From an uncultured Latescibacterota bacterium (lineage in GTDB: Bacteria > Latescibacterota > UBA2968), in assembly GCA_958295785.1 (NCBI GenBank), contig OY282377.1:62001-126000 (forward strand): a stretch of DNA of 64,000 nt. Reading direction: 5' to 3'. The translations under genes and the position numbers were made by a program. Positions 1 through 64,000 of this stretch are shown here, piece by piece. How positions within the stretch are numbered: the stretch's first letter is position 1; each line of letters starts with the position of its first letter. The notes beneath the pieces are model-generated. The model worked only from the letters and a program-made list of their open reading frames with translations, made no database searches and was not told where the DNA came from.

Positions 1-415
1 GGCGTTCCACGTGCTCGAACACCTCATGAGAAAGTACGATGTCATACTCTTTCTCGTTCGTTATATCATGGACATTCATGCACTCGAATGTGACTTTGTC
101 CTGCAACTGCGCCTTCCTGGCACAACGCTTTGCGATTTCGATGTAATGCGGGTCTTTATCGATACCCGTCACGTGCCTGCATCCGCGCTGCGCCAGTGCC
201 AAGGCCATTTCTCCCATGCCGCACCCGACCTCCAAGTAGCGCATATCCGGCTCAATGGGAATTTCGTTGTCCAGTCGGCGATTCCATTTTTCGAAGCGAG
301 CCTTCGCGGATTCGATGCCGAGATCACGCTCAAGCTGACGAAGTTCCTCCGCTTCGGGGTGCCTGCCATGCGCGAAGGGCCGAAGCAACCAGTAATCAAT
401 CGTCTTACCAAACAT
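1..415 (-). CDS. class I SAM-dependent methyltransferase (C-terminus outside window)
   Basis: The 138 visible residues form the N-terminal half of a Rossmann-fold methyltransferase; the rest lies beyond base 1. Motif I reads LEVGCGMGEMALAL (residues 61-74), the acidic motif II is GIDKD (84-88), and the post-motif strand YDIVLSHEVFEHV (124-136) carries the HEVFEHV signature common in Methyltransf_11/23-type enzymes. The ATG at 415 follows a GGAGGG run; an in-frame GTG 20 codons upstream, just after a TAA, is a longer alternative. It lies downstream of a deacetylase and GT39 genes on the same strand, so a role in modifying a glycan or lipid is plausible, but no substrate can be inferred. Confidence 0.8.
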   Translation of the reverse strand, partial: MFGKTIDYWLLRPFAHGRHPEAEELRQLERDLGIESAKARFEKWNRRLDNEIPIEPDMRYLEVGCGMGEMALALAQRGCRHVTGIDKDPHYIEIAKRCARKAQLQDKVTFECMNVHDITNEKEYDIVLSHEVFEHVER

Positions 416-572
416 TTGCCCTCCGAGGTCGTCCTGTTTTTCGTGTATAGCAGCATCGCCAAAGCGCGCCACAGATTATTCACTGCGAAACCTTGTGGGC
501 CGTTCCCGCTACCGTTCAAGGCGGAACGCCACCTCCCAAGCGATGCGGCATCGTGACCAAGAGGCGAGATGG

Positions 573-1706
573 CTAAGGGCGCGGGCGAAGCACGTAGGGC
601 CGCTCGTTTGGCTTGAGTGAAAGCGCGGCGGCCTGCGTGTCGAAGACGAGTTCAGCCAGGACTTCACCGTTCTGAGAGACGGTGAATGTTCTGCCGACCC
701 AATCCGTTGGTTGGTCGAACAGGATGGTCAGCGGTTGGTCGAACCTGACGTTGTCCAGACCGTCGGATAGCGTAATCTCGATGCTTTCGGTTCCGGTGCT
801 ACCCTCAACCACATCAACCGTTATCACGGCGTTCTCTCTTTCCCGGACATAAAGGGTTATGTCGTTCATCGAAGCGGTCCAGAAATCCCGCGCCGCGATG
901 GATTGAACGTCTTTGCGAAATTCGTCCCAATCGTACCATCCCCACCACTCAGGCTTTCCGATGGCGTGGTACGTCAAGATGACCCACGCGGTCTGCGCCA
1001 ATGCCTCATCCAGGATAGGCACCAACTCGTCATTGTTGTTGATGCAGCCCTCGCAACCCTGAAACTCGATGCTTTGCATCTCCAACGCCCGCAAGCCGAA
1101 CCAATTGTCCGGCGCCAGCCGGGACCCCGGGATGTTGTAGAATTCACCCGGGTTCGTGGTCTGTAGTCTGCCGCTCAGAAACCCTGAAGCCTCCAGAGCC
1201 AGTTGCGTCTCTTCTTCGTGCCCGGCGCTTCTCGGATAGGCGTAGGCGACGGGCTTCATTCCCCAATCCTTCATGGTGTCATAGCAGGCTTGGAATGATT
1301 CGAGGGCCTCTTCGTAAGACAACTCGTCGTGGTCAATGTGATTGTGGCCGTGTCCAAAGTAGCTGAACCCCTGGGGGACCAGTTCGGACATCAGATAGGC
1401 GATCCGCTCATCGTCAGGCCCGCTGAATATGCGATCACCGGAAAAGGAATTTCCGGTCACCACTTCATAGCCCATGACCAGGCCCTGCTCCAGCACGTAG
1501 CTGTCTATGTCCGGTTCCCTTCCGCGGATGGGCCAGTCATCGTTGGTAATCGAGATTGCGGCGGCGTGGTTGTCAAACCACTTTGCGACTGATGCGTTCA
1601 GGGGGGTGTTGGACTGGCATCCCACCGCCAGGACCAAAACGCCGAGTAACAGCGCCGTCGCGATCATTGCAACGCAATGTTGCCGGGGGGTGAGTGAATG
1701 GGTCAT
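573..1706 (-). CDS. polysaccharide deacetylase-like (NodB/CE4 fold) lipoprotein
   Basis: The 377-aa product has an N-terminal hydrophobic signal ending LVLAVGC, with Cys30 a likely lipidation site. The NodB-like domain follows: a strand with Asp56-Asp57 (SITNDDWPI) in the place of the catalytic/metal aspartates, a histidine cluster GHGHNHIDH (118-126) as probable metal ligands, a YAYPRSAG segment resembling motif 3, and a late TYHAIG histidine. This supports a CE4-type fold, although the aspartate motif is not canonical, so activity is uncertain. A beta-rich C-terminal extension (about 285-377) may bind carbohydrate. The start lies in the second copy of a 14-bp duplication and overlaps the TGA of a tiny leader ORF. 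It is last in a chain with the GT39 genes and probably acts on extracytoplasmic glycan. Confidence 0.7.
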   Translation of the reverse strand: MTHSLTPRQHCVAMIATALLLGVLVLAVGCQSNTPLNASVAKWFDNHAAAISITNDDWPIRGREPDIDSYVLEQGLVMGYEVVTGNSFSGDRIFSGPDDERIAYLMSELVPQGFSYFGHGHNHIDHDELSYEEALESFQACYDTMKDWGMKPVAYAYPRSAGHEEETQLALEASGFLSGRLQTTNPGEFYNIPGSRLAPDNWFGLRALEMQSIEFQGCEGCINNNDELVPILDEALAQTAWVILTYHAIGKPEWWGWYDWDEFRKDVQSIAARDFWTASMNDITLYVRERENAVITVDVVEGSTGTESIEITLSDGLDNVRFDQPLTILFDQPTDWVGRTFTVSQNGEVLAELVFDTQAAALSLKPNERPYVLRPRP

Positions 1707-1720
1707 AGTGAATGGGTCAT
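1693..1720 (-). repeat. 14-bp tandem duplication of a start region (ATGACCCATTCACT x2)
   Basis: Reading the minus strand, ATGACCCATTCACT occurs twice back to back (1720-1707 and 1706-1693). The first ATG overlaps the TGA of the upstream reading frame (stop 1719-1717). It opens a five-codon frame whose own TGA (1705-1703) overlaps the second ATG, which starts the deacetylase-like lipoprotein. The duplication therefore inserts a minimal leader peptide between two translationally coupled genes. Confidence 0.85.
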
Positions 1721-2493
1721 GGTGAGCCTATCTTCCTCATTACTGCCGCATTGAAAAGGAACTCCGCCTTCCAAGGGTGGTTGAAACCGCCTGCCACGGG
1801 GACGTACTGGCCGGTGCTGATGCGGGCAATATCATACTCAGGGAAAGCCACCGTCGCCATACATCTCCCGTCAAGTATCACGCCGCGCTTATAAAAATTG
1901 AAGTCCAGGTTGTCGAAGCCATGCCCCCGGCGATGGTCGGGCAGGTCGTTCACGTCAACCGGGTACAGGTGGAGGAAGAACATTGCTTTGGTGTCGGCCG
2001 GGGCGCATGGGTCTTTGACGTAGCCCAGCGTGTTCTCGCTGAGATATACGTCAAAGTCGGAGCGAATGACGGGTTCGCCGGATACGAACATCTCGTAGGT
2101 GGGGCGGGCCGCCAGTTCGCGGGACGCTTTGATGTTCTCAATCAGAGCGATCTTGAATACTTCGTCGTCGGTGACATGCTCAACTGAAACTTGCCAGCCC
2201 AGCAGTTCCAATTCCTCCGGTATTGATATTCTGCTATAGACTAGGAAGATTCTATCTGGAACATTGGGGAACGAGGCGATCAAGGTGAAAAAATCGATCA
2301 TCTCACGGAGACACGGACGGAGACCCGGTTCGGCGGGGGGCGTACACCAGCTAGTCCCATAGTAGTGATTGTCTGGGCTTCCCTCTTCTCTGTGGTAGAA
2401 CTGGATTGACGGGGTTGCCCACAATATTGCAAACCATGTCCTCTTCCCGCACCCGTTCTTCCAGTGCGGCAAGAATGGATTTGATGTTTTCAT
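1717..2493 (-). CDS. C-terminal part of frameshifted GT39-type protein (paralogue copy 2)
   Basis: From about base 2434 this frame encodes the extracytoplasmic C-terminal domain of the GT39-like protein. It aligns with the end of the intact paralogue at 3718-5685; for example both contain SGEPVIRSDFDVYLSENTL-type (or TGKPVIRSDFD) and ISTGQYVPVAGGF segments. In the intact copy this domain is continuous with the membrane domain. Here a 2-bp loss (or equivalent +1 change) near 2430-2434 puts it in a different frame from the N-terminal part at 2351-3721. The bases upstream of about 2434 are out-of-frame membrane-domain sequence, so the nominal ATG at 2493 is probably not a real start. Its TGA overlaps the ATG of the 14-bp duplicated leader. 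Best read as half of a pseudogene. Confidence 0.7.
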   Translation of the reverse strand: MKTSNPFLPHWKNGCGKRTWFAILWATPSIQFYHREEGSPDNHYYGTSWCTPPAEPGLRPCLREMIDFFTLIASFPNVPDRIFLVYSRISIPEELELLGWQVSVEHVTDDEVFKIALIENIKASRELAARPTYEMFVSGEPVIRSDFDVYLSENTLGYVKDPCAPADTKAMFFLHLYPVDVNDLPDHRRGHGFDNLDFNFYKRGVILDGRCMATVAFPEYDIARISTGQYVPVAGGFNHPWKAEFLFNAAVMRKIGSP

Positions 2494-3721
2494 GTGTCTC
2501 GTACGGACTGTCCTGCCTCATGGCGCCCACTCCGGCTAGGGCTGTGGCGCCAGCGACCGCGACGGCCAGCGCCGGCGCCAGCCACACCCGGTGCGTCGGC
2601 GCAGCCAGACTATCAGCTATCCAATGGATGGAGACGCCGGCGGCCAGAAAGATGACCGGCCCCAGATAGATAACCTGGCGAATGCCCCCAAGGGGGTATA
2701 TTCCCAGCAAGGCGGCGCCGACGGAAACCGCGATGCAAAGCGGAAATAAAACCGCGATGGCACCGCCGGGAAACGCTCCTTGAAACTTTCCAAGGAATGC
2801 CGCGACCAGGAGGAGCGCGAAGGCGACAAGTGCCGCTGTCGCGACAACCCACGGCAAATGATACGTCAATAAACCCCAGGTCCCGTCGATCGAAAACTCG
2901 AAGATCGAGTGCGCTTCAAATTTCCCCTGGTAGTAATTCTTCTGTAAGTAGCTTTTCGAGGCAAATCCTCCCTCTTGCCATTGATAGCGCAAAGTGACCG
3001 CGTAGCTTATGGCGCACCCCGCCAGGAAGTACCCCGCCGGCCAGACCAGAGCGATGCGCCGCTGGAACCAATGGCGAATCCGGCTCGGGCGTAAATCCCC
3101 TTCTGGCGTTGCCGGGGTCGGGAGGGGGGGCAGAACCGTAGCGGCACTCATCAGGGCGACGCCGAACAGGACCAAGCCGTACTGGAGCAAGGGCGCGAGG
3201 AACAGCGAAGCGCAGAGCAGGGCCTTCCTGCCGTCCCGCAGATACCACAGCAGCCCCGCTATCATCAGCGCGGCAAGCAGCGCGTCGATGGAGTATTCCC
3301 GCGCATCCTGGGCGTGCTCTATTGCGGCAACCGAAAGAGTCGCCAGCAGGGCGGCCAGAAAGGCGGCTCCCCGGGCAACTCCCAGGCGCGGCAACAAGAA
3401 TAACATCACGGCCACGGTCAAGACGCTGGCCGTGGCCGGCAGAACGCGGATGCTGAAGTCAGAGACATCCACTTTCTGAACCGCCCACAGCGCCAGGGGG
3501 TACAGTATGGGAGAGGAGTTATGGTCGCGGGTATTGTGGACGACTTCCGAGAGGGTGCCACTCGAATTATTGGCGGCAACCGCTTCGTCATACCATACGG
3601 AATCCCCCGGCAGGTCATAGAAGCGCAGCCCCGCCGCCACTACGAGCAGGCACACGAACGCCGTAAGAACCAGCCGTTCCGGAGAAACGCGCACGGGCCG
3701 GGCGGGGACGGGAATGCTCAT
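2351..3721 (-). CDS. GT39-type membrane glycosyltransferase, N-terminal part (frameshifted paralogue)
   Basis: This encodes a multi-spanning GT-C protein of the dolichyl-phosphate-mannose mannosyltransferase/ArnT type, about 456 aa before the frameshift tail. The first transmembrane helix is followed by LPGDSVWYDEAVAA, which contains the acidic WYDE motif expected for GT39 catalysis. Much of the DNA is nearly identical to the intact neighbour at a constant offset of 1964 bp. After DMVCNIV the frame runs 20-odd missense codons to a stop at 2351, whereas the intact paralogue continues into its soluble domain. The chosen start (MSIPVPARP, ATG 3721-3719) overlaps the TGA of the intact upstream copy; an in-frame ATG farther upstream is only the 3' end of that copy read in another frame. 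Confidence 0.75.
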   Translation of the reverse strand: MSIPVPARPVRVSPERLVLTAFVCLLVVAAGLRFYDLPGDSVWYDEAVAANNSSGTLSEVVHNTRDHNSSPILYPLALWAVQKVDVSDFSIRVLPATASVLTVAVMLFLLPRLGVARGAAFLAALLATLSVAAIEHAQDAREYSIDALLAALMIAGLLWYLRDGRKALLCASLFLAPLLQYGLVLFGVALMSAATVLPPLPTPATPEGDLRPSRIRHWFQRRIALVWPAGYFLAGCAISYAVTLRYQWQEGGFASKSYLQKNYYQGKFEAHSIFEFSIDGTWGLLTYHLPWVVATAALVAFALLLVAAFLGKFQGAFPGGAIAVLFPLCIAVSVGAALLGIYPLGGIRQVIYLGPVIFLAAGVSIHWIADSLAAPTHRVWLAPALAVAVAGATALAGVGAMRQDSPYETHENIKSILAALEERVREEDMVCNIVGNPVNPVLPQRRGKPRQSLLWD

Positions 3722-5685
3722 TTGCCTTCTCTCCAAGGGAACTCCGCCTTCCAAAGGTTGTTGAAACCGCCTGCCACGGGCACGTACTGGCCGGTACTGA
3801 TGCGGGTAATATCATACTCTGGAACAGCTCTCGCCGCCACACATTTGCCGTTGCCGAAGAGTGCCACGCCATACCCCCTGAAGGTGAAATCCAGGTTATC
3901 GAAGCCGTACTGCTTGCGATGGTCGGGTAGGTCAGCCACATCAGCGGGAATCAGGTGCAGAAAGAACGTTGCCTCCGTGTCGGCGCGGTCGCACGCCTCC
4001 CTGACATATACCAGCGTGTTCTCGCTGAGATATACGTCAAAGTCGGAGCGAATGACGGGTTTGCCGGTTGCCAGCGCCTCGTAAGCGGAACGGTCCTCCG
4101 CTTCGACCGACCCTCTGGCGTTCATAATCAGATCGACCTTGAGACGTCTGCGATCAATGACACGCTCAACTGAAAATTGCTCTCCCAGCGGTTCCAACAC
4201 ATCCCATAATGACGGTTTGCACTCATGTACCCAGAAGATTCTATTTGGGACATTGGGTTGCGAGATGACAAAATCGGCCATCTCCTGGATGTACTTTTTG
4301 CCGCCGTCCGCGCATCTTGTCTTCCCATAGTAGTAGTTGCCCGGTTTTTCATCTTGATAGAGCTTCAGAAAGCGGGCCGCCATTGCGTTTGCGTAAACCA
4401 TGTCTCCTTCTTCCACATGTTCTTTTAGAAAGGCGAGAATTGCCTTGGTGGCGTGGGTTTTTAAATACGGACTGTCTCGCCACAGGTCGCCCACTCCGGC
4501 AAGTGCTATTGCGCCGACCACCGCGGCGGCAAGCATCGGAGCCACCCACGCCCGGCGCGTGAGCGCAGCCAGACTATCAGCTATCCAATGGATGGAGACG
4601 CCGGCGGCCAGAAAGATGACCGGCCCCAGATAGATAACCTGGCGAATGCCCCCAAGAGGGTATATTCCCAGCAAGGCGGCGCCGACGGAAACCGCGATGC
4701 ACAACAAAAATAAGACTGCGATGGCGCTGTCTTGAAGATTTCCTTGAAACCTTCTGAGGAATGCCGCGACCAGGAGGAGCGCGAAGGCGACAAGCACCGC
4801 TGTCGCGACAACCCACGGCAAATGATACGTCAATAAACCCCAGGTCCCGTCGATCGAAAACTCGAAGATCGAGTGCGCTTCAAATTTCCCCTGGTAGTAA
4901 TTCTTCTGTAAGTAGTTTTTCGAGGCAAATCCTCCTTCTTGCCATTGATAGCGCAAAGTGACCGCGTAGCTTATGGCGCACCCCGCCAGGAAGCACCCCG
5001 CCGGCCAGACCAGAGCGATGCGCCGCTGGAACCAATGGCGAATCCGGCTCGGGCGTAAATCCCCTTCTGGCGTTGCCGGGGTCGGGAGAGGGGGCAGAAC
5101 CGTAGCGGCACTCATCAGGGCGACGCCGAACAGGACCAAGCCGTACTGGAGCAACGGCGCGAGGAACAGCGAAAGGCAGAGCAGGGCCTTGCGGCCGTCC
5201 CGCAGATACCACAGCAGCCCCGCTATCATCAGCGCGGCCAGCAGCGCGTCAATGGAGTATTCCCGCGCATCCTGGGCGTGCTCTATTGCGGCAACCGAAA
5301 GAGTCGCCAGCAGGGCGGCCAGAAACGTTGCCCACCGGCTCATCCCGAGGCACGGCAGGAAAAATAGCATCACGGCCACGGTCAGAACGCTTGCCGTCGC
5401 CGGAAGGACGCGGAGGCTGAAGGCGGAGACATCCACTTTCTTCACCGCCCACAGCGCCAGGGGATACAGTAACGGCGATGAGTTCCTGATGCGGGTATTG
5501 TGGACTACTTCCGAGAGGGTGCCGCTCGAATTATAGGCGGCAACCTTTTCGTCTCCCCTTAAGTAATCCCCCGGCAGGTCATAGAAGCGCAGCCCCGCCG
5601 CCACTAGGAGCAGGCATACGAACGCCGCAAGAACCAGCCGTTCCCGAGAAACGCGCACGGGCCGGGCGGGGACGGGAATGTTCAT
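3718..5685 (-). CDS. GT39-type membrane glycosyltransferase (intact paralogue)
   Basis: The 655-aa product is an integral membrane GT-C glycosyltransferase of the PMT/ArnT class, which moves sugars from polyprenyl-phosphate donors on the outer face of the inner membrane. Residues about 15-430 carry around ten hydrophobic helices; the first loop has LPGDYLRGDEKVAA, retaining the acidic DE pair although the preceding WY of the paralogue is changed to RG. Residues about 440-655 form a soluble, probably periplasmic domain. The start MNIPVPARP (ATG 5685) is preferred because the upstream in-frame ATGs lie in a relic of another copy's 3' end. Its TGA overlaps the ATG of the next paralogue, so the genes are translationally coupled. 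Substrate unknown. Confidence 0.75.
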   Translation of the reverse strand: MNIPVPARPVRVSRERLVLAAFVCLLLVAAGLRFYDLPGDYLRGDEKVAAYNSSGTLSEVVHNTRIRNSSPLLYPLALWAVKKVDVSAFSLRVLPATASVLTVAVMLFFLPCLGMSRWATFLAALLATLSVAAIEHAQDAREYSIDALLAALMIAGLLWYLRDGRKALLCLSLFLAPLLQYGLVLFGVALMSAATVLPPLPTPATPEGDLRPSRIRHWFQRRIALVWPAGCFLAGCAISYAVTLRYQWQEGGFASKNYLQKNYYQGKFEAHSIFEFSIDGTWGLLTYHLPWVVATAVLVAFALLLVAAFLRRFQGNLQDSAIAVLFLLCIAVSVGAALLGIYPLGGIRQVIYLGPVIFLAAGVSIHWIADSLAALTRRAWVAPMLAAAVVGAIALAGVGDLWRDSPYLKTHATKAILAFLKEHVEEGDMVYANAMAARFLKLYQDEKPGNYYYGKTRCADGGKKYIQEMADFVISQPNVPNRIFWVHECKPSLWDVLEPLGEQFSVERVIDRRRLKVDLIMNARGSVEAEDRSAYEALATGKPVIRSDFDVYLSENTLVYVREACDRADTEATFFLHLIPADVADLPDHRKQYGFDNLDFTFRGYGVALFGNGKCVAARAVPEYDITRISTGQYVPVAGGFNNLWKAEFPWREGK

Positions 5686-5843
5686 TTGCGTTCTTTCCAA
5701 GGGAACTCCTCCTTCCATTGGCCTGTTGTCCATTTCTGTAGCTTACCCCTTATAGGTTGCAGCCTGATCGTTTGCTCGAGTTCAGATTTTATTTGCGCGA
5801 TAGCTGTTTGCAACAAGGACGTTTCCATAGCGTAAATCCTTTA

Positions 5844-7043
5844 TCAATGCGGCTTTTTAAGCGGTTTTTTGAAGATAACCGGGGCGAGTTCGCGGGCGAG
5901 TAAACGCTCGAGGCTGGGTTTGAGGTGCCAAAAATCGCGCAGGGTGCAATACTCTTGAACAGCGGTCTGATCGCCTGTTCGGGAGGTTTTTTTTGCGCGG
6001 ATGAGGAGGTTTTTGGGCGTGTGTTTGGAGTCGATAAATTCCATGACTTCAGCGCGATAGCCCAATATGCGGAGGAGTTGGGCGCGGCAGGCGTCGGTGA
6101 GGATATCTGCGGTGCGGCCTTTGAGAATGCCGTGTGCCAAGACTGGCGCGAAGACAGACGCGCCGAGTTGGGGGCGCAGTTCGCGTTGGCAGCAGGGCGC
6201 CGCGAGAATGACTGCACTTTTCCACTGCACGGCGCGGGCAATGGCGTCGTCGGTTGCGGTGTCGCAGGCGTGCAGGCTAAACACAATGTCGGGCCGCGTT
6301 TGCGGTGTGAAATCCGCAATGCTGGACTCGCAAAACGCGATGCCTGTCCAGCCGAGGGTGTGGGCCAAGGCGCGACATTTGGCCATGAGAGATGGGTTGC
6401 GGTCAACGCCAATGAAACGCGCCGGAATATTTTGGATGTCGTTCAAATAGTGATACGCCGCAAACGTGAGATACGCGCTGCCGCAACCGCAGTCGATGAG
6501 CATAAGTGGGCGATTCGATTTTGGAATGACGGGGTGTAAGTGGGCGAGAAAGGCATTGATCTGTTTGAACTTGTCGCGCATGGATGCACGCACGCGCCCG
6601 GTGTGATCCATAATCCCAAGGCCCTGCAAAAAGGCGTCTGGTCGATTGTCGGGCAGGGGATGGTGCTTGACGCGATTGTGCGACAGCGCGGGTTGGACAT
6701 TGGGGCGCGAGGGTTTTGCGCGTTTGAACAAGGCCCTGCCTTTTTTGGTGATGCGAATGTGGAGGTCTTCGCGGCTGGTTTGCACATGGATCTGCGCGAA
6801 GGGCAAGGTCAATACGTCAGTGAGCGCGGCATTCGCCTCGGCTATCGGGATGTTTTCCGCGATGTCTTGCGCTTGGCTAAACCGCACGATCTGGAGGTGG
6901 GGCGCGTTTTTGATTTCAACCGGACGAACCGCGATCTTGCGCCAAGCTGTGCCCCCGCGCGGATGGCTGAGGGTCAGCTTGAGAAAGGTCTTTGCGTTTG
7001 ATACCGCATTGAAAATGGCGGTTTTGTAATTTGTGTTGGACAT
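5844..7043 (-). CDS. SAM-dependent methyltransferase, Methyltransf_32-like
   Basis: The 399-aa product has an N-terminal region (about 1-150) followed by a Rossmann methyltransferase domain. Motif I is LIDCGCGSAYLTF near residues 183-195, motif II GVDRNPSL follows about 30 residues later, and SLHACDTATDDA plus APCCQREL are the conserved acidic/cysteine motifs seen in PF13679-type methyltransferases, a family linked to RNA or protein methylation. The substrate cannot be read from the sequence. It is separated from the GT39 gene by about 160 bp and lies divergent to the propeller gene at 7446; no strong ribosome-binding site precedes its ATG. Confidence 0.75.
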   Translation of the reverse strand: MSNTNYKTAIFNAVSNAKTFLKLTLSHPRGGTAWRKIAVRPVEIKNAPHLQIVRFSQAQDIAENIPIAEANAALTDVLTLPFAQIHVQTSREDLHIRITKKGRALFKRAKPSRPNVQPALSHNRVKHHPLPDNRPDAFLQGLGIMDHTGRVRASMRDKFKQINAFLAHLHPVIPKSNRPLMLIDCGCGSAYLTFAAYHYLNDIQNIPARFIGVDRNPSLMAKCRALAHTLGWTGIAFCESSIADFTPQTRPDIVFSLHACDTATDDAIARAVQWKSAVILAAPCCQRELRPQLGASVFAPVLAHGILKGRTADILTDACRAQLLRILGYRAEVMEFIDSKHTPKNLLIRAKKTSRTGDQTAVQEYCTLRDFWHLKPSLERLLARELAPVIFKKPLKKPH

Positions 7044-7368
7044 GAAGAACGTGCAAAGTGCAGGGTAGGGGTTGGGCGAACTGATCGCCGAAAATTAGCG
7101 ATCCGCGTTTAGCGATCCGCCCCACTGCGCCACTCGTGAAGGCGACTTGTGGGGATGAGTTTGTCCTGCCAATCCATTTGTTGAGGGCGGGTATTCTCGG
7201 TACCTCAAGAAAGGACAAGAACGCGATCTTTTCAACTCTTTCTTCGCATGATCAGCTATCCGCCCTCACCACTCTACCCCTGACCGCTTGTTTTGCGAAC
7301 CGCTAATGGCCGACCGTTGGTCGCTTGGGGGTTGAGGGGCGGACTGACAACTGACTCGAAAAAAAAAT

Positions 7369-7397
7369 TTGACAACCCCTTATGAAACGGCTATTTT
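7369..7397 (+). promoter_or_regulatory. sigma70-type promoter for the PQQ-propeller gene
   Basis: TTGACA (7369-7374), a 17-base spacer and TATTTT (7392-7397) form a near-consensus promoter ending 48 bases before the ATG at 7446, which has AAGGAG at 7434-7439. The rest of the 402-bp divergent gap (7044-7445) holds a short direct repeat of AGCGATCCGC around 7100-7120 and a heptamer-like GACAACTGACT remnant near 7343; nothing else was recognised. Confidence 0.6.
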
Positions 7398-7445
7398 GCA
7401 CATTCCGTTGCGGCATATTCCACCACCACACGAAAGGAGTTCGAG

Positions 7446-8759
7446 ATGAAGAAATGGCTTTGGATTTTGATGGGGTGTTGTCTCATTCCCCTCTGGGTTC
7501 AGGCAAAACATCACAAGGCAGGAAAGACGCACAACTGGCCGCATTGGCGCGGGCCAAGTGCAAATGGCCTTGTCGATAATGGCAATCCCCCGTTGGAATG
7601 GAGCGAGAGCGAGAACATCCGCTGGAAAGTCAAACTGCCGGGCATGCTCGGGCACGCCACGCCCATTGTTTGGGGCGATAAAATTTTTGTGCAAACAGCC
7701 GTAAAAACCGACAAAATGGCCGAAACCCCTCGGGAAGGCAGACGCCCTCCGCTGCCGAATATTCTTCAATTTAAGGTCCTGGCACTGGATCGCAAAACCG
7801 GAAATACCGTCTGGGAGAAGACCGTACACGAGGCGGCGCCACACGAAGGCATTCACCAAACCGCTTCTTACGCCTCCACATCGGGCATTACAGATGGCGA
7901 ACACCTCTTCGCATTCTTCGGGTCATGGGGCATCTACTGCTTTGACTTTGACGGCAATCTGAAATGGAGCAAGGACCTGGGCGATCAAAAAGTTGCAGGC
8001 AGTTTTGGCGAAGGCTCATCGCCCGCGCTTTCTGGCAATACCCTGATCATCAAATGGGATCACCAAGGCGACTCGTTCATCGTCGCGATGGACAAACGCA
8101 CCGGCGAGGAAATCTGGCGCAAGGCGCGACCCGAAAAAACCACATGGACCACGCCGATCATCATAGAACACAACGGCACGCAACAAGTGATCGTCAGCGC
8201 GACCCAAAGAACCCGCAGTTACGACCTCAAAACCGGCGACCTCTTGTGGGAATGCGGGGGCTTGGGGGCAAACGTCATTCCCATGCCGGTCTATGCCAAC
8301 GGCATCGTTTATGTCACCAGCGGGCATCGCAACCCGGCGATGCAGGCCATCTCCCTGGACAAAGCCAAAGGCGACATTACGGGCACAGATGCCGTGTTGT
8401 GGTCTATTGCCGACAACACGCCCTACGTCTCTTCGCCGCTTCTGTATGGCAACAAGATCTACGCGCTGAAAAAGAGCAACGCCATCTTGTCCTGCTTCAA
8501 CGCCGAAACGGGCGAGGCGTTTTACGGCCCCAAGCGACTCGAAGGCATGCGCCGCGCTTATGCCTCGTTGGTCGGCGCGAATGACCGCGTGTACATTTCT
8601 GACTTGGAGGGCACCACGCTGGTGATCAAAAACAGCCCCGAGTTTGAGGTTCTCGGAAAAAACAAACTCGACGAAGGCACCGGCGCATCCCTCGTGATTG
8701 TGGGCAACGAGTTGTATTTGCGCGGCAGCGAACACCTCTATTGCATTGCGGAAAATTAA
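7446..8759 (+). CDS. secreted PQQ-binding-like beta-propeller protein
   Basis: The 437-aa product starts with a signal peptide (MKKWLWILMGCCLIPLWVQA) and then NWPHWRGPSANG, the entry motif typical of outer-membrane/periplasmic PQQ-like (BamB-type) eight-bladed propellers. Repeated blade signatures with a D-K-x-TG pattern follow, for example LDRKTGNTVWEK, MDKRTGEEIWRK and YDLKTGDLLWEC. No dehydrogenase active-site motif was noticed, so a scaffold or binding role is more likely than PQQ-dependent catalysis. A good promoter and SD precede it. A G/C-rich hairpin and a TAXI solute-binding gene follow on the same strand. Confidence 0.8.
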   Translation: MKKWLWILMGCCLIPLWVQAKHHKAGKTHNWPHWRGPSANGLVDNGNPPLEWSESENIRWKVKLPGMLGHATPIVWGDKIFVQTAVKTDKMAETPREGRRPPLPNILQFKVLALDRKTGNTVWEKTVHEAAPHEGIHQTASYASTSGITDGEHLFAFFGSWGIYCFDFDGNLKWSKDLGDQKVAGSFGEGSSPALSGNTLIIKWDHQGDSFIVAMDKRTGEEIWRKARPEKTTWTTPIIIEHNGTQQVIVSATQRTRSYDLKTGDLLWECGGLGANVIPMPVYANGIVYVTSGHRNPAMQAISLDKAKGDITGTDAVLWSIADNTPYVSSPLLYGNKIYALKKSNAILSCFNAETGEAFYGPKRLEGMRRAYASLVGANDRVYISDLEGTTLVIKNSPEFEVLGKNKLDEGTGASLVIVGNELYLRGSEHLYCIAEN

Positions 8760-8766
8760 AAGCGAT

Positions 8767-8794
8767 CAGCCCGCTCCTCATTGGGGGCGGGCTG
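8767..8794 (+). terminator. intergenic hairpin, possible weak terminator/attenuator
   Basis: CAGCCCGC and GCGGGCTG pair across a 12-base loop directly after the propeller stop codon. Only a short T stretch follows, so partial termination or mRNA-end protection between this gene and the transporter genes is more likely than full termination. Confidence 0.4.
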
Positions 8795-8825
8795 ACTGTT
8801 TATGGCATTGCGGAAAGGGATTGGC

Positions 8826-9773
8826 ATGCAACACCTCAAAACACTGCTCATCTTCGCAAGCGCGCTGTTCATCGGATGCGGCGCGCCGCAGACAGACAAA
8901 TTCCTCAGCGTGGGCACCGCGCCGCCTGGGGGGGCATTTTTTGTGGTGGGGGGCGCGATAGCGCAGGTGGTCAACGATCACGCGACGTGGGAGGTCTCTG
9001 CCGAAGCCACCAAAGGCACGCAGGAAAATATCCGCCGCCTCTCGAGCGGGGAACTGGATTTTGCCTTGGCCAACGCCGCCATCTCCTATTTTGCCGTGCG
9101 CGGAGAAGGCGCGTGGGAACAGAAACAGGGCATCGGCGCGGTCATGACCTTGGCGCCCAATGTGGCCCTGTTCATCGCGCCGCAACGCGCGGGCGTCAAA
9201 ACATTGCGCGACCTCAAAGGCAAGCGCGTGGCGGTGGGGCCATCCGGTGCGGGGTTTGAATACTTCCTCCAACCCATCCTGAACGCGCATGGCGTCACGT
9301 ACGACGACTTTACCCCGCTCTACAACACGCAGGCCGGCAGCGTTGACATGCTCGCGGACGGCGCCGCGGCGGCGGCATTCTTAGGCGGTGCAGTGCCCAC
9401 TGCGTCCATCACCCAAGCCTGCGCGTCTCAAGACATCTATTTCATCCCCTACGACGAACAGGCCAAACAACGCCTCTTTGAAACCTATCCCTTCTTCTTT
9501 GCCGCCACCATCCCGGCCGACACGTACCGCGGGCAAACCCAAGCGTATGCGGGCATGAACGTCGGCTCGATGCACCTCATCACGCGCAAAAGCCTGAGCG
9601 AAGACACGGTGTACAAATTCACCAAAACCCTGTACGAACACCGCGCAGAAGTCGCAAAAAAACACCCGGCTGGCAAAGCCATCAATCCCAAAAACATCAT
9701 TCGAGACACGGGCACGCCCTTTCATCCGGGTGCAATCAAATACTTCAAAGAAATTGGCATCTGGCCGAATTAA
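8826..9773 (+). CDS. TAXI-family TRAP transporter solute-binding lipoprotein
   Basis: The 315-aa extracytoplasmic binding protein belongs to the TAXI (TRAP-associated extracytoplasmic immunogenic) family. The start MQHLKTLL is chosen because a GGAAAGGGA SD sits just upstream and the next residues give a lipoprotein signal ending ALFIGC. The mature part begins with FLSVGTAPPGGAFFVVGG, the family's N-terminal ligand-site motif, followed by ATKGTQENIRRLSSGELDFALAN, also family-typical. It would capture a small carboxylate or related solute for the fused permease encoded 18 bp downstream; the exact ligand is unknown. Confidence 0.88.
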   Translation: MQHLKTLLIFASALFIGCGAPQTDKFLSVGTAPPGGAFFVVGGAIAQVVNDHATWEVSAEATKGTQENIRRLSSGELDFALANAAISYFAVRGEGAWEQKQGIGAVMTLAPNVALFIAPQRAGVKTLRDLKGKRVAVGPSGAGFEYFLQPILNAHGVTYDDFTPLYNTQAGSVDMLADGAAAAAFLGGAVPTASITQACASQDIYFIPYDEQAKQRLFETYPFFFAATIPADTYRGQTQAYAGMNVGSMHLITRKSLSEDTVYKFTKTLYEHRAEVAKKHPAGKAINPKNIIRDTGTPFHPGAIKYFKEIGIWPN

Positions 9774-9791
9774 GGAAATGAACACATCGCC

Positions 9792-11669
9792 ATGCCCCTC
9801 CTCTTTCGCAGCCTCGCCATCCTGCTCGGTCTTTTCATTTTATTTGAAGTCAACCATCCCCAACTCGCGCCCCAAGCGCAACTCGCGGTCTTCGCGCTGC
9901 TCGGCTTGAGCCTCGTCTTTCTCAAATATCCGATCCATCCCCCAAAATCCCTTCCCCTCCTCGATCTCTTTTTCGTGCTCGCGGTCGTCTTCTGCTTTGG
10001 GTACGTCTTTATCCAAACCGATGCCCGGTTTCAATCTTTCTGGCTCAACGACCAATCCCTCGGCAATCGCGCGGGCCTCGAACACGGGCTCGATCACATC
10101 GTCGGCCTCGTCGGCCTCGCGCTCGTCCTCGAAGCCACGCGGCGCGCCATTGGCCTCACCCTGCCCCTGCTCGCACTCGCCTTCCTGCTCTACGCCGCTT
10201 TTGGCTATCTCCTGCCCGACTGGCTCTTTCCCCACCGCGGATACAACTGGACGCGCATTGTCTCGCAGACCTACTTGCACGCGCAGGGCGTTTTTGGCAT
10301 TGCCCTCAAGGTCATGTTCACCTACGTCTTTCTCTTCGTGCTCTTTGGCGCTGTGCTCGAACAAACCGGCGCCACGGGATACATTTTAAACGCGGCGCGG
10401 CGCGTGTTTCGCAACAGCACGGGCGGGCCTGCCAAAGTCGCTGTTATCTCGTCGGGCATGATGGGGTCCCTCTCTGGCAGCGCGGTCGCCAACACCGCCA
10501 CCACCGGCACATTTACCATCCCGCTGATGCGCGCCATTGGATTTCGCCGCGCCGTTGCCGGCGGCATCGAAGCCGCAGCGAGTTCTGGCGGCGCACTCGT
10601 TCCCCCGATCATGGGCGCGGGCGCGTACATGATGCTCGAAATCGTCACGCCCGCTGTCACCTATTTGGAAATCATCACAGCCGCCCTGGTGCCGGCCATC
10701 CTCTATTACGCGGCTCTGTTGCTCATCGTCCACTTTCACGCCAAACGCATTGGGGTCTCGGCAACCGAACAAACCCTCGCCAAACGCCCACCCAAAATGC
10801 GCGGCATCGTTTTCCTCGTCGCTTTCAGCACCCTCATCGCGTTCCTCATTTTGGGATACACGCCCTTTCGCGCCGTCAGCATCGCCCTGATCTTTGTCCT
10901 CATTGTCAGCGCGTTTCGCTCCACAACGCGCGTTGGTCCTCGCGCATTGATCCGCGCGTTAGAAGGCGCGGCGCACGCAGGCGTCTCACTCATTGCAGCG
11001 GCGTCCTGCGTGGGCATCATCATCGGCGTTGTCACGCTCACGGGCGTCGGCGCGAAACTGCCGAGCACCTTGTTGCCCTTGGCGCAAAACAACATCCTCC
11101 TCGCCCTCATCCTCCTCATGATTTCCACCATCATTCTGGGCATGGGCCTGCCTTCGGCGGTCTGTTATCTGCTGATGGCAACCCTGGTTGGCCCCGCCTT
11201 AAGCGACCTCGGCATCGCGCCCTTGGCCGCGCATTTCTTCATCTTTTACTTCGGGATGATGTCGATGGTCACGCCCCCTGTCGCACTCGCTGCATACACG
11301 GCTGCCGCCATTGCAAACGCGGGCATTATGCAAACCGGGGTCACGGCCTTCCGCTTTGCCCTGGTGGGCTTTGCCCTGCCCTACGCCTTTGTGCTCCACC
11401 CCGAACTCTTGTTGCTCTCTGCTGATCTCTCCGCCGTGATTGCCAATATCCTCATCGTCCTGATCGGCATCTTTCCCCTATCGGCAGCCGCAGCCGGGCA
11501 TGCGTTCGCGCCATTGCCCACCCATCAGCGCGTCCTCTTGCTCGCAGCGGCCTTGCTCCTCTTCCTCGTCCCATCCGGAAACGCCCGTCTCTATTTGCAA
11601 GGCGCCGCGCTTCTCGCGGTTGGTGTCATCGCCGTTTCAAATTGGCGGTCTGCCCGTTCTCACGCCTGA
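9792..11669 (+). CDS. TRAP transporter permease, fused small and large subunits (TAXI type)
   Basis: The 625-aa polytopic membrane protein combines a DctQ-like N-terminal four-helix part (about 1-170) with a DctM-like domain. The latter carries the MMGSLSGSAVANTATTGTF motif, a GAGAYMM segment and a second LGMGLPSAVCYLL re-entrant-type motif. Such fusions pair with TAXI binding proteins, and the binding-protein gene is immediately upstream. It would import a solute using the Na+ gradient. Its last 10 bp overlap the 3' end of the convergent lyase gene at 11660. Confidence 0.9.
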   Translation: MPLLFRSLAILLGLFILFEVNHPQLAPQAQLAVFALLGLSLVFLKYPIHPPKSLPLLDLFFVLAVVFCFGYVFIQTDARFQSFWLNDQSLGNRAGLEHGLDHIVGLVGLALVLEATRRAIGLTLPLLALAFLLYAAFGYLLPDWLFPHRGYNWTRIVSQTYLHAQGVFGIALKVMFTYVFLFVLFGAVLEQTGATGYILNAARRVFRNSTGGPAKVAVISSGMMGSLSGSAVANTATTGTFTIPLMRAIGFRRAVAGGIEAAASSGGALVPPIMGAGAYMMLEIVTPAVTYLEIITAALVPAILYYAALLLIVHFHAKRIGVSATEQTLAKRPPKMRGIVFLVAFSTLIAFLILGYTPFRAVSIALIFVLIVSAFRSTTRVGPRALIRALEGAAHAGVSLIAAASCVGIIIGVVTLTGVGAKLPSTLLPLAQNNILLALILLMISTIILGMGLPSAVCYLLMATLVGPALSDLGIAPLAAHFFIFYFGMMSMVTPPVALAAYTAAAIANAGIMQTGVTAFRFALVGFALPYAFVLHPELLLLSADLSAVIANILIVLIGIFPLSAAAAGHAFAPLPTHQRVLLLAAALLLFLVPSGNARLYLQGAALLAVGVIAVSNWRSARSHA

Positions 11670-13933
11670 ACGGTCAGCGCGTCTGATCCAGCCGACAGCG
11701 CGAGCACCGTACTTTCATCCGCAGATAGATGGATCTCCGCAGTCACATCCCCCACCGAAAGCGCGATGCGCCCGTCTGATACCGCCAGCGAAAAATCTGG
11801 CGCGTGCTCATTTGGCCCCTGCACAGAACACACCGCGGCAATGCGACATTGCGCGACCCTTTCGGTCTCGGCGGTAAAATGCCATCGCTTTTGCGGCAGT
11901 TCCCGCTCGAGCATGGGATACCCCTTGTCCGGCGGCACGGGCCAGGCATTTGTCTGGCTCAGGCGCAGACTCGTGGCGGCAAAAAGCCGCGCCTTCAACG
12001 CGGCCCCTTTGCGTTTGGATGTGACCGTTGCCGCATCCAAATCGAGATCAAATTTTTCAAACGCATGCAACAACCACTGAAAGGTCGCTGCCTGTGGGGC
12101 TTCCAATTCATCTACGAGAACGAAAATCGACGGGCGGATCATCGCAATATGTCGCCTGTACCGCTTCAACCGATCCCCATAAGCGTTCTCGGCTTCGCCA
12201 CATACGTACCCAAACGGCTCTGCGGTCTCAAAGCCGATAATCTCGCCCCCGCGGTTGCCGTCGCGGTTGATCGCGCCCTCGCCATCGACCAAAACGCAGT
12301 TGTGCGATATCGACTGCTGGCAGTACTCGTTGTGAAAAGGCGTGCCGTGATGGGGAAAGCGCAAGCCGCCGGCGCAAATCAACGCCCGTCCGCCTTTCAT
12401 TACCGCAAAATCATTCTGGCTGGCATGCCCGTGGCTCACGCCGCCAAAGGGCGACGAGCGCAACAGCACCATCAAATCCTCGGATGGATGATCGATATCG
12501 CTGTGCAACGCGCCCCAACCCACCCCGCGAAATGCGCGATCTTGCGGCGCGGAATCCCCTGCTGGCGGAAGGGCCGCGTCTTCGAGCAAAATGCCGGGAA
12601 ACGGATCGATCTCCGCCGCGTGTCCATCCTGTTCGCGCACCTGATCGGCCCAGGCGCGCAACCGCGCATTTTGCAACCGGAGCCCGTGAAACTGGAGAAA
12701 GGTTCTCGCCTGTGAGGGCCGCACCGGCGCGTCTTCGGTATCGCCAAAGGGCATAATTTCGCCCACGGGTGAAACCGCGTAATAAAAAAACCACGGCATG
12801 GTTTGATAATAGGGTTTGAGCCAAATATCGTATCCAGTCGCCAACTTCCATGCGTGAAACGGCATCGCATCCCGCGAATTGTACGACATCCCGTAGGGCA
12901 CGCCCTGCGCCCAGCCTCCTTCATAGCCGGCCCAATGGGGAAAATTTGTCGCAATAATTTTGAGGGCATAAGCCGCCCATGAAACCGCGCGCGGGTCTTC
13001 CGCGCACGCAATCGCGTGTTCGAGCAAAAACCCCGGCAACCGCCCATCGTGGCTGCCTTCCGGCAAAAACGCATAATCGCTTTTTTCCAGCCTGCGAATC
13101 ATCTGATCCGCCCGCGCGCCGAGCATCTCCGCGACGAGATGGCGTTCATCTTCGGTCAACAGATCGAAAATCCAATCGTACACCTCGGCACCCGCCCTGA
13201 GCAAGCCCAGGCCCACCTCATCGCCATAAGGCGCGAGAATCGAGGAAATGCCCTCCACATCCCACTGTGCGGCATCCACCAGCAACCGGCGCGCGGCCTC
13301 GCCATAGCGCGCCTCGCCACTGAGCAAATAACACAGCGCGAGGCTTCGCATGGCCCCATCGTGAAATTTTCGCATGGTTGAAAAACACGCATGATAGGCC
13401 AGCCTGCGCTCGGCCGGATCTTCGATCTGATCGTAAGTCGGCTCGGGCGGTGGCTCGAGCGCGCGTGCGCGATCCGCTTCCCGGCGCAACACCGCGTAAG
13501 CCTCAGATCGGGTCGAGGTCAACGAGCGTCGCACATCTTTGATATGAGACGCCAAAAAAAACAGCCGTGGGCGTTCCAACGGCACATTTGCCAACAAGAG
13601 CGCGGGATCTGGACAAGGTTGCTCTATGGCCCCCTCGGCAATCTCAAAAAACCGGTCGGATGACCGCGCTCGAACCGCGCCATTGACAACCGCTTGCACA
13701 TGCCAGTCGTAAGTCCCAGACGCGAAAACCCGGTCTGGATGGTAGATCGGGTCCGCGAGCAATGGGGATTCGCAATGCGATTTTCCCTCGTGCCTGACAA
13801 CCACGCGATACTGACACGCGCCCCGATCACCGGCTCGCCACCAGCTAAAGCCCGGCGGCGACAGCGCGAGCACCTCGCCGTCGTGCGGGCGAATATAATT
13901 CGCCCCGCGCGGACGAACGGATGGAAATTGCAT
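11660..13933 (-). CDS. DUF4962/heparinase II/III-family polysaccharide lyase
   Basis: The 757-aa product starts at MQFPSVRPRG, where GGAG lies 6 bases upstream (the longer in-frame start lacks this). Residues about 1-95 match the Ig-like DUF4962 module (GFSWW, YRVVV, TYDWHVQAV). An alpha/alpha toroid (about 110-420) follows, and then a heparinase II/III beta-sandwich with SHGHASQNDFAVMKGG and HNCVLVDGEG, whose histidines suit the Zn/catalytic positions of PL families. No signal peptide is evident, so action may be cytoplasmic on imported oligosaccharides. It probably depolymerises an uronate-containing glycan. An enolase-superfamily gene lies upstream on the same strand. Confidence 0.82.
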   Translation of the reverse strand: MQFPSVRPRGANYIRPHDGEVLALSPPGFSWWRAGDRGACQYRVVVRHEGKSHCESPLLADPIYHPDRVFASGTYDWHVQAVVNGAVRARSSDRFFEIAEGAIEQPCPDPALLLANVPLERPRLFFLASHIKDVRRSLTSTRSEAYAVLRREADRARALEPPPEPTYDQIEDPAERRLAYHACFSTMRKFHDGAMRSLALCYLLSGEARYGEAARRLLVDAAQWDVEGISSILAPYGDEVGLGLLRAGAEVYDWIFDLLTEDERHLVAEMLGARADQMIRRLEKSDYAFLPEGSHDGRLPGFLLEHAIACAEDPRAVSWAAYALKIIATNFPHWAGYEGGWAQGVPYGMSYNSRDAMPFHAWKLATGYDIWLKPYYQTMPWFFYYAVSPVGEIMPFGDTEDAPVRPSQARTFLQFHGLRLQNARLRAWADQVREQDGHAAEIDPFPGILLEDAALPPAGDSAPQDRAFRGVGWGALHSDIDHPSEDLMVLLRSSPFGGVSHGHASQNDFAVMKGGRALICAGGLRFPHHGTPFHNEYCQQSISHNCVLVDGEGAINRDGNRGGEIIGFETAEPFGYVCGEAENAYGDRLKRYRRHIAMIRPSIFVLVDELEAPQAATFQWLLHAFEKFDLDLDAATVTSKRKGAALKARLFAATSLRLSQTNAWPVPPDKGYPMLERELPQKRWHFTAETERVAQCRIAAVCSVQGPNEHAPDFSLAVSDGRIALSVGDVTAEIHLSADESTVLALSAGSDALTVQA

Positions 13934-14065
13934 TTTGTTCTCCTTTGAAAAATACACAAAAAAATAAATGGCCGGTGGTCAGCCCCCGCCCAACAACCCC
14001 AAAACCCGATGCCCTTCAAGGAACTGCTGATGCAGTTTTACCCCGTCCCTCTGCTCCGTTGATTC

Positions 14066-14092
14066 GGACAGGCACGGGGGCCTGTCCCTACG
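14066..14092 (-). repeat. REP-like palindrome, GTAGGGACAGG class
   Basis: This is one member of the dispersed REP-like family: reading the minus strand, CGTAGGGACAGGC is followed by CCCCGTGCCTGTCC. It sits in the 194-bp gap between the lyase and enolase-superfamily genes, next to the 16-bp palindrome AACTGCTGATGCAGTT at 14022-14037. Confidence 0.7.
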
Positions 14093-14127
14093 ATTTTTTT
14101 TGTTGATGAACTGGTCTGGGAATTTGC

Positions 14128-15288
14128 CTACGACCACAACGCGCTGCCCTCGGGCAAATGTCTCAAAATCTCTGTCTCGTCCAATTCAATGCCCAATCCC
14201 GGCGCGTCGGGCACGGCGATGTACCCGTCCTGAATGGGATTTTTGAGGTTCAGCATGGACGACCACAGCGGGATATTGGCCGAGTGGTATTCCAACGCCA
14301 GAAAATTGGGAATGGTCGAGCAAATATGCACCGCAGCCATGCCTGCGACCGCGCTCGCCATATAGTGCGGCGCTATCGACATGTGATACATCTCGGCCAA
14401 CTCGGCGATGCGCCGCGTTTCAATGGCCCCGCCACTGCGCGGAATATCCGGTTCGAGCAAATCGCACGCGCCCTTTTCCATCAGTTCCCGAAACAACTTC
14501 GCGCCGTGAAAAATCTCGCCCGTGCAAATCGGCGTCTCTGTCTGCATACAAATTTTTGCCAGCGCATCCACATTGCCCCACTCCCATCTGATCGGGTCTT
14601 CCAACCACAGCAAGTTTAGATGCTCCACATCTTTGCAAATCCGCAGGCCATCGATCAGGTTAAACGACCCGTGCAGATCAATCGACAAGTCGATATACGG
14701 CCCTATCGCACCGCGCAACGCTTCAATCGTCGTCACAATATGCTCGTGTTGCCGCCGGCTGACGGACCGGTCGTACACATCCATCTTCCACGGATTGGGC
14801 ACATCCAAATCGAACTTCAAAGCCGTGAACCCGGCGGCGACCCGCTCCTTTGCCCGCGCCACATAAGCCCCTGTCTCGTATACCGGATCTAATTCCCCAG
14901 ACGCACGCACCTCGGCCCATCGCCGGTCGTAATCTTCCTTGGTCCAATATGTCCCGGCGTGGCAATCGCAATACATCCGCACTTTATCGCGCAATTTCCC
15001 CCCGAGCAAATCGCACATCGGCACGCCCAATGCCTTGCCCTTGATATCCCACAACGCGATCTCCACGCCCGCGCCCATGCCCTGCATTTGCCACAAATGA
15101 TCCCGATGCAATCTGTTCACATTGGTCGGGTCTTCCCCAATCAGCGCGTGCTTCAAGCGGTCAATTGACTGTCCACCTAGGCACTCGCCCAAGCCCTCAA
15201 TCCCTTCATCCGTAATAATTTTCAACAATGCCCAATGCCGACACGCAGCACCAAAAGAGGGTGTTTTTTGTATGTCTGTGATTTTCAC
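14128..15288 (-). CDS. mandelate racemase/muconate lactonizing enzyme family protein
   Basis: The 386-aa enolase-superfamily enzyme starts at GTG 15288, with GGAG upstream. The N-terminal capping domain includes SFGAACRHWALLKI and GLGECLG. The barrel carries FTALKFDLD (catalytic lysine strand), SIDLHGSFN (first metal Asp, with the D-x-H pattern), LLWLEDPI (second ligand Glu), ICTGEIF (third ligand Glu) and IAPHYMAS (acid/base His). These residues indicate an active MR-subgroup acid-sugar dehydratase or racemase. With the adjacent lyase, it may process a sugar acid released from polysaccharide; the specific sugar is not determinable. Confidence 0.87.
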   Translation of the reverse strand: MKITDIQKTPSFGAACRHWALLKIITDEGIEGLGECLGGQSIDRLKHALIGEDPTNVNRLHRDHLWQMQGMGAGVEIALWDIKGKALGVPMCDLLGGKLRDKVRMYCDCHAGTYWTKEDYDRRWAEVRASGELDPVYETGAYVARAKERVAAGFTALKFDLDVPNPWKMDVYDRSVSRRQHEHIVTTIEALRGAIGPYIDLSIDLHGSFNLIDGLRICKDVEHLNLLWLEDPIRWEWGNVDALAKICMQTETPICTGEIFHGAKLFRELMEKGACDLLEPDIPRSGGAIETRRIAELAEMYHMSIAPHYMASAVAGMAAVHICSTIPNFLALEYHSANIPLWSSMLNLKNPIQDGYIAVPDAPGLGIELDETEILRHLPEGSALWS

Positions 15289-15339
15289 GAGAATCTCCTG
15301 TTGGGATGTTGGTAAGGGCCCCTATCCCCCCGGCCCCCG

Positions 15340-15801
15340 TTATACCAATTTGATTTTTATTGGTCCGTATCCTGCCTCCCATCAGGGAGGAATGAGGAAT
15401 GGGGAACAGACGTTCCGTAGCACTCAGGCGTTGCTTGTCTCAAGCGTTTGGTTCTGCCTCCACGTTTGTTGCCTTCGATGCGTTGGCTACGCCTGTGCCT
15501 ACGGCGTGCGGCGACTTCCTTTTTTTCAACAGCAAAAAAAAGGAAGCAAAAAATGCCGCTCTCAGACGCCGAGAGGCTTGCACAGCGCAAATCGCTTTTG
15601 TAGTAGTACGACATGCGTTGGCCTGCGAAGGAAGTTGCAAGATGGATGTGGGTTGCGAGATGGACTTGCGCGCTGTGCGTGATCGCTTTTTGCGATGGTA
15701 TTTTGCCAGGGCTTATTTGACGTACTGCGTAACGGCAAGGAAATCATTTGCGGGTCGCATATCGCATCACATCAGGTCAACAGAAAATCAATTTAGTATT
15801 A
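15340..15801 (+). repeat. MITE-like element, copy A (462 bp, terminal inverted repeats)
   Basis: Imperfect terminal inverted repeats bound the element: TTATACCAATTTGATTTT on the left, and on the right AAAATCAATTTAGTATTA, whose complement reads TAATACTAAATTGATTTT. Inside are a CCTCCC/GGGAGG hairpin, a perfect 12-bp hairpin CTTCCTTTTTTT/AAAAAAAGGAAG (15515-15546), a CTCTC/GAGAG hairpin, and long-range complementary GCACAGCGC and GCGCTGTGC segments. No ORF is shared by all copies. It fills most of the 650-bp gap between the enolase-superfamily gene and frdA. Other copies lie at about 36.0, 41.9 and 49.2 kb in the same orientation. Confidence 0.8.
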
Positions 15802-15938
15802 TTCGCTCCGCTCATTGTAGGCTACGCCTGTGCCTTCGAGGAAAGATGCCATTGAACAATTGGCGCACATTGACTCAGGGTGATTTGAATAACCTGAATT
15901 TGGACAGATGAATACGCTTTTTCTTCTGCACCATAGTT

Positions 15939-16166
15939 TTAAGACAACTTCTCAATCAAGTCAAGGGCTTGGGCTTCCAGGTATTTGATCCGGCGTTTGA
16001 GGTGTCGAATATGCCCCTGAATATCGCGTGCGATGAGGTGTGTGTTGCGGATGGGGTAGCCCTGTGCGTGGGATCGGTTGCGCTCGCGGATGACCGCTTG
16101 CTTGAGTGGGTCACTCCGGCGTGTCAGGGCTTGCAGTTGCAGGACGCGCTCGCACAGGGGTGCCAA
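15939..16166 (-). pseudogene. remnant of IS110-type transposase (internal fragment)
   Basis: The 75-codon frame contains LQALTRRSDPLKQAVIRERN and then an HIRHLKRRIKYLEAQALDLI segment. These resemble the central coiled-coil part of IS110/IS1111 transposases (…LVRRRDQLVxxxTxEKNRL… followed by …IxxLExQIxxLExxI…). The N-terminal DEDD catalytic domain and the C-terminal Transposase_20 domain are both missing, and no insertion-sequence ends were found. Assignment is by remembered family pattern only. A short cysteine/basic hypothetical protein is the alternative. Confidence 0.45.
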
Positions 16167-16198
16167 GCCACAAAGGGCATGCGCTGGGCATAATCACC

Positions 16199-16229
16199 GT
16201 AGGGGCGGTGTCTCCGTGCTCGCCCAAAA
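16199..16229 (+). repeat. REP-like palindrome upstream of frdA
   Basis: GTAGGGGCGGTGTCTCCGTG followed by CTCGCCC is a slightly degenerate member of the dispersed REP-like family. It is located about 100 bp upstream of the frdA start. Confidence 0.65.
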
Positions 16230-16331
16230 GCGCGAGGAGAACGGATCATGTGCCAATTTTCCAATTGACGACATGAACGGGAAAAGGTATAATAAGCCGC
16301 GTTCTTTTCAAACCACAGTGAAGAGGTATTT

Positions 16332-18041
16332 ATGAACATCCCCAAACACGACGTGCTCTTAGTAGGTGGCGGAGGGGCCGGGTTGCGCGCTGCTATCGCC
16401 GCATCGGAAGCCTATCGCGGGGCTGATATTGGCGTGGTCTCTAAAGTCTATCCCATGCGGAGTCACACCGTCTCTGCCGAAGGGGGCACGGCAGCGGTTA
16501 TGCGCGAAGACGACAACTTGGACTTGCATGCCTACGATACCATCAAAGGCAGCGACTTTTTAGGCGATCAAGATGTGGTCGAAGCCTTTGTCAAAGAAGC
16601 CGTTGACGAGGTCATCCAATTGGAGCACTGGGGGTGTCCCTGGAGCCGCGATGAAGACGGTCGCGTGAGCGTGCGCGCATTTGGTGGCATGAGTGTCAAA
16701 CGCACGCTCTATGCCGCCGACAAAACCGGCTTCCACATGTTGCACGCGCTCTTTCAAACGTCTCTTAAATACGACGCCATCACCCGATACGACGAATGGT
16801 TTGTCACCTCGTTGCTCGTCGACGATGGCCGGGTGTGCGGCGTCACGGCCCTCGACATCCGCTCGGGCGGCATTTGCGCCATCGCCGCCAAATCCGTCAT
16901 TATCTGCACGGGTGGCGCGGGCAAAATTTTTCCATTTACCACCAATGCCTCCATCAAAAACGGCGATGGCATGGCCCTTGCCTACCGCATTGGCTGTCCA
17001 CTGAAAGACCTCGAGTTTGTGCAATACCATCCCACGGGTTTGCCCGGCACTGGCATCCTCATGACCGAAGCCTCGCGGGGCGAAGGCGGGCATCTCGTCA
17101 ACAGCAAAGGCGAACGCTACCTCAGTGAATACGTGCCCGGCAAAATGGAACTGGGGCCGCGCGACATCCTGTCTCGTTCCTTCATTCACGAACAGCGCGC
17201 GGGCAATGTTTTTGAAGGGCCTGATGGCAGCTACGTCCACCTCGACCTTCGGCACTTGGGCGAAAAAGTCATTGACGAAAAACTGCCCTTTGTCCGCGAA
17301 CTCACCCGCAATTACGTGGGCATTGACCCGGTTTATGAACCCATTCCCGTGCGCCCGGTGGTTCACTACTGCATGGGCGGCGTGCATACCGACATCGCGG
17401 GTGCAACGCCCATCCCGGGTCTTTATGCTGCGGGCGAAGCCGCTTGCGTCAGCCTCAATGGCGCCAATCGCTTGGGGTCTAACTCGCTGACCGAGTGCTT
17501 GGTCTTCGGCGCGCGTGCGGGTCGAGTGGCCGCGCAACACGCTGCCGACACTGATTTTGCGGATTCGGATTTGATGGGCAAAATGGCGCAAGACGAGCAA
17601 AAACGCATTGAAACCCAATTTTTTGGCGACAACAACGGCAAAGAGCGCGTGGCCCATATCCGCGATGATCTCCGCAAAACAATGGAAGAAGGCGCGGGAA
17701 TTTTCCGCACCGAGGACGCGCTCAAGGCCACTTGCGACACCGTTCGCACCCTCAAAGAACGGTATAAAAATGTCGCCATAGACGACCATTCGCGCGTTTT
17801 CAATACCGATCTCGTCAATGCCCTCGAGTTGGGTTACATGCTCGACGTGGCCGAAGGGCTCGCACACGCGGCCCTTTTGCGACGCGAATCCCGAGGCTCG
17901 CACGCACGTTCAGACTGCGAAGCACGAGACGACGAAAACTTCCTCAAACACTCATTGGCCTACCGCACAGATGGCGACCCCCGCATCGAGTACCTGCCCG
18001 TCACCCTCACGCGCTGGCAACCGGAAGAACGGACGTATTGA
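16332..18041 (+). CDS. frdA: fumarate reductase flavoprotein subunit
   Basis: The 569-aa catalytic subunit A of membrane quinol:fumarate reductase (or a reversible succinate dehydrogenase) carries the Rossmann FAD motif [16 protein letters not shown] (9-24), the covalent-FAD histidine in [11 protein letters not shown] (His45), the substrate-site motif [12 protein letters not shown], the [10 protein letters not shown] segment and the NRLGSNSL flavin-binding turn. The whole sequence follows E. coli FrdA closely in length and motif order, and frdB, frdC and frdD homologues follow. The start is supported by GAAGAGG about 7 bases upstream. Unusually, a DUF262 + HEPN pair separates it from frdB by 1.9 kb. 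Confidence 0.95.
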
Positions 18042-18216
18042 GATGCAGGTAAGACGCAAGAGGGCCACTCAACCTCGCCCGAAGGCGAAAAGCAAACGCA
18101 GGATCCACGAAGGGCACAAAAGACACAAAAGACAAGATACGAAAGGATCCACGAAGGGCACAAAGAAACACGCAGAAAGTCAAAAACACAGAGATACAAG
18201 ATGCAAGGACAGAAAC

Positions 18217-18244
18217 GTAGGGGCGGCGTCCCCGTGCCCGCCCG
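18217..18244 (+). repeat. REP-like palindrome plus direct repeat, frdA downstream gap
   Basis: GTAGGGGCGGCGTCCCCGTG followed by CCCGCCCG belongs to the REP-like family and is flanked by GATGCAAGG/GATGCGAG companion motifs. The same 263-bp gap (18042-18304) has the direct repeat AGGATCCACGAAGGGCACAA at about 18100 and 18144. No gene was recognised in the gap. Confidence 0.65.
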
Positions 18245-18304
18245 AAAATACAAGATGCGAGAGTGTAGCCCGTTCAAGGCGAGTGAGATTTAGGAGGTGT
18301 TACA

Positions 18305-19375
18305 ATGGCCCTGCAAAAATTGGATGAGACGATTGTTGAGGATGTAGAAGACGATTCGGCTGAAGAAGTAGTTGAATACGCCATAACGAGTTACGGAGCC
18401 GATTTCACAATTGATGGTCTCGTTAGCCGACTTCAACGCGGTGATATTTTCGTTCCATCTTTCCAACGCGAGTTCGTGTGGGATGGAAAGATGGCATCGA
18501 AATTTGTGGAGTCTTTGTTGCTCGGTCTGCCGGTGCCGGGTATATTCTTGTCTAAAGAAAAAGAGACAAAACGGTTAATGGTTGTTGATGGACAACAACG
18601 GTTAAAGAGCCTTCTTTCTTTTTATGAGGGAAAATTTGCCGAAAAAAAATTTGTTCTGACCGGAGTGGATTCTCGATTCAAAGGAAAAACTTATGATTCA
18701 CTTGATCCCGAAGATCGCCGCACACTTGACGATTCCATTTTGCATGCGACCATCATCCGCCAAGATAAGCCTTCGGATGACAACAGCAGCATTTATCAGA
18801 TCTTTGAGCGACTAAATACGGGTGGTAAGCAATTGTATCCACAGGAAATTCGAGCGGCAATGTACTACGGCCCATTTAATGATTTGTTGCAAAAGCTCAA
18901 TGAGAACAGTACCTGGCGCGAACTCTTCGGCAAAGTTGACAAAAGAATGAAAGACCGTGAACTCATTCTCAGATTCTTGGCGATGCACTTCAACAGGGAA
19001 AATTACAAGAGTCCCTTGAAGCGATTCTTGAACGAGTACATGGCGGGTAACAGGCAATTGAAAAGACAGTCAGAAGGAGAAATCATACGGGTCTTTGAAA
19101 ATACAATGAAAACGGTTCACGCCCATTTAGGGCCTCGTGCCTTCAAATCGGATAACAACAGATTTACTGCGGCGGTTTTCGATTCCGTCGCCGTGGGCAT
19201 CGCGCACAGATTGGAACGAGACGATATTCAAAATGGTAAAGTGCTAAAGACACAATGCGAATCCCTGATGAAAAACGAGAATTACCGTGAAGTAATTTAC
19301 GGTGGCACTGCACATACAAAGACAGTCAACAAAAGGCTCGACTTGGCAATTGACGCATTTTCCAATGTCCCATGA
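18305..19375 (+). CDS. DUF262 (GmrS-N/ParB-like) domain protein
   Basis: The 356-aa protein has the DUF262 signature: IDGLVSRLQRGDIFVPSFQR (36-55) leading into FVW, and LMVVDGQQRLKSLLSFYEG (91-109), where DGQQR is the family nucleotide-site/nuclease motif. A helical middle includes IYQIFERLNTGGKQLYPQEI, also family-typical. DUF262 proteins occur in GmrSD type IV restriction enzymes and other defence or toxin-like pairs, where this domain hydrolyses nucleotide and partners with a nuclease. No DUF1524 HNH domain is present here; instead a HEPN gene overlaps the stop by 4 bp (ATGA). AGGAGG lies 7 bases before the ATG. The gene is lower in GC than the flanking frd genes, consistent with transfer. 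Confidence 0.85.
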   Translation: MALQKLDETIVEDVEDDSAEEVVEYAITSYGADFTIDGLVSRLQRGDIFVPSFQREFVWDGKMASKFVESLLLGLPVPGIFLSKEKETKRLMVVDGQQRLKSLLSFYEGKFAEKKFVLTGVDSRFKGKTYDSLDPEDRRTLDDSILHATIIRQDKPSDDNSSIYQIFERLNTGGKQLYPQEIRAAMYYGPFNDLLQKLNENSTWRELFGKVDKRMKDRELILRFLAMHFNRENYKSPLKRFLNEYMAGNRQLKRQSEGEIIRVFENTMKTVHAHLGPRAFKSDNNRFTAAVFDSVAVGIAHRLERDDIQNGKVLKTQCESLMKNENYREVIYGGTAHTKTVNKRLDLAIDAFSNVP

Positions 19376-19842
19376 AGAACCCAATCGCTGTTCAAGCCAA
19401 AAATCGCCTCGATGACTTGTTTGATCGGGTCAAAGAGTTTTCTGGAGACCTCGAACTCCAATCTCACTGGGCGAGATATTTATGCGTCCAAGCGTCTGGG
19501 TTTATTGAGATTTCAGTCCGTGCAATTCTCGTCGAATATGCAAAGGACAAGTCTGCACCACCCGTAGCAAACTATGTTGAACGCCAGTTGAACCGCCTCC
19601 AGAACCCCAACATGGAGAGAATATTACAATTGTTGCGTTCCTTTCGTTCCACTTGGGCAGACGAACTGAAATCGCGAACCGAAGGCGAACCAAAGGATGC
19701 AATTGACAGCATCATAGCAAATAGAAATAACATCGCACACGGCAAAAATGTGGGCATCACCTATACAACGGTTCACCGCAACTATCAAAGTGCCCTAACC
19801 GTAATCGAGCTAATCGAAGAGCAATGCAACTCGGGCGACTGA
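19372..19842 (+). CDS. HEPN-domain protein (RX4H), partner of DUF262
   Basis: The all-helical 156-aa protein has a C-terminal IIANRNNIAHGKNVG segment: Arg118 and His123 give the RX4H catalytic motif of HEPN ribonucleases. An N-terminal helix, SHWARYLCVQASGFIEISVR, matches the beginning of RiboL-PSP-HEPN/MAE_28990-type domains as I remember them. Its ATG overlaps the TGA of the DUF262 gene, so the two are translationally coupled and likely function together as a defence or toxin-antitoxin-like module. An RNA-cleaving role is inferred from the motif. Confidence 0.78.
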   Translation: MKNPIAVQAKNRLDDLFDRVKEFSGDLELQSHWARYLCVQASGFIEISVRAILVEYAKDKSAPPVANYVERQLNRLQNPNMERILQLLRSFRSTWADELKSRTEGEPKDAIDSIIANRNNIAHGKNVGITYTTVHRNYQSALTVIELIEEQCNSGD

Positions 19843-19930
19843 CGCCAACTGCAACTCGCAACGCAGTGGAAGGCGCGGTGCCCACCGACCTTGACACTCC
19901 CATCACTTTGCACCCCTACAAGGAACGTTT

Positions 19931-20683
19931 ATGAGCGATCTCAAGACCATAAAAATCACGGTGTTGCGCTATCGTCCGGAAGAAGAGGACGCGCCGACCG
20001 AACAGACTTACGAGGTTGAATTTCGGGATGACTGGGTCGTTCTCGACGCGCTCAACCACATCAAAGACCACATCGACGGCACGCTTTCTTTTCGATGGTC
20101 TTGCCGAATGGGCGTGTGCGGGAGTTGCGGCATGATGGTCAATGGCGAACCCAAACTCACCTGCGCGGCGATGTTGCGCGACTATTATCCCAATGAAGTC
20201 CGCGTGCAGCCCCTGGTCAACTTCCCCATTGTCCGCGATCTCGTCATCGACATGACCGACTTTATGGACAAACTCAAAGCGGTCAAGCCGTGGATTATTC
20301 GAGAAGAGGAAAAGCCCGTGTCCGAAGGCGAATACCTCCAAACGCCGGATCAACTCAAAGATTACAAACAATTTAGCCAGTGCATCAACTGCATGCTCTG
20401 TTACGCGGCGTGTCCGGTTTACGGCCTCGAACACGACTTCATCGGCCCCGCTGCGATTGCGCTCGGCCATCGCTACAATCTCGATTCCCGAGACGAAGGC
20501 GCGCAACAGCGGCACCACGTCATTGCCAGCAAGGAAGGCATCTGGGAATGCACGTATATCGGCGAATGCTCTGTGGTGTGCCCCAAACACGTCGATCCCG
20601 CAGAAGCCATTCAACAGACCAAAGTGGCAACCACGACCAACCGCTTCAAATCGCTTATTATGCCCTGGGGAAACAAACCATGA
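19931..20683 (+). CDS. frdB: fumarate reductase iron-sulfur subunit
   Basis: The 250-aa subunit B carries three Fe-S clusters. Cys58, Cys63, Cys66 and Cys78 ([11 protein letters not shown]…LTC) bind [2Fe-2S]; the ferredoxin part, [15 protein letters not shown] (from Cys151) and [17 protein letters not shown], supplies [4Fe-4S] and [3Fe-4S]-type ligands. It relays electrons between quinol and the FrdA flavin. AAGGA lies 8 bases before the ATG. The gene starts 88 bp after the HEPN gene, and its TGA overlaps the start of frdC (ATGA). Confidence 0.95.
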
Positions 20684-21096
20684 TGCGCGACTCCGAAACC
20701 AAAACCTATACGCGCCCCATGTCCAAAACGTGGTGGTTGCACAACCGCAGATACTTCATGTTCATGATCCGCGAACTCACAAGCGTGTTCGTCGCCCTGT
20801 ACGTTTTGCTCTTTTTGTACGAAATTTTTCTCCTGACAAAAGGGCCAGACGAACACGGCGCATTCCGCGAATCCCTCAGTTCGGGGCCGTGGATTGTCTT
20901 TCACGTCATCGCCCTGCTCTTTGCCCTGTACCACAGTTGGACTTGGTTGGGCCTGACCGCCAAGATGCAGGCGGCCGGACCTGGTATCTTGAAAATTGGC
21001 AAAAAGACCCTGCCGCCCATTTTGGTGGCATTGGGGGCTTATGGCGGATGGCTCGTTGCAACACTTGTCGTCGCCTACCTTTTCTTAACGCTTTAG
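20680..21096 (+). CDS. frdC: fumarate reductase membrane anchor subunit C
   Basis: The 138-aa membrane protein has [10 protein letters not shown] (residues 11-20), matching the E. coli FrdC N-terminal YVRPMTSTWW, followed by three transmembrane helices with [10 protein letters not shown] in place of LLHTKTWFEL. It anchors FrdAB and takes part in the quinone site. The ATG at 20680 overlaps the frdB stop. The reading frame is open farther upstream, but that part is only a shadow of frdB. Confidence 0.9.
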
Positions 21097-21111
21097 ACCG
21101 AGGATATAGCC

Positions 21112-21474
21112 GTGAATTACAAAGAACACAAAAGCGAACCTTTCTGGTGGGGCATGTTCTCGCAAGGCGGCGTGATTGCCGCGCTCTTGGTGCCCATCCA
21201 CATTTTGCTCGGTGGCGTGGCGATTCCCCTCGGCTGGATAGACCCCGATCTTCTGTCCCATGACCGCCTGACAGAACTGCTCCAAAATCCGTTGGTCAAA
21301 CTGTATCTCTGCGTCTTGCTCATCTTCCCCCTCTTCCACGCTGCCCATCGAATCCGATTCACCCTGGTCGAACTTGGACTTCGCAGTCTCGCCGGCGTGC
21401 TACCCTTTCTCTGTTATGGCGGCGCCTTGGCGGGCACAGCAACTATCCTCTACATTTTGTGGGGGATGTTTTAA
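21112..21474 (+). CDS. frdD: fumarate reductase membrane anchor subunit D
   Basis: The 120-aa membrane protein reads GTG-start, NYKEHKSEPFWWGMFSQGGV and so on. The EPFWWGMFSQGG motif corresponds to EPVFWGLFGAGG of E. coli FrdD, and three hydrophobic helices with FHAAHRIRFTLVELG follow. With FrdC it forms the quinone-binding anchor. GTG is used as start with GAGGATA upstream. The operon ends at a strong terminator 20 bp beyond the stop. Confidence 0.9.
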   Translation: MNYKEHKSEPFWWGMFSQGGVIAALLVPIHILLGGVAIPLGWIDPDLLSHDRLTELLQNPLVKLYLCVLLIFPLFHAAHRIRFTLVELGLRSLAGVLPFLCYGGALAGTATILYILWGMF

Positions 21475-21492
21475 GCCTCTGCAATCCACGAC

Positions 21493-21530
21493 AAAAGCCC
21501 GGCGGACAATACATCCGTCGGGCTTTTTTT
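21493..21530 (+). terminator. rho-independent terminator of frdABCD
   Basis: AAAGCCCGGCGGA and TCCGTCGGGCTTT pair (13 bp, one G-T) around a 7-base loop, followed immediately by a run of Ts. It lies 20 bp after the frdD stop and before the convergent coiled-coil gene. Confidence 0.9.
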
Positions 21531-21544
21531 GCATGTTCAATTCA

Positions 21545-22360
21545 TCAAGGAGTCGCGCCTGATGATAAAACCAACTTGATCCCTACCCCCAAAATAGCCA
21601 CCAACAGGGATATGAGGATAGGCCCGAAAACAACTTTCAACACCTTCAACTCAGACTTTATGTCCGCCTTCATCTCCGCCATTTCTCGCTTCATTTCCGC
21701 CATCTCAACCTTCACTTCTGCCACTTCTTGCTTCACTTCTGCCACTTCTTGCTTCACCTCTGCAATCTCTTGTTTTAACCCTGTAACCTCTTGTTGCAAC
21801 TTTGCGACATCTCGTTGCAACTTTGCGATTTCTTGCTTCATCTCGGCTCTCAACTCGGCTACTTCAACTCTCAATTCTGCGATTTCTTGTTTCATCTCGG
21901 CTCTCAATTCTGCGATTTCTTGCTTCATCTCGGCTCTCAACTCGGCTACTTCAACTTTCACTTCTGCGATTTCTTGCTTCATCTCGGCTCTCAACTTGAC
22001 CAACTCTCCCCTCACTGCCGCGATTTCTTGTTTCATCTCGGCTCTCAATTCTGCGATTTCTTGTTTCATCTCGGCTCTCAATTCTGCGATTTCTTGCTTC
22101 ATCTCGGCTCTCAACTCGACCAACTCTCCCCTCACTGCCGCGATTTCTTGCTTCATTTCAGATCGCAATTCTGCCACTTCAACTTTCACCCCTGCGACCT
22201 CTGTCTGCACTTCGGCTCGCAACTCGACCATGTCTTGCTCAGTCGCAAGGTCCTCCAAATCATCCTTATAGGGGATGACCGAAGCCGCGGCCTCGGCAAT
22301 ATCTTCAGCCACACCCGCCGCTCGAAATGCCCGATAGACTTCTGCTGGCATCGTACTCAT
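21545..22360 (-). CDS. long coiled-coil, C-terminally membrane-anchored protein (hendecad/heptad repeats)
   Basis: The 271-aa protein has a helical head (about 1-45), a continuous coiled coil (about 46-235) and one C-terminal transmembrane helix (VVFGPILISLLVAILGVGI). The coil is built first from an 11-residue unit, AELRAEMKQEI, repeated many times with occasional AAVRGELVELR variants, and then from heptads VAEVKQE/MAEMKRE. This resembles DUF1640/CCDC90-type membrane-tethered coiled coils, but I do not recognise a specific family. The repeat is also visible as near-identical 33-bp DNA units, so slippage is likely. GGAG lies 5 bases before the ATG. It could act as a membrane-tethered spacer or multimeriser. 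Confidence 0.7.
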   Translation of the reverse strand: MSTMPAEVYRAFRAAGVAEDIAEAAASVIPYKDDLEDLATEQDMVELRAEVQTEVAGVKVEVAELRSEMKQEIAAVRGELVELRAEMKQEIAELRAEMKQEIAELRAEMKQEIAAVRGELVKLRAEMKQEIAEVKVEVAELRAEMKQEIAELRAEMKQEIAELRVEVAELRAEMKQEIAKLQRDVAKLQQEVTGLKQEIAEVKQEVAEVKQEVAEVKVEMAEMKREMAEMKADIKSELKVLKVVFGPILISLLVAILGVGIKLVLSSGATP

Positions 22361-22393
22361 GGTTTCTCCTTTCTTTTGAAAACTGCATTCACC

Positions 22394-23413
22394 TCACTCA
22401 TTCAGATCCAGCAAGGATCTCAATTTTTCCGCAACGCGCTCTCCCATCTCGATCATACCGTGATCCCCTGGATGAATCAGATCTACGGTCAGCCCGCCAA
22501 TATTGCCCAACATTTCCGGGCCCTCGATCAACTGGGCGTTCTCGTGGGGGCAACGGGCGATGGCTTCTCTCAATGCCTGTCTGAAGGCCTCGGTCTTCTC
22601 GCGCTCTTTGGCATCGCCGCAAAAATCCCTAAAATGCGGATAGATCGTAACACATCCCACCGGGCGGGCGGGATTCGCGCCTGCAACTGCGTTGACCATA
22701 TACGCCACGCGGTCGGAAAATTCCGCCAAAGAAAACCCCGCCCCGATCATATTCACCGACAAAGCCAGCGTTGCGATGTCCCAATCGTCGCGCGCGGCGA
22801 TATAATCGGCCAATTCGCGTTCGCAATACGCGGACCCGCCCACGCCCAAATTGATCAGATCTGCGCCCAAACGCCATGCCACCTGACTCACATAAGTCAA
22901 ATGCATGGCCGTGGCAGACGCGCCGTGCGTAATTGAAGTGCCATAGCTCAAATACCGCCGCTTTGGCAATTCTTTCACAGCAGGTGGACGCAACCCTTCG
23001 CCTTCAATACCGTGATAGTGCAAACTCGTATTTCGCAGGGTCAACCGCCACACATCGGGCGAAAAGTGCAACCCCCGCACGGCGGTTGGCTCTATTGCCT
23101 TCAGCCTTTCGGGATAGGTCAAGGTCAATGTCTTTGGCTCTTTCCCAATTTGAAACCGCTCGCGTCCTTGAAAGGGGCCAAAAAATGGAATGACTTCAGC
23201 CGATCCCCCCGGGCTCGACAGCGTCACATGGACCTGATCGCCCGCGCTCACAAAGCGGATTTCCGATCCCGCCGGACTCAACATGCGTTCCTGAGCACCC
23301 TTGTTCAAACACAAGCGCACCTCTTCGGGCACGCGCTGCACCCGGAGGCCCGTCTGTCCCTCAACCGCTCGCAGTTCCCCCACGTTGTGAAATTCGACAT
23401 TGTCGTGAATCAT
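22394..23413 (-). CDS. SGNH/GDSL-type hydrolase
   Basis: The 339-aa enzyme has an N-terminal beta-sandwich-like region (about 1-150) followed by an SGNH domain. Block I is YLSYGTSITHGASAT, with Ser in the GxSxT nucleophile position; block II is INLGVGGSAYCERE (Gly); block III is ALSVNMIGAG (Asn); and block V is IHPGDHGMIEMG, supplying Asp/His. It probably de-esterifies a carbohydrate, for example by removing acetyl groups. Start ATG 23413 is preferred over the preceding TTG because GGAG has proper spacing. It sits 15 bp after the upstream lyase gene, suggesting a shared transcript. Confidence 0.82.
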   Translation of the reverse strand: MIHDNVEFHNVGELRAVEGQTGLRVQRVPEEVRLCLNKGAQERMLSPAGSEIRFVSAGDQVHVTLSSPGGSAEVIPFFGPFQGRERFQIGKEPKTLTLTYPERLKAIEPTAVRGLHFSPDVWRLTLRNTSLHYHGIEGEGLRPPAVKELPKRRYLSYGTSITHGASATAMHLTYVSQVAWRLGADLINLGVGGSAYCERELADYIAARDDWDIATLALSVNMIGAGFSLAEFSDRVAYMVNAVAGANPARPVGCVTIYPHFRDFCGDAKEREKTEAFRQALREAIARCPHENAQLIEGPEMLGNIGGLTVDLIHPGDHGMIEMGERVAEKLRSLLDLNE

Positions 23414-23428
23414 CAAAAACTCCTTGGG

Positions 23429-25363
23429 TTAATACATCCATGCCTCGCCGGAAGACAACTCTCTCCCAAGGCGCCATGTTTTTCCTTCAAAATCAACAGT
23501 CAATTCCACGCGGTCATCTCCTGCGCGAAATGCACGGGGCAATTCGGCTGAAACCGCGGGAATGCGCGTTCCGCGATAGGGCGCGACCACCGTCAAAAAT
23601 GCAGTGGGAGCCTGATCTTCAAGCGCGAAGCGAAATGCCTTGCGCGGCACACGCGAACCGTAAGTCCACGCAAACCAGCCCTCTTCTTCGATCACAGATG
23701 CCGCGCAATTTGTCGTCACCAGCACATTGGCATCGTCAAATTGCGTAAACGCCCGCTTGCCCGCCTCGTCGAATATGACCTCGCCCGGCGCGAATTGGAA
23801 ATGCAAATCCAGTTGCCCTGGGGCATTGCCAATGGCTTCGTCTAAAAACGCGAAAAACTGCCGGTTGACAAACCACACCGAACGCCGGTGGATCAAGTTG
23901 GGATACGACCCGTTTTCCACGACCAGCACATCGCCATCTGCCTCCGATGCCCACAAGAGATGGCGGCCATCATCGGACGTATCTTTGCCGTCCAATGTCA
24001 GGGTTTGATGCACAGTCGTTTGCCGGTGCCAAGCGCGGCCTTCGGCATCGTGACCGTACGTGTAAAAACCCGTGTCGGGCATCAACCAGCGCCCGTACGC
24101 GTACAATTCAAAGGTGCCATTGTCGGGTTGATCGTGGCTCGAAATGGCGGGCGGGGAACAGTGCAGCGCCATGTGAATTTGATCCGGCCCCCAGTCGTCG
24201 CGCATCGCGTACAACCCCGCCTCTCGAAAGGCGCGACTCTTTTGCTCGGGCAAATGTGCGCGGTTCAATGTGGCCCGCGCCGCGTATTTGGGATCGCCGA
24301 GCAAGGTGGTCGCTTCGACGAGCGCGTCGTAAAGCGGCCATTTTGACCGATCATCCGTCTCTTTGAGCGGGCGCGATCCATCGCCGAACATCGGCGCGCC
24401 CAAATCTGGCGACGCGATCCAAAAAATATAATCGTACATCAGGCGCACGCGCGTGCGAAAGGCGTCTGAAATCTCGATGCCAAAGGCGTCCACGCGCCCA
24501 AAAATTTCCACGGCATCGCGCAACACGCCTTGGTGATACCCAAAAGACCACTCGCGTTGCACCCCATCGCCCGTCGTCTGCGCCAGAAAATTTTCTTCAA
24601 CGCGGGTCAGGGCCAATGCCATCCACTCCCGCGATTCCCGAAATTCGCGGAACGCGTACGCGATATTGATAAACCCCCGCTGTTCAAACACGGCCTTGTT
24701 GTGAATCACCCCCATGGGAATGTGCTCGGTCTTGATCTGATGGTCGTACAGGCTCGCCAGCAACACGCCGAGAAACTCGGGCGTAAATGCCTCGGCGTGT
24801 ACCAAACTGCGGAACGCCGAACAGATATTTGTCGCCCGAATGCCCGTTTGAATATCCAGCCACGCAAACCCCTTCCAGAACGTGTAAACCGAATGCGTTT
24901 TGGTGTGATTTTCCAACGGGTGTTTTGAAATCCAATCGGTCGTCAACGCGACAAAAGTCTCGGCGTATTTTTCATCGCGCGTCACAGCATACGCCCGAGC
25001 CAGCGGCGCGGCCCAATAAAAGCGATACACGGCGGCGACCCATTCGATGTCGCCGCATGGGTCCCATTCCCAATTGAAGTCCTCGCCGTACTCGGCCGCT
25101 TCATAAGGCCCCCATTGGATGATGCGCTGACAGATATTATCCGCAGTCTCCAAATCAACCGCTCCAGACCCCTCCTCCAAGGGATACTTCGCCCGATAAT
25201 GATCGCGCAACGCCGCGAGCACGCCCAGTCGATCATCCGCTTTTGCCGCGTCCAAACCCGTCAGATCCAATTTCTCCAAAATACCATCCGGATCGCATGA
25301 CGCCAACGGCATCTCCTTGTCAATTCGATCCGCCCATGTGGGATACTCCGTCACTGCATTCAT
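23429..25363 (-). CDS. heparinase II/III-like polysaccharide lyase
   Basis: The 644-aa protein has an N-terminal alpha/alpha toroid (WEWDPCGDIEWV, YTFWKGFAWLDIQTGIR, IPMGVIHNKAVFEQRG) and a C-terminal heparinase II/III beta domain (AISSHDQPDNGTFELYAYGR, HRQTTVHQTLTLDGKDT). The conserved HxQ/D and RxxxHxT histidines are consistent with PL-type uronate eliminases. No signal peptide was seen. Start MNAVTEYP (ATG 25363) follows GGGAG, 14 bases after the stop of the epimerase gene. It lies in an apparent operon epimerase-lyase-SGNH hydrolase for handling uronic-acid glycans. Confidence 0.83.
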   Translation of the reverse strand: MNAVTEYPTWADRIDKEMPLASCDPDGILEKLDLTGLDAAKADDRLGVLAALRDHYRAKYPLEEGSGAVDLETADNICQRIIQWGPYEAAEYGEDFNWEWDPCGDIEWVAAVYRFYWAAPLARAYAVTRDEKYAETFVALTTDWISKHPLENHTKTHSVYTFWKGFAWLDIQTGIRATNICSAFRSLVHAEAFTPEFLGVLLASLYDHQIKTEHIPMGVIHNKAVFEQRGFINIAYAFREFRESREWMALALTRVEENFLAQTTGDGVQREWSFGYHQGVLRDAVEIFGRVDAFGIEISDAFRTRVRLMYDYIFWIASPDLGAPMFGDGSRPLKETDDRSKWPLYDALVEATTLLGDPKYAARATLNRAHLPEQKSRAFREAGLYAMRDDWGPDQIHMALHCSPPAISSHDQPDNGTFELYAYGRWLMPDTGFYTYGHDAEGRAWHRQTTVHQTLTLDGKDTSDDGRHLLWASEADGDVLVVENGSYPNLIHRRSVWFVNRQFFAFLDEAIGNAPGQLDLHFQFAPGEVIFDEAGKRAFTQFDDANVLVTTNCAASVIEEEGWFAWTYGSRVPRKAFRFALEDQAPTAFLTVVAPYRGTRIPAVSAELPRAFRAGDDRVELTVDFEGKTWRLGRELSSGEAWMY

Positions 25364-25377
25364 AGCATGCTCCCGTG

Positions 25378-26388
25378 TTATTTCGCGTTGTGATAGTCTT
25401 TGTACCATGCGACAAAATTTGCGAGTCCCGTTTTGATGGGCGTTGTGGGATTATAGCCCACATCTCGAACCAAGCCCGACACTTCTGCCGCATTGTCCGA
25501 TACATCCCCGAGTTGTGGGGGCAAATCCACGCGAATGGCTTTCTTGCCCAATAGCTCCTCCAATATGGAAAGCATATAAACCAACTCAACGACATTGCGA
25601 TTGCCGATGTTGTAAACGCGATACGGGCTCGAACTCGATCCCGGATCCGGACGGTGCCCGCGCCACTCGGGATTTGGCTCGGCGGGCTTTAACAGGGTGC
25701 GAACCACGCCTTCGACAATATCGCTGACATAAGTAAAGCTGCGACGATTTTTGCCGTAATTAAAAACTTTAACCGGTTGGTCTTCCAAAATGGCTTTGGT
25801 CCACAAGTAGGCAACCCCATCTGGACGCCCCCATGGGCCATATACCGAGAAAAAGCGCAACCCCGTCGTCGGAATGCCGTGCAGATGGCTATATGTATGC
25901 GCCAGCAGTTCATCTGCTTTTTTGGTTGCGGCGTACAAACTGACCGGATGATCGACATTTTGGTGGACGCCATGCGGCGTGATGGTGTTCAAACCATAAA
26001 CAGAACTCGACGACGCATAGACCAGATGTTCTATGCCGCAATGGCGGCATCCCTCTAATATATGGAGAAAACCCAGCACATTGCTTTTGACAAAGACCGA
26101 GGGATTTTCCAGACTGTAGAACACGCCCGCCTGCGCGGCGAGATTGACGACATGAGAAAAGTTCTCTGTGCGAAAAAGGGCTGCCATTCCCTCTTCATCT
26201 TCAATATCCCTGCGAACAAATTTGAATCCATCCATTTCCTCTAAAATCGCAACGCGGGCTTCTTTGAGTTGTGTGCTGTAATAATCGTTCACATTGTCTA
26301 ACCCAACTACCGAATGCCCCATTTCGAGCAATCGCTTGGAAAGGTGAAATCCGATAAATCCCGCAGCACCTGTTACGAGAATGTGCAA
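25378..26388 (-). CDS. NAD-dependent epimerase, UDP-glucuronate 4-epimerase-like
   Basis: The 336-aa extended SDR begins HILVTGAAGFIGFHLSKRL with the GxxGxxG NAD motif. It has the YxxxK catalytic motif in SLYAATKKADELL and the VYASSSSVYG strand with catalytic serine. LDNVNDYYSTQLKEARV closely resembles the UDP-glucuronate 4-epimerases (CapI/LpsL type). The likely start is TTG at 26388, with AGGAG 8 bases upstream; the longer ATG version adds a 17-residue extension unlike the family. It interconverts UDP-glucuronate and UDP-galacturonate in that family, in nucleotide-sugar supply for polysaccharide synthesis. Confidence 0.85.
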   Translation of the reverse strand: MHILVTGAAGFIGFHLSKRLLEMGHSVVGLDNVNDYYSTQLKEARVAILEEMDGFKFVRRDIEDEEGMAALFRTENFSHVVNLAAQAGVFYSLENPSVFVKSNVLGFLHILEGCRHCGIEHLVYASSSSVYGLNTITPHGVHQNVDHPVSLYAATKKADELLAHTYSHLHGIPTTGLRFFSVYGPWGRPDGVAYLWTKAILEDQPVKVFNYGKNRRSFTYVSDIVEGVVRTLLKPAEPNPEWRGHRPDPGSSSSPYRVYNIGNRNVVELVYMLSILEELLGKKAIRVDLPPQLGDVSDNAAEVSGLVRDVGYNPTTPIKTGLANFVAWYKDYHNAK

Positions 26389-26486
26389 AGCTTTTCTCCT
26401 TCTTTGATATAAAAAAAAGTCGTGTCGATTGGACAACAAGGCAACATTCAGGGGGTATCCAACCCCCCTGAAACGACAGGACCAAG

Positions 26487-26669
26487 ATGAATACGCCGGA
26501 GCAATATCCGACAGACCTCATTCAAGCGCAATGGGAATTGATCGCCCCTTGGTTGCCGAAACCCAAATGGCGAAAAGGAGGCCCCGGACGCCCTCCTACC
26601 GAGATGTTACGCAATACGTCAGATAAGCAAAAATATACGCGAGTGAATCGTTTGTCGAAAGCGATTTGA
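26487..26669 (+). pseudogene. truncated IS5-family transposase N-terminus
   Basis: The frame begins MNTPEQYPTDLIQAQWELI, then APWLPKPK and GGPGRPPTEMLR. This is the N-terminal DUF4096 region of IS5/IS427-type transposases (usual pattern TDxQWxxIxPLLP…GRPRxxxxR). After LR it switches to unrelated codons and stops, so about 80% of the transposase is gone. A hairpin CAGGGGG…CCCCCCTG at 26449-26470 directly precedes it and may mark the old element end. It occupies part of the 504-bp gap between the epimerase and mannonate dehydratase genes. Confidence 0.72.
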
Positions 26670-26758
26670 CAAGCGATAGTTTTTTGTCGCATGCCGCTAT
26701 GTATCTGCATATATTGGGTTGTGATAGAGCGTCACAAAAGGCACAAAACAGGTGCTAA

Positions 26759-26795
26759 AGCCTGGCCCTTGATCAAAGCACTCAAGGGTCAGGCT
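26759..26795 (+). terminator. strong intergenic hairpin of unknown role
   Basis: AGCCTGGCCCTTGA and TCAAGGGTCAGGCT pair over 14 positions (one G-T) around a 9-base loop. No T-run follows on the plus strand. It lies between the IS5 remnant and the mannonate dehydratase gene, and may be a leftover end of a mobile element or a leader structure. Confidence 0.4.
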
Positions 26796-26892
26796 CTGCG
26801 GATGTAAAAAGGGATGGTGTCATTCAGTAGGCGCGTCCGATTTACCCTTTTGTGCTTTCTGTGGCAACATCAAAAAATGAAAGGAGACGGTT

Positions 26893-27927
26893 ATGTTGAG
26901 AATTGCGATTAGCACGCCACCACAGGCAGGGCAACGGTGGACCCTGATGAGACAATGCGGTGTCGAATGCGCGGTGGGCGGCATCAATTTGCGCCCCAAA
27001 CCAAATGCCGAGCCAGAGGAACAGCCGTGGAGTTATACATCTTTGGCAAAAGCAAAAGCCGAATACGAGACGGGTGGCATTCCCCTTGAGGTGATTGAAT
27101 CGCGCCCGCCGATGGAAAAGATCAAACTGGGCTTGCCCGGGCGAGACGAGGAAATTGAGGTTGTCTGCGAGTTGTTGCGAAACATGGGCAAGTTGGGGAT
27201 TCCTGCGTGGTGCTATGCGTGGATGCCCGTTCTGGGGGTCATGCGTACCTCTCGGTCCATTTCCTCGCGCGGCGGGGCGCACGTCAGCGGGTTTGATCTC
27301 GACGCGCTGGAAGCACAGGGCGACCCGGCCGAGCGTCCGATCCACAATATCGACGGCGTGCCGATTGGCGATCAAGAGCCTCATGCGACGGCCGTGACAG
27401 AAGAACAGCAGTGGGACAATTTGAAGTATTTTTTGGAGCGCGTGGTGCCCGTGGCCGAAGAGGCCAATGTCAAGTTGGCCCTGCATCCGGATGACCCGCC
27501 GCTTTCGCCCATTCGCGGGATTGCGCGCATTATGAGCAGCGTTGAAAATTACCAAAAACTCGTCGATCTCGTGCCGAGTCCGATGAATGGCATTGGGCTT
27601 TGTCAGGGCAATTTTACGCTGATGACAGATGATTTGCCCGGCGTGATTCGGCATTTTGGCGAACAAAAGAAGATCCATTTTTTGCACATCCGCGATGTTG
27701 TGGGCCACCCCGAGAAATTTGAAGAGACATTCCACGACGATGGCAAGACCGATTTGGTCGCGTGTTTGCGCGCCTATCGGGATGTTGGATTTGATGGCGT
27801 GTGCCGCCCGGATCACTACCCGAAGATGGGCGATGATCGCTTTGGCGATGAGCACGGCATTGCGCGACTGTTTGCCGTGGGGTATTTGAAGGGTTTGCGG
27901 GAAGCGGTTTATGCCGAGGGAATGTGA
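26893..27927 (+). CDS. mannonate dehydratase-like protein (UxuA family)
   Basis: The 344-aa TIM-barrel enzyme of the UxuA family converts D-mannonate to 2-keto-3-deoxygluconate in hexuronate degradation. Family features visible are WCYAWMPV, a block of metal-binding residues VKLALHPDDPPLSPIRG, IGLCQGNFTLM, IHFLHIRDVVG (His/Arg) and GVCRPDHYPKMGDD (Asp-His). Length is slightly short of bacterial UxuA (about 394 aa), as in several related environmental homologues, so substrate may differ. AAGGAG lies 6 bases before the ATG. Downstream are a gene relic and an aldo/keto reductase on the same strand. Confidence 0.85.
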   Translation: MLRIAISTPPQAGQRWTLMRQCGVECAVGGINLRPKPNAEPEEQPWSYTSLAKAKAEYETGGIPLEVIESRPPMEKIKLGLPGRDEEIEVVCELLRNMGKLGIPAWCYAWMPVLGVMRTSRSISSRGGAHVSGFDLDALEAQGDPAERPIHNIDGVPIGDQEPHATAVTEEQQWDNLKYFLERVVPVAEEANVKLALHPDDPPLSPIRGIARIMSSVENYQKLVDLVPSPMNGIGLCQGNFTLMTDDLPGVIRHFGEQKKIHFLHIRDVVGHPEKFEETFHDDGKTDLVACLRAYRDVGFDGVCRPDHYPKMGDDRFGDEHGIARLFAVGYLKGLREAVYAEGM

Positions 27928-27945
27928 GGCGTTTGTATGGCAGCG

Positions 27946-28029
27946 ATGAATGTGCAAATTCGATTGGCCTCGCGCCCGGTCAGATTGCGGGGCGATAATA
28001 TTGGCAAGCGATTGGTGAAGGTGGTGTAA
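27946..28029 (+). pseudogene. internally deleted relic of an MDR NADP-oxidoreductase gene
   Basis: A 27-codon frame reads MNVQIRLASRP joined to RGDNIGKRLVKVV. These are respectively the start (MNRQITLASRP) and the end (RGGNIGKRLVKVAD) of the 333-aa MDR oxidoreductase encoded intact at 32659-33660, so about 300 codons have been lost in frame. An in-frame ATG nine bases upstream (27937) lengthens the frame to 30 codons. Its stop lies one base before the aldo/keto reductase start, so it could still be translated as a leader. Confidence 0.8.
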
Positions 28030-28030
28030 A

Positions 28031-29005
28031 ATGGAATATATCAATTTTGGTTCTGCGGGTGTGAAGGTGAGCAGGCTGGCACTGGGCTTGGGGTTTCGCG
28101 GGCAGGCGGATGAGGCAGACGGCCAAAAGGTGGTCGAGCGGGCACTTGATCTGGGCATTAACCTGATCGATTGCGCCAATACGTATGGACCTGGGGACGA
28201 CCGCACGCACGCCGGGCGTTCCGAAGTCGTGTTGGGCAAGGCGTTGAAGGGCAAGCGGGATGAGGTGGTGATCACGTCGAAAGTGTTCAGTCGCGTCGGC
28301 AGAGGGCCAAACGATCAGGGGCTGTCCCGCTATCACATCATGCGGGAAGCGGAGCGGTCTTTGCGCCGGTTGGACACCGATCATATCGACGTGTACCTCG
28401 TGCATCATTTCGACGACTCGACACCGATAGAAGAAACCGCGCGGGCCTTGGACGATCTCGTGCATCAGGGCAAGGTGCGATACATCGGATGTTGCAACCA
28501 CGCGGCGTGGCAAGCGTGCAAGGCATTGTGGGTTCAGCACGCCTTGAATCTGACCGCGTATATGTGCATGCAAAACCCCTACAATTTGTTGTACCGCGCA
28601 TTGGAGCGAGAGGTTTTCCCCTTTGTGCAAAGCGAGGGTTTGGGGGTGATGGTGTACAGCCCGTTGGCCGTGGGCTTGTTGAGCGGATTTTACAAATTAG
28701 ACGCGCCGCCGCCCGAAGGTTCGCTGTGGGCGAAACGCTGGATGGCTCGATACAAAAACATGATGGTGGGCACAGAGGGAAAGGCTATCGCAACGCTGTT
28801 TGAGGTGGCGGATGAATTGGGCAAAACGCCCGCGCAAGTTGCTTTAGCTTGGGTTTTGTCGCATCCCGAAGTGACGGTGGCGATTACCGGTGGCGATACG
28901 GTTGCACATTTGGAGGACAATATCGGGGGCGTTGGCTGGACGCTGGACGCGGCGTTGCGCGCGCGATTGGACGCGGTTTCAGAGAATCTGGAATCCGGGC
29001 GATAG
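28031..29005 (+). CDS. aldo/keto reductase
   Basis: The 324-aa NADPH-dependent (beta/alpha)8 oxidoreductase has the catalytic tetrad in place: Asp and Tyr in NLIDCANTYG, Lys in VVITSKVF, and His in YLVHHFDD. GRSEVVLGKALKG is a family signature, and the C-terminal AWVLSHPEVTVAITGG supplies cofactor-phosphate contacts. It probably reduces a sugar-derived carbonyl in the adjacent uronate pathway. It is followed by a perfect terminator, so the unit with the mannonate dehydratase ends here. Confidence 0.88.
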   Translation: MEYINFGSAGVKVSRLALGLGFRGQADEADGQKVVERALDLGINLIDCANTYGPGDDRTHAGRSEVVLGKALKGKRDEVVITSKVFSRVGRGPNDQGLSRYHIMREAERSLRRLDTDHIDVYLVHHFDDSTPIEETARALDDLVHQGKVRYIGCCNHAAWQACKALWVQHALNLTAYMCMQNPYNLLYRALEREVFPFVQSEGLGVMVYSPLAVGLLSGFYKLDAPPPEGSLWAKRWMARYKNMMVGTEGKAIATLFEVADELGKTPAQVALAWVLSHPEVTVAITGGDTVAHLEDNIGGVGWTLDAALRARLDAVSENLESGR

Positions 29006-29028
29006 GTTTTATTTTTGCAAGGCGATTA

Positions 29029-29061
29029 AAAAGGGCTTATGGTCAAATCATAAGCCCTTTT
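29029..29061 (+). terminator. rho-independent terminator, perfect 13-bp stem
   Basis: AAAAGGGCTTATG and CATAAGCCCTTTT form a perfect 13-bp stem with a 7-base loop just downstream of the aldo/keto reductase stop. The flanking A and T runs would allow it to work in both directions. Confidence 0.9.
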
Positions 29062-29188
29062 GGTTTTCAAAAGACACGCCATAAACCCGCTGGGTAATGG
29101 TCTCCTTTTATCTTGTGTTTAGAATCCGACTTGTGCATATACACAACGGGGGTAACAAAGCCATCGCTTTTGTGTTTGGGGGTGATCG

Positions 29189-29881
29189 ATGAGGCAGGTA
29201 CTTCGGACATTCTGGCTGCATCTGTTGCTGGCGGTTGTCGCGCTGGCCCTGTGGGATACGCCGATAGTGAAGCCGTTTCGCGTCTTTGTGGTGTGGATCC
29301 ACGAGATGGGGCACGCGAGTATGGCCCTTGCAACCGGGGGCGAGGTGGCAGAACTGCGCGTGCGGTGGAACGAGTCGGGGCATGTGATCAGTCGCGGGGG
29401 CATTTTCCCCCTGATCAGTTCGGCGGGTTATGTGGGATCGGCCATTCTGGGTGCAGCACTGATTTACGCGGGGCGGTGGCTGGGCGCGCAAAGGCTATTG
29501 CTCGGGCTGGTCGGCGGCGTTCAAATTGCGATGGCGGTTTTGTACACGCCGTTTGGGGCATTGGATTTCTTTTTCGGCATGGGTTGCGGTCTCGTATTGA
29601 TCGTTGTGACGGCTCAATTTGGGCGTTTTGCCCATGTGTTGGCAACGTGGATTGGCGTTGTGTTGTGTTTGTACAGTCTGTACGATTTTCGCACGGATCT
29701 GTGGATGCACGCAGAACGCACAGATGCGGGGATTTTGGCCGGGTATTTCGGCATTGCAGTGCTGGCATATCCCATCGCATTTGTTTGGGCAGCCATTTCA
29801 ATTTATGTCATGTTTTGGGCGATGCGGGGCTTGAGCACCGCGCAAAAGGCCGCGGGCATCGCGTATGAGCAGGAAAATTAA
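29189..29881 (+). CDS. M50B-type membrane metallopeptidase
   Basis: The 230-aa protein has about six hydrophobic helices. The zinc motif WIHEMGHASMAL (HExxH, residues about 37-48) lies near the end of the first membrane region, as in Peptidase_M50B (PF13398) proteins. FGALDFFFGMG may supply the third-ligand aspartate (LDxxxG/D). The cellular substrate is unknown; relatives are poorly characterised intramembrane proteases. Its 3' end closely abuts the creatininase-family gene, whose SD lies just after this stop. Confidence 0.75.
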   Translation: MRQVLRTFWLHLLLAVVALALWDTPIVKPFRVFVVWIHEMGHASMALATGGEVAELRVRWNESGHVISRGGIFPLISSAGYVGSAILGAALIYAGRWLGAQRLLLGLVGGVQIAMAVLYTPFGALDFFFGMGCGLVLIVVTAQFGRFAHVLATWIGVVLCLYSLYDFRTDLWMHAERTDAGILAGYFGIAVLAYPIAFVWAAISIYVMFWAMRGLSTAQKAAGIAYEQEN

Positions 29882-29897
29882 ACGGAAGGAGAGGATC

Positions 29898-30623
29898 ATG
29901 GCCGAGCAGGTTTTGTTGGCAAAGTTGACGAGACGCGAGTTTCGGGAGGCACTGGCACGCGGCGAGTTTCAAACCGCGATTGTTCCCGTGGGGAGCAATG
30001 AGCAACATTTGGAGCATCTGGCGATGGAGCACGACATCTCTTCGGCAACCCATGTCGCGGTGGCGGCGGCCGAGCGATTGTATCCCCAAGTGATTGTGAG
30101 TGTGCCCATGGCGGTGGGCATTTCCGAACACCACATGGTCCACAAAGGCACTGTCACCGCCAAACCGGGGTCGTGGCTGGCCGTGTTGTTCGACGCGGTG
30201 GAGAGTTTGGTGCGGCACGGGGTGAAAAATGTCATTGTGCTGAACGGCCACGGCGGCAATGCCGCGCCTCTGAAGGGCATTTTTGGTCAATGGCGGTTGT
30301 TTTTTCAGATCGACCGTCCCGACGTGAATTTGCAGTGGGCTTCGTATTGGGATTTGATGTCCAAGGATGTCGCCGAGCAAAATTTGAAAACAAAACGCTA
30401 TCCGGGGCACGCGCAGGAGTTTGAAACGGCATTCGCGCTCGCGCTGTGGCCCGAAAATGTGCGGCGCGATGCCATGCGCGATCAAGCGGACAAAGAACCG
30501 CTGGAAGCCACCGCAGAAGCGGGCGCAGTGCTGGTGGAAGATGCGATAGTGCAAGTGACCGCATTTACGCAGGCGTTTATCAATGGCGAACATCGCGGCG
30601 AGAATGTCGCGCATCATCCTTAA
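29898..30623 (+). CDS. creatininase-family amidohydrolase
   Basis: The 241-aa metal-dependent hydrolase starts at MAEQVLLAKL, preceded by GGAGAGG. Family motifs are VPVGSNEQHLEHLAMEHD (usual GSxEQHGxHLPxxTD; here His and Asp ligands kept), MAVGISEHHM, and VLNGHGGNAAPL (GHGGN motif). Members hydrolyse cyclic amides such as creatinine or act in cofactor pathways (MftE, FAPy deformylase), so the substrate is not fixed. A REP-like palindrome follows at 30657. Confidence 0.85.
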   Translation: MAEQVLLAKLTRREFREALARGEFQTAIVPVGSNEQHLEHLAMEHDISSATHVAVAAAERLYPQVIVSVPMAVGISEHHMVHKGTVTAKPGSWLAVLFDAVESLVRHGVKNVIVLNGHGGNAAPLKGIFGQWRLFFQIDRPDVNLQWASYWDLMSKDVAEQNLKTKRYPGHAQEFETAFALALWPENVRRDAMRDQADKEPLEATAEAGAVLVEDAIVQVTAFTQAFINGEHRGENVAHHP

Positions 30624-30656
30624 AAGCGGTCAGGCGGTCAAACGAGAAGTGAGACC

Positions 30657-30684
30657 GTAGGGGCGGTGCCCCCGTGCCCGCCCG
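30657..30684 (+). repeat. REP-like palindrome between creatininase and MFS genes
   Basis: GTAGGGGCGGTGCCCCCGTG followed by CCCGCCCG is one of the best-conserved members of the family. It is flanked by degraded GGTCAG repeats. Confidence 0.7.
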
Positions 30685-30749
30685 AAGATATGAGAAGCGG
30701 TCAGTCCCTATCCATCCCTACCGCAGGGTGGGGTAATATTGGAGCGTCC

Positions 30750-31931
30750 ATGCAGTCATCGCGGGCTGTGGTGTTCATTGCATTGGCGACGGCGTTTTCC
30801 CTGCTGGGCGACCAGATGTTGTACGCGGTGGTGCCAACGCATTATGCCGCGTTCGGGCTGATGCCCTATCAGGTCGGTCTCATTTTGTCGGTGAATCGAT
30901 GGGTGCGCCTCGTTGCGAATACTTTTGCCGAAAAATTGTGCCAGCGTTATTCCGTGACGGGTTTGCTGATCGCTGCCCTCATTCTCGGCGGCGCGTTGAC
31001 GGCTGTGTACGGCGTTGTCACCTCTTTTTTTGTATTGCTCATTGCGCGCATGCTGTGGGGATTGTCGTGGTCGTTTATCCGCCAAATCGGTTTGATGACC
31101 GTGGTGGAGACGTCGCCGCCTGCGGTGATCGGTCAGCGGATGGGGTATTACAACGGCATCTCGCGCTTGGGGTCGGTTGGGGGCAATTTGGGGGGCGGGC
31201 TGGCCCACGACGTCATTGGGTTCACAGTCGCGCTCTTTTTGTTTTCGATCATCTCGTTGGTGGGAACGCCCTTGGGCTGGCTGGCGCGGCGCGCTGTTTC
31301 GCGGGAAAGTGGGAATGGGGGAAAGGTCGAAGACGCGGGCTGGATGCCCGAGTTGATGATTTGCGGATTTGTGATCGGATGCGTTGGGCCGGGGATCGTG
31401 ATGTCAACGCTGGGCGCGGTTCTCGTGGAAAACGTGGGCACATCTCTGACCGTATTGGGCGTGGTCATTGGCGCGGCCACCTTGAACGGCGCGTTGTTGT
31501 CTTCGCGGTGGGTTGTCGACGCGCTCGGCGCGCCTTTTTTGGGGCATATCAGCGACCGGTTGGGGCGGCGATGGAGCGCGGTTGGTTATTTTGGCGTTGG
31601 GGTGTTGGCGTTGCTCTTTGCGTCCACAGTGTCGCACGCGGGGTGGTGGATGGCGTGCGTGGTGGTGTTTTTCATGTGCGGTGTTGGAGCAACTGTGGTG
31701 ATGACCGCCGAGTCCGGCTTGCGGGGTTCGCGCTCTGTTGCGGGATACGTGACGGCGTCTGATCTCGGCTCGGCAACAGGGCCTATGCTGGGATGGATGA
31801 CGCAGCAGATGTCTTTGTCGTCGGACTGGATTTTTCTGATTGGCAGTGGGATGTATGCCATCGGGACCTTGGTGGTTTTGTGCAGCCGCCGCCTACGTTA
31901 TGAGGCCCCACAACCGCTTGCGCGCGTCTGA
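30750..31931 (+). CDS. MFS transporter
   Basis: The 393-aa protein has 12 predicted transmembrane helices. The start MQSSRAVVFIAL is chosen for its nearby GGAG; the longer in-frame ATG at 30666 would translate a REP-like palindrome. The loop after helix 2 and its symmetric counterpart GHISDRLGRRWSA show the MFS A-like motif (G-x-x-x-D-x-x-G-R-R). Substrate is unknown; a sugar, drug or carboxylate is possible. Its last 39 bp overlap the 3' end of the convergent PhyH gene. Confidence 0.85.
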   Translation: MQSSRAVVFIALATAFSLLGDQMLYAVVPTHYAAFGLMPYQVGLILSVNRWVRLVANTFAEKLCQRYSVTGLLIAALILGGALTAVYGVVTSFFVLLIARMLWGLSWSFIRQIGLMTVVETSPPAVIGQRMGYYNGISRLGSVGGNLGGGLAHDVIGFTVALFLFSIISLVGTPLGWLARRAVSRESGNGGKVEDAGWMPELMICGFVIGCVGPGIVMSTLGAVLVENVGTSLTVLGVVIGAATLNGALLSSRWVVDALGAPFLGHISDRLGRRWSAVGYFGVGVLALLFASTVSHAGWWMACVVVFFMCGVGATVVMTAESGLRGSRSVAGYVTASDLGSATGPMLGWMTQQMSLSSDWIFLIGSGMYAIGTLVVLCSRRLRYEAPQPLARV

Positions 31932-32657
31932 CCAGTCCTCCCAGTTTTCAATCACATGCTTTAGGGTTTCCACATCGCGCTTGCGACCACCGGGCGGAAA
32001 GTAATTCCACGCCATGGCGCGGCGCGGGCCGGCCGCGGTTTTCACGCCCGTGGCATGCCAGCAACTCGGCGTCCAGACCAATGACCAGCGCGGGTCGAGA
32101 ATCACTTCCACTTCTCGGGGGTGTTTGGCGAACAAGCACTCGGGCATCTCGTCATACTGCCCAGTGGCGATCTCGATTTGTCGCAATTCTTCCTCGACTT
32201 CCTCGCGGGGCCTCGCATGGGTGCCGGGCAAAACGCGCAGCGGGGCATTGGACGGATCGTGCCTGTCCAATGCGGTGCGGAGCGAGACTTGCTCGACCTC
32301 CGGCCCACCATCGGCGTGCCAGTGGACTTGCTGCTGCAACCGCCCATCTGCGGACACAATTTTAGACGCATCGCCCAACCCGCACGCGCCCACATGCACC
32401 TCCTCGCACCCCAAAATGCGTTGCGCCAGATTCACGATATCCGGATGCTCTACCGCCTGCAAGAGCGGCTCGCCAACCAAAAAAAACTGACACGCGCCGG
32501 GATTAAAACCCACTGCCCAATCGGCCTTCCGCCACGCCGGTTCAACGGCTCGCTGGCGGCGGTCAATTTCGAGCATTGCCTCATCGCTCAGTGGATTGGG
32601 AACAAAGAAGAATCCATGGCGGTGAAAATGTTCGATCTGCTGGTCTGTCATATCCAT
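31893..32657 (-). CDS. phytanoyl-CoA dioxygenase (PhyH) family protein
   Basis: The 254-aa Fe(II)/2-oxoglutarate oxygenase has an N-terminal QIEHFHRHGFFFVPNPL start typical of PhyH. The Fe-binding HxD is in VHWHADGG, the distal histidine in SCWHATGVK, and the 2OG-binding arginine is probably in GPRRAMAWNYF. PhyH proteins hydroxylate diverse small molecules. It starts one base after the stop of the MDR reductase gene and is co-transcribed with it. A convergent overlap of 39 bp with the MFS gene marks its end. Confidence 0.87.
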   Translation of the reverse strand: MDMTDQQIEHFHRHGFFFVPNPLSDEAMLEIDRRQRAVEPAWRKADWAVGFNPGACQFFLVGEPLLQAVEHPDIVNLAQRILGCEEVHVGACGLGDASKIVSADGRLQQQVHWHADGGPEVEQVSLRTALDRHDPSNAPLRVLPGTHARPREEVEEELRQIEIATGQYDEMPECLFAKHPREVEVILDPRWSLVWTPSCWHATGVKTAAGPRRAMAWNYFPPGGRKRDVETLKHVIENWEDWSDARKRLWGLIT

Positions 32658-32658
32658 T

Positions 32659-33660
32659 TTAATCCGCGACCTTTACCAAGCGTTTCCCAATGTTGCCGCC
32701 CCGCAGCATGTCGATAAATGCCTCGGGCGCGCGCGCCAACCCCTCCCAGATGTCTTCCCGATATTTGATTCGCCCTTCATTGACCCAAACGGCCAGTTGC
32801 TTGAGTCCCTCGGCGTGCTGGTCTGCAAAGTCAGAAACCAGAAACCCGCGCATGGTCAATCGCTTGGCGATAAAGTGCCACATAAACCGCGGGCCTTGTT
32901 CGACCTCGGTCAGGTTGTACTGCGAGATTTGCCCGCAAACCGCAATGCGACCATGCACGTTCATCAGGGGAAACGCGGCATCGGAGACCGCGCCGCCGAC
33001 ATTGTCGAAATAAACATCGATCCCATCGGGGCACAGGCGTTGCAATTCCGCGCTGTAATCCGCCACTTCTTTGTAGTTGAACGCAGCATCAAAACCCAAC
33101 GCATCGACCACATGGGCAATTTTTTTGGCCGAGCCGGCCACGCCCACAGTGCGACAGCCTTTGATTTTGGCGATTTGTCCCACGATGGATCCCACGGCGC
33201 CGGCAGCACCCGTCACCAACACGGTCTCGCCTTCTTGCGGCTGTCCAACGTTCAACAGGCCACAATACGCGGTTAGGCCCGGCATGCCCAACGCGCCCAA
33301 GGCGGTTGACACGGGCGCGAGGTCTGGATCGACTTTGCGTAAATTCGATCCCATGGACACCCCATAAGCCTGCCACCCGATTTGCGCTTGGACGATATCG
33401 CCCACCTCGAAGTCCGGATCGTTTGACGCGACCACCTCCCCCACGGTACCGCCCACCATCACGTCGCCGATTTGCACATTTGCCGCGTACGAGGCGCGGT
33501 CATTCATTCGCCCGCGCATATAGGGATCGACCGACATAAACAGGGTTCTCGACAAAACCTCGCCTTCGCCCGGCTCTGGGATGGGCGTTTCGACGAGCTT
33601 AAAATCGTCGGGCACGGGAAACCCTTTCGGACGCGAGGCCAGCGTGATTTGGCGATTCAT
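32659..33660 (-). CDS. NADP-dependent MDR oxidoreductase (YncB/CurA/PTGR-like)
   Basis: The 333-aa zinc-independent medium-chain reductase has the N-terminal MNRQITLASRPKGFPVPDDF, the FMSVDPYMRGRM segment, the GAAGAVGSIVGQIAKIKG nucleotide-binding motif and an EGLARAPEAFIDMLRGGNIG end, all typical of the alkenal/curcumin/prostaglandin reductase group. It reduces activated C=C bonds using NADPH in that family. A strong AGGAGG lies 4-5 bases before the ATG. A severely deleted relic of the same gene type lies at 27946-28029. Confidence 0.9.
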   Translation of the reverse strand: MNRQITLASRPKGFPVPDDFKLVETPIPEPGEGEVLSRTLFMSVDPYMRGRMNDRASYAANVQIGDVMVGGTVGEVVASNDPDFEVGDIVQAQIGWQAYGVSMGSNLRKVDPDLAPVSTALGALGMPGLTAYCGLLNVGQPQEGETVLVTGAAGAVGSIVGQIAKIKGCRTVGVAGSAKKIAHVVDALGFDAAFNYKEVADYSAELQRLCPDGIDVYFDNVGGAVSDAAFPLMNVHGRIAVCGQISQYNLTEVEQGPRFMWHFIAKRLTMRGFLVSDFADQHAEGLKQLAVWVNEGRIKYREDIWEGLARAPEAFIDMLRGGNIGKRLVKVAD

Positions 33661-33877
33661 TTTTCCTCCTAGGTCGTTGTTGTGTTATCTCCTATATATT
33701 ACCATTCGCTACCCCAAAACACAACCAAACAATTTCATCTGGACAAAGGCCATCGACTCGTATAGATTGTCTAGATTGTCGCATCACGCGCCCCATCCGA
33801 GTGATGGGAACTTTCTTTTTCTATAAAAATCTAAACTATATCTCCACAACCAACACGATTCATGAAGCGGAAATCGC

Positions 33878-34627
33878 ATGAACCTCATTCAGATTAGATC
33901 TGGAAATACCCTGAGCAGTCAAATCTATCGGGCGCGTCTCGCGCAACGCGAATTTCAAAAAAGACTGTCGGCCCGGCCTTGCGATGTGCAGATTGCCACG
34001 CGATCAAAAAATCCCTCTGCGGATTTGAAGTTGCGCTATTGGCCGAACGCGATGCGCGCGAGCCTGTTGAGCGCGGTTCTCCTCATCGCCATTGCGTGGC
34101 TCTATCCCGAATACCATCCCACTGTCCGCACGGCGCGAGCACCCACGCAGATTTTCAGACCCAATATTCCGGAAACGAGCCAACAAAAACGCCCGCCATC
34201 GCCGCCGCGTCCGCAAGTGCCACTGGCTGTTGAGGGCGAGGAAGTGCCCGAAGACATAACGATTGAATCGACCGAGTTGGACCTCGACAACATCGCCATA
34301 CCCGATTTGGCAGGCATTCAAGGCGCGGACTATTCAGACGAACCCATTGACTACATTGACATTGACTACAAGCCACATCCCAACCGAATTGTCACGCCGG
34401 AATATCCCTCCGAGGCCAAGCGAAAACGCCTTGAAGGCAAAGTCACGGTCAAAGTGCTGGTTGACAAACAGGGCAAGGTAGAGGACGTTCAGTTTGTACA
34501 CGGGCCGGAAATTTTCAGGAAAGCAGCCATGGCCGCAGCGCGGCAATTTCGATTTCGCCCCGGCAAACACAAAGGTGAACGCCGCAAAGTCTGGATGTTT
34601 ATGCCCATAGAATTTTCCCTGAAATAG
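33878..34627 (+). CDS. energy transducer TonB-family protein
   Basis: The 249-aa protein is inner-membrane anchored. A basic cytoplasmic N-terminus (1-58) is longer than usual; one transmembrane helix follows (about 60-77, ASLLSAVLLIAIAWL), then a proline-rich stretch (KRPPSPPRPQVP), an acidic spacer and a TonB C-terminal domain (about 170-249) with PEYPSEAKRKRLEGKVTVKV and AARQFRFRPGK. It would transmit proton-motive force to outer-membrane receptors, which implies a diderm envelope. No ExbB/ExbD or TonB-dependent receptor gene was seen nearby. Confidence 0.88.
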   Translation: MNLIQIRSGNTLSSQIYRARLAQREFQKRLSARPCDVQIATRSKNPSADLKLRYWPNAMRASLLSAVLLIAIAWLYPEYHPTVRTARAPTQIFRPNIPETSQQKRPPSPPRPQVPLAVEGEEVPEDITIESTELDLDNIAIPDLAGIQGADYSDEPIDYIDIDYKPHPNRIVTPEYPSEAKRKRLEGKVTVKVLVDKQGKVEDVQFVHGPEIFRKAAMAAARQFRFRPGKHKGERRKVWMFMPIEFSLK

Positions 34628-34834
34628 CGATTGGCTTTCAGGGTCAGCCATCAAACTCGACTGATGTTGTGCTCTGCGTGCGGCCCACCCACCGTCCAAT
34701 CGCCGCGCAAATATCCCTTCCATCCGCTCGCTCCGCACGTTTCAACACCACTCGCCTCGCTCGATAAACAAACGCAACGCGCATCCCCCAGCTCCAAACG
34801 CAACATCTATCGTTCTCACTGAGGAGCATGCAAA

Positions 34835-35797
34835 ATGTCCGATTGGAAAACTCGCCCCTGGGATGGCAGCCCGATTCGCTATCCCGATCCCGCCATTGAA
34901 ATACTGGACGAACGCTTTCAAAAATACGCCATTGGCAACGCCGCTGTCGAGCGGCTCTGCACGGGCCTGCGCTGGGGCGAAGGGCCTGTTTGGTTTGGGG
35001 ATGCGCGTTGCGTGTTCTTCAGCGATATTCCCAACAATCGCATCATGCGCTGGCGCGAAAGCGATGGTGGTATCGATGTTTTTCGATCTCCGTCCAATTA
35101 CAGCAATGGGCACACCCGCGACCGCGCGGGCCGCCTCGTTTCCTGCGAACACGGCACGCGCCGCGTGACCCGCACCGAATACGACGGGTCTATCACCGTT
35201 CTCATCGACCATTTTGAGGGCAAACCGCTCAACGCGCCCAATGACGTCGCCGCGCATTCCGATGGCAGTATATGGTTCACGGACCCGGGCTACGGCATCA
35301 TGCTCGATTACGAAGGCCACATTGCCGAATGCGAATTGCCCACCCGCGTCTATCGCCTCGACCCCAGCACGGGAAACGCCACGGTCGTCGCAGAGGATTT
35401 TGTGCGCCCCAACGGCTTGTGCTTCTCTCCGGATGAACAAATTCTCTACATCACCGATACGGGCGCGTCTCACGGCATGGATGGCCCGGCGCACATTCGC
35501 GCGTTTGACGTGGCAAACAGCCGCCTCAAAAACAGCCGCGTTTTCGCCGATATGGCCCCCGGATTTGCCGATGGCATTCGCTGCGACATTGACGGCAACC
35601 TGTGGAGCAGTTCGGGCTGGGGCGAGCCCAAAGATGATGGCGTCAAAATTTTCGCGCCCGACGGCGATCTCATCGGAAAAATCCACCTGCCCGAACCCTG
35701 CTCCAACCTCTGCTTTGGCGGGCAAAAGAAAAACCGCCTGTTCCTGACCTGCGGCATGGGTTTGTACGCGGTGTACGTAGAAGCCAAAGGCGTTTAG
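34835..35797 (+). CDS. SMP-30/gluconolactonase/LRE family protein
   Basis: The 320-aa six-bladed propeller hydrolase has metal ligands in LRWGEGPVWFGD (Glu), PNDVAAHSDGSIWFTDPGYG (Asn, Asp) and LYITDTGAS (Asp). It hydrolyses sugar lactones (gluconolactone or similar) in that family, fitting the sugar-acid theme. GAGGAG precedes the ATG at 34835. No signal peptide was seen, so it is probably cytoplasmic. It is followed by a 693-bp gap containing repeats. Confidence 0.88.
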   Translation: MSDWKTRPWDGSPIRYPDPAIEILDERFQKYAIGNAAVERLCTGLRWGEGPVWFGDARCVFFSDIPNNRIMRWRESDGGIDVFRSPSNYSNGHTRDRAGRLVSCEHGTRRVTRTEYDGSITVLIDHFEGKPLNAPNDVAAHSDGSIWFTDPGYGIMLDYEGHIAECELPTRVYRLDPSTGNATVVAEDFVRPNGLCFSPDEQILYITDTGASHGMDGPAHIRAFDVANSRLKNSRVFADMAPGFADGIRCDIDGNLWSSSGWGEPKDDGVKIFAPDGDLIGKIHLPEPCSNLCFGGQKKNRLFLTCGMGLYAVYVEAKGV

Positions 35798-35849
35798 AAG
35801 GCGAGACGGGAGAGGTGAAAGGCAAGATGTGATTCCACGGGTGGGGTAC

Positions 35850-35970
35850 AACTGCGATAGCAGTTCACGACACTGGGGAACGCGAAGAGAGGCGAAATGC
35901 TCTCAGCAAGTAGCTTTTCCGCCAAAGCGAGAGACGGGTCACGTAGGGACAGGCCCCTGTGCCTGTCCGA
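35850..35970 (+). repeat. palindrome AACTGCGATAGCAGTT plus REP-like element
   Basis: The perfect 16-bp palindrome AACTGCGATAGCAGTT (35850-35865) is followed by a REP-like member at 35943-35970 (GTAGGGACAGGCCCCTGTGC plus CTGTCCG). Similar pairings of palindrome and REP recur near 14.03 kb and 38.2 kb. No gene was seen in 35798-36004. Confidence 0.65.
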
Positions 35971-36004
35971 AGAAATGCAACAAGCAATGTGCTATCGGCT
36001 TTTA

Positions 36005-36462
36005 TTATCCCAAATTGAATAGCTGTTGTCCTCATGTGATGCAAATTACGAATTGCGAATTGGGTAGGCCCTGCATTGCTTGTCTCAAGCGTTTGGTTCT
36101 CAAGCGTCGTTTGTTGCCTTTGATGCGTTGGCTACGCCTGTGCCTGCGGCGTGCGGCGACTTCCTTTTTTTCAACAGCAAAAAAAGGAAGCAAAAAATGC
36201 CGCTCTCATGCGCCGAGGGGTGCTCTGCACAGCGCAAATCGCTCTTGTAGTAGCACAACATGCGTTGGCCTGCAAGGTGGGTTGCAAGATGAATGTGCGT
36301 TGCGAGACGGCCTTGCGCGCTGTGCGCGATGGTTTTATCTGATGGTCTTTTGTGATGGCCTGGTTGCCATGGCTTTTCTGAATGATGGCGTAACGTCAAG
36401 GGAATCATTTGCGGGTCGCATATCGCATCACATTAGGGCAACAGAAAATCAATTTAGTATTA
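36005..36462 (+). repeat. MITE-like element, copy B (left end degraded)
   Basis: The right inverted repeat AAAATCAATTTAGTATTA (36445-36462) is identical to copy A; the left end is the weaker TTATCCCAAATTGAAT. The leading CCTCCC hairpin is missing, but the central CTTCC/GGAAG hairpin and the GCACAGCGC/GCGCTGTGC pair remain. The element ends 28 bp before the DUF3311 start codon, so it may contribute the 5' untranslated region of that operon. Confidence 0.72.
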
Positions 36463-36490
36463 CCTTTCACCGCTTCTCAGGAGAACATTC

Positions 36491-36706
36491 ATGCCGCGCC
36501 AAACACAACTCTGGCCCTTGGGCGTTTTGCTCGTTCTGCTGATTCTATTTTTTAATTTCTGGATGTGGGATAGGGACGCGCTGGTCTTGGGATTGCCGAT
36601 CAATTTGCTCTACCACATGGGCCTGTGCGTCGTGGCAACGCTTGCGATGGCGGTGATTGTGCGCCGGGCGTGGCCTCATCACTTGGACGAGGAGGATTCA
36701 GAATGA
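36491..36706 (+). CDS. DUF3311-like small membrane protein, symporter partner
   Basis: The 71-aa protein has two hydrophobic helices (LWPLGVLLVLLILFFNFWMW and a second one around 35-56) separated by a short loop, with an acidic tail. Small two-helix proteins of this kind (DUF3311 and similar) are commonly encoded directly upstream of SSS symporters. Here the TGA overlaps the symporter ATG (ATGA), implying coupled translation and probably a complex. AGGAG lies 7 bases before the start. Confidence 0.75.
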   Translation: MPRQTQLWPLGVLLVLLILFFNFWMWDRDALVLGLPINLLYHMGLCVVATLAMAVIVRRAWPHHLDEEDSE

Positions 36707-38157
36707 TTATGGTGGTCGTTGCCATTTATCTCGGATTGGTTCTCATAGTCGGCGCGATGGGGCATCGGCTTTTTCGAGCCACTGGGGAAGATTATTTTGT
36801 CGCGAGCCGAAGCATTGGGCCCGTGGTGCTGCTGATGACGCTGTTGGGCACCAATCTGACGGCATTTACCATGCTCGGCGCGTCCGGGGAAGCCTATCGG
36901 CAAGGGGTTGTCGTGTTTGGGCTGATGGGCGCGAGTTCGGCCATTGTGATTCCATTTCTCTTTTATTATTTGGGCACAAAAAGTTGGTGGCTGGGCAAGC
37001 GGTTTTCATATCTCACGCAAATTCAACTGATCCGCGACCGCTATACATCGCCGGCATTGGGCACGCTTTTGTTTGTGGTCGTGGTGTTGTTGATGTTGCC
37101 CTACATCCTCATTGGGGTCAAGGGCGGGGGCGACGCGCTCGTGGCAATTACGCGCGGGGATTGGCCGAGTTGGGCCGGCAGTTTGCTCGTGTGTGGCGTG
37201 ACATTTTTATACGTGACGTATGGCGGGATGCGAAGCACGGCTTGGGCGAATACGTTTCAGACAACGGTGTTCATTCTCGTGGGCCTGGTGGCCTATCTGG
37301 TGATTATGGATCACTACGGCGGGATCGGCAAGGCAATGACAACCCTGCGCGACGCGCATCCCGAATTTGTGGTTTTTGGCAGCGATTCTTACGCCACGCT
37401 CAAAATGCTCTCCTATCAGATGCTGCCCATGAGCGTGGCGGCATTTCCCCATATCTACGGCCATTGGCTTTCCGCCCGAACCGCGCGGTCATTTCAAACG
37501 CCCATCGTGTTCTATCCGATATGTATCGCCGCCGTGTGGGTGCCCAGTGTCACGCTGGGGATGGTCGGGCGCATCGATTTTACAGCCCCGGTCAATGGCC
37601 CCATTCTCATTGAATTGATTTTGGCGCATACGGGTGGGGTGCTGGCCGGGTGCTTGGCGGCGGGCGTTTTTGCCGCGATTATGTCTTCCCTCGACTCGCA
37701 AACCCTCGCGCTGGGGGCGATGTTCACCGAAGATATCGTGCGGTTTTACGGGTTTGACGATCAGTTGTCCGAAAAACAGCAGGTCTTGTTTGGGCGCGTT
37801 TTTGTCGCGGCGTTTCTCGCGCTGGCCTTTGTCGCGTCCCTGTTCACAACGCGGTCGATTTTTGAACTCGGCACTTGGTCACTCACGGGTTTTGCGGGAC
37901 TGGTGCCCGTGTTTGTCGGCGCGCTGTATTGGAAGCGCAGCACAAAGCAGGGCGCCGCCGCGGCAATTCTGAGCGTGATTGGGCTGTGGATCTTTTTTTT
38001 CGCCGATTCCCTCACCGCAGACGGGGCGTACAGCGTGGGCGGCACGGGATTGATTCCCGCGGGTGTTATTGTCCCCGTGTCTGCGTTGCTTCTCGTTCTC
38101 GTATCATTAGCCACCAACCCCCCTCGAGATACGGATCGCTTTTTTGCTCGCAGATGA
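36703..38157 (+). CDS. sodium:solute symporter (SSS family)
   Basis: The 484-aa polytopic protein has about 13 transmembrane helices. Family features include a helix-1 segment followed by EDYFVASRSIG, the substrate/Na+ site helix LMTLLGTNLTAFTMLGASGEAYRQG, and the SSS signature region AGVFAAIMSSLDSQTLALGAM, with conserved serines for Na2. It imports a solute (sugar, acid or amino acid) with Na+. The start is the ATG at 36703, overlapping the DUF3311 stop; the open frame farther upstream merely crosses that gene. Confidence 0.9.
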   Translation: MIMVVVAIYLGLVLIVGAMGHRLFRATGEDYFVASRSIGPVVLLMTLLGTNLTAFTMLGASGEAYRQGVVVFGLMGASSAIVIPFLFYYLGTKSWWLGKRFSYLTQIQLIRDRYTSPALGTLLFVVVVLLMLPYILIGVKGGGDALVAITRGDWPSWAGSLLVCGVTFLYVTYGGMRSTAWANTFQTTVFILVGLVAYLVIMDHYGGIGKAMTTLRDAHPEFVVFGSDSYATLKMLSYQMLPMSVAAFPHIYGHWLSARTARSFQTPIVFYPICIAAVWVPSVTLGMVGRIDFTAPVNGPILIELILAHTGGVLAGCLAAGVFAAIMSSLDSQTLALGAMFTEDIVRFYGFDDQLSEKQQVLFGRVFVAAFLALAFVASLFTTRSIFELGTWSLTGFAGLVPVFVGALYWKRSTKQGAAAAILSVIGLWIFFFADSLTADGAYSVGGTGLIPAGVIVPVSALLLVLVSLATNPPRDTDRFFARR

Positions 38158-38175
38158 ACCGTTGACGCAATCTAT

Positions 38176-38224
38176 TCGGGCGGGCACAGGGGCCGCGCCC
38201 CTACGATGAACTGCTATCGCAGTG
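38176..38224 (-). repeat. REP-like element plus 16-bp palindrome
   Basis: On the minus strand CGTAGGGGCGCGGCCCCTGT is followed by GCCCGCCCG (38176-38205). The adjoining AACTGCTATCGCAGTG (38209-38224) is a variant of the palindrome seen at 14022 and 35850. It is located between the symporter and the ABC-2 permease genes. Confidence 0.65.
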
Positions 38225-38296
38225 ATACCCTGTCCGTTGATGAACTGGCCTGAAAAACGGTCAGTTGTACTCCGCTTTGTCTATTCGTAGATTCTC

Positions 38297-39100
38297 ATGA
38301 GACATTACTCTGCCATTTACTGGGCCTTCCTCAAAATCTCATTGCTCAACCAGTTTCAATACCGCGCCGCCATGAGCATCTGGATGATCGGGCGCATCCT
38401 TGAACCGATTATCTACCTCACCGTGTGGTCCACCGTTGCCCAAGCGCGCGGAGGCCATGTGGGAGCGTATTCGCCCGCCGATTTTGCCGCGTATTACATC
38501 GTGCTCATGATCGTCAATCAGTTCACTTTTTCGTGGATCATGCACATCTACGATTTTCGCATTCGCCAGGGCGAACTGTCCAACCTCTTGCTCAAACCCA
38601 TTCACCCCATCCACTCGGATATTGCCGAAAACATCGCGTACAAACTCATGACCGCGGTCATCATTTTTCCCACCGCGATTTCGCTCTTCTTTCTCTTTGA
38701 ACCCCACCTCACTTTTCATATTCAGACATGCGCCACCTTTTTACTCGCGCTGGGCATTGCGTTCTTCATGCGATTTTTTATCGAATGGGCCCTCTCCCTC
38801 GTCGCCTTTTGGACCACGCGCAACGAAGCCATCAACCAGATGTATTTCACACTCGGCCTATTTCTTTCGGGGCGCATCGCCCCCATTGACCTGTTGCCCG
38901 GTCCCATCCAACTGCTCGCGGATGCCCTTCCCTTTCGCTGGGCCATTGCATTTCCGGTTGAACTCATGCTCGGTCGGCTTTCGCAAGACCAAATTGTGAA
39001 TGGCTTCGCCATGCAAACCCTTTGGTTGCTCGCGGGTTTTGTCATGATCAAACTTATCTGGCGCGTAGGAGTTAAAAAATACTCGGCGGTTGGATCGTGA
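38297..39100 (+). CDS. ABC-2 type permease (COG4587-like)
   Basis: The 267-aa protein has six hydrophobic helices, an N-terminal YWAFLKISLLNQFQYRAAM amphipathic start and the QGELSNLLLKPIHPI loop, typical of the ABC2_membrane_6 permease family. Paired permeases of this type usually follow an ATPase gene; none is in the window, so the ATPase must be encoded elsewhere. It would form an exporter with the next gene. The substrate is unknown. Confidence 0.82.
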   Translation: MRHYSAIYWAFLKISLLNQFQYRAAMSIWMIGRILEPIIYLTVWSTVAQARGGHVGAYSPADFAAYYIVLMIVNQFTFSWIMHIYDFRIRQGELSNLLLKPIHPIHSDIAENIAYKLMTAVIIFPTAISLFFLFEPHLTFHIQTCATFLLALGIAFFMRFFIEWALSLVAFWTTRNEAINQMYFTLGLFLSGRIAPIDLLPGPIQLLADALPFRWAIAFPVELMLGRLSQDQIVNGFAMQTLWLLAGFVMIKLIWRVGVKKYSAVGS

Positions 39101-39193
39101 GGCAGTCGTCAGTGGTCAGTCCGCCCAACCCCAGGCCTCCAAGCGGTTAGCGGTTGGCTTCTGATAACGGCATTCAGAGGCAGGTTTTATACC

Positions 39194-39979
39194 ATGCACC
39201 ATATCAAACTTATCTGGATCTTCTTCCGCATCGGCATGCTCAATGAAATGGCCTATCGCGTGAATTTCTACGTCCAACTCTTGCAATCCGTCCTGAATTT
39301 GGGCACGGCTATCGCGGGATTGGCGATTGTGTTTGCACACACCGATACCCTCGGCGGATGGCAAGCCGTGGATATCCTCGCCCTGCTCGGGGTGTTTATG
39401 TTCGTGGGCGGCGTGATTCGCTTGGTCATTCATCCGAGCATGAGCCAGTTCATGGAAGATGTGCGCTTGGGCACGTTTGATTATACGCTTACCAAACCGT
39501 GCGACGCGCAGTTCCTCGCCAGCATCTCGCAAATCCGCTTGTGGCGGCTCACCGATGTTTTCCTCGGCTTGGGCGTGCTCATCGCCGCGCTGATCTACAA
39601 GGGACTTGGTATTGGCCCGCGCGAAGCCTTCGCCTTTGCGTTCGCGCTTTGTACGGGCGGCGCGATTATTTACAGTTTTTGGCTGATGCTCGCCACGCTG
39701 ACTTTTTGGTTTTTACGGATTGAAAACATCCTCGTCATTTTCCAAAGCATGTACGAGGCCGGGCGTTGGCCCATTGGCATCTACCCGATCTGGCTGCGCT
39801 ATATTCTCACGTTTCTCGTGCCCGTGGCATTTGCCATCACTGTACCCGCCGAAGTCCTCTCTGGTCGCCTGACCCCCGAAAGCCTGATCACGTCGGGGTT
39901 GCTCTGCGCGTTTCTCTTGTTTTTTTCGCGCTGGTTCTGGAAACGCGGCATCAAAAATTACGCCGGTGCATCGGCCTAG
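39194..39979 (+). CDS. ABC-2 type permease (COG3694-like)
   Basis: The 261-aa partner permease has six helices, with LIWIFFRIGMLNEMAYRVNF at the N-terminus and the LGTFDYTLTKPCDAQFLASI loop matching the equivalent loop of the preceding gene. It probably heterodimerises with that product. The 93-bp gap between them carries degraded GTCAGTGGTCAGTC repeats rather than a conventional operon junction. Confidence 0.82.
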   Translation: MHHIKLIWIFFRIGMLNEMAYRVNFYVQLLQSVLNLGTAIAGLAIVFAHTDTLGGWQAVDILALLGVFMFVGGVIRLVIHPSMSQFMEDVRLGTFDYTLTKPCDAQFLASISQIRLWRLTDVFLGLGVLIAALIYKGLGIGPREAFAFAFALCTGGAIIYSFWLMLATLTFWFLRIENILVIFQSMYEAGRWPIGIYPIWLRYILTFLVPVAFAITVPAEVLSGRLTPESLITSGLLCAFLLFFSRWFWKRGIKNYAGASA

Positions 39980-40030
39980 AGGTTTGACTTTCCAAAGTTC
40001 ATCCGCTATTTTTTTTCAAAGGAGATTATG

Positions 40031-41689
40031 ATGGCTTACGCATTTCCCGAACTCGTTGAACCCGAAGCCCCCGCAGAAAACGAAGTCGTGCTCATTGCCA
40101 ATGGGGATTTGCGCTTGTTGGCCAATCGGATGTGCTGGCCCGCACAACGGGCCATGGAAGACGCCATCACCGCCGCGATTCAGCGCGAGGGATGGCGAGT
40201 TCGCCGCGGGCATCCCTACAAGCCAGATGAGCAACACGGCTTTATCGGGTCGCAAAAAGAGGGCATGGCTGTCTTCAAAAATATTCACCCCGACGCGCCC
40301 CTCATCGTGGCCGAGGCCGTCTGGCAATACAGCCACCATGTGTTGCACGGCCTGATCTCGCACCGCGGCCCCATTCTCACCCTCGCCAACTGGTCTGGGC
40401 AATGGCCGGGCCTGGTCGGCATGCTCAACCTCAACGGCTCGCTCGCCAAAGCCGGCGTTGCATACAGCACCTTGTGGAGTTTGGACTTTACCGACGATTT
40501 CTTCAAACGCGGCCTGCGCGAATGGCTCGACAGCGGCAGCGTCGTGCACAATACCTCCCATGTGCGAGACGCCGATACCTTCCGCCTGCCCGATGCCGAG
40601 GCCCAACTCGGTCGGGCACTGGCCGCACAACTCCAGCGCGAAAAGGCCATTATGGGCGTTTTTGACGAAGGGTGCATGGGCATGTTCAACGCCATCATCC
40701 CCGACCATTTGCTCAATCCCACGGGCGTCTTCAAAGAACGCCTCTCGCAATCCGCGCTTTGGGCCGAGATGAAAAAAACCGTCACAGACGAAGAAGCGCG
40801 GGCGGTTCGCGCATGGCTCGAAGCCAAGGGCCTCACCTTTGTCACCGGCGCAAATCCAGCCGATGAACTCACCGATGATCAAATCCACTCCCAATGCAAA
40901 ATGTACATCGCCGCCCTCCGCATTGCCGATGATTTTGGGTGCGCCACCATTGGCATTCAATATCAACAGGGCCTCAAAGATTTGTGCCCGGCATCTGATT
41001 TGGTCGAAGGCATTCTCAACAACGCGGACCGCCCCCCGGTCAAAGCGCGCAACAACGGTCGCGTGCTCTACGAAGGCGAGGCACTCCCGCATTTCAACGA
41101 AGTTGATGAATGCGCGGGCCTCGACGGTTTGATCACCAACCGGATATGGCGCGCCTTGAGTCAGCCCCCGGAAAACACCCTGCACGACCTTCGCTGGGGC
41201 GAACACTACCGGGGAAATGGCGTTGACGACTACGTGTGGGTTTTTCTCATTTCGGGCGGCGCGCCCCCCGCACACCATATCGGCGGGTACAAAGGCACCA
41301 CCTCCGAACGCCAGCCCAAGATGTATTTCCCCCTCGGCGGCGGCACCTGCAAAGGCGTGGGCAAACCCGGCGAAATCGTGTGGAGCCGCATCTTCGTTCA
41401 AAATGACGAACTGCACATGGACATCGGCCGCGGTGGCGTCGTGGCATTGCCACCGCGGGAAACCCAACGCCGCTGGCGTGCGACCACGCCGCAGTGGCCC
41501 ATTATGCACGCCATCACTTATGGCACCTCCCGCGACCAGATGATGGCCCGGCACAAGGCCAACCACATCCAAGTCGCCTATGCCGAATCCGCACAGGCCG
41601 CCAACAACGCATTGGCTGTGAAAGTTGCGATGATGCAGACATTGGGGGTCAAAGTTCACGTTTGTGGGACGCAGAATGGACTCGTTTGA
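40031..41689 (+). CDS. L-fucose/L-arabinose isomerase-like protein
   Basis: The 552-aa protein has the three-region layout of the fucose isomerase superfamily: an N-terminal Rossmann-like part ([18 protein letters not shown]), a middle [20 protein letters not shown] that could supply the metal-binding glutamate, then [18 protein letters not shown], and a C-terminal domain with [12 protein letters not shown] (candidate metal histidine) and [20 protein letters not shown], characteristic of sugar-isomerase C-termini. It may interconvert an aldose and ketose. Specificity is uncertain because the family contains several uncharacterised clades. Of two adjacent ATGs, the one at 40031 has better spacing to AAGGAG. 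Confidence 0.68.
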
Positions 41690-41735
41690 AAGGCGAGATG
41701 CAACCCCATAAGAACGCATGAGAAAGATGCGAGGC

Positions 41736-41880
41736 GTAGGGGCGATGCCCCCGTGCTCGCCTGAAAAGGCAAGATACAAGGCGGATCGCGGATTAAACGG
41801 ATGACGCGGATTGCGCGGAGGAAAGGCAAAGGCAAGATGCGAGGATAGAAACGTAGGGGCGATGCCCCCGTGCCCGCCCG
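41736..41880 (+). repeat. two composite REP-like units
   Basis: Two nearly identical units at 41736-41763 and 41852-41880 (GTAGGGGCGATGCCCCCGTG plus CTCGCCTG or CCCGCCCG) are each embedded in a longer composite with AAGATGCGAGG before and AAAAGGCAAGATACAAG after. They sit in the 900-bp gap 41690-42589, which also holds MITE copy C and a heptamer array. No gene was seen apart from a 17-codon relic in copy C. Confidence 0.75.
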
Positions 41881-41917
41881 AAAAGGCAAGATACAAGATG
41901 CGAGGATAGACAGGATG

Positions 41918-42456
41918 TAATACCAATTTGCTTTTAAGAAGCCCTAACATAAAGAAATCAAGCGTCTGAAACAGAGGAGTGAACACCCGATGGAACGCCT
42001 CAAAGTCGGCCTCTCACAAATCCATGTCAACGCTTTTTGTTAGGGACTCTAAGTTGTCCGTATCCTGCCTCCCATCAGGGATGAATGAGGAACTGGGAAC
42101 AGACGTTCCATAGGGATCATGCGTTGCTTGTCTAAAGCGTTTGGTTCTGTCTCCGCGGGGGTTGCCTTTGATGCCTTCGGCGACCTACTTTTTTCAACAC
42201 CAAAAAAAAGTAGGCAAAAAATGCCGCTCTCATGCGCCGAGAGGCTTGCACAGCGCAAAGCGCTTTTGTAACAGCACGCCATGCGCTGGCCTGCCAAGTG
42301 GGTTGCAAGATGGATATGGGTTGCCAAACGGCCTTGCGCGCTGTGCGTGATGGGTTTGTCTGATGGTCTTTTGTGATGGCACTTGTTGTGATGGATTCTT
42401 TGAATGACTGGGTAACTTCAAGGGGATCATTTGCGGGTAGCATATCGCATCAGGTG
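41918..42456 (+). repeat. MITE-like element, copy C (carries a 104-bp insert, right end lost)
   Basis: The left repeat TAATACCAATTTGCTTTT (41918-41935) is followed by a foreign insert bounded by CCCTAACATAAAG (41942-41954) and CTTTTTGTTAGGG (42033-42045), an inverted pair. The insert contains a 17-codon frame MERLKVGLSQIHVNAFC (41990-42043). The body then resumes with TTGTCCGTATCC. The central hairpin has the CCTAC/GTAGG version. The right terminal repeat is missing; sequence similarity ends around 42456, just before the heptamer array. Confidence 0.7.
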
Positions 42457-42470
42457 ATAGCTTGTTTTTT

Positions 42471-42580
42471 GACCACTGACTACTGACTACTGACTACTGA
42501 CTACTGACTACTGACTACTGACTACTGACTACTGACCACTGACCACTGACCACTAACCACTAACCACTGACCACTGACTA
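42471..42580 (+). repeat. heptanucleotide tandem array (GACTACT/GACCACT, 15 units)
   Basis: Fifteen exact-length 7-bp units in a row: one GACCACT, eight GACTACT, three GACCACT, two AACCACT, one GACCACT, then a partial GACTA. The array ends nine bases before the ATG of the LDH2-type gene, where no Shine-Dalgarno sequence is visible. Degenerate traces of the same unit occur in many other gaps (near 7.34, 39.11, 56.26, 57.88 and 59.18 kb). Confidence 0.95.
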
Positions 42581-42589
42581 TATTCGCTT

Positions 42590-43579
42590 ATGCCCGTTTA
42601 TGTACCCGAAAATGCCAAGCGCGTGATGCCCGATCCATTGCGCCAGTTTGTGGCTGAGGTATTGCGCCGCGTGCAGGTGCCAGAGGGCGATGCCGCGCTG
42701 ATCGCACGCTATCTGGTGGCGGTGGATTTGCGCGGGGTGGCAACGCACGGCACGCGGCAGTTGCGCCGCTATGTGGCCGAGTTTCGAGAAGGCCGCATCA
42801 ATCCCCAACCCGAGATCGCGCAAGTTGTGGACGCGCCTGCGATGGCGATTTTTGATGGCGATGGCGGCGCGGGGTATCTGGTGGCGACTCGGGCGACCCA
42901 AGCGGTGATGGAGAAGGCAAAAGCGAATGGCGTTGCGGTGGGGTGTACGCGCAACCACGGGCATGTGGGTAGCGCAGGGATTTATGCGCGTTTGGCACTG
43001 TCACGCGATTTGGCGACCTTTTGTGTGGCCGGGGGAATCGCATGGGAAAAACCCACGCGACCCGATGCAACAGTGTGGGATGCGATGTACGCGCCCCCGA
43101 TGTGTTTTGGCATTCCAACGGCAGAAGACCCGCCCTTTGTGCTGGATATGAATGCGAATATGTTGAAGGATCGCGGCAAACTCGCCGAAGCATTGCAGAC
43201 GTTCCCAGAGTTTGTTTTTAAGAGCTTGGGGATGCGCTTTACGTCGTGGTTGTTGGCGGGCATTTTGGCGGGCACTGCGACCCCCGAATCGCGCACCCCC
43301 GCGTTTTCAAGTGCCACGCGGGGGTTTGTGATCGTGGCGATTGACATGGCGCAGTTGGGCGATTTGGAGGCGTATAAAATTGAGGTTGCTCGCATTTTGC
43401 GCGAGAGCCGATCCCTGAATCCCATGCCGGGGTTGACACGCGCCGACGTGCCCGGCAGTTTGGAATGGCAACGCGAACAGACGCGACAGAAAAGCGGCAT
43501 CCCACTGACCGAAGAGCATCTCGACCTGTTGCGGCGCGTTGCCATAGAGAGCAATGTCCCCATTCCTTGGGCGTCATGA
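42590..43579 (+). CDS. LDH2-family malate/L-lactate/ureidoglycolate-type dehydrogenase
   Basis: The 329-aa NAD(P)-dependent oxidoreductase is of the LDH2/MDH2 fold (not Rossmann). Typical motifs are DLRGVATHGTRQL (with catalytic-site His), FDGDGGAGYLVATRAT, AVGCTRNHGHVGSAGIYA, and PPFVLDMNAN in the cofactor site. Members reduce 2-keto acids including keto-gulonate, ureidoglycolate, sulfolactate and malate. The region between FKSLGMRF and ATRGFVIVAID is shorter than usual, possibly an altered substrate loop. The ATG follows a 15-unit heptamer repeat with no SD. Confidence 0.83.
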   Translation: MPVYVPENAKRVMPDPLRQFVAEVLRRVQVPEGDAALIARYLVAVDLRGVATHGTRQLRRYVAEFREGRINPQPEIAQVVDAPAMAIFDGDGGAGYLVATRATQAVMEKAKANGVAVGCTRNHGHVGSAGIYARLALSRDLATFCVAGGIAWEKPTRPDATVWDAMYAPPMCFGIPTAEDPPFVLDMNANMLKDRGKLAEALQTFPEFVFKSLGMRFTSWLLAGILAGTATPESRTPAFSSATRGFVIVAIDMAQLGDLEAYKIEVARILRESRSLNPMPGLTRADVPGSLEWQREQTRQKSGIPLTEEHLDLLRRVAIESNVPIPWAS

Positions 43580-43605
43580 GATCGCTTTGCCGATTTGGTG
43601 GATAC

Positions 43606-43637
43606 AACGGGATATTTCTTTTTTGAAATGTTCCGTT
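43606..43637 (+). terminator. terminator hairpin between convergent genes
   Basis: AACGGGATATTTC and GAAATGTTCCGTT pair at 11 of 13 positions around a T-rich loop, with TTTATTTT after the stem on the plus strand. It sits between the convergent LDH2-type and enolase-superfamily genes and could serve both. Confidence 0.6.
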
Positions 43638-43648
43638 TATTTTAGGGG

Positions 43649-44872
43649 CTACGCGATGAATGGGCCTTCTGCTTGGAGTCGCTTTTGGATGCGATCATAG
43701 TCGGGGGAATCGGTTTTGACGAGGCGTTCGCAGTGGATGCCGCGCAGGGCACCTTCTTCAAAGCCGGTGAGGGTTTCGACATTGGGTTCGCCAAGTGTGT
43801 AATACTTGCGCCCGCCGGGCAGGTGGAGCACGCCGATGATGTCGCGTTTGGGGATGGGCTCGCGTTGGGCCGCCTGTTTGAGTTTTTCCTCATCCACTTC
43901 AACGCCGAGGCCCGCGCCATCTGGCACGCGGCAAAAACCTTCGATGGGCAACAGGTACGATGTGGTGATGTCGTCTTCGTATTGGTCGTCAAGGGTGATG
44001 ATGTGCGCGGTCGCCGTGGGCAAAACAGCCGCCTGATGCAATGTAAAGGCTTTCATCAGGGTGTTCCCCGATTGTTGCAGGAGGGTTTGGATGTTGGCCT
44101 GGCTGTATGCAAATCCCCTTTGCAGGGTGTCGCCAATGCGCCCGCCGATCATGTAAATATCAGCTACGCCGCGAAGCACTTCCTGCATGCCGCCGAGTTG
44201 GGGATTGTGCATGATGAGCGGCAGTTGCGTTTTGCTTCTGAGCACGCGCCAGCCGTCGATGTCCGTCCACGGCAGCGGGTCTTCGATAAAACCCACGACC
44301 GGATGGTTGCGTTCGAGTTCGGCAACGATGGGAAGCACGACGCCCATGGTGCGGTTGTGGTTGAAATCCCAGTGGAGTTTGAAGCCCGGTGGCGCGACTT
44401 CAGCAGCGGCTTTGGTTTGTTCGATAACGTCGTATCGAGCGTCTGAGTGCATTTTGAAGATGCGATACCCCTGATCGACAGCGCGTTGGATTTCTTCGGC
44501 AAAAATTTCGGGCGGACAAGGGCGCGTCCACGCCGCCGCGGGCACGGCATCTCTCACCTTTTGACCCATGAGTTTATACGCGGGCACTTCGAGGTATTTG
44601 CCCATGATGTCGTAGAGAGCCATGCCGAGGGCCATGTTGAAATTGTTGTGCAAAAAGTTGAAGGGGTTGCGGCCGATGAGCGGTTCGATTTCTTCGGGCG
44701 CAATCGCGGGCCGGTCTTCGTAGTCGCCATAGCCAATCAGGCCGTTGTCCGTGTGGATTTTGACCACCACATGCTGATCGATGTCGTACATGCGCGTGCG
44801 CCCGTGGTGGTTGTCGTAGCGTTTTGCCAAGGGCATGGCAATGGGGATGACTTCGATGTCCGTGATTTTCAT
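43649..44872 (-). CDS. mandelate racemase/muconate lactonizing enzyme family protein
   Basis: The 407-aa enolase-superfamily enzyme has a capping domain with DIEVIPIAMPLAKRYDNHHG, and a barrel with FKMHSDARYD (K-x-x-x-D region), LHWDFNHNRT (Asp, Asn), VGFIEDPLPW (Glu) and MHNPQLGGM. The lysine and histidine acid/base residues differ from the copy at 14128, so the subgroup is different and specificity is unknown. The N-terminal start follows GGGAG. It is monocistronic here, convergent with the LDH2-type gene. Confidence 0.83.
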   Translation of the reverse strand: MKITDIEVIPIAMPLAKRYDNHHGRTRMYDIDQHVVVKIHTDNGLIGYGDYEDRPAIAPEEIEPLIGRNPFNFLHNNFNMALGMALYDIMGKYLEVPAYKLMGQKVRDAVPAAAWTRPCPPEIFAEEIQRAVDQGYRIFKMHSDARYDVIEQTKAAAEVAPPGFKLHWDFNHNRTMGVVLPIVAELERNHPVVGFIEDPLPWTDIDGWRVLRSKTQLPLIMHNPQLGGMQEVLRGVADIYMIGGRIGDTLQRGFAYSQANIQTLLQQSGNTLMKAFTLHQAAVLPTATAHIITLDDQYEDDITTSYLLPIEGFCRVPDGAGLGVEVDEEKLKQAAQREPIPKRDIIGVLHLPGGRKYYTLGEPNVETLTGFEEGALRGIHCERLVKTDSPDYDRIQKRLQAEGPFIA

Positions 44873-45034
44873 GTTCGTTCTCCCGATGGGGTGGCTCGAG
44901 GTGTTGTGAAATGTATCGCATAATGGGCGCGTGAAAGTTTTGTGTCAAGTCTTTCCAGAAGCCCTGTTCCGATTGCTTGAATCTCTGTGTGAGATGATGT
45001 ATTTTAGCGAGAGGCAAGATGCGAGGGTAGAAAC

Positions 45035-45064
45035 GTAGGGGCGGTGCCCCCGTGTGCCCGCCCG
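45035..45064 (+). repeat. REP-like palindrome before the interrupted oxygenase gene
   Basis: GTAGGGGCGGTGCCCCCGTG is followed by TGCCCGCCCG, preceded by AAGATGCGAGGGTAGAAAC as in the composite units at 41.8 kb. It lies in the 266-bp gap 44873-45138. Confidence 0.7.
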
Positions 45065-45413
45065 AAAATGCAAGATACAGATACAAGAGGAGGGTTGGGC
45101 GGTCTTCTTACGTCTCGCTTACAACAAAGGAGTGTGCGATGTACCTGAATGCTCGAACAGCAGATGATTTCCGCCAGCTTTGGAATGGCGAACTCAATTT
45201 TCTTATCGATCCCGAGTTGTTCAAATTTGAACTGCCGCTGGTTCCCGTTGAGGAGGTCGTGGATATTTTGCGGCGCGATTCCGAGGCGCGCATTCAATTT
45301 TTGGACGACAGTTTGAGCGATGCAGAGCAACATGATCGGGTCGAAAAATTCAAGGCCGCGCCAATAGAAGAAGCGGTCGAGATGCCGGTGAGTCTGGCGC
45401 ATTTTCACTTGCA

Positions 45414-46505
45414 TAGGACTTACGCAATCACCATTGGAATATGAGGTGCTTTGAGTTGTTGTCTCAAGAAGTCAGCCAGCCCTCGGTATTTGACTTGATA
45501 AATGGTTTGTCCTGTTTGATAGGCCACCTGCTCGAGTCGAATCCAAACTAACATCGCACACCCAATATGATTTCGTACAATGCGTGCCAACCGGCATTGA
45601 CACTTTTCAAGCCCGGTCACTTGTTTGACTTCGCGGTGAAATTGCTCAATTTTCCATCTTTGGTGACACACCTGTTGTACCACTGAAGAATCGTTTTGAG
45701 CATGGTCGTTGGTCACGACATACGCCGTGCGTCTGGCAGCAGACGCCACCCGGAATAATTTCACTTTGTGGTCTTTGGGAAACCCTCTGATTTTAATGGA
45801 CTTGCCTTGTTTGCGCTCCTCTTGAGTCCAAGTTAAGCTATCTACGCGCTGGTAGGGGATTGTGCCTGCCGAATCGTCCACGCGCCGGTTCGTCTTGAGG
45901 GGACAATAATAGGTTTTTTGCATCTGCTCTATGTGTAGCATGACCGTTTTGGTCGCATACCAACTGTCCATCAAGACCCCGGTAAAAGGAAGGTCCTTCT
46001 GATAGACCAACCCAGAGAGCATGTCCTTGAGATGATCCAATTTGGTTTTGCCATCGCCTTGCGGGTCATAAATCCGATAGTCAATCAACCAGAACCGATC
46101 CTCTTGCGGATTGACATAGACACAGGTGACCACCCCGATGCCGTTGATGACGCCTTGGGCGTTGCCGCTATATTGACGGCGCACTAACGCGATCTTGCGT
46201 GCGTGTCGCTTGTCTAAAACCGTGTCATCAAAGATCACATAGCCTTTGGGCGTCAACGCGATGTGGTCTTTGACGTGTTCCCACACCAAGCGGGGTGGGA
46301 TACGATCACCGGCGAGATAGCGGTTGATCATATCATGACTGAACCCTTCGCTATGGTCGGCGAAATGGGTCAGGGTATAGTTGAGGGGACTGCTAAGCAG
46401 ATACTGACAGTAATCCAAACGCGTCGGTTGGCGCATTGATACCTCCTCAAAGTGATAAATTTTACGGAATTGCACCCTTTTTTAACTCAGCATGCGTAAG
46501 TCCTA
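45414..46505 (+). mobile_element. complete insertion sequence, IS701/IS4-type, with 5-bp target duplication
   Basis: The element is 1092 bp. Perfect terminal inverted repeats are TAGGACTTACGCA (45414-45426) and TGCGTAAGTCCTA (46493-46505), flanked on both sides by the target duplication TTGCA (45409-45413 and 46506-46510). It carries one transposase gene on the minus strand that fills the element almost end to end. Intact ends and an unmutated duplication indicate recent insertion. Ends and length fit the IS4-like DDE superfamily; family assignment beyond that is from memory of related transposases. Confidence 0.95.
45420..46436 (-). CDS. IS701-like DDE transposase
   Basis: The 338-aa transposase starts at MRQPTRLDYCQYLL, preceded by GAGGAGGT, so the upstream 13 in-frame codons are excluded. 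HMINRYL and RLVWEHVK precede the first catalytic aspartate region, VIFDDTVLDK; the second Asp is in VLMDSWYATKTVM; the Glu is in CHQRWKIEQFHREVKQVTG (YREXXK-like). All three catalytic residues appear intact, so it is likely active. The stop codon lies inside the left terminal repeat. Confidence 0.9.
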   Translation of the reverse strand: MRQPTRLDYCQYLLSSPLNYTLTHFADHSEGFSHDMINRYLAGDRIPPRLVWEHVKDHIALTPKGYVIFDDTVLDKRHARKIALVRRQYSGNAQGVINGIGVVTCVYVNPQEDRFWLIDYRIYDPQGDGKTKLDHLKDMLSGLVYQKDLPFTGVLMDSWYATKTVMLHIEQMQKTYYCPLKTNRRVDDSAGTIPYQRVDSLTWTQEERKQGKSIKIRGFPKDHKVKLFRVASAARRTAYVVTNDHAQNDSSVVQQVCHQRWKIEQFHREVKQVTGLEKCQCRLARIVRNHIGCAMLVWIRLEQVAYQTGQTIYQVKYRGLADFLRQQLKAPHIPMVIA

Positions 46506-47073
46506 TTGCAAAATTTTTACGCCGAGGGGCAATTTCTCGCGCGGTTTCAAGACTGCGTGATGATTCCATGGCGTGCGTTTTTGTCTCAACTCGGGTTTAC
46601 ATGGCAAAGGTGTTATCCCATTATTTTTATTTCTGGAAAGGGATGCCGCTCCACCTATCACGCGGATTCCTCGCATGTGCTGGCGTATCAAGTGTATGGC
46701 GAGAAGCACTTTCACGGGTTTTTAGAGCCGGGCAAACGCGAGCCCGTCCAAAAACTCGTGGCGGACCGCATGGGCGTTACGCGCATTGCAATTCCCGAAA
46801 TCGATCCCTCGGAAATTTTGACTTACAACATGTTGCCCGGCGATGTGCTGTGGAACCAATTGTTGACGCCCCACTGGGTAGATGCAGGCGATGACGAGGT
46901 CGCCATGAGCATCAATATCTCTCATGGGGGCGTTGCCTATCGCGGCGCATTTTGCCCCAACGAACAGGTGTTGCGCCAATACTGGAAAAAGAATCCCGAA
47001 AGCGCGTGGTTGGTCGATGAGAGGTATTGAGATGCGTTTCACAAACGCAGACCACTGATCTAGGAGGTGTATC

Positions 47074-47826
47074 GTGAACTTGACCATGCAACAACAGACC
47101 TTGTCGTGGGATGACAGCGAACGCGCTGTTTGGCAAACGGCCAGCGAACGGGTCAACTGGCAGGCCGAGCAGACGGCCCTGTTGTTGTGCGATGTGTGGA
47201 ACAACCACTGGTGCCGAGGGGCGGTCGAGCGATTGGAGGCGATGGTTCCCCGCATGAACGCGGTTGTCAAAAGCGCGCGCGACCGCGGCGCGACCATTGT
47301 TCACGCGCCATCTGGCACGCTCGATGCGTATGCGGATACGCCTGCGCGAAAACGGGTCTTGGACGCGCCGCCCGCTGAACCGCCCGAAAATTTTGAACGC
47401 GCGGATCCCCCGTTGCCCATTGACGATTCGGATGGCGGATCAGACACGGGAGAAGACCCCAACAAGATCGACACGCGGGTTTGGACGCGGCAACATGTGG
47501 GGATCGATATCGATCAGGAGCGCGATGTTATTTCCGATCAGGGCCGCGAAATTTACAGCTATATGCAGCATCGGGGAATCGACAAAATGCTCATCATGGG
47601 CGTGCATACCAATATGTGCGTGTTGCACCGCACGTTTGCGATCAAGCAGATGACGCGCTGGGGCGTCCAAGTCGCGCTGATCCGCGATTTGACCGATGCG
47701 ATGTACAACCCGGCAAAGCCGCCTTATGTGAGCCATGAAGCGGGCACGCAGTTGGTGATCGGGTTTATCGAAAAATTTTGGTGTCCAACCGTGTTGAGCG
47801 ATGATTTGTTGCGAGGGATGCGATGA
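47074..47826 (+). CDS. isochorismatase-like cysteine hydrolase
   Basis: The 250-aa protein has the isochorismatase-fold triad: Asp in ALLLCDVWNNHWC, a lysine candidate between, and the nucleophilic Cys in LIMGVHTNMCVLHRTF. A long insertion between the first strand and the core (about 75-130) distinguishes it from standard isochorismatases. It probably hydrolyses an amide. GTG at 47074 with AGGAGG is the likely start; the ATG four codons later is an alternative with worse spacing. Its TGA overlaps the sulfatase ATG by 4 bp. Confidence 0.83.
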   Translation: MNLTMQQQTLSWDDSERAVWQTASERVNWQAEQTALLLCDVWNNHWCRGAVERLEAMVPRMNAVVKSARDRGATIVHAPSGTLDAYADTPARKRVLDAPPAEPPENFERADPPLPIDDSDGGSDTGEDPNKIDTRVWTRQHVGIDIDQERDVISDQGREIYSYMQHRGIDKMLIMGVHTNMCVLHRTFAIKQMTRWGVQVALIRDLTDAMYNPAKPPYVSHEAGTQLVIGFIEKFWCPTVLSDDLLRGMR

Positions 47827-49250
47827 TTGAACGGCCCAATATTCTATTTATTACGACAGACCATTTGCGCTACGATACGCTGGGATACACGGGCGATCCG
47901 CTCGTCCAAACGCCGGCGATAGATGCCCTGGCCGAAAAGAGCACGCGGTTTTCAAAGTGCTTTGTGCAAAATCCCGTGTGTTCGCCGTCGCGGGCGTCGT
48001 TTATGACCGGGCGTTATCCCAAAAATCACGGCGTGAAATGGAATGGATCAAAGCTCGGCGAACACGAGATTACGATGGTGGAGGCGTTCAAGCAACAAGG
48101 CTATACAACCGCGAGTGTGGGCAAGCACGGCATTGGGCAGCAGCGTTTTCGACAAATGCTCGACCACATGGACGCCGCGGGGATTCGGCGGGGGTGGAAA
48201 GAGCGGGCAGATAGGGATTATACCGTGACCGATCCCAATCCGTTTGAGCAATATGTTCGCTATCGGGGATACGAGTATCAAACGGGTTATGCCCTGCCCA
48301 ATTTTCGCAAAAACCTCGGCGCCGTGCCATCCGACCTGCCCGAAGATTGTCATATCGATGCGTACGTGGGGATGAAGAGCATCGAGTATCTCGAGGGGCT
48401 GGATACGGGCGATCCCTTCTTTCTGTGGGTGGGATTCTACGGGCCGCACCATCCTTATGTCCCTTCCGGGCGTTTTGCAAGGATGTACGATCCCCATGCC
48501 GTGCCGCCCTTTCGCCGCGCGGAGGACGATATTGCCAAAAAGCCGCCCGAATACGCTTTGTATTTTAAGGCGGAACACCACAAATACCGCGGGTTTGATC
48601 GCGCTTCCGACGAGACGTTTCGCAAGATGAAGGCGGCGTATTGCGGCATGGTGTCGCAAATCGATTGGCAGGTGGGCCTGATCCTCGAGGCACTCGAACA
48701 AAAAGGCGTGGTCGATGAGACCATCGTGGTGTTTTTGTCGGATCACGGCGAATTTTTAGGCGATCACGGGATTCCGGCCAAAGCGCCGTTTCTGCTGGAT
48801 TGCATGTTGCATGTGCCGTGTTTAATTGCCGTGCCCGGGCGTGCGGGCCGCACTTGTGCTGCCCTGGTCGAAAGCATAGACTTGTTTCCCACACTCGCGC
48901 ATTTGGCGGGGTTTGACGCGCCCGAATGCGTGCAGGGCATCGTTTTGTCGCCGCTGATGCATGGCGGACGGTCAGAGGTGCGAGACGCGGTTTTTGCCGA
49001 AGCAGTGGATAAACGTTGCATCCGCACGCGGGAGTGGAAGTACATTCACTATCCGGCAAAAAATTACGGCGAGTTGTACAATTTGATCGACGATCCCTTT
49101 GAATTGGACAATTTGTACGACGCCCAACCGCAGCAACAAAAAGAGATGCAACGGGCATTTTACGCCCACATGGATGCCACCGAAGATTTTATCCACCCGC
49201 GCTATGATCGATTTACGGGCAATCAAATAACGCATTATATGACGTGGTAA
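47823..49250 (+). CDS. sulfatase (alkaline phosphatase superfamily)
   Basis: The 475-aa sulfatase has calcium-site Asp13 (LFITTDHLRYDTLGY), the formylglycine motif Cys53-Ser-Pro-Ser-Arg57 in NPVCSPSRASFMTGRYP, and later VVFLSDHGEFLGDHG (metal ligands). Cys-type sulfatases need formylglycine generation in the cytoplasm by a maturase not seen in the window. No signal peptide was noticed, so it may act on imported material. It is coupled by ATGA overlap to the isochorismatase-like gene. Its stop codon TAA is the first triplet of MITE copy D. Confidence 0.92.
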   Translation: MIERPNILFITTDHLRYDTLGYTGDPLVQTPAIDALAEKSTRFSKCFVQNPVCSPSRASFMTGRYPKNHGVKWNGSKLGEHEITMVEAFKQQGYTTASVGKHGIGQQRFRQMLDHMDAAGIRRGWKERADRDYTVTDPNPFEQYVRYRGYEYQTGYALPNFRKNLGAVPSDLPEDCHIDAYVGMKSIEYLEGLDTGDPFFLWVGFYGPHHPYVPSGRFARMYDPHAVPPFRRAEDDIAKKPPEYALYFKAEHHKYRGFDRASDETFRKMKAAYCGMVSQIDWQVGLILEALEQKGVVDETIVVFLSDHGEFLGDHGIPAKAPFLLDCMLHVPCLIAVPGRAGRTCAALVESIDLFPTLAHLAGFDAPECVQGIVLSPLMHGGRSEVRDAVFAEAVDKRCIRTREWKYIHYPAKNYGELYNLIDDPFELDNLYDAQPQQQKEMQRAFYAHMDATEDFIHPRYDRFTGNQITHYMTW

Positions 49251-49718
49251 TACCAAATTGATTTTTATTTTTTTGTATCCTGCCTCCCATCAGGGAGGAA
49301 TGAGGAACAGGCGTTCCGTAGAGATCATGCATTGCTCGTCTCAAGCGTTTGGTTCTGCCTCCACATGGGTTGCCTTCGATGCGTTGGCTACGCCTGTGCC
49401 TACGGCGTGCGGCGACCTACTTTTTTTCAACAGCAAAAAAAGTAGGCAAAAAATGCCGCTCTCATGCGCCGAGGGGTGCTCTGCACAGCGCAAACCGCTT
49501 TTGTAATAGGACGACATGCGTTGGCCTGCGAAGGTAGTTGCAAGAGAGAGGTTGGTTGCGAGACGGCCTTGCGCGCTGTGCGCGATGGTTTTATCGGATG
49601 GTCTTTTGGGATGGCTTGGTTGCCATGGCTTCTCTGAATGCCTGGGTAACGTCAAGGGAATCATTTGCAGGTAGCAGATCGCATCACATTAGGGCAACAG
49701 AAAATCAATTTGGCATAA
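49248..49718 (+). repeat. MITE-like element, copy D (471 bp, best-preserved ends)
   Basis: The left repeat TAATACCAAATTGATTTT (49248-49265) and right repeat AAAATCAATTTGGCATAA (49701-49718) match in 16 of 18 positions as inverted repeats. The body has the CCTCCC/GGGAGG hairpin, the central hairpin CCTACTTTTTTT/AAAAAAAGTAGG (49426-49456) and the GCACAGCGC/GCGCTGTGC pair. It begins exactly at the stop codon of the sulfatase gene. Downstream to 49812 is a C-rich stretch with no gene. Confidence 0.82.
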
Positions 49719-49812
49719 GAAGCCATCTCAAAACGAACGATGCCCCCATCCCCGTCCCCTCCCCGCAACGGGAAGAGATCCCGATAATCTAAAACAATTT
49801 CTCAAGGATCGC

Positions 49813-50541
49813 ATGGCAAGCGCAGATTGGTTTTTGATCGGGGCCGCGTGTGTGACGTCGATGATTGCGGCTGTGGGCGGCGTTGGCGGCGGCGTGGTGC
49901 TCATCGCCATTATGCCGGGGTTTTTGCCCGCGTCTGCGATTATCCCGGTTCACGGATCGGTGCAAATTGCCAGCAACCTGAGCCGCGCGCTGTTGGGCAT
50001 CCGGCACACCGACTGGCGCGTTGTGGGGCAATACGCGGGCGGCGCGGTGATAGGTGCGCTGTTGGGATCGCGTTTTCTCGCGAATTTTGAATGGGAAATC
50101 ATGCCCCTTTTGTTGGGGTTTTTTATTTTGCTGATTACGTGGATGCCCGGGTTTTCAAACGCGCCCAATTTGCCCGCGAAATTCGCGCTGTTGGGTGCAT
50201 TTCAAACGGCGTTGTCCCTGTTTTTGGGCGTGAATGGCCCGCTCAACATGCCGTTTCTGTTGCGGGAAAATCTGCCCCGCGACCGCACGGTGATCACGCA
50301 TTCGGTTCAGATGACCTCGAGCCACGCGATGAAAATTTTGACCTTTGGATTCTTGGGCTTTGCGTTTGCACCCTATTGGAAATTGGTCGCGGGCATGATT
50401 GCCTCGGCATCTGTCGGATCTTATTTGGGAACGCAAATTCGCGGGCGCGTGCCCGAACGCGCATTTCGCACGGCTCTAAAATGGCTGGTGACACTCCTCG
50501 CCGTGCGTATGATTTTACAGGTGATAATCAATGACCCATAG
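49813..50541 (+). CDS. TauE/SafE-family sulfite exporter-like permease
   Basis: The 242-aa membrane protein has about eight helices arranged in two halves. ASADWFLIGAACVTSMIAAV at the N-terminus, GGVGGGVVLIAIMPGFLP and the mid-protein repeat LFLGVNGPLNMPFLLRENL match the TauE/SafE internal-repeat pattern. Members export sulfite, sulfoacetate or other organosulfur anions, which would fit the two sulfatases nearby. AAGGA precedes the ATG. Confidence 0.85.
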   Translation: MASADWFLIGAACVTSMIAAVGGVGGGVVLIAIMPGFLPASAIIPVHGSVQIASNLSRALLGIRHTDWRVVGQYAGGAVIGALLGSRFLANFEWEIMPLLLGFFILLITWMPGFSNAPNLPAKFALLGAFQTALSLFLGVNGPLNMPFLLRENLPRDRTVITHSVQMTSSHAMKILTFGFLGFAFAPYWKLVAGMIASASVGSYLGTQIRGRVPERAFRTALKWLVTLLAVRMILQVIINDP

Positions 50542-50611
50542 CCCGCGGAAAAGGCGCGCAAAGCAACCAACTAACCGCGATTTCTGTTAAACCTCAACAC
50601 AGAGATATACC

Positions 50612-53600
50612 ATGCCAAGTTCACCAACTGATCCCATTGAAACACTGACCCGCGCTCTTCAGAACAAACAACCATTGGTGCTGTTCGCGGGTCAAAGTCT
50701 CGACTCGGCCAACGATGCCATCCTCGAATCCCTCCTCGCTCGCTTTGGATGTACAGATCGCAATTCGGGATGGCTCGCCGCGCTCAAGCAGGGGTTGAGT
50801 GCGGCCGACATGGCGTGGATTTCCGAACGGTTTGACCGGAGTGTTCCCTCTGACGCCGCAGTCGCTATCTTTGATGTCGCTTGGAGTGCGGTGTTCACCT
50901 CATCCATAGATCCCCGGTTTGCGCGGCGTTTCGAGACTAGGGGACGACAGCCCGAATCCGTGCTTTCCAGAGACACCTACGCGAAGGTGCCGCGCAGTCG
51001 CTCGAGGCCGCCGATCCACTATCTCTTTGGAAAATCCGATGAATCCGTCGAGTATGCGCGAGCACCCGGGAATCAAATCGATCTGACGCGACGCCTTAGT
51101 CTGCACGCGACAGAATTGCTGAACCGCATTGCGGAAACCGCGACAGTGCATGGCTTGGTGATCATAGCGGGCTACATCCCAAGCGAGGATTGGATGTCGT
51201 TAGATTCGCTATTGGCCCCGCTATCTGGCCCGATCGGCCCCAAGGTTCTATGGTTTGGTTGTCCCGAAAAACTGGACTCTGACCTCGCAGACGCGATGAT
51301 CCAGAACGGTTCGCTCATCGTGACCGAAACGAGCCTTGCAAGCGCGATAAACCAACTCGAACTCCGCGGCGTGCTCGATATTGCGGGGTCTGCTGCCCCA
51401 GATGATCCGGGCATGGTGTCGCTTCCCAAGGAAGCGGCACTGGACATCACGCCTGCTCTGCGGCTTCGAGTGGAAGCTTCGGCAGCTATTGTCGATGATG
51501 CATGGACAGAAGAGCCAGAGCCCTTGGGCGAATCCGAAAGAGACGATGCGTTCCGCCGCTTTCACAGCACGCTTGGTAATTTCAGATTGCTGGTGGAGGG
51601 CGTATCGCGTGGATTTGCAGTAGAACGCGAGTTCGAGCAAACCCTTTGGAAGACAGTGAACGACAAGTTGGAGCAATTTGGGCAAGTCGATTCCGACGAT
51701 GTGGTTATCCTGCATGGGCAGTCGGGCACCGGAAAGAGCATCGCGCTCGCACGGCTGACCCGAAAGATACGCCTCAAACTGCACTTGCCCGTTGTGGTCG
51801 CGACAAATCGGATCCCGAATTCAGCGGACATCGAAGCATTCTGCTTGGAGGCGGAACGCTTGGGGGCGAATGCGACGGTCTTGATCTGCGACGCCAGCCA
51901 ACCCCCGCAACGCTACGACGATTTGGCATCTGCGTTGCGAAGTATGGGGCGCCGATTGCTCATCGTGGGAACTTGTTATCGAATGGAGGCTCAGATCGGC
52001 GGCGCGTTGAATCAACTTGTCGAGGCCCCCGCCAGCGTTTCGCAGGGCGAATTGTCCGCGTTTAAGGAACTGCTGAACACATTTGACTATCCCGCGACGG
52101 ACTATTACGAGCGCAAAACTGACTCGATCTTCGCCATGCTATACCGCAAGTTGCCCGCCTCACGCGAACGCCTCGCCACAGGCGTGTCATCGGAAGCGAG
52201 AGCTACGGAAAGTGTGGTGCGAAAACGGGCAAGGGATGTGCCGCGGCCATCTACTGGGCTATCTTCCTTAGCGGAACAGTTGATTGCGTTGGGCATTGCC
52301 AATGAAACTTCGCCGTTGTTTGAGGAGGATGAAAAGCTCGCGGCTTTGGGCTTGGACGAGGCGGGACGACTGGTTGACTATGTTATGGTCGCCGGGCGGC
52401 TGGATTGTGCAGTGCCTGTTAATGTTATTTTTCGAGTGCTCGGTCAGGCAGGTGGTCTGCATCTGGATCAAATCACCTATCTCTTCGCCGATCTCGATCT
52501 GTTCCGCTGGAAGGAGGACGAAGAAGGAGCGGATTTTCTGATTTCGCCACGCATACAGCTCGAGGCAGAACTTATATGTAGGCGAAGGCTTACTCCCGAG
52601 CAGGAAATCGAGCGACTGCTCGATCTGATCGGCAGCGTCAGATTTGGATTGGATCAAAGTGCCGAGCGTTCGTTCTTGTTCAACCTGCTGTTCATGATTT
52701 ATCACGGACCGCGCAAAGAGGCGTACCGCTCTGGGTACCTGCGGTTTGCCGACGCTCTCAAGCAGTTGCGAGAGCACAACAGAATACCCGATCCAGATCT
52801 CGTTTTGCGCGAGTGCGTGTTTCGGCGGCGGGCGGTTTTCCGTTCACAAAGCGATGATGATAGAACTGACGACGAACGATTGGCCATTTTGGACGAGGCT
52901 CGCGATACAATCGAAAAGACGCTCCGTCAAATTGACGACAAGAAAATTACAGTGTCCAGAAAGACAAAACGAAGTCTTGTTGCAGAACGCTCGGCGATAT
53001 ACGGATACCTCGCCATTGAGCGTGCGCGGTCCAGTGGCGGCGAGGACTTTTGGTCGGACTATCTCGCCGCAAGGACGGCAAGTGAGAAAGCCATTGGGCT
53101 TGGCAGGAACACCCACCCCATTGACATCGCCCTTTGGACAGCGAGCGGTGTGCTCAAATTAAAAAAGGACGAAATGTCCGATGCACAACGTGCGGAAGTC
53201 TTAGCCGACCTGTACGCAACCCTTGATGTTGCAGATGAAGTTTTTAGAGTACAAAAAAAGAAGTCTGGAATCCCAAATGATTTACAAGAATACAGTGACC
53301 CAGACGAGGGGTTAGCCGCCTTAGATCAAAAAACGAGGTATCTCGAGCGTCGCAACCGTGTTGCAGGCATTATGGACGACTCGGAACTGAGCGATGAAAC
53401 ACTTATCGAGTTGGATAGCGTCGCGCCCGCGGCAGCGGCCTTCCTCATGGCAAAGCGGTGGACAGAGGCTGTCGATATGAGCGAGCCGCCTTTCGACGAC
53501 AGGACTCGCAAAATCGCAACGCGAACGGCGGATTACATATCCCGTCGCGTCAAAAAAGGAATTGTGCTGGATGACCGCTGCCAACGGCTCTTGCTCAGGT

Positions 53601-54097
53601 TGCGGTGGGCGCAGGCAACGGGCGAACGTCTGATGTTCAATCAGCGTGGCTGTACACCCGTGGACACGGACCTGATTTTTCAGCTACGCGATATCGTGAG
53701 TGCTCTCAACGAACAAGCCGGTGCCGATGCACGCAACCGGGAGCGGTTTCTTGAAGCAGTGTTATGCTGGTTGCTCAAGGATACGAACCGCGCTATCGAG
53801 ATATGGCAGTCGCTGTCGCGCGATACAGAATACGAGGATCGAGCGCGGGTAGTGCGGTGGCTTGTGGAGACAGATGAGAACGGTTCCCCGCGTCAATTTC
53901 GAGGGCGCGTCGAAGCGAGGAGCGAGAACAACTGGCGAGTTCGCGTAGAGGGTATTGGCAGACCAATCTCGGTGCGAATGCACGATTTCCCAGACGACGA
54001 TCTCGCCCATGGTCGAGAACTGCGAGGGTTTGGCATCGCCTTCAACTATATTGGCCCCATTGCCGACCCGCTCTCACGCCCGAGGCGCAGACGATGA
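50612..54097 (+). CDS. large SIR2-like/STAND-type P-loop NTPase, candidate defence effector
   Basis: The 1161-aa protein is arranged as follows. Residues about 20-260 form a Rossmann-like domain with a degenerate SIR2 pattern: LVLFAGQSLDSAN (in place of GAGxS), AVFTSSIDPRF (in place of TTNYD) and HYLFGKSDES (in place of the HG motif); the NAD-contacting Asn and catalytic His are not conserved, so NADase activity is doubtful. Residues about 320-560 form a P-loop NTPase: Walker A HGQSGTGKSIALARL (Lys375), Walker B ATVLICDASQ (Asp427), and RRLLIVGTCYR in sensor position. Residues about 560-1090 are helical, probably repeat-like. A beta-rich end (about 1100-1150, FRGRVEARSENNWRVRVEGI) resembles an OB/S1 fold. 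This layout recalls STAND/Avs-type immune proteins. Its TGA overlaps the next ATG. The SD is weak (GAGAT). Confidence 0.6.
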   Translation: MPSSPTDPIETLTRALQNKQPLVLFAGQSLDSANDAILESLLARFGCTDRNSGWLAALKQGLSAADMAWISERFDRSVPSDAAVAIFDVAWSAVFTSSIDPRFARRFETRGRQPESVLSRDTYAKVPRSRSRPPIHYLFGKSDESVEYARAPGNQIDLTRRLSLHATELLNRIAETATVHGLVIIAGYIPSEDWMSLDSLLAPLSGPIGPKVLWFGCPEKLDSDLADAMIQNGSLIVTETSLASAINQLELRGVLDIAGSAAPDDPGMVSLPKEAALDITPALRLRVEASAAIVDDAWTEEPEPLGESERDDAFRRFHSTLGNFRLLVEGVSRGFAVEREFEQTLWKTVNDKLEQFGQVDSDDVVILHGQSGTGKSIALARLTRKIRLKLHLPVVVATNRIPNSADIEAFCLEAERLGANATVLICDASQPPQRYDDLASALRSMGRRLLIVGTCYRMEAQIGGALNQLVEAPASVSQGELSAFKELLNTFDYPATDYYERKTDSIFAMLYRKLPASRERLATGVSSEARATESVVRKRARDVPRPSTGLSSLAEQLIALGIANETSPLFEEDEKLAALGLDEAGRLVDYVMVAGRLDCAVPVNVIFRVLGQAGGLHLDQITYLFADLDLFRWKEDEEGADFLISPRIQLEAELICRRRLTPEQEIERLLDLIGSVRFGLDQSAERSFLFNLLFMIYHGPRKEAYRSGYLRFADALKQLREHNRIPDPDLVLRECVFRRRAVFRSQSDDDRTDDERLAILDEARDTIEKTLRQIDDKKITVSRKTKRSLVAERSAIYGYLAIERARSSGGEDFWSDYLAARTASEKAIGLGRNTHPIDIALWTASGVLKLKKDEMSDAQRAEVLADLYATLDVADEVFRVQKKKSGIPNDLQEYSDPDEGLAALDQKTRYLERRNRVAGIMDDSELSDETLIELDSVAPAAAAFLMAKRWTEAVDMSEPPFDDRTRKIATRTADYISRRVKKGIVLDDRCQRLLLRLRWAQATGERLMFNQRGCTPVDTDLIFQLRDIVSALNEQAGADARNRERFLEAVLCWLLKDTNRAIEIWQSLSRDTEYEDRARVVRWLVETDENGSPRQFRGRVEARSENNWRVRVEGIGRPISVRMHDFPDDDLAHGRELRGFGIAFNYIGPIADPLSRPRRRR

Positions 54098-54990
54098 CGC
54101 CGATTGAATTGAGCAACCTGTACCAATCACTTCGCAACCGCGTTTCCATCCACTGTCCGAACAGTTGCGCCGAAATCTCGCTGTGGTTGCCCTCTAACTT
54201 TGGCGATGAGTTGGCATTTTATCGCTCGATCATCTGGGGATACGCGCTCGTCAACGAAGCGGCAAAAATTCCGCTCGCATTTCTCACGAATTTGCCGCCG
54301 CTGAGGGCCAACAAGTCGCTCCGCAACGAAATCTCTACTTTGCGAACTTATGTGGCTCACAATTTAGACATGAGCAAAAAGCGAGATCAGAAGACATACG
54401 CCTTTGTCCATCGGTGGTTCAAGGAAGCATGTGGGCGCGGAACGCCAAGCAGTGACGTCCATTATGCCAATTGTTGCGACTATCTCGTCGGCGGGATTCG
54501 AGAAGTGCTCAATGGCGCGATTGAAGCCTGCGACCTGCTCGATGATCCCGAGGATGGCCCAAGGCTCGTCGCCGACCTCAAGAGCCGCATCGATCTCGTC
54601 TGGGAAGCGCATCGCTTCGATCCGATAGTTGATAAGTGTGCCGCTCGGTTGGGCAATCCGGGGCTCGATCTGCTGGCGATCCGCTCAAGGCATCTCGAGG
54701 GATGGCGCAGCGCGCTGGCCCAAGCCGCTGAAAACGAACGCGAGCGCGTCCTCGAACAGCGAATTGAAGCCGATCTTTTAAGTGCCATTGGCGACACCCT
54801 GCCTCGCACTATCCGGGAAAACTTGCAACGGGTTGCGGCGAGCACCGATGCGACCGTCGCCGCGTTGCTCTTGTTGCGCGAGGCTCGACGCATTGGCACA
54901 ATGACACTACCGCAAATTATCGAGCGCGTCAGTTCATTGGATCGGGATACTGCCGAAGCTGGCGCAGAGTCGGTTGATGATCGCATTTGA
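54094..54990 (+). CDS. HEPN-like protein (RX4H) coupled to the NTPase
   Basis: The 298-aa helical protein has ISTLRTYVAHNLDMSKK: Arg84 and His89 form the RX4H motif in the setting (xLRxYVAHNL) typical of HEPN ribonucleases. It is preceded by a helix with acidic/aromatic residues (ELAFYRSIIWGYALVNEAAK) and followed by TYAFVHRWFKEACG. The C-terminal half (about 145-298) is helical and charged, possibly a partner-binding region. It overlaps the NTPase stop by 4 bp (ATGA), so the two proteins are made together. An RNase effector role is inference; no homologue is recognised with certainty. Confidence 0.62.
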   Translation: MTPIELSNLYQSLRNRVSIHCPNSCAEISLWLPSNFGDELAFYRSIIWGYALVNEAAKIPLAFLTNLPPLRANKSLRNEISTLRTYVAHNLDMSKKRDQKTYAFVHRWFKEACGRGTPSSDVHYANCCDYLVGGIREVLNGAIEACDLLDDPEDGPRLVADLKSRIDLVWEAHRFDPIVDKCAARLGNPGLDLLAIRSRHLEGWRSALAQAAENERERVLEQRIEADLLSAIGDTLPRTIRENLQRVAASTDATVAALLLLREARRIGTMTLPQIIERVSSLDRDTAEAGAESVDDRI

Positions 54991-55065
54991 TCCAAATTCT
55001 CATGTACTCCAGCATCGGAGAAAACATTACCGCAACTTAGAGGCTGTTTTAACATTATCGAGACC

Positions 55066-55126
55066 TATCCCCCTATCCCCCTATCCCCCGAGAAAAGGGG
55101 AATAAGGTCTCCCCCGTTGCGGGGAG
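55066..55126 (+). repeat. TATCCCCC x3 tandem repeat and CTCCCC hairpin
   Basis: Three exact TATCCCCC units (55066-55089) are followed by the hairpin CTCCCC-cgttgc-GGGGAG. This lies in the gap after the HEPN gene; a related CCCCGCAACGGG segment lies at about 49760 and a CCCCTATCCCCC run at about 15320, so it is a further dispersed repeat. Confidence 0.7.
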
Positions 55127-55187
55127 GGGTCATATTTTGTTTTAAGATAGATTCTTTCACGCTTATCACCAAAAGAAAGGAACGACA

Positions 55188-56168
55188 ATGGGCGATGTTT
55201 TTCGTTGGGGCATTCTCGGCCCTGGCGGTATTGCAAAAAAGTTTGCAACGGGATTGCGCGCACTCGATGATGCCCAACTCGTCGCCGTGGGGTCGCGCAG
55301 TCGGGATCGCGCCAATGCGTTTGCCGATGCGTTTGATGTGCCCCATCGGCACGCTTCTTATGAGGCACTGGCACGCGATTCAGAGGTCGATGCGATTTAT
55401 GTGGCAACGCCCCATCCCTTTCACAAAGAACACAGCATTTTGTGTTTGGAAGCGGGCAAGCCCGTGTTGTGCGAAAAGCCATTTGCGATCAACCAACACG
55501 AGACGCGAGAAATGATCGAGGTCGCCCAGCGCGAGGGCGTGTTTTTGATGGAGGCGATGTGGACGCGATTTTTGCCCCTTACCCAACAGGTGAAGGCGTG
55601 GGTGACAGAGGGCGCGATTGGCGAGGTGCGGATGCTGTACGCGGATTTTGGGTTTCGCGCCAATATCAATCCCAAAGGCCGTTTGTTCGATCTCGCGCTC
55701 GGCGGCGGCGGGTTGCTCGACATCGGGATTTACCCCATTTCTTATGCGGCTATGATTTTTGATTCGCAGCCTGCGACCATTTCGAGTCAGGCGCGTATCG
55801 GCGCGACCGGGGTGGACGAACAGGCGGCTATGATATTTGGATACGACGGGGGGCAACTCGCGTTGATTTCCTGCGGCGTGCGAATCAAGACGCCGCACGA
55901 GGCAAAAATTTTGGGCACGGATGGCATGATCAGCATCGCGCAATTTTGGAATGCACGCACGGCAACCCTGTCCGCCGGCGGCATGGAAGAAGTGGTGACG
56001 CTTGAATGCGCGGGCAATGGGTACGAGTGCGAAGCAGCCGAAGTGGCGCAATGCGTGCTTGCGGGCAAGTTGGAAAGCGATCTCATGTCCCACAGCGACA
56101 CGCTTGCAACGATGCAAACGCTGGATGCAGTGCGAGAACAATGGGGATTGAAATATCCAATGGAATAG
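55188..56168 (+). CDS. Gfo/Idh/MocA-family oxidoreductase
   Basis: The 326-aa NAD(P)-dependent sugar dehydrogenase has a Rossmann domain beginning FRWGILGPGGIAKKFATGL and the catalytic EKPFAINQHETREM segment (EKP motif with Lys). The C-terminal beta-sheet domain includes GGGGLLDIGIYPISYA, where D/H-type residues sit at the active site. It resembles trans-1,2-dihydrobenzene-1,2-diol dehydrogenase-like or glucose-fructose oxidoreductase-type members. AAGGA precedes the ATG. It probably acts in sugar oxidation with the following aldo/keto reductase. Confidence 0.88.
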   Translation: MGDVFRWGILGPGGIAKKFATGLRALDDAQLVAVGSRSRDRANAFADAFDVPHRHASYEALARDSEVDAIYVATPHPFHKEHSILCLEAGKPVLCEKPFAINQHETREMIEVAQREGVFLMEAMWTRFLPLTQQVKAWVTEGAIGEVRMLYADFGFRANINPKGRLFDLALGGGGLLDIGIYPISYAAMIFDSQPATISSQARIGATGVDEQAAMIFGYDGGQLALISCGVRIKTPHEAKILGTDGMISIAQFWNARTATLSAGGMEEVVTLECAGNGYECEAAEVAQCVLAGKLESDLMSHSDTLATMQTLDAVREQWGLKYPME

Positions 56169-56210
56169 GGCAACCGCCCATTCCCCTGATATTTTGCTGA
56201 CTGTTGCTTT

Positions 56211-56237
56211 GGACAGGCACGGGGGCCTGTCCCTACG
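56211..56237 (-). repeat. REP-like palindrome, GTAGGGACAGG class
   Basis: On the minus strand CGTAGGGACAGGC is followed by CCCCGTGCCTGTCC. It is nearly identical to the copy at 14066, with degraded ACTGCTGACTGCTAACC heptamer traces just downstream. Confidence 0.7.
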
Positions 56238-56323
56238 GCTGATGGAGGCAGGGACTGGTCACTGACTGCTGACTGCTAACCACTTGAGGCTGGGGACTGA
56301 CAATTTCAGAAAGGACGTAAGAT

Positions 56324-57298
56324 ATGCCGATGGAATACGGCACAATTGATGGGATGGAAAAGAAAATCTCGCGCATTTTGCACGGCACGATTATGTTGCG
56401 CGAAGATGATTTGAAAGGTGGATTTGAATTGCTGGATGGCGTGTGGGCACTCGGTGTCAATGGGTTTGATTGCGCGTATATTTACGGCGGCGGGCAGTGC
56501 GAGCGCGTGTTGGGGCGATGGCTTGAAGAACGCGGCCTGTTCGACGAGGCCGTCATTTTGACAAAGGGCGCGCATCATGCCGGCCCGAAAAACAAAGTCA
56601 ATCCGGTCGATATTACTGCGGACTTGACCGCGTCACTGGCGCGTTGCCGGACGGATTTCATCGACATCTACGTGTTGCACCGCGACGATCCCCATGTTGA
56701 AGTTGGGCCGATTGTCGAGGTTTTGAACGAACACAAAGCCGCGGGGCGGATTGGGCTGTTTGGGGGGTCAAACTGGACCGTGCCGCGCATTCGGGAAGCC
56801 AATGAGTACGCGTACAAGCACAATCTGGAAGCCTTTACCGTGAGCAGCCCCAATTACAGCCTCGCCGAACAGGTGAAAGAACCATGGCGCGGTTGCATCA
56901 GCATCAGCGGGCCGAGCAATGAAGCCGACCGGGCGTGGTACGCAGAACAAAAAATGCCCCTGTTTACGTGGTCGAGCCTCGCACAGGGGTTTTTCTCGGG
57001 CAAGTTCACGCGCGACACGTTTGAAGCCTACAAGTTGAACCTACCGGAGTCATGCGTGCATGCCTATTGCTACGAGCAAAATTTCAAGCGTCTGGATCGT
57101 GCGGGAGAATTGGCACAGGAAAAGGGGCTGACCGTGCCGCAAATCGCGCTGGCATTTAACCTGAATCAGCCCCTGAATCTCTTTTCGTTGATCGGCGTGT
57201 TCCACCCCGATGAGTGCAAGGCCAATATCGAGGCCCTCAATTTGAAACTCACGCAGGAAGAACTCGATTGGCTGGATTTGAAACGCGATGAGCGATGA
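56324..57298 (+). CDS. aldo/keto reductase
   Basis: The 324-aa barrel oxidoreductase has catalytic residues in GFDCAYIYGGGQCERVLG (Asp, Tyr), VILTKGAHH (Lys) and IYVLHRDD (His). It differs from the other two aldo/keto reductases here in the insertion HHAGPKNKVNPVDITADL and in its C-terminal LFSLIGVFHPDECKANIE, so it may use another substrate. AAGGA precedes ATG 56324. Confidence 0.86.
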   Translation: MPMEYGTIDGMEKKISRILHGTIMLREDDLKGGFELLDGVWALGVNGFDCAYIYGGGQCERVLGRWLEERGLFDEAVILTKGAHHAGPKNKVNPVDITADLTASLARCRTDFIDIYVLHRDDPHVEVGPIVEVLNEHKAAGRIGLFGGSNWTVPRIREANEYAYKHNLEAFTVSSPNYSLAEQVKEPWRGCISISGPSNEADRAWYAEQKMPLFTWSSLAQGFFSGKFTRDTFEAYKLNLPESCVHAYCYEQNFKRLDRAGELAQEKGLTVPQIALAFNLNQPLNLFSLIGVFHPDECKANIEALNLKLTQEELDWLDLKRDER

Positions 57299-57439
57299 GC
57301 GAGATGGCGAGCAAAATGGCGTTTTGCGATGGCTTAAATGTAATTGTCAACACAACATTCCAGCTTTCGCGGAAATCCAGTGATTTTTTCGCAGAAGTGA
57401 CAACCGGGAGAAATCGCGCAAATTACTGTCGTACACGGC

Positions 57440-57787
57440 CTAGACCTTCTGTCGCGTCCAGCCGCGTTTGACTTCGGGCTGTTTGCGGAATCCCTTTTGC
57501 GGTTTGGTGCCGGTCGCGCCCAGGGACTTTTGTCGCTTGTGATGGGCTTCCCACTGGCGTTGCGTGCGCTGCCCGTCGTTTGAAGCCAGCCACGCATCCA
57601 GTTTTTCTTTTGACACGCCCTCTTTCGTCACAATGCCCGCTTTTTGAAATGCCTGCCGCCTGCGTCTGATTTCGCCTCGCGAACATCCCAGTTTTCGAGC
57701 CATGTGTTTGTCGTCTTCGCCAGCAGCCAAAAGGTCTGCAAAGATGCGATAAAACATTTCTGAGTCGTCAATTTGAAGATGTGCCAT
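57440..57787 (-). CDS. small basic HTH-like protein of unknown function
   Basis: The 115-aa protein is not recognised. It has an N-terminal acidic helix and a candidate winged-helix or HTH segment, DDKHMARKLGCSRGEIRRRRQAF (residues about 25-47; ARKLGCSRGEIRRRR reads as the helix-turn-helix core), and then a lysine/arginine/glutamine-rich disordered tail. This could be a DNA- or RNA-binding regulator. AGGAG lies 6 bases before the ATG, and the codon pattern matches its neighbours. It lies alone between the aldo/keto reductases, beside a REP-like cluster. Confidence 0.5.
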   Translation of the reverse strand: MAHLQIDDSEMFYRIFADLLAAGEDDKHMARKLGCSRGEIRRRRQAFQKAGIVTKEGVSKEKLDAWLASNDGQRTQRQWEAHHKRQKSLGATGTKPQKGFRKQPEVKRGWTRQKV

Positions 57788-57973
57788 TGTGAATCTCCTA
57801 ACGGGTCTCTAATTTTGCTGCGTCTGAAAATTGAGACCGATATAAGCAACATTGGGTTTCCGGTTGGTCCCCAGTTTCCAAGCGGTCAGCAGTCAGCGGT
57901 GGGGCGGATAGCTGATAGCTGTGTCTTTTTTTTTGGGCGGGCCAGGGGCTACATTTTCATTTTTTGTATCTTT

Positions 57974-58123
57974 GGGCGAGCACGGGGGCATCGCCCCTAC
58001 ACACTGCTCGCCTTTTGTGGCTAAACTTCCATATCGCCTGGTGCCTTTTTCATCTTGCGTTTTCGGGCGAGCACGGGGGCATCGCCCCTACACACACTGC
58101 GAGCACGGGGGCATTGCCCCTAC
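57974..58123 (-). repeat. cluster of three REP-like palindromes
   Basis: Three units in 150 bp (57974-58001, 58064-58092, 58100-58123) all read GTAGGGGC…GCCCCCGTGCTCGCCC on the minus strand. With ATGATGAAAAAGGCACC-like intervening DNA they fill the 388-bp gap 57788-58175. No gene was recognised there. Confidence 0.75.
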
Positions 58124-58175
58124 GATCCTCGCCTCTGCACTTGCCTCTCCTCTCTGCGTTCTTATGTGGTTGCCT

Positions 58176-59159
58176 TCATCGCATCCTCGATTCCGACATC
58201 CACATATCGGGGTTGTTGCCGAGTTTGTTTTTGACGCCTTCCGCAATTTCAGATAAGCGTTTCAGGAGGTCGTTTGAGAGCGTGAGCGCGACCGAGGGAA
58301 GATTCCATCGGACTTCTTCCGGCGTTCTCGCGCCGACCAAAAGCGATGTGACGCCGGGTTGTTGCCGAACCCACGCGAGGGCCATTTCGGCCATGGTGAC
58401 GCCGGCCTCAGCGGCAACAGAGCGAATTTTTGCGAGCGCGTTGAAGACTTCGGTTTCGCAACCGATTTCGCCGTGTCGGGCCATGGGGCGGTCATGCGAA
58501 TAAAGCCGAGTGCGTGCCAAGCCATCTGGCACCTCATCAACTGAGGCATAACGCCCGGTCAGCAGCCCTTGCATCAGCGGGCTATAGCAAATGATGCCGA
58601 TCTCGTTTTCCAAACACATCGGCTGAATTTCGCGCTCGATCACGCGCCAGAGCAAGCTATAGGGCAACTGATTGGTGACAATCTCAGCGACAGCGAGCAG
58701 GTCGCCGAGATCGCCGCAGGCAAAATTGCAGACGCCAATGGCCCGAATTTTCCCCTGATCGCGAAGGCGAGAAAGCGCGCCGGCTGTTTCTGCAATGGGA
58801 ATGTTGTGATTCGGCCAGTGAATTTGGTACAGGTCGATATAATCCGTTTGCAGATTTTTCAGGCTTTGTTCACAGGCTTTGGGCAGATCGTCGGCTGAAA
58901 GATGCCCTCCGCCAACTTTGGTGGCGATCACCGCTTTGTTGCGATTTTCCTTAAGGCCGCGGCCGAGTACGCGTTCGGAATTGCCATAACCCTCTGCCGT
59001 ATCGAAGAAGGTGATACCGGCGTCGAGCGCGGCGTGTACGGTGGCGATAGAGACGTCGTCATCTTGCGCGCCCCAAACATTGCCGCCGGCAAAAGGCCAG
59101 CAACCCAACGCGAGGACCGAGACATCTATATCCGTGCCGGGAAGTTTGGTGTATGTCAC
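58176..59159 (-). CDS. aldo/keto reductase
   Basis: The 327-aa enzyme starts at GTG 59159 (AAGGA upstream) and reads TYTKLPGTDIDVSVLALG, the standard N-terminus. Catalytic residues lie in FFDTAEGYGNSERVLGRGL (Asp, Tyr), VIATKVGG (Lys) and LYQIHWPNHN (His). MALAWVRQQPGVTSLLVGARTPE is the NADP site. It belongs to the L-glyceraldehyde-3-phosphate reductase/YghZ-like subgroup by general pattern. Orientation is opposite to the reductase at 56324, so the two are not co-transcribed. Confidence 0.88.
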   Translation of the reverse strand: MTYTKLPGTDIDVSVLALGCWPFAGGNVWGAQDDDVSIATVHAALDAGITFFDTAEGYGNSERVLGRGLKENRNKAVIATKVGGGHLSADDLPKACEQSLKNLQTDYIDLYQIHWPNHNIPIAETAGALSRLRDQGKIRAIGVCNFACGDLGDLLAVAEIVTNQLPYSLLWRVIEREIQPMCLENEIGIICYSPLMQGLLTGRYASVDEVPDGLARTRLYSHDRPMARHGEIGCETEVFNALAKIRSVAAEAGVTMAEMALAWVRQQPGVTSLLVGARTPEEVRWNLPSVALTLSNDLLKRLSEIAEGVKNKLGNNPDMWMSESRMR

Positions 59160-59233
59160 AATTTGTCCTTTCGATAAGGTGGTCAGCAGTCAGTCCCCGC
59201 AACTCTAGGCCCCAAGCGATCAACTGCATCGTC

Positions 59234-59253
59234 ATTCTGACGAAAGTCAGAAT
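59234..59253 (+). repeat. perfect hairpin ATTCTGAC-gaaa-GTCAGAAT
   Basis: The 8-bp perfect stem has a GAAA tetraloop in the gap between the aldo/keto reductase start and the sulfatase stop (both minus strand). No T-run follows on the minus strand, so it is more likely a dispersed repeat or mRNA-end structure than a terminator. Confidence 0.5.
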
Positions 59254-59296
59254 CCAGTGACTTTTGCCTTTGGGAGTGGCGGGGGCTGATCGCTAA

Positions 59297-60658
59297 TTAC
59301 CGATGCCATGTGCCTTCTGTGTAACGCGCCGATAGGCGGCGAGACAACTCGCGCCTCAGATCGGGATGTTGTTCGGCGATGTTGTGTTCTTCTTTTGGGT
59401 CTGCGATCAAGTCGTAGAGTTCGGTGACATCGTTGTAATTCTCGATCAACTTGTGTTCGTGCGTGCGGATGCACCTGAAGTTGCGGATGCCGCTGACGGT
59501 TTCGGACCGGTGGCTCGCTGTTTCGCCTCGCAACACGGGTGCTATGGATCGCGCATCGATATCCGAAAGCGGAGGAATGCCGGCGAGATCGCATATCGTG
59601 GGATTTAGATCGATGAGTTCGACCAGAGCATCCGAGACGCGCCCGCCCGAAATGCCGGGGCCCGCCACTATGAGGGGGATGTGTACCGAGGCTTCGTAGG
59701 GCACGCTTTTGGTGTACAAGCCGTGGTCGCCGAGCATTTCGCCGTGGTCGCTGGAAAAAATGATGTACGTATTGTCGGCCATGCCCCGCCGTTCAACGGC
59801 TGCGAGGATTTCGCCGATCTGATCGTCAATGGTTTCAATGGCCGCGCAATATTGCCGTCGGGTTTCCGCGATTTCTTCCGGCGTGATGTCTTTGACGCGG
59901 TTTTTTAGGTACGCGGGTTTGCCCGGCAAATTTGCAGGTGTGGCGGGGGGCATGTCCGCATCGCGGTATTTGTCGCCGTATTCGGTGGGCGGATCAAAGG
60001 GATCGTGCGGACCGACAAAGCTGACGAACAAATGCCATGGAAAATCCCCGGGGATATTTTCGATCCACTCGGCAGACCGTTGCCCGATATAGACATCCTC
60101 AAAGGCTTCGGTGGGCAAGACCGAATCGTGGCAAGAGCAGTGAAAGCCCTCTTTTGAGCGGCGGGCATAATCATCGACAAAGGCTTCGAGCAACCCTTTG
60201 TCTTGCAAGAAATGGTTGTATGGCCCCTGCGGCGTTTTGGAACGGCCCGCGTGCATTTTGCCCTCGCATTCAACCGGATGGGTAAAGCCCCACATATAGG
60301 TGGCGGGGCGGTCGCCATCTCGTCCGTTGTACCCGTCGGGTTTGGCCAGGTCGAGCTTGCCCACACAGCCCACGTAATAGTTGTAATCGCGCAGTTGCTG
60401 GTAATAAGTCGGTTGGCTTCGGGGCAAGAAGCAATTGTTTTCAACGCATCCGAGGCGCGAGGGTTGCATGCCCGAGGCGAGCGCAATGCGCGAAGGCGCG
60501 CAGACCGGGCAATTCGTCGTGCATTGGGTGAAGTGCATCCCCTGTTCCGCGAGGCGGTCGATATTGGGCGTGCGAACAAAATCCGCACCGGCACAGCCCA
60601 AGTAATCAAAGCGATGCTGGTCATCCATGATGAACAGGATATTGGGGCGATCTGTCAT
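59297..60658 (-). CDS. sulfatase (alkaline phosphatase superfamily)
   Basis: The 453-aa sulfatase has the metal site IMDDQHRFDYLGC (Asp12, Asp13), the formylglycine motif Cys53-Ala-Pro-Ser-Arg57 in NCPVCAPSRIALASG, and IIFSSDHGEMLGDHG with Asp and His ligands. SKTPQGPYNHFLQ precedes the substrate-pocket insertion. AAGGAG precedes the ATG at 60658. Together with the sulfatase at 47.8 kb it indicates processing of sulfated glycans or sulfate esters; no signal peptide was seen. Confidence 0.92.
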   Translation of the reverse strand: MTDRPNILFIMDDQHRFDYLGCAGADFVRTPNIDRLAEQGMHFTQCTTNCPVCAPSRIALASGMQPSRLGCVENNCFLPRSQPTYYQQLRDYNYYVGCVGKLDLAKPDGYNGRDGDRPATYMWGFTHPVECEGKMHAGRSKTPQGPYNHFLQDKGLLEAFVDDYARRSKEGFHCSCHDSVLPTEAFEDVYIGQRSAEWIENIPGDFPWHLFVSFVGPHDPFDPPTEYGDKYRDADMPPATPANLPGKPAYLKNRVKDITPEEIAETRRQYCAAIETIDDQIGEILAAVERRGMADNTYIIFSSDHGEMLGDHGLYTKSVPYEASVHIPLIVAGPGISGGRVSDALVELIDLNPTICDLAGIPPLSDIDARSIAPVLRGETASHRSETVSGIRNFRCIRTHEHKLIENYNDVTELYDLIADPKEEHNIAEQHPDLRRELSRRLSARYTEGTWHR

Positions 60659-60774
60659 GTTGTCTCCTTAGATTGCGGGTCATGAGAATCAGTATAAGGG
60701 GCAGCGCACAATACAGGAGCGGTGTCTCTGTGCCCACCACTTAACAAATCTCGTTAACAAATCTCGCTTGGCGA

Positions 60775-61020
60775 TCAATCGGTCGATTCGGGGAAACGGT
60801 GGCTGGCGTTCATGATCGTAAGGCCGATCACTTGGCCCTGCTCATAGCGGATGATCACGCCATCGTCGGTCAGTTCGCTATCGTCTGCACGACTGGGTTT
60901 TTTGAAGTTCACATATAACACATCGGCTTCGGCATCGTATGAAGACCACAAATAGTGCTTCGGGGAATGCCGCACTGCCGGGATTAAGTGTACATATTTA
61001 TCTACTGTGATAGAGGCCAT
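60775..61020 (-). CDS. DUF2283 domain protein, likely antitoxin-type partner
   Basis: The 81-aa protein carries YLWSSYDAEADVLYVNFKKP and DDGVIIRYEQGQVIGLTIMNAS, the two-part DUF2283 pattern (YDxExDxLYIxF… / DDxxIxxRxDxxGxxVGxEIL). It overlaps the 3' end of the upstream toxin-like ORF by 19 bp, implying coupled expression. DUF2283 proteins often sit next to RelE- or DUF4258-type toxins. AGGAG lies 8 bases before the ATG. Confidence 0.82.
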   Translation of the reverse strand: MASITVDKYVHLIPAVRHSPKHYLWSSYDAEADVLYVNFKKPSRADDSELTDDGVIIRYEQGQVIGLTIMNASHRFPESTD

Positions 61021-61313
61021 ACTTGCTTTCTCCTGTTTAGGGAATTTATTCGCCGAGTAAAAAAGGCAGTTATGATAAATCCATCTGATCCTACCTCAAG
61101 ATACGGTATGAGCAGAAATTTTCCAGTCTCCATCTCGCGTACCGCGATCAATTCGCCTTGGTTACCCGCGAGGATTTTCAGGGGATCTGTGACAGTTTCG
61201 AGGATTTCTTCCCGCATGCCTGCGAGTTCACAGTGTTCTTCTGTGATATGTACCCAGCGTTCAGCAGTGAGTCGGATCGGGATTCCGTTTAGCGATTGTG
61301 TGACTTCGTCCAT
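61002..61313 (-). CDS. toxin-like small protein (PBECR/DUF4258-type), partner of DUF2283
   Basis: The 103-aa protein has IRLTAERWVHITEEHCELAG, the start typical of a barnase/EndoU/colicin-like RNase fold (IxLTxERxxHIxxxHP), and then EEILETVTDPLKILAGNQGE, FLLIPYLEVGSDGFIITAFF and the closing TRRINSLNRRKQVW. The conserved His, Glu and Arg positions are plausible active-site residues. It is coupled by 19-bp overlap to DUF2283, a small module resembling a toxin-antitoxin pair. The start at 61313 has no clear SD. Confidence 0.6.
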   Translation of the reverse strand: MDEVTQSLNGIPIRLTAERWVHITEEHCELAGMREEILETVTDPLKILAGNQGELIAVREMETGKFLLIPYLEVGSDGFIITAFFTRRINSLNRRKQVWPLSQ

Positions 61314-61335
61314 GAATAACCATTGTCGTTTATGT

Positions 61336-61827
61336 TTATCCGCTCAACAAATCTCGCTTGGCGATTAGGATGCCGTCTTCATCGGCGTAGAGATGATCGC
61401 CGGGCAAGAAGGTGACGCCGGCAAATGCGAGGGGCGTGTTTTGGCGGCCACGGCCTTCTTTTTTGCTGCGGCGCGGCACGGCGAAACGCGCTTTGACGCC
61501 GATTTGGATTTGGGCGAGTTCGGAAATATCGCGCACCCCGCCGTTGATGACAATGCCCGACCAACCGTTGTCATGGGCGATTTGCGCGACCATATCCCCC
61601 AAAAGCGCGCACCACATCGAAGCCTCGCCATCCACGACGAGCACGCGGCCCTCGCCCGGGGTTTCGAGCACCTGGCGCACGAGCACATTGTCTTCGCAAA
61701 CTTTGACCGTGGCAATCGGGCCGCAAAATGCGATGGTCCCGCCGTAGTCGTTGAACAGGGGTTCGGCAACTTGAAGCGTGGGATCGGTTTCGTGTGCGTC
61801 GCACAAATCCGTGGTTTTGAAAGCCAT
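61336..61827 (-). CDS. RraA-family protein (RNase E regulator/HMG-aldolase-like)
   Basis: The 163-aa protein matches RraA length and pattern: AFKTTDLCDAHETDPTLQV, GTIAFCGPIATVKVCEDN, GDMVAQIAHDNGWSGIVINGGVRD (G-x-VRD motif) and GDHLYADEDGILI. GVRDISEL carries the Arg/Asp pair used in aldolase-type members. The start at 61827 with GAGG nearby is preferred because the longer frame adds 53 unrelated residues. Function may be RNase E modulation or HMG/oxaloacetate-type aldolase; the pathway is unclear. Confidence 0.88.
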   Translation of the reverse strand: MAFKTTDLCDAHETDPTLQVAEPLFNDYGGTIAFCGPIATVKVCEDNVLVRQVLETPGEGRVLVVDGEASMWCALLGDMVAQIAHDNGWSGIVINGGVRDISELAQIQIGVKARFAVPRRSKKEGRGRQNTPLAFAGVTFLPGDHLYADEDGILIAKRDLLSG

Positions 61828-61992
61828 GGAGAACCTCGTGGATATTTTTTGATGAGCAGAGTGAGGGCCGCTTAATATGCGTTCCAAAAGCGATTTGTCA
61901 AATCGTATCGGGAGATCGACATTTAAGTGAGTTTGAGGCTTGCTGACTTTCTGATCTGGCGCCAAGTCGCCATTTTCTCGGGACAAATGTAG

Positions 61993-62028
61993 AAACCCCT
62001 GTCAGAATCCACGCCTGACGGGGGGTTT
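61993..62028 (-). terminator. terminator of the MDR dehydrogenase unit
   Basis: AAACCCCTGTCAG and CTGACGGGGGGTTT form a 13-bp stem (one G-T) 7 bp beyond the dehydrogenase stop on the minus strand. The trailing TTTCTACATTT is modest. In the plus orientation a TTTTT run also follows, so it may work both ways. Confidence 0.65.
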
Positions 62029-62034
62029 AACTTT

Positions 62035-63039
62035 TTACGGACGGGGTGAATGCCATTCAAATACCACGCCCAACGCTTTTTGTGGCGCGTCGGCGAGCAG
62101 GTCGTAGGTGGTCTGGCAATCGACGGGTTTTGCGACATGGGTAATCAGGTCTTCGATGGGCAATTTGCCCGCGGCCATCAAGCGCAAGACCAGATCGCGG
62201 TCTCTGCTTTTGTTCCAAGGATAATAGAGGTGGGCGTTGTCCGGCGTTTTGGGTTGATGCGCGCCCAGAATGGTGACTTCGCGCTGGTGAACGTCGGGCA
62301 AAAAGCTCACTTCCACTTTGCCGCGCGGAGACCCCAGCGCGACCAACCGCCCACCCAGCCTGGGCAAAGCGAGTGCCGTGGGATAGACCGCGGGTATGCC
62401 GGTTGCTTCAATGACCAAATCCGCGCCGTCGGCTGTGCAGTGTTCGCGCACGGCTTGTGCGACATCGGCTACGGCCTGGGGATTGAGGCAGACATCTGCG
62501 CCCCGGGTATGGGCTTTGTCCAACCGAAAGGCGTTTATGTCGATGGCAATGACCGGGAGTGCGCCGGCCAAGCGGGCAAAGGTGGCTGCCAATTGACCCA
62601 CAATGCCCATGCCCGTGATGGCGACGGCCTCGCCCAATTCGGGACGCCCAACCCGATGCCCGTGCAGGGCGATGGCACACATGACCATAAAAGCCGCGGA
62701 TTTGGGCGACACGCCCGCGGGCACTTTGAAGAAATTCTGGGTCAGGACCGCGTGATGCGCGTGATTGCCCTGCCCGGCGATGCGGTCGCCGGGTTTGATC
62801 CCCTTCACATCTTTGCCGATTTCGAGCACCACGCCCGTGTTGCAATAGCCCGTTGTGCGCGGGAATGCGCTCGGCCGGGATGGCTCGCCCCCGTGTGCGT
62901 AGGTGTAGATTTCCGTGCCAACGCTGACGGCGGTGTAATCGTTTTGCGCCAAAATGCCGTGGTCCGGCACGCGCGGCAATTCAAATTCCCGCAATTCGAT
63001 TCGCCGGATATCCGTGCATACCAAGTGCTGCGATTTCAT
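62035..63039 (-). CDS. MDR zinc-independent alcohol dehydrogenase-like protein
   Basis: The 334-aa medium-chain dehydrogenase/reductase has DRIAGQGNHAHHAVLTQNFF in the substrate domain and EAVAITGMGIVGQLAATFARLAG as nucleotide-binding motif. Structural-zinc cysteines are absent, and the catalytic Cys of typical zinc ADHs is not apparent. The pattern resembles BchC/zinc-type dehydrogenase-like proteins in sugar clusters. It is preceded by AGGAG before ATG 63039, and the amidohydrolase gene lies 14 bp upstream. Confidence 0.84.
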   Translation of the reverse strand: MKSQHLVCTDIRRIELREFELPRVPDHGILAQNDYTAVSVGTEIYTYAHGGEPSRPSAFPRTTGYCNTGVVLEIGKDVKGIKPGDRIAGQGNHAHHAVLTQNFFKVPAGVSPKSAAFMVMCAIALHGHRVGRPELGEAVAITGMGIVGQLAATFARLAGALPVIAIDINAFRLDKAHTRGADVCLNPQAVADVAQAVREHCTADGADLVIEATGIPAVYPTALALPRLGGRLVALGSPRGKVEVSFLPDVHQREVTILGAHQPKTPDNAHLYYPWNKSRDRDLVLRLMAAGKLPIEDLITHVAKPVDCQTTYDLLADAPQKALGVVFEWHSPRP

Positions 63040-63053
63040 TTTTCGTTCTCCTG

Positions 63054-64000
63054 TTACGGGGGATCGACCGGGACTTTCTGGCGTTTTGGAATGATCGGAT
63101 CGTAGGTAAAGTCCTCGGTTGCCTTTTCAAATTCAGCGCGGGCCGCTCGCAACCGCTCGGCGTCCAAAATCAGATCAATGGCCGATCCGGCAAAGACTTT
63201 GGCCGTTTGCAAAATCGCACGCTCGGCAAAGGGCATTGCGGCTTGGGCGGTCATGTCGCGGTGATGACCCGGCGTGCCCTTGGTGTAGCACACCATCTGA
63301 AACCGCCCCATCGGCGCCAGCCACGATACATTGTCTTCATCCGATGAGCCGCGCCCTTGAGACCCCTTGCCCTTTTTGATCTGCCCGTCAAATTTGCCTT
63401 TGTAGCCCAGGGCCTGCACGCGCTCTTCGTCTTTTTTTGAGGCGTGCGGAGGGCCGAATAATTCGAGGTTTTGGCGCACGGTTTCACACATGGCATCGTT
63501 TGGCAACCGGGGATAGACGGCCGTGATCCGGTGCCATTTCACGGTGGTTTCCGTGGCCATGGCCGCGCCTTTGGCGCATTTGGTCAGTCGCTTGCGGATC
63601 TCATCGACCTGTGCGCGATCCTTTCCCCGCACGTAGTACCACACTTTTGCATAAGCCGGCACCACATTGGGCGCGTCGCCACCGTCGCGAATCACGCAGT
63701 GAATACGCACGTTTTCGGGTACGTGTTCGCGCAAATAATTCGCCGCAACATCCATCAACATCGCGCCATCCAATGCGCTGCGCCCATGGTGCGCGCTGGC
63801 GCCGTGAGACGTTTTGCCAAAAAATTCGTACACCAGCGAATCGAGTGATGAGCCCCCGCGATTGTTGACGCCCGTACTCGTTCCCGGATGCCACGCGAGC
63901 ACCGCGTCCAAATCGCGGAACGCGCCGTCGCGGGCCATATAGACTTTGCCCGCCAAGGTTTCTTCGGCCGGGCAGCCGTAATAGATGATCTGCCCGGGGG
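63054..64000 (-). CDS. M20-family amidohydrolase, AbgB-like (N-terminus outside window)
   Basis: At least 315 residues are visible; the gene continues beyond base 64000, as shown by in-frame QIIYYGCPAEET upstream of the first internal ATG (63956). WHPGTSTGVNNRGG, FFGKTSHGASAHHGRSALD (dimerisation-domain histidines) and DGGDAPNVVPAYAKVWYYVRG are typical of the M20D group. VNNRGGSSLDSLVYEFFGKT and APNVVPAYAKVWYY match p-aminobenzoyl-glutamate hydrolase subunit B more than ordinary hippurate hydrolases. It would cleave an amide bond in a metal-dependent way. Confidence 0.85.
   Translation of the reverse strand, partial: PGQIIYYGCPAEETLAGKVYMARDGAFRDLDAVLAWHPGTSTGVNNRGGSSLDSLVYEFFGKTSHGASAHHGRSALDGAMLMDVAANYLREHVPENVRIHCVIRDGGDAPNVVPAYAKVWYYVRGKDRAQVDEIRKRLTKCAKGAAMATETTVKWHRITAVYPRLPNDAMCETVRQNLELFGPPHASKKDEERVQALGYKGKFDGQIKKGKGSQGRGSSDEDNVSWLAPMGRFQMVCYTKGTPGHHRDMTAQAAMPFAERAILQTAKVFAGSAIDLILDAERLRAARAEFEKATEDFTYDPIIPKRQKVPVDPP

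Follow-up and report, generated by a model that had tools for sequence, protein, structure and literature searches.

Exploring the window, i.e. the whole stretch of 64,000 nucleotides analyzed here, we found two genes, ORF1 and ORF2, that are kept together and in unchanged order in 5/64 Latescibacterota genomes, and an N-terminal SIR2-like domain in ORF1 in which the NAD-cleaving residues are lost. Tentatively, we propose that they form a mobile anti-invader unit with ORF1 as sensor and switch and ORF2 as effector, most likely an RNase of the HEPN type.

The ORF1-ORF2 gene pair, its surroundings and distribution

ORF1 (50612..54097; all features given here lie on the + strand) encodes a protein of 1161 aa with a SIR2-like N-terminus, an NTPase, helical repeats and an OB-like end, and ORF2 (54094..54990) encodes its mostly helical partner of 298 aa, a candidate HEPN-like effector. 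The stop codon of ORF1 and the start codon of ORF2 share the four bases ATGA (54094..54097); coordinates, sizes and overlap are as an earlier note on this DNA had described them. ORF1 followed by ORF2 with the same 4-base overlap was found in 5/5 homologous loci, the window's own included, and the overlap suggests that translation of the two genes is coupled. Purifying selection acts on both genes, and given that dN/dS was far under 1 (0.14-0.24 for ORF1 and 0.10-0.21 for ORF2; 10 pairs each) we concluded that they are not chance reading frames.

Each genome carrying either ORF1 or ORF2 (n=5) has both. The earlier note had let its proposal stand or fall with a HEPN fold of ORF2 and with conservation of the pair elsewhere; the latter held, as the pair is kept in four other genomes. 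A profile of ORF2 matched 13/386 genomes, five of which were counted as real while the other eight were short matches with E values of 1e-4 to 1e-3; the surrounding frames were read for three of these (G036, G112 and G086) and contained no ORF2-like gene. A match in G058 was by eye an FtsY-like frame, and with the spurious matches removed the count fell from 6/64 to 5/64. Presence of the pair is patchy even within the genus (3/11 genomes), and in 8/8 sister genomes without it the two genes that border the unit in the window, a TauE/SafE exporter gene on the left (49813..50541) and a Gfo/Idh/MocA oxidoreductase gene on the right (55188..56168), adjoin each other. ORF1 of the window has four homologues at 78-79% identity. 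ORF1 is 78-80% identical among homologues where RpoB is 69-70% identical, and by these sequence comparisons the pair has moved between families. Comparing G004 with G005, the divergence of ORF1 rises towards its 3' sensor half, exceeding that of the flanking genes. ORF1 had no match among plasmids, phage records and IMG/VR, and ORF2 had none among plasmids or IMG/VR.

The window neighbours comprise tauE, a sulfatase and oxidoreductases, and those of the L016 site sugar, mandelate-racemase and nitrite/sulfite-reductase genes together with an IS110 element; no defense genes lie beside the pair at these two annotated sites. Since the examined neighbours are metabolic, the earlier note's placement of the unit in surroundings typical of defense islands does not hold, and of its expectation that coupling would be conserved in many genomes near defense genes, the coupling stood (five genomes) while the defense neighbours did not (two sites). 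The dispersed repeats that it described are real: a 17-mer flanks the unit left and right, with 2 copies in the window vs 0.03 expected, and a one-base-longer form has 24 genome copies at ≤1 mismatch vs 1 in a backwards control. At ≤2 mismatches the 17-mer was missing from the 12 compared loci, indicating that it is not a boundary of the unit; the inverted 17-mer around the unit was also rejected as a cassette end. Neither target-site duplication nor terminal repeat was seen by eye at the junctions.

Domains of ORF1 and its single-gene relatives

Aligned over its full length to a 14-member family of SIR2-nSTAND5-TPR-CSD proteins, ORF1 reached an hhalign probability of 97.3% (E 2.3e-11), compared with 0.2% for the reversed control. 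With a 6-member profile, the co-linear N-terminal, STAND and C-terminal comparisons scored and all other pairs, the co-linear middle and repeat parts included, remained below 1%; four unrelated control proteins gave 0.1-0.9% against the N-terminus or the whole of ORF1. The middle and repeat parts alone were unmatched by sequence in the 14-member family (1.3-1.4%). Judged by these alignments, ORF1 shares descent, distantly, with this family, whose members carry the canonical SIR2 motifs.

The SIR2, STAND and OB/cold-shock parts are co-linear in the relatives and in ORF1. However, the relatives keep the catalytic SIR2 residues (14/14) that the ORF1 homologues have lost (5/5), and they are stand-alone genes, whereas ORF1 is coupled to ORF2 in 5/5 loci. 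No common partner gene downstream of the relatives was seen by eye at the 12/13 loci with a readable downstream side, in agreement with the earlier view that SIR2-STAND proteins are encoded by single genes. Members annotated 'SIR2 family protein' include WP_125320575.1 (L093) and UNC84816.1 (L095); protein P0001 of G111 also belongs to the family. Relatives occur on plasmids and on IMG/VR contigs; phage genes adjoin 3/4 of the IMG/VR relatives tested, and the relative at L139 adjoins a portal gene and a terminase gene. The 6-member profile matched 44/64 genomes of the phylum, each listed match covering at most about 250/1037 positions (SIR2-type or repeat-type), and no canonical full-length family member was seen in these 64 genomes. 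In 231 genomes around G111, P0001 matched nothing apart from the genome that encodes it and, in part, one further sequence.

The SIR2-like domain spans 50633..51376 (residues about 8-255). For residues 8-215, alignment to SIR2 reached an hhalign probability of 53.1% (E 1.4e-4), and residues 216-255 were assigned to the domain by predicted secondary structure alone. Where sirtuins have TTNxD, ORF1 has TSSID (50897..50911; residues 96-100), and where they have HG it has FG (51026..51031; residues 139-140). The Asn of TTNxD or STNxD is kept in 14/14 relatives and is Ser in 5/5 ORF1 homologues; the HG position is His in 13/14 relatives and Asn in 1/14, and Phe or Leu (FG/LG) in 5/5 ORF1 homologues, in which GAGxS has also degraded to FAGQ(S/N). 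Thus none of the N-termini (0/5) carries the sirtuin-type NADase motifs GAGxS, TTNxD and HG/NG, as the earlier note had noticed for the Asn and His of the window's protein; the motif Asp (D100) is retained. We read the SIR2 domain as dead, its motifs having been lost. Residues 51-150 have 72-80% invariant columns vs 52-60% in residues 1-50 and 151-250, and because of this conservation the SIR2-like region is probably functional. In PaAvs5, immunity depends on the equivalent Asn and on a His or Asn in the HG motif: Ala or Gln in place of this His abolishes it while Asn can replace His, and Ala at the Asn or the Asp of TTNXD abolishes it as well (PMC12931631).

The STAND NTPase domain, of the nSTAND_NTPase5 type, lies at 51584..52051 (residues about 325-480). 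All five ORF1 homologues matched nSTAND_NTPase5 (best E 9.2e-8), and the domain aligned to that of the 14-member family with an hhalign probability of 96.2%. PF25199 scored 25.7 bits against ORF1 of the window, under the cut-off of 34, and 36.5 bits, over it, against the G005 homologue. At E ≤0.001 this model matches nearly any P-loop (377/386 genomes and 14/14 control genomes) while over cut-off it was found in 11/386 genomes and 0/14 control genomes; 11 loci around over-cut-off PF25199 or other SIR2/STAND matches were translated, and G111 and G218 were followed further. The P-loop proposed earlier is borne out: Walker A, GQSGTGKS (51716..51739; residues 369-376), is invariant in 5/5 homologues, as is Asp427, which ends a Walker B-like strand (51872..51892) and aligns with an Asp of the family that is replaced by Asn in L100. 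Pfam scans of ORF1 showed the NTPase as its sole enzyme domain.

Downstream of the NTPase, a long helical TPR-like region (52655..53815; residues about 682-1068) is presumed to be the ligand-sensing arm. The AlphaFold model of ORF1 was poor (mean pLDDT 47.9); residues 731-1000 were helical, with 10-residue pLDDT means mostly of 55-89 and a dip to 38-55 at 881-910. Foldseek against the PDB returned mostly alpha-solenoid/TPR proteins such as LGN (TM ≤0.38), and no fold was assigned from these matches. A PDB sequence search was empty for ORF1 and ORF2 beyond E 0.7. The C-terminal end (53891..54070; residues about 1094-1153) is OB/cold-shock-like, as noted previously, and aligned to the family end with an hhalign probability of 94.9% (E 4.1e-8); in the relatives this end gave sub-cut-off matches to cold-shock models.

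ORF2 as a candidate HEPN-type protein

The earlier note had regarded ORF2 as a HEPN protein on account of an RX4H motif. The motif, RTYVAH (54343..54360; R84-H89), is present and both of its residues are invariant in 5/5 homologues; the motif itself is within chance, given that RX4-6H was found in 84% of ORF2 shuffles, and with both residues invariant in 66%. A stricter form of the motif, picked after ORF2 had been seen, occurred in 3.6% of shuffles. A second RX4-6H pair, R14/H20, is likewise invariant in 5/5.

Like Swt1-type HEPN (PF18731), ORF2 has an R..AH motif followed by a helix, R84/H89 being in register with the R..H motif of HEPN_Swt1. It matched the model far under the cut-off and in 1/5 homologues (E 0.16; 12.7 bits vs a cut-off of 27.5), ORF2 of the window itself having no HEPN profile match. 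Comparison of ORF2 with Swt1 HEPN by hhalign gave 0.7% for the whole protein and 1.4% for its first half, with negative controls of 0.2-0.7%. An unrelated sulfatase scored 1.0% against ORF2, similar to Swt1 HEPN, which weakens the HEPN reading. ORF2 was predicted to be mainly helical in a poor AlphaFold model (mean pLDDT 52.9; pTM 0.40), and with this low-confidence model as query the best Foldseek match in the PDB was a ferritin-type protein (E 0.72). Most of the protein, residues 115-298, is a helical stretch without a characterised domain. Our best guess from the sequence is that ORF2 is a separate HEPN-type effector of ORF1.

Proposed mechanism and comparison with known systems

No description of the ORF1-ORF2 pair was recognised in the literature, as covered by open-access full texts. 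Several kinds of described systems resemble it. Avs5 (AVAST type 5) has a SIR2-like domain in the effector position, a STAND NTPase and C-terminal repeats, as does ORF1; however, it carries nSTAND3 (PF20720) and an active SIR2, whereas ORF1 differs by its nSTAND5-type NTPase, by a SIR2-like domain that is read as dead, by the OB end and by its coupling to ORF2 (PMC12931631). ORF1 matched neither PF20720, nor the NCBIfam models (Avs5 being NF041814), nor the PADLOC Avs models at E ≤5, and by its sequence it is not Avs5 but a variant of the SIR2-STAND proteins. STAND proteins of P4/P2 phage hotspots likewise combine a STAND core and repeats with swapped effector modules, their N-terminal effectors (SIR2, TIR, nuclease) being exchangeable; there the effector is replaced inside one protein, whereas here the putatively dead effector domain stays and a second gene is added (PMC9122126). 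Like the pair, certain nSTAND2 systems consist of two genes and have an inactivated module and HEPN as predicted effector, GT4 or HEPN being attached to an eroded STAND; in those systems HEPN is fused to the inactive STAND, whereas here Walker A and B are kept, the SIR2-like domain is the apparently inactive part and the candidate HEPN-like protein is separate (PMC8195603).

In our reading, ORF1 is an immune sensor of the STAND type whose SIR2 domain is dead. As sensor and switch, it would use its repeat arm and OB/cold-shock-like end to bind a product of the invader, either a phage protein or RNA/DNA of an unusual kind, upon which the nSTAND5 NTPase would oligomerise. The SIR2-like domain, no longer an NADase, would form a platform that engages or frees ORF2, and ORF2, produced by coupled translation, would be the effector, most likely a HEPN-type RNase halting translation and growth. 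The defense function, the ligand-driven oligomerisation of ORF1, its physical contact with ORF2, the role of ORF2 as effector and the RNase activity of ORF2 are all inferred. Pairing in 5/5 loci, homology of ORF1 to its family, loss of the SIR2 motifs, occurrence of relatives on plasmids and phage contigs, the need for the equivalent residues in PaAvs5, the uneven divergence of ORF1 and the register of R84/H89 support the anti-invader reading. Counted against it are the weak HEPN match, the lack of defense neighbours and of plasmid and IMG/VR matches, the number of only five genomes, the unmatched middle and repeats of ORF1, the SIR2 comparison that by itself reached 53% and the lack of a canonical relative in the phylum.

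A rather unlikely alternative is that ORF2 does not kill but acts as co-sensor, adaptor or antitoxin-like brake, and that the altered N-terminus of ORF1 still carries out the response by different means, such as binding of NAD or a nucleotide without cleavage and recruitment of a host factor. The good conservation of residues 51-150 in the SIR2-like domain, the weak HEPN evidence and the helical stretch of ORF2 without a characterised domain fit this explanation, whereas the loss of the sirtuin-type effector residues in 5/5 homologues and the NTPase as sole enzyme domain of ORF1 in Pfam argue against it. It is less probable still that ORF1 and its helical partner are a STAND-type regulator of cell physiology, e.g. 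of stress signalling or transcription, rather than a defense unit. Regulators are known among STAND proteins and the neighbours are metabolic, but patchy presence in the genus, transfer between families, the uneven divergence of ORF1 and the finding of relatives on plasmids as well as on phage contigs speak against it. That the SIR2-like domain still cleaves NAD by an unorthodox site, ORF2 being accessory to a divergent SIR2-STAND NADase, is very improbable. In its favour, D100 is kept and Asn can stand in for the HG His of PaAvs5; against it, 5/5 homologues changed the TTNxD Asn to Ser and the HG His to Phe or Leu and degraded GAGxS, and in PaAvs5 Ala or Gln for the HG His, or Ala for the TTNXD Asn or Asp, abolishes immunity (PMC12931631).

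Returning to the anti-invader reading, Avs5-type SIR2-STAND immune proteins combine sensing with NAD destruction in one polypeptide (PMC12931631). The lineage of ORF1 kept the sensor and the SIR2-like part, lost the NAD-cleaving residues and acquired a further gene. Should ORF2 be the effector, the two genes would offer a natural experiment on how STAND proteins couple sensing to killing and on the swapping of effectors without a fusion. In a more specific version, which we regard as doubtful, the effector role was handed over in trans: the NADase domain of a SIR2-STAND lineage would have become a dead platform, and killing would have passed to a separate, coupled HEPN RNase. The unit belongs to the uncultured phylum Latescibacterota, sponge-associated members of which have reportedly been described in one paper (PMC12993501). 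Retention of a dead SIR2 domain raises the question of its purpose, which is directly testable with the single-gene relatives as controls. If the hand-over is true, it would mean that an immune receptor of bacteria uses what was once an enzyme as its decoy or docking domain, comparable to the pseudo-enzymes of animal and plant immunity.

Distribution of the coupled genes

The genome of the window is a single contig of 5.66 Mb. In it, ORF1 (50612-54097, + strand, 1161 aa) is followed through an ATGA overlap by ORF2 (54094-54990, + strand, 298 aa). Exploring 64 genomes of the phylum, we found genuine ORF1 matches in five, the window's own counted, and searches of 194 and of 386 genomes put the genuine ORF2 matches in these five as well; a sixth genome listed for ORF1 was rejected by eye, its match being an FtsY-like frame. 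The gene order and the four-base overlap were kept in all five loci, as expected of the coupled two-gene unit proposed in the earlier note. Identity to the window's proteins was 78-79% for ORF1 and 79-82% for ORF2, and pairwise dN/dS was low (0.14-0.24 and 0.10-0.21, respectively), indicating that both are selected genes. Plasmid searches gave no match to ORF1 or ORF2, a phage-record search with ORF1 gave none, and neither protein was found in IMG/VR by a method suited to close relatives; so far only these five genomes are known to carry the pair.

ORF1 family and its SIR2-like domain

The best Pfam match of ORF1, nSTAND_NTPase5, scored 25.7 bits, under the cut-off of 34, and AAA/NACHT-type P-loop matches were weaker still. 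An NCBIfam scan returned no family for ORF1 or ORF2 at E≤5, and PADLOC gave two weak P-loop matches on ORF1 and nothing else. Seeking better nSTAND5 proteins, we found P0001, a 1052-aa protein of genome G111 carrying SIR2_2 (76.8 bits), nSTAND_NTPase5 (106.5 bits), TPR and a sub-cut-off cold-shock match (20.1; cut-off 27). Its PADLOC matches were local and mostly to the SIR2 part, and the SIR2-nSTAND5-TPR-CSD family may be without a PADLOC model of its own. By tblastn, relatives turned up in 28 plasmid records and none in phage records; in 14 of the plasmid records the match extended over at least 80% of the query. A profile scan of IMG/VR added 9 loci, of which 7 were close to full length. 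The family alignment comprised 14 members: P0001, six plasmid proteins (L093, L094, L095, L097, L098 and L100, from the fetched records, a subset of the 28) and IMG/VR L137-L143; L096 and L099 (annotated in pieces), L101, L091 and the short matches L144 and L145 were left out.

Comparison by hhalign of a five-sequence ORF1 profile with this family aligned residues 8-1156 at 97.3% probability (E 2.3e-11), versus 0.2% for the reversed family and 0.1-0.9% for unrelated controls (Gfo, TauE, sulfatase, RpoB) against the ORF1 N-terminus or full length. By part, the STAND region scored 96.2%, the OB/cold-shock end 94.9% (E 4.1e-8), the SIR2 part 53.1% (E 1.4e-4), the middle 1.4% and the repeats 1.3%. 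With a 6-member version of the family, the co-linear N-terminal, STAND and C-terminal parts scored 30.6%, 95.7% and 60.2%, and every other pair, the co-linear middle and repeat pairs among them, below 1%. By these alignments, ORF1 and the single-gene SIR2-nSTAND5-TPR-CSD proteins are of common descent, and the STAND NTPase read earlier in ORF1 holds on the 96.2% match, the window's own Pfam match being sub-cut-off. A cold-shock nature of the relatives' C-terminal end is supported by matches of P0001 and L140 to cold-shock models, all below the cut-off, that of L140 to CspD scoring 31.0 bits.

The single-gene proteins examined have catalytic SIR2 residues and stand alone; ORF1 does neither. The sirtuin Asn is present in 14/14 relatives (TTNYD, TTNFD or STNYD), and the residue preceding the Gly is His in 13 and Asn in one, whereas all five ORF1 proteins carry TSSID and FG or LG at these positions, which bears out the absence of the catalytic Asn/His noticed before. 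The GAGxS site, GAGAS, GSGAS or GSGAL in relatives, reads FAGQ(S/N) in all five. In PaAvs5, immunity was abolished when the Asn or Asp of TTNXD was changed to Ala, and at the HG position Asn worked best, His was partly functional and Ala or Gln were non-functional (PMC12931631). Given these mutants and the loss of the motif residues in 5/5 proteins, NAD cleavage by ORF1 is unlikely. SIR2-like residues 51-150 nonetheless show 72-80% invariant columns among the five ORF1s, versus 52-60% for 1-50 and 151-250. By the tests run, ORF1 is not Avs5: no Avs5 model matched, ORF1 has nSTAND5 where Avs5 has nSTAND3, and its SIR2 is dead.

Elsewhere in the window's genome, locus L092 (G000:C1:3333000-3345000) encodes a protein of 1267 aa whose SIR2_2 domain looks intact (71.5 bits; TTNWD and KLHGS by eye), near a 1060-aa frame that by eye looks DNA methyltransferase-like and frames closely resembling the window transposase at 45420-46475. 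This site is more island-like than that of the pair.

Insertion sites and horizontal spread

Within the genus, the pair is carried by 3/11 genomes, each time between the TauE and Gfo/Idh genes (49813-50541 and 55188-56168, both + strand, in the window), which adjoin in all eight pair-less genomes with a gap of 26-32 bp (alignment ends). Two carriers of another family hold it at a different site, and 0/10 window flanking genes tested lie inside those loci. One such site, the annotated locus L016, has nine neighbours including PhyH, mandelate-racemase, nitrite/sulfite-reductase and sugar-enzyme genes and an IS110 element. The placement as in defence islands suggested earlier was not borne out, no defence genes adjoining the pair at the two annotated sites.

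Between families, identity was 68.9-70.1% for RpoB versus 77.7-80.1% for ORF1 and 80.4-82.5% for ORF2. Measured from the window, dS of ORF1 was lower to the other family (0.56 and 0.55) than to the window's own genus (0.81 and 0.70); ORF2 did not repeat this order (0.72 and 0.59; 0.57 and 0.63), and its between-family dS was no larger than that of the flanking Gfo gene within the genus (0.78 and 0.94). Since the pair is more alike between families than RpoB and its dS does not exceed that of a flanking gene within the genus, these comparisons are strong evidence for horizontal spread between families.

Between the sister genomes G004 and G005, dS was 0.22-0.35 for five flanking genes (the isochorismatase stretch, with a stop codon in both genomes, is approximate), 0.36 for ORF2 and 0.62 for ORF1, windows along ORF1 rising 5' to 3' from 0.36 to 0.91. 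Over codons 580-1160 of the sister loci L051 and L052 it was 0.68-0.91, about three times the flanking genes' 0.22-0.35. The gradient was absent in pairs with the window. This pattern suggests that the putative sensor half of ORF1 was replaced by recombination.

By eye, the end of the TauE frame in two carriers (L051:8340-8710 and L052:2830-3140) is unlike that of empty sites, so the unit would begin within this frame or where it ends; the window's left junction is unlike both. A GC-rich repeat, CCCCGTTGCGGGGAGGGG, lies at 49756-49772 and 55113-55129 of the window and has 24 copies in its genome at ≤1 mismatch, versus 1 for a control; the matching loci of the 10 other genus genomes lack its 17-mer core.

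ORF2 and the proposed mechanism

The earlier note took ORF2 for a HEPN protein. Window ORF2 has no Pfam match, and its mainly helical predicted structure is a poor model (mean pLDDT 52.9, pTM 0.40) whose best Foldseek match had E 0.72. HEPN_Swt1 matched a single homologue of the five, that of L016 and not that of the window (residues 72-110, E 0.16), and three other unrelated Pfam models matched one or two homologues as well or better (E 0.03-0.19). R84 and H89 line up precisely with the Arg and His of the HEPN motif, at an hhalign probability of 0.7-1.4% beside 1.0% for an unrelated sulfatase alignment. RX4-6H occurred in 84% of ORF2 shuffles and a stricter form, picked post hoc, in 3.6%; a second, invariant RX5H lies at R14-H20. 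A HEPN assignment is a lead, not a result. Swt1-type HEPN domains occur in 27/194 relatives searched (sites include G000:C1:4011046 and 2537173), many within frames of ~1115 aa.

By eye, no common partner gene was seen downstream of the single-gene relatives at the 12 of 13 loci with a readable downstream side (L138 runs into its contig end); L095 has an overlapping 62-aa frame and L143 a same-strand 138-aa frame 189 bp away with no PHROG match. Because the N-terminal enzyme appears dead, the second gene is coupled in 5/5 loci and the single-gene relatives have no common partner, the simplest reading is that ORF2 provides the effector step. Against it stand the small number of carriers (five), the absence of defence genes next to the two annotated sites and the putative status of the effector. 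The pair may also regulate something other than defence, or ORF2 may be a brake and not a killer. The relatives' sites fit phage-defence cargo. Of the single-gene relatives on seven IMG/VR contigs (L137-L143, L139:7155-9928), four were tested and three adjoin phage genes (portal and terminase at L139, integrase at L140, head protease at L137), the neighbour at L143 giving no match; the plasmid relative L097 adjoins a type I restriction gene. For STAND proteins in phage hotspots, an N-terminal TIR is reported to be exchangeable for SIR2 or a nuclease (PMC9122126). With ORF2 as effector, and by analogy to Avs5, the C-terminal part of ORF1 would be the sensor, its NTPase the switch, and its N-terminus would relay the signal onward to an effector step supplied by ORF2; ORF1 is expected to act as a STAND immune receptor.
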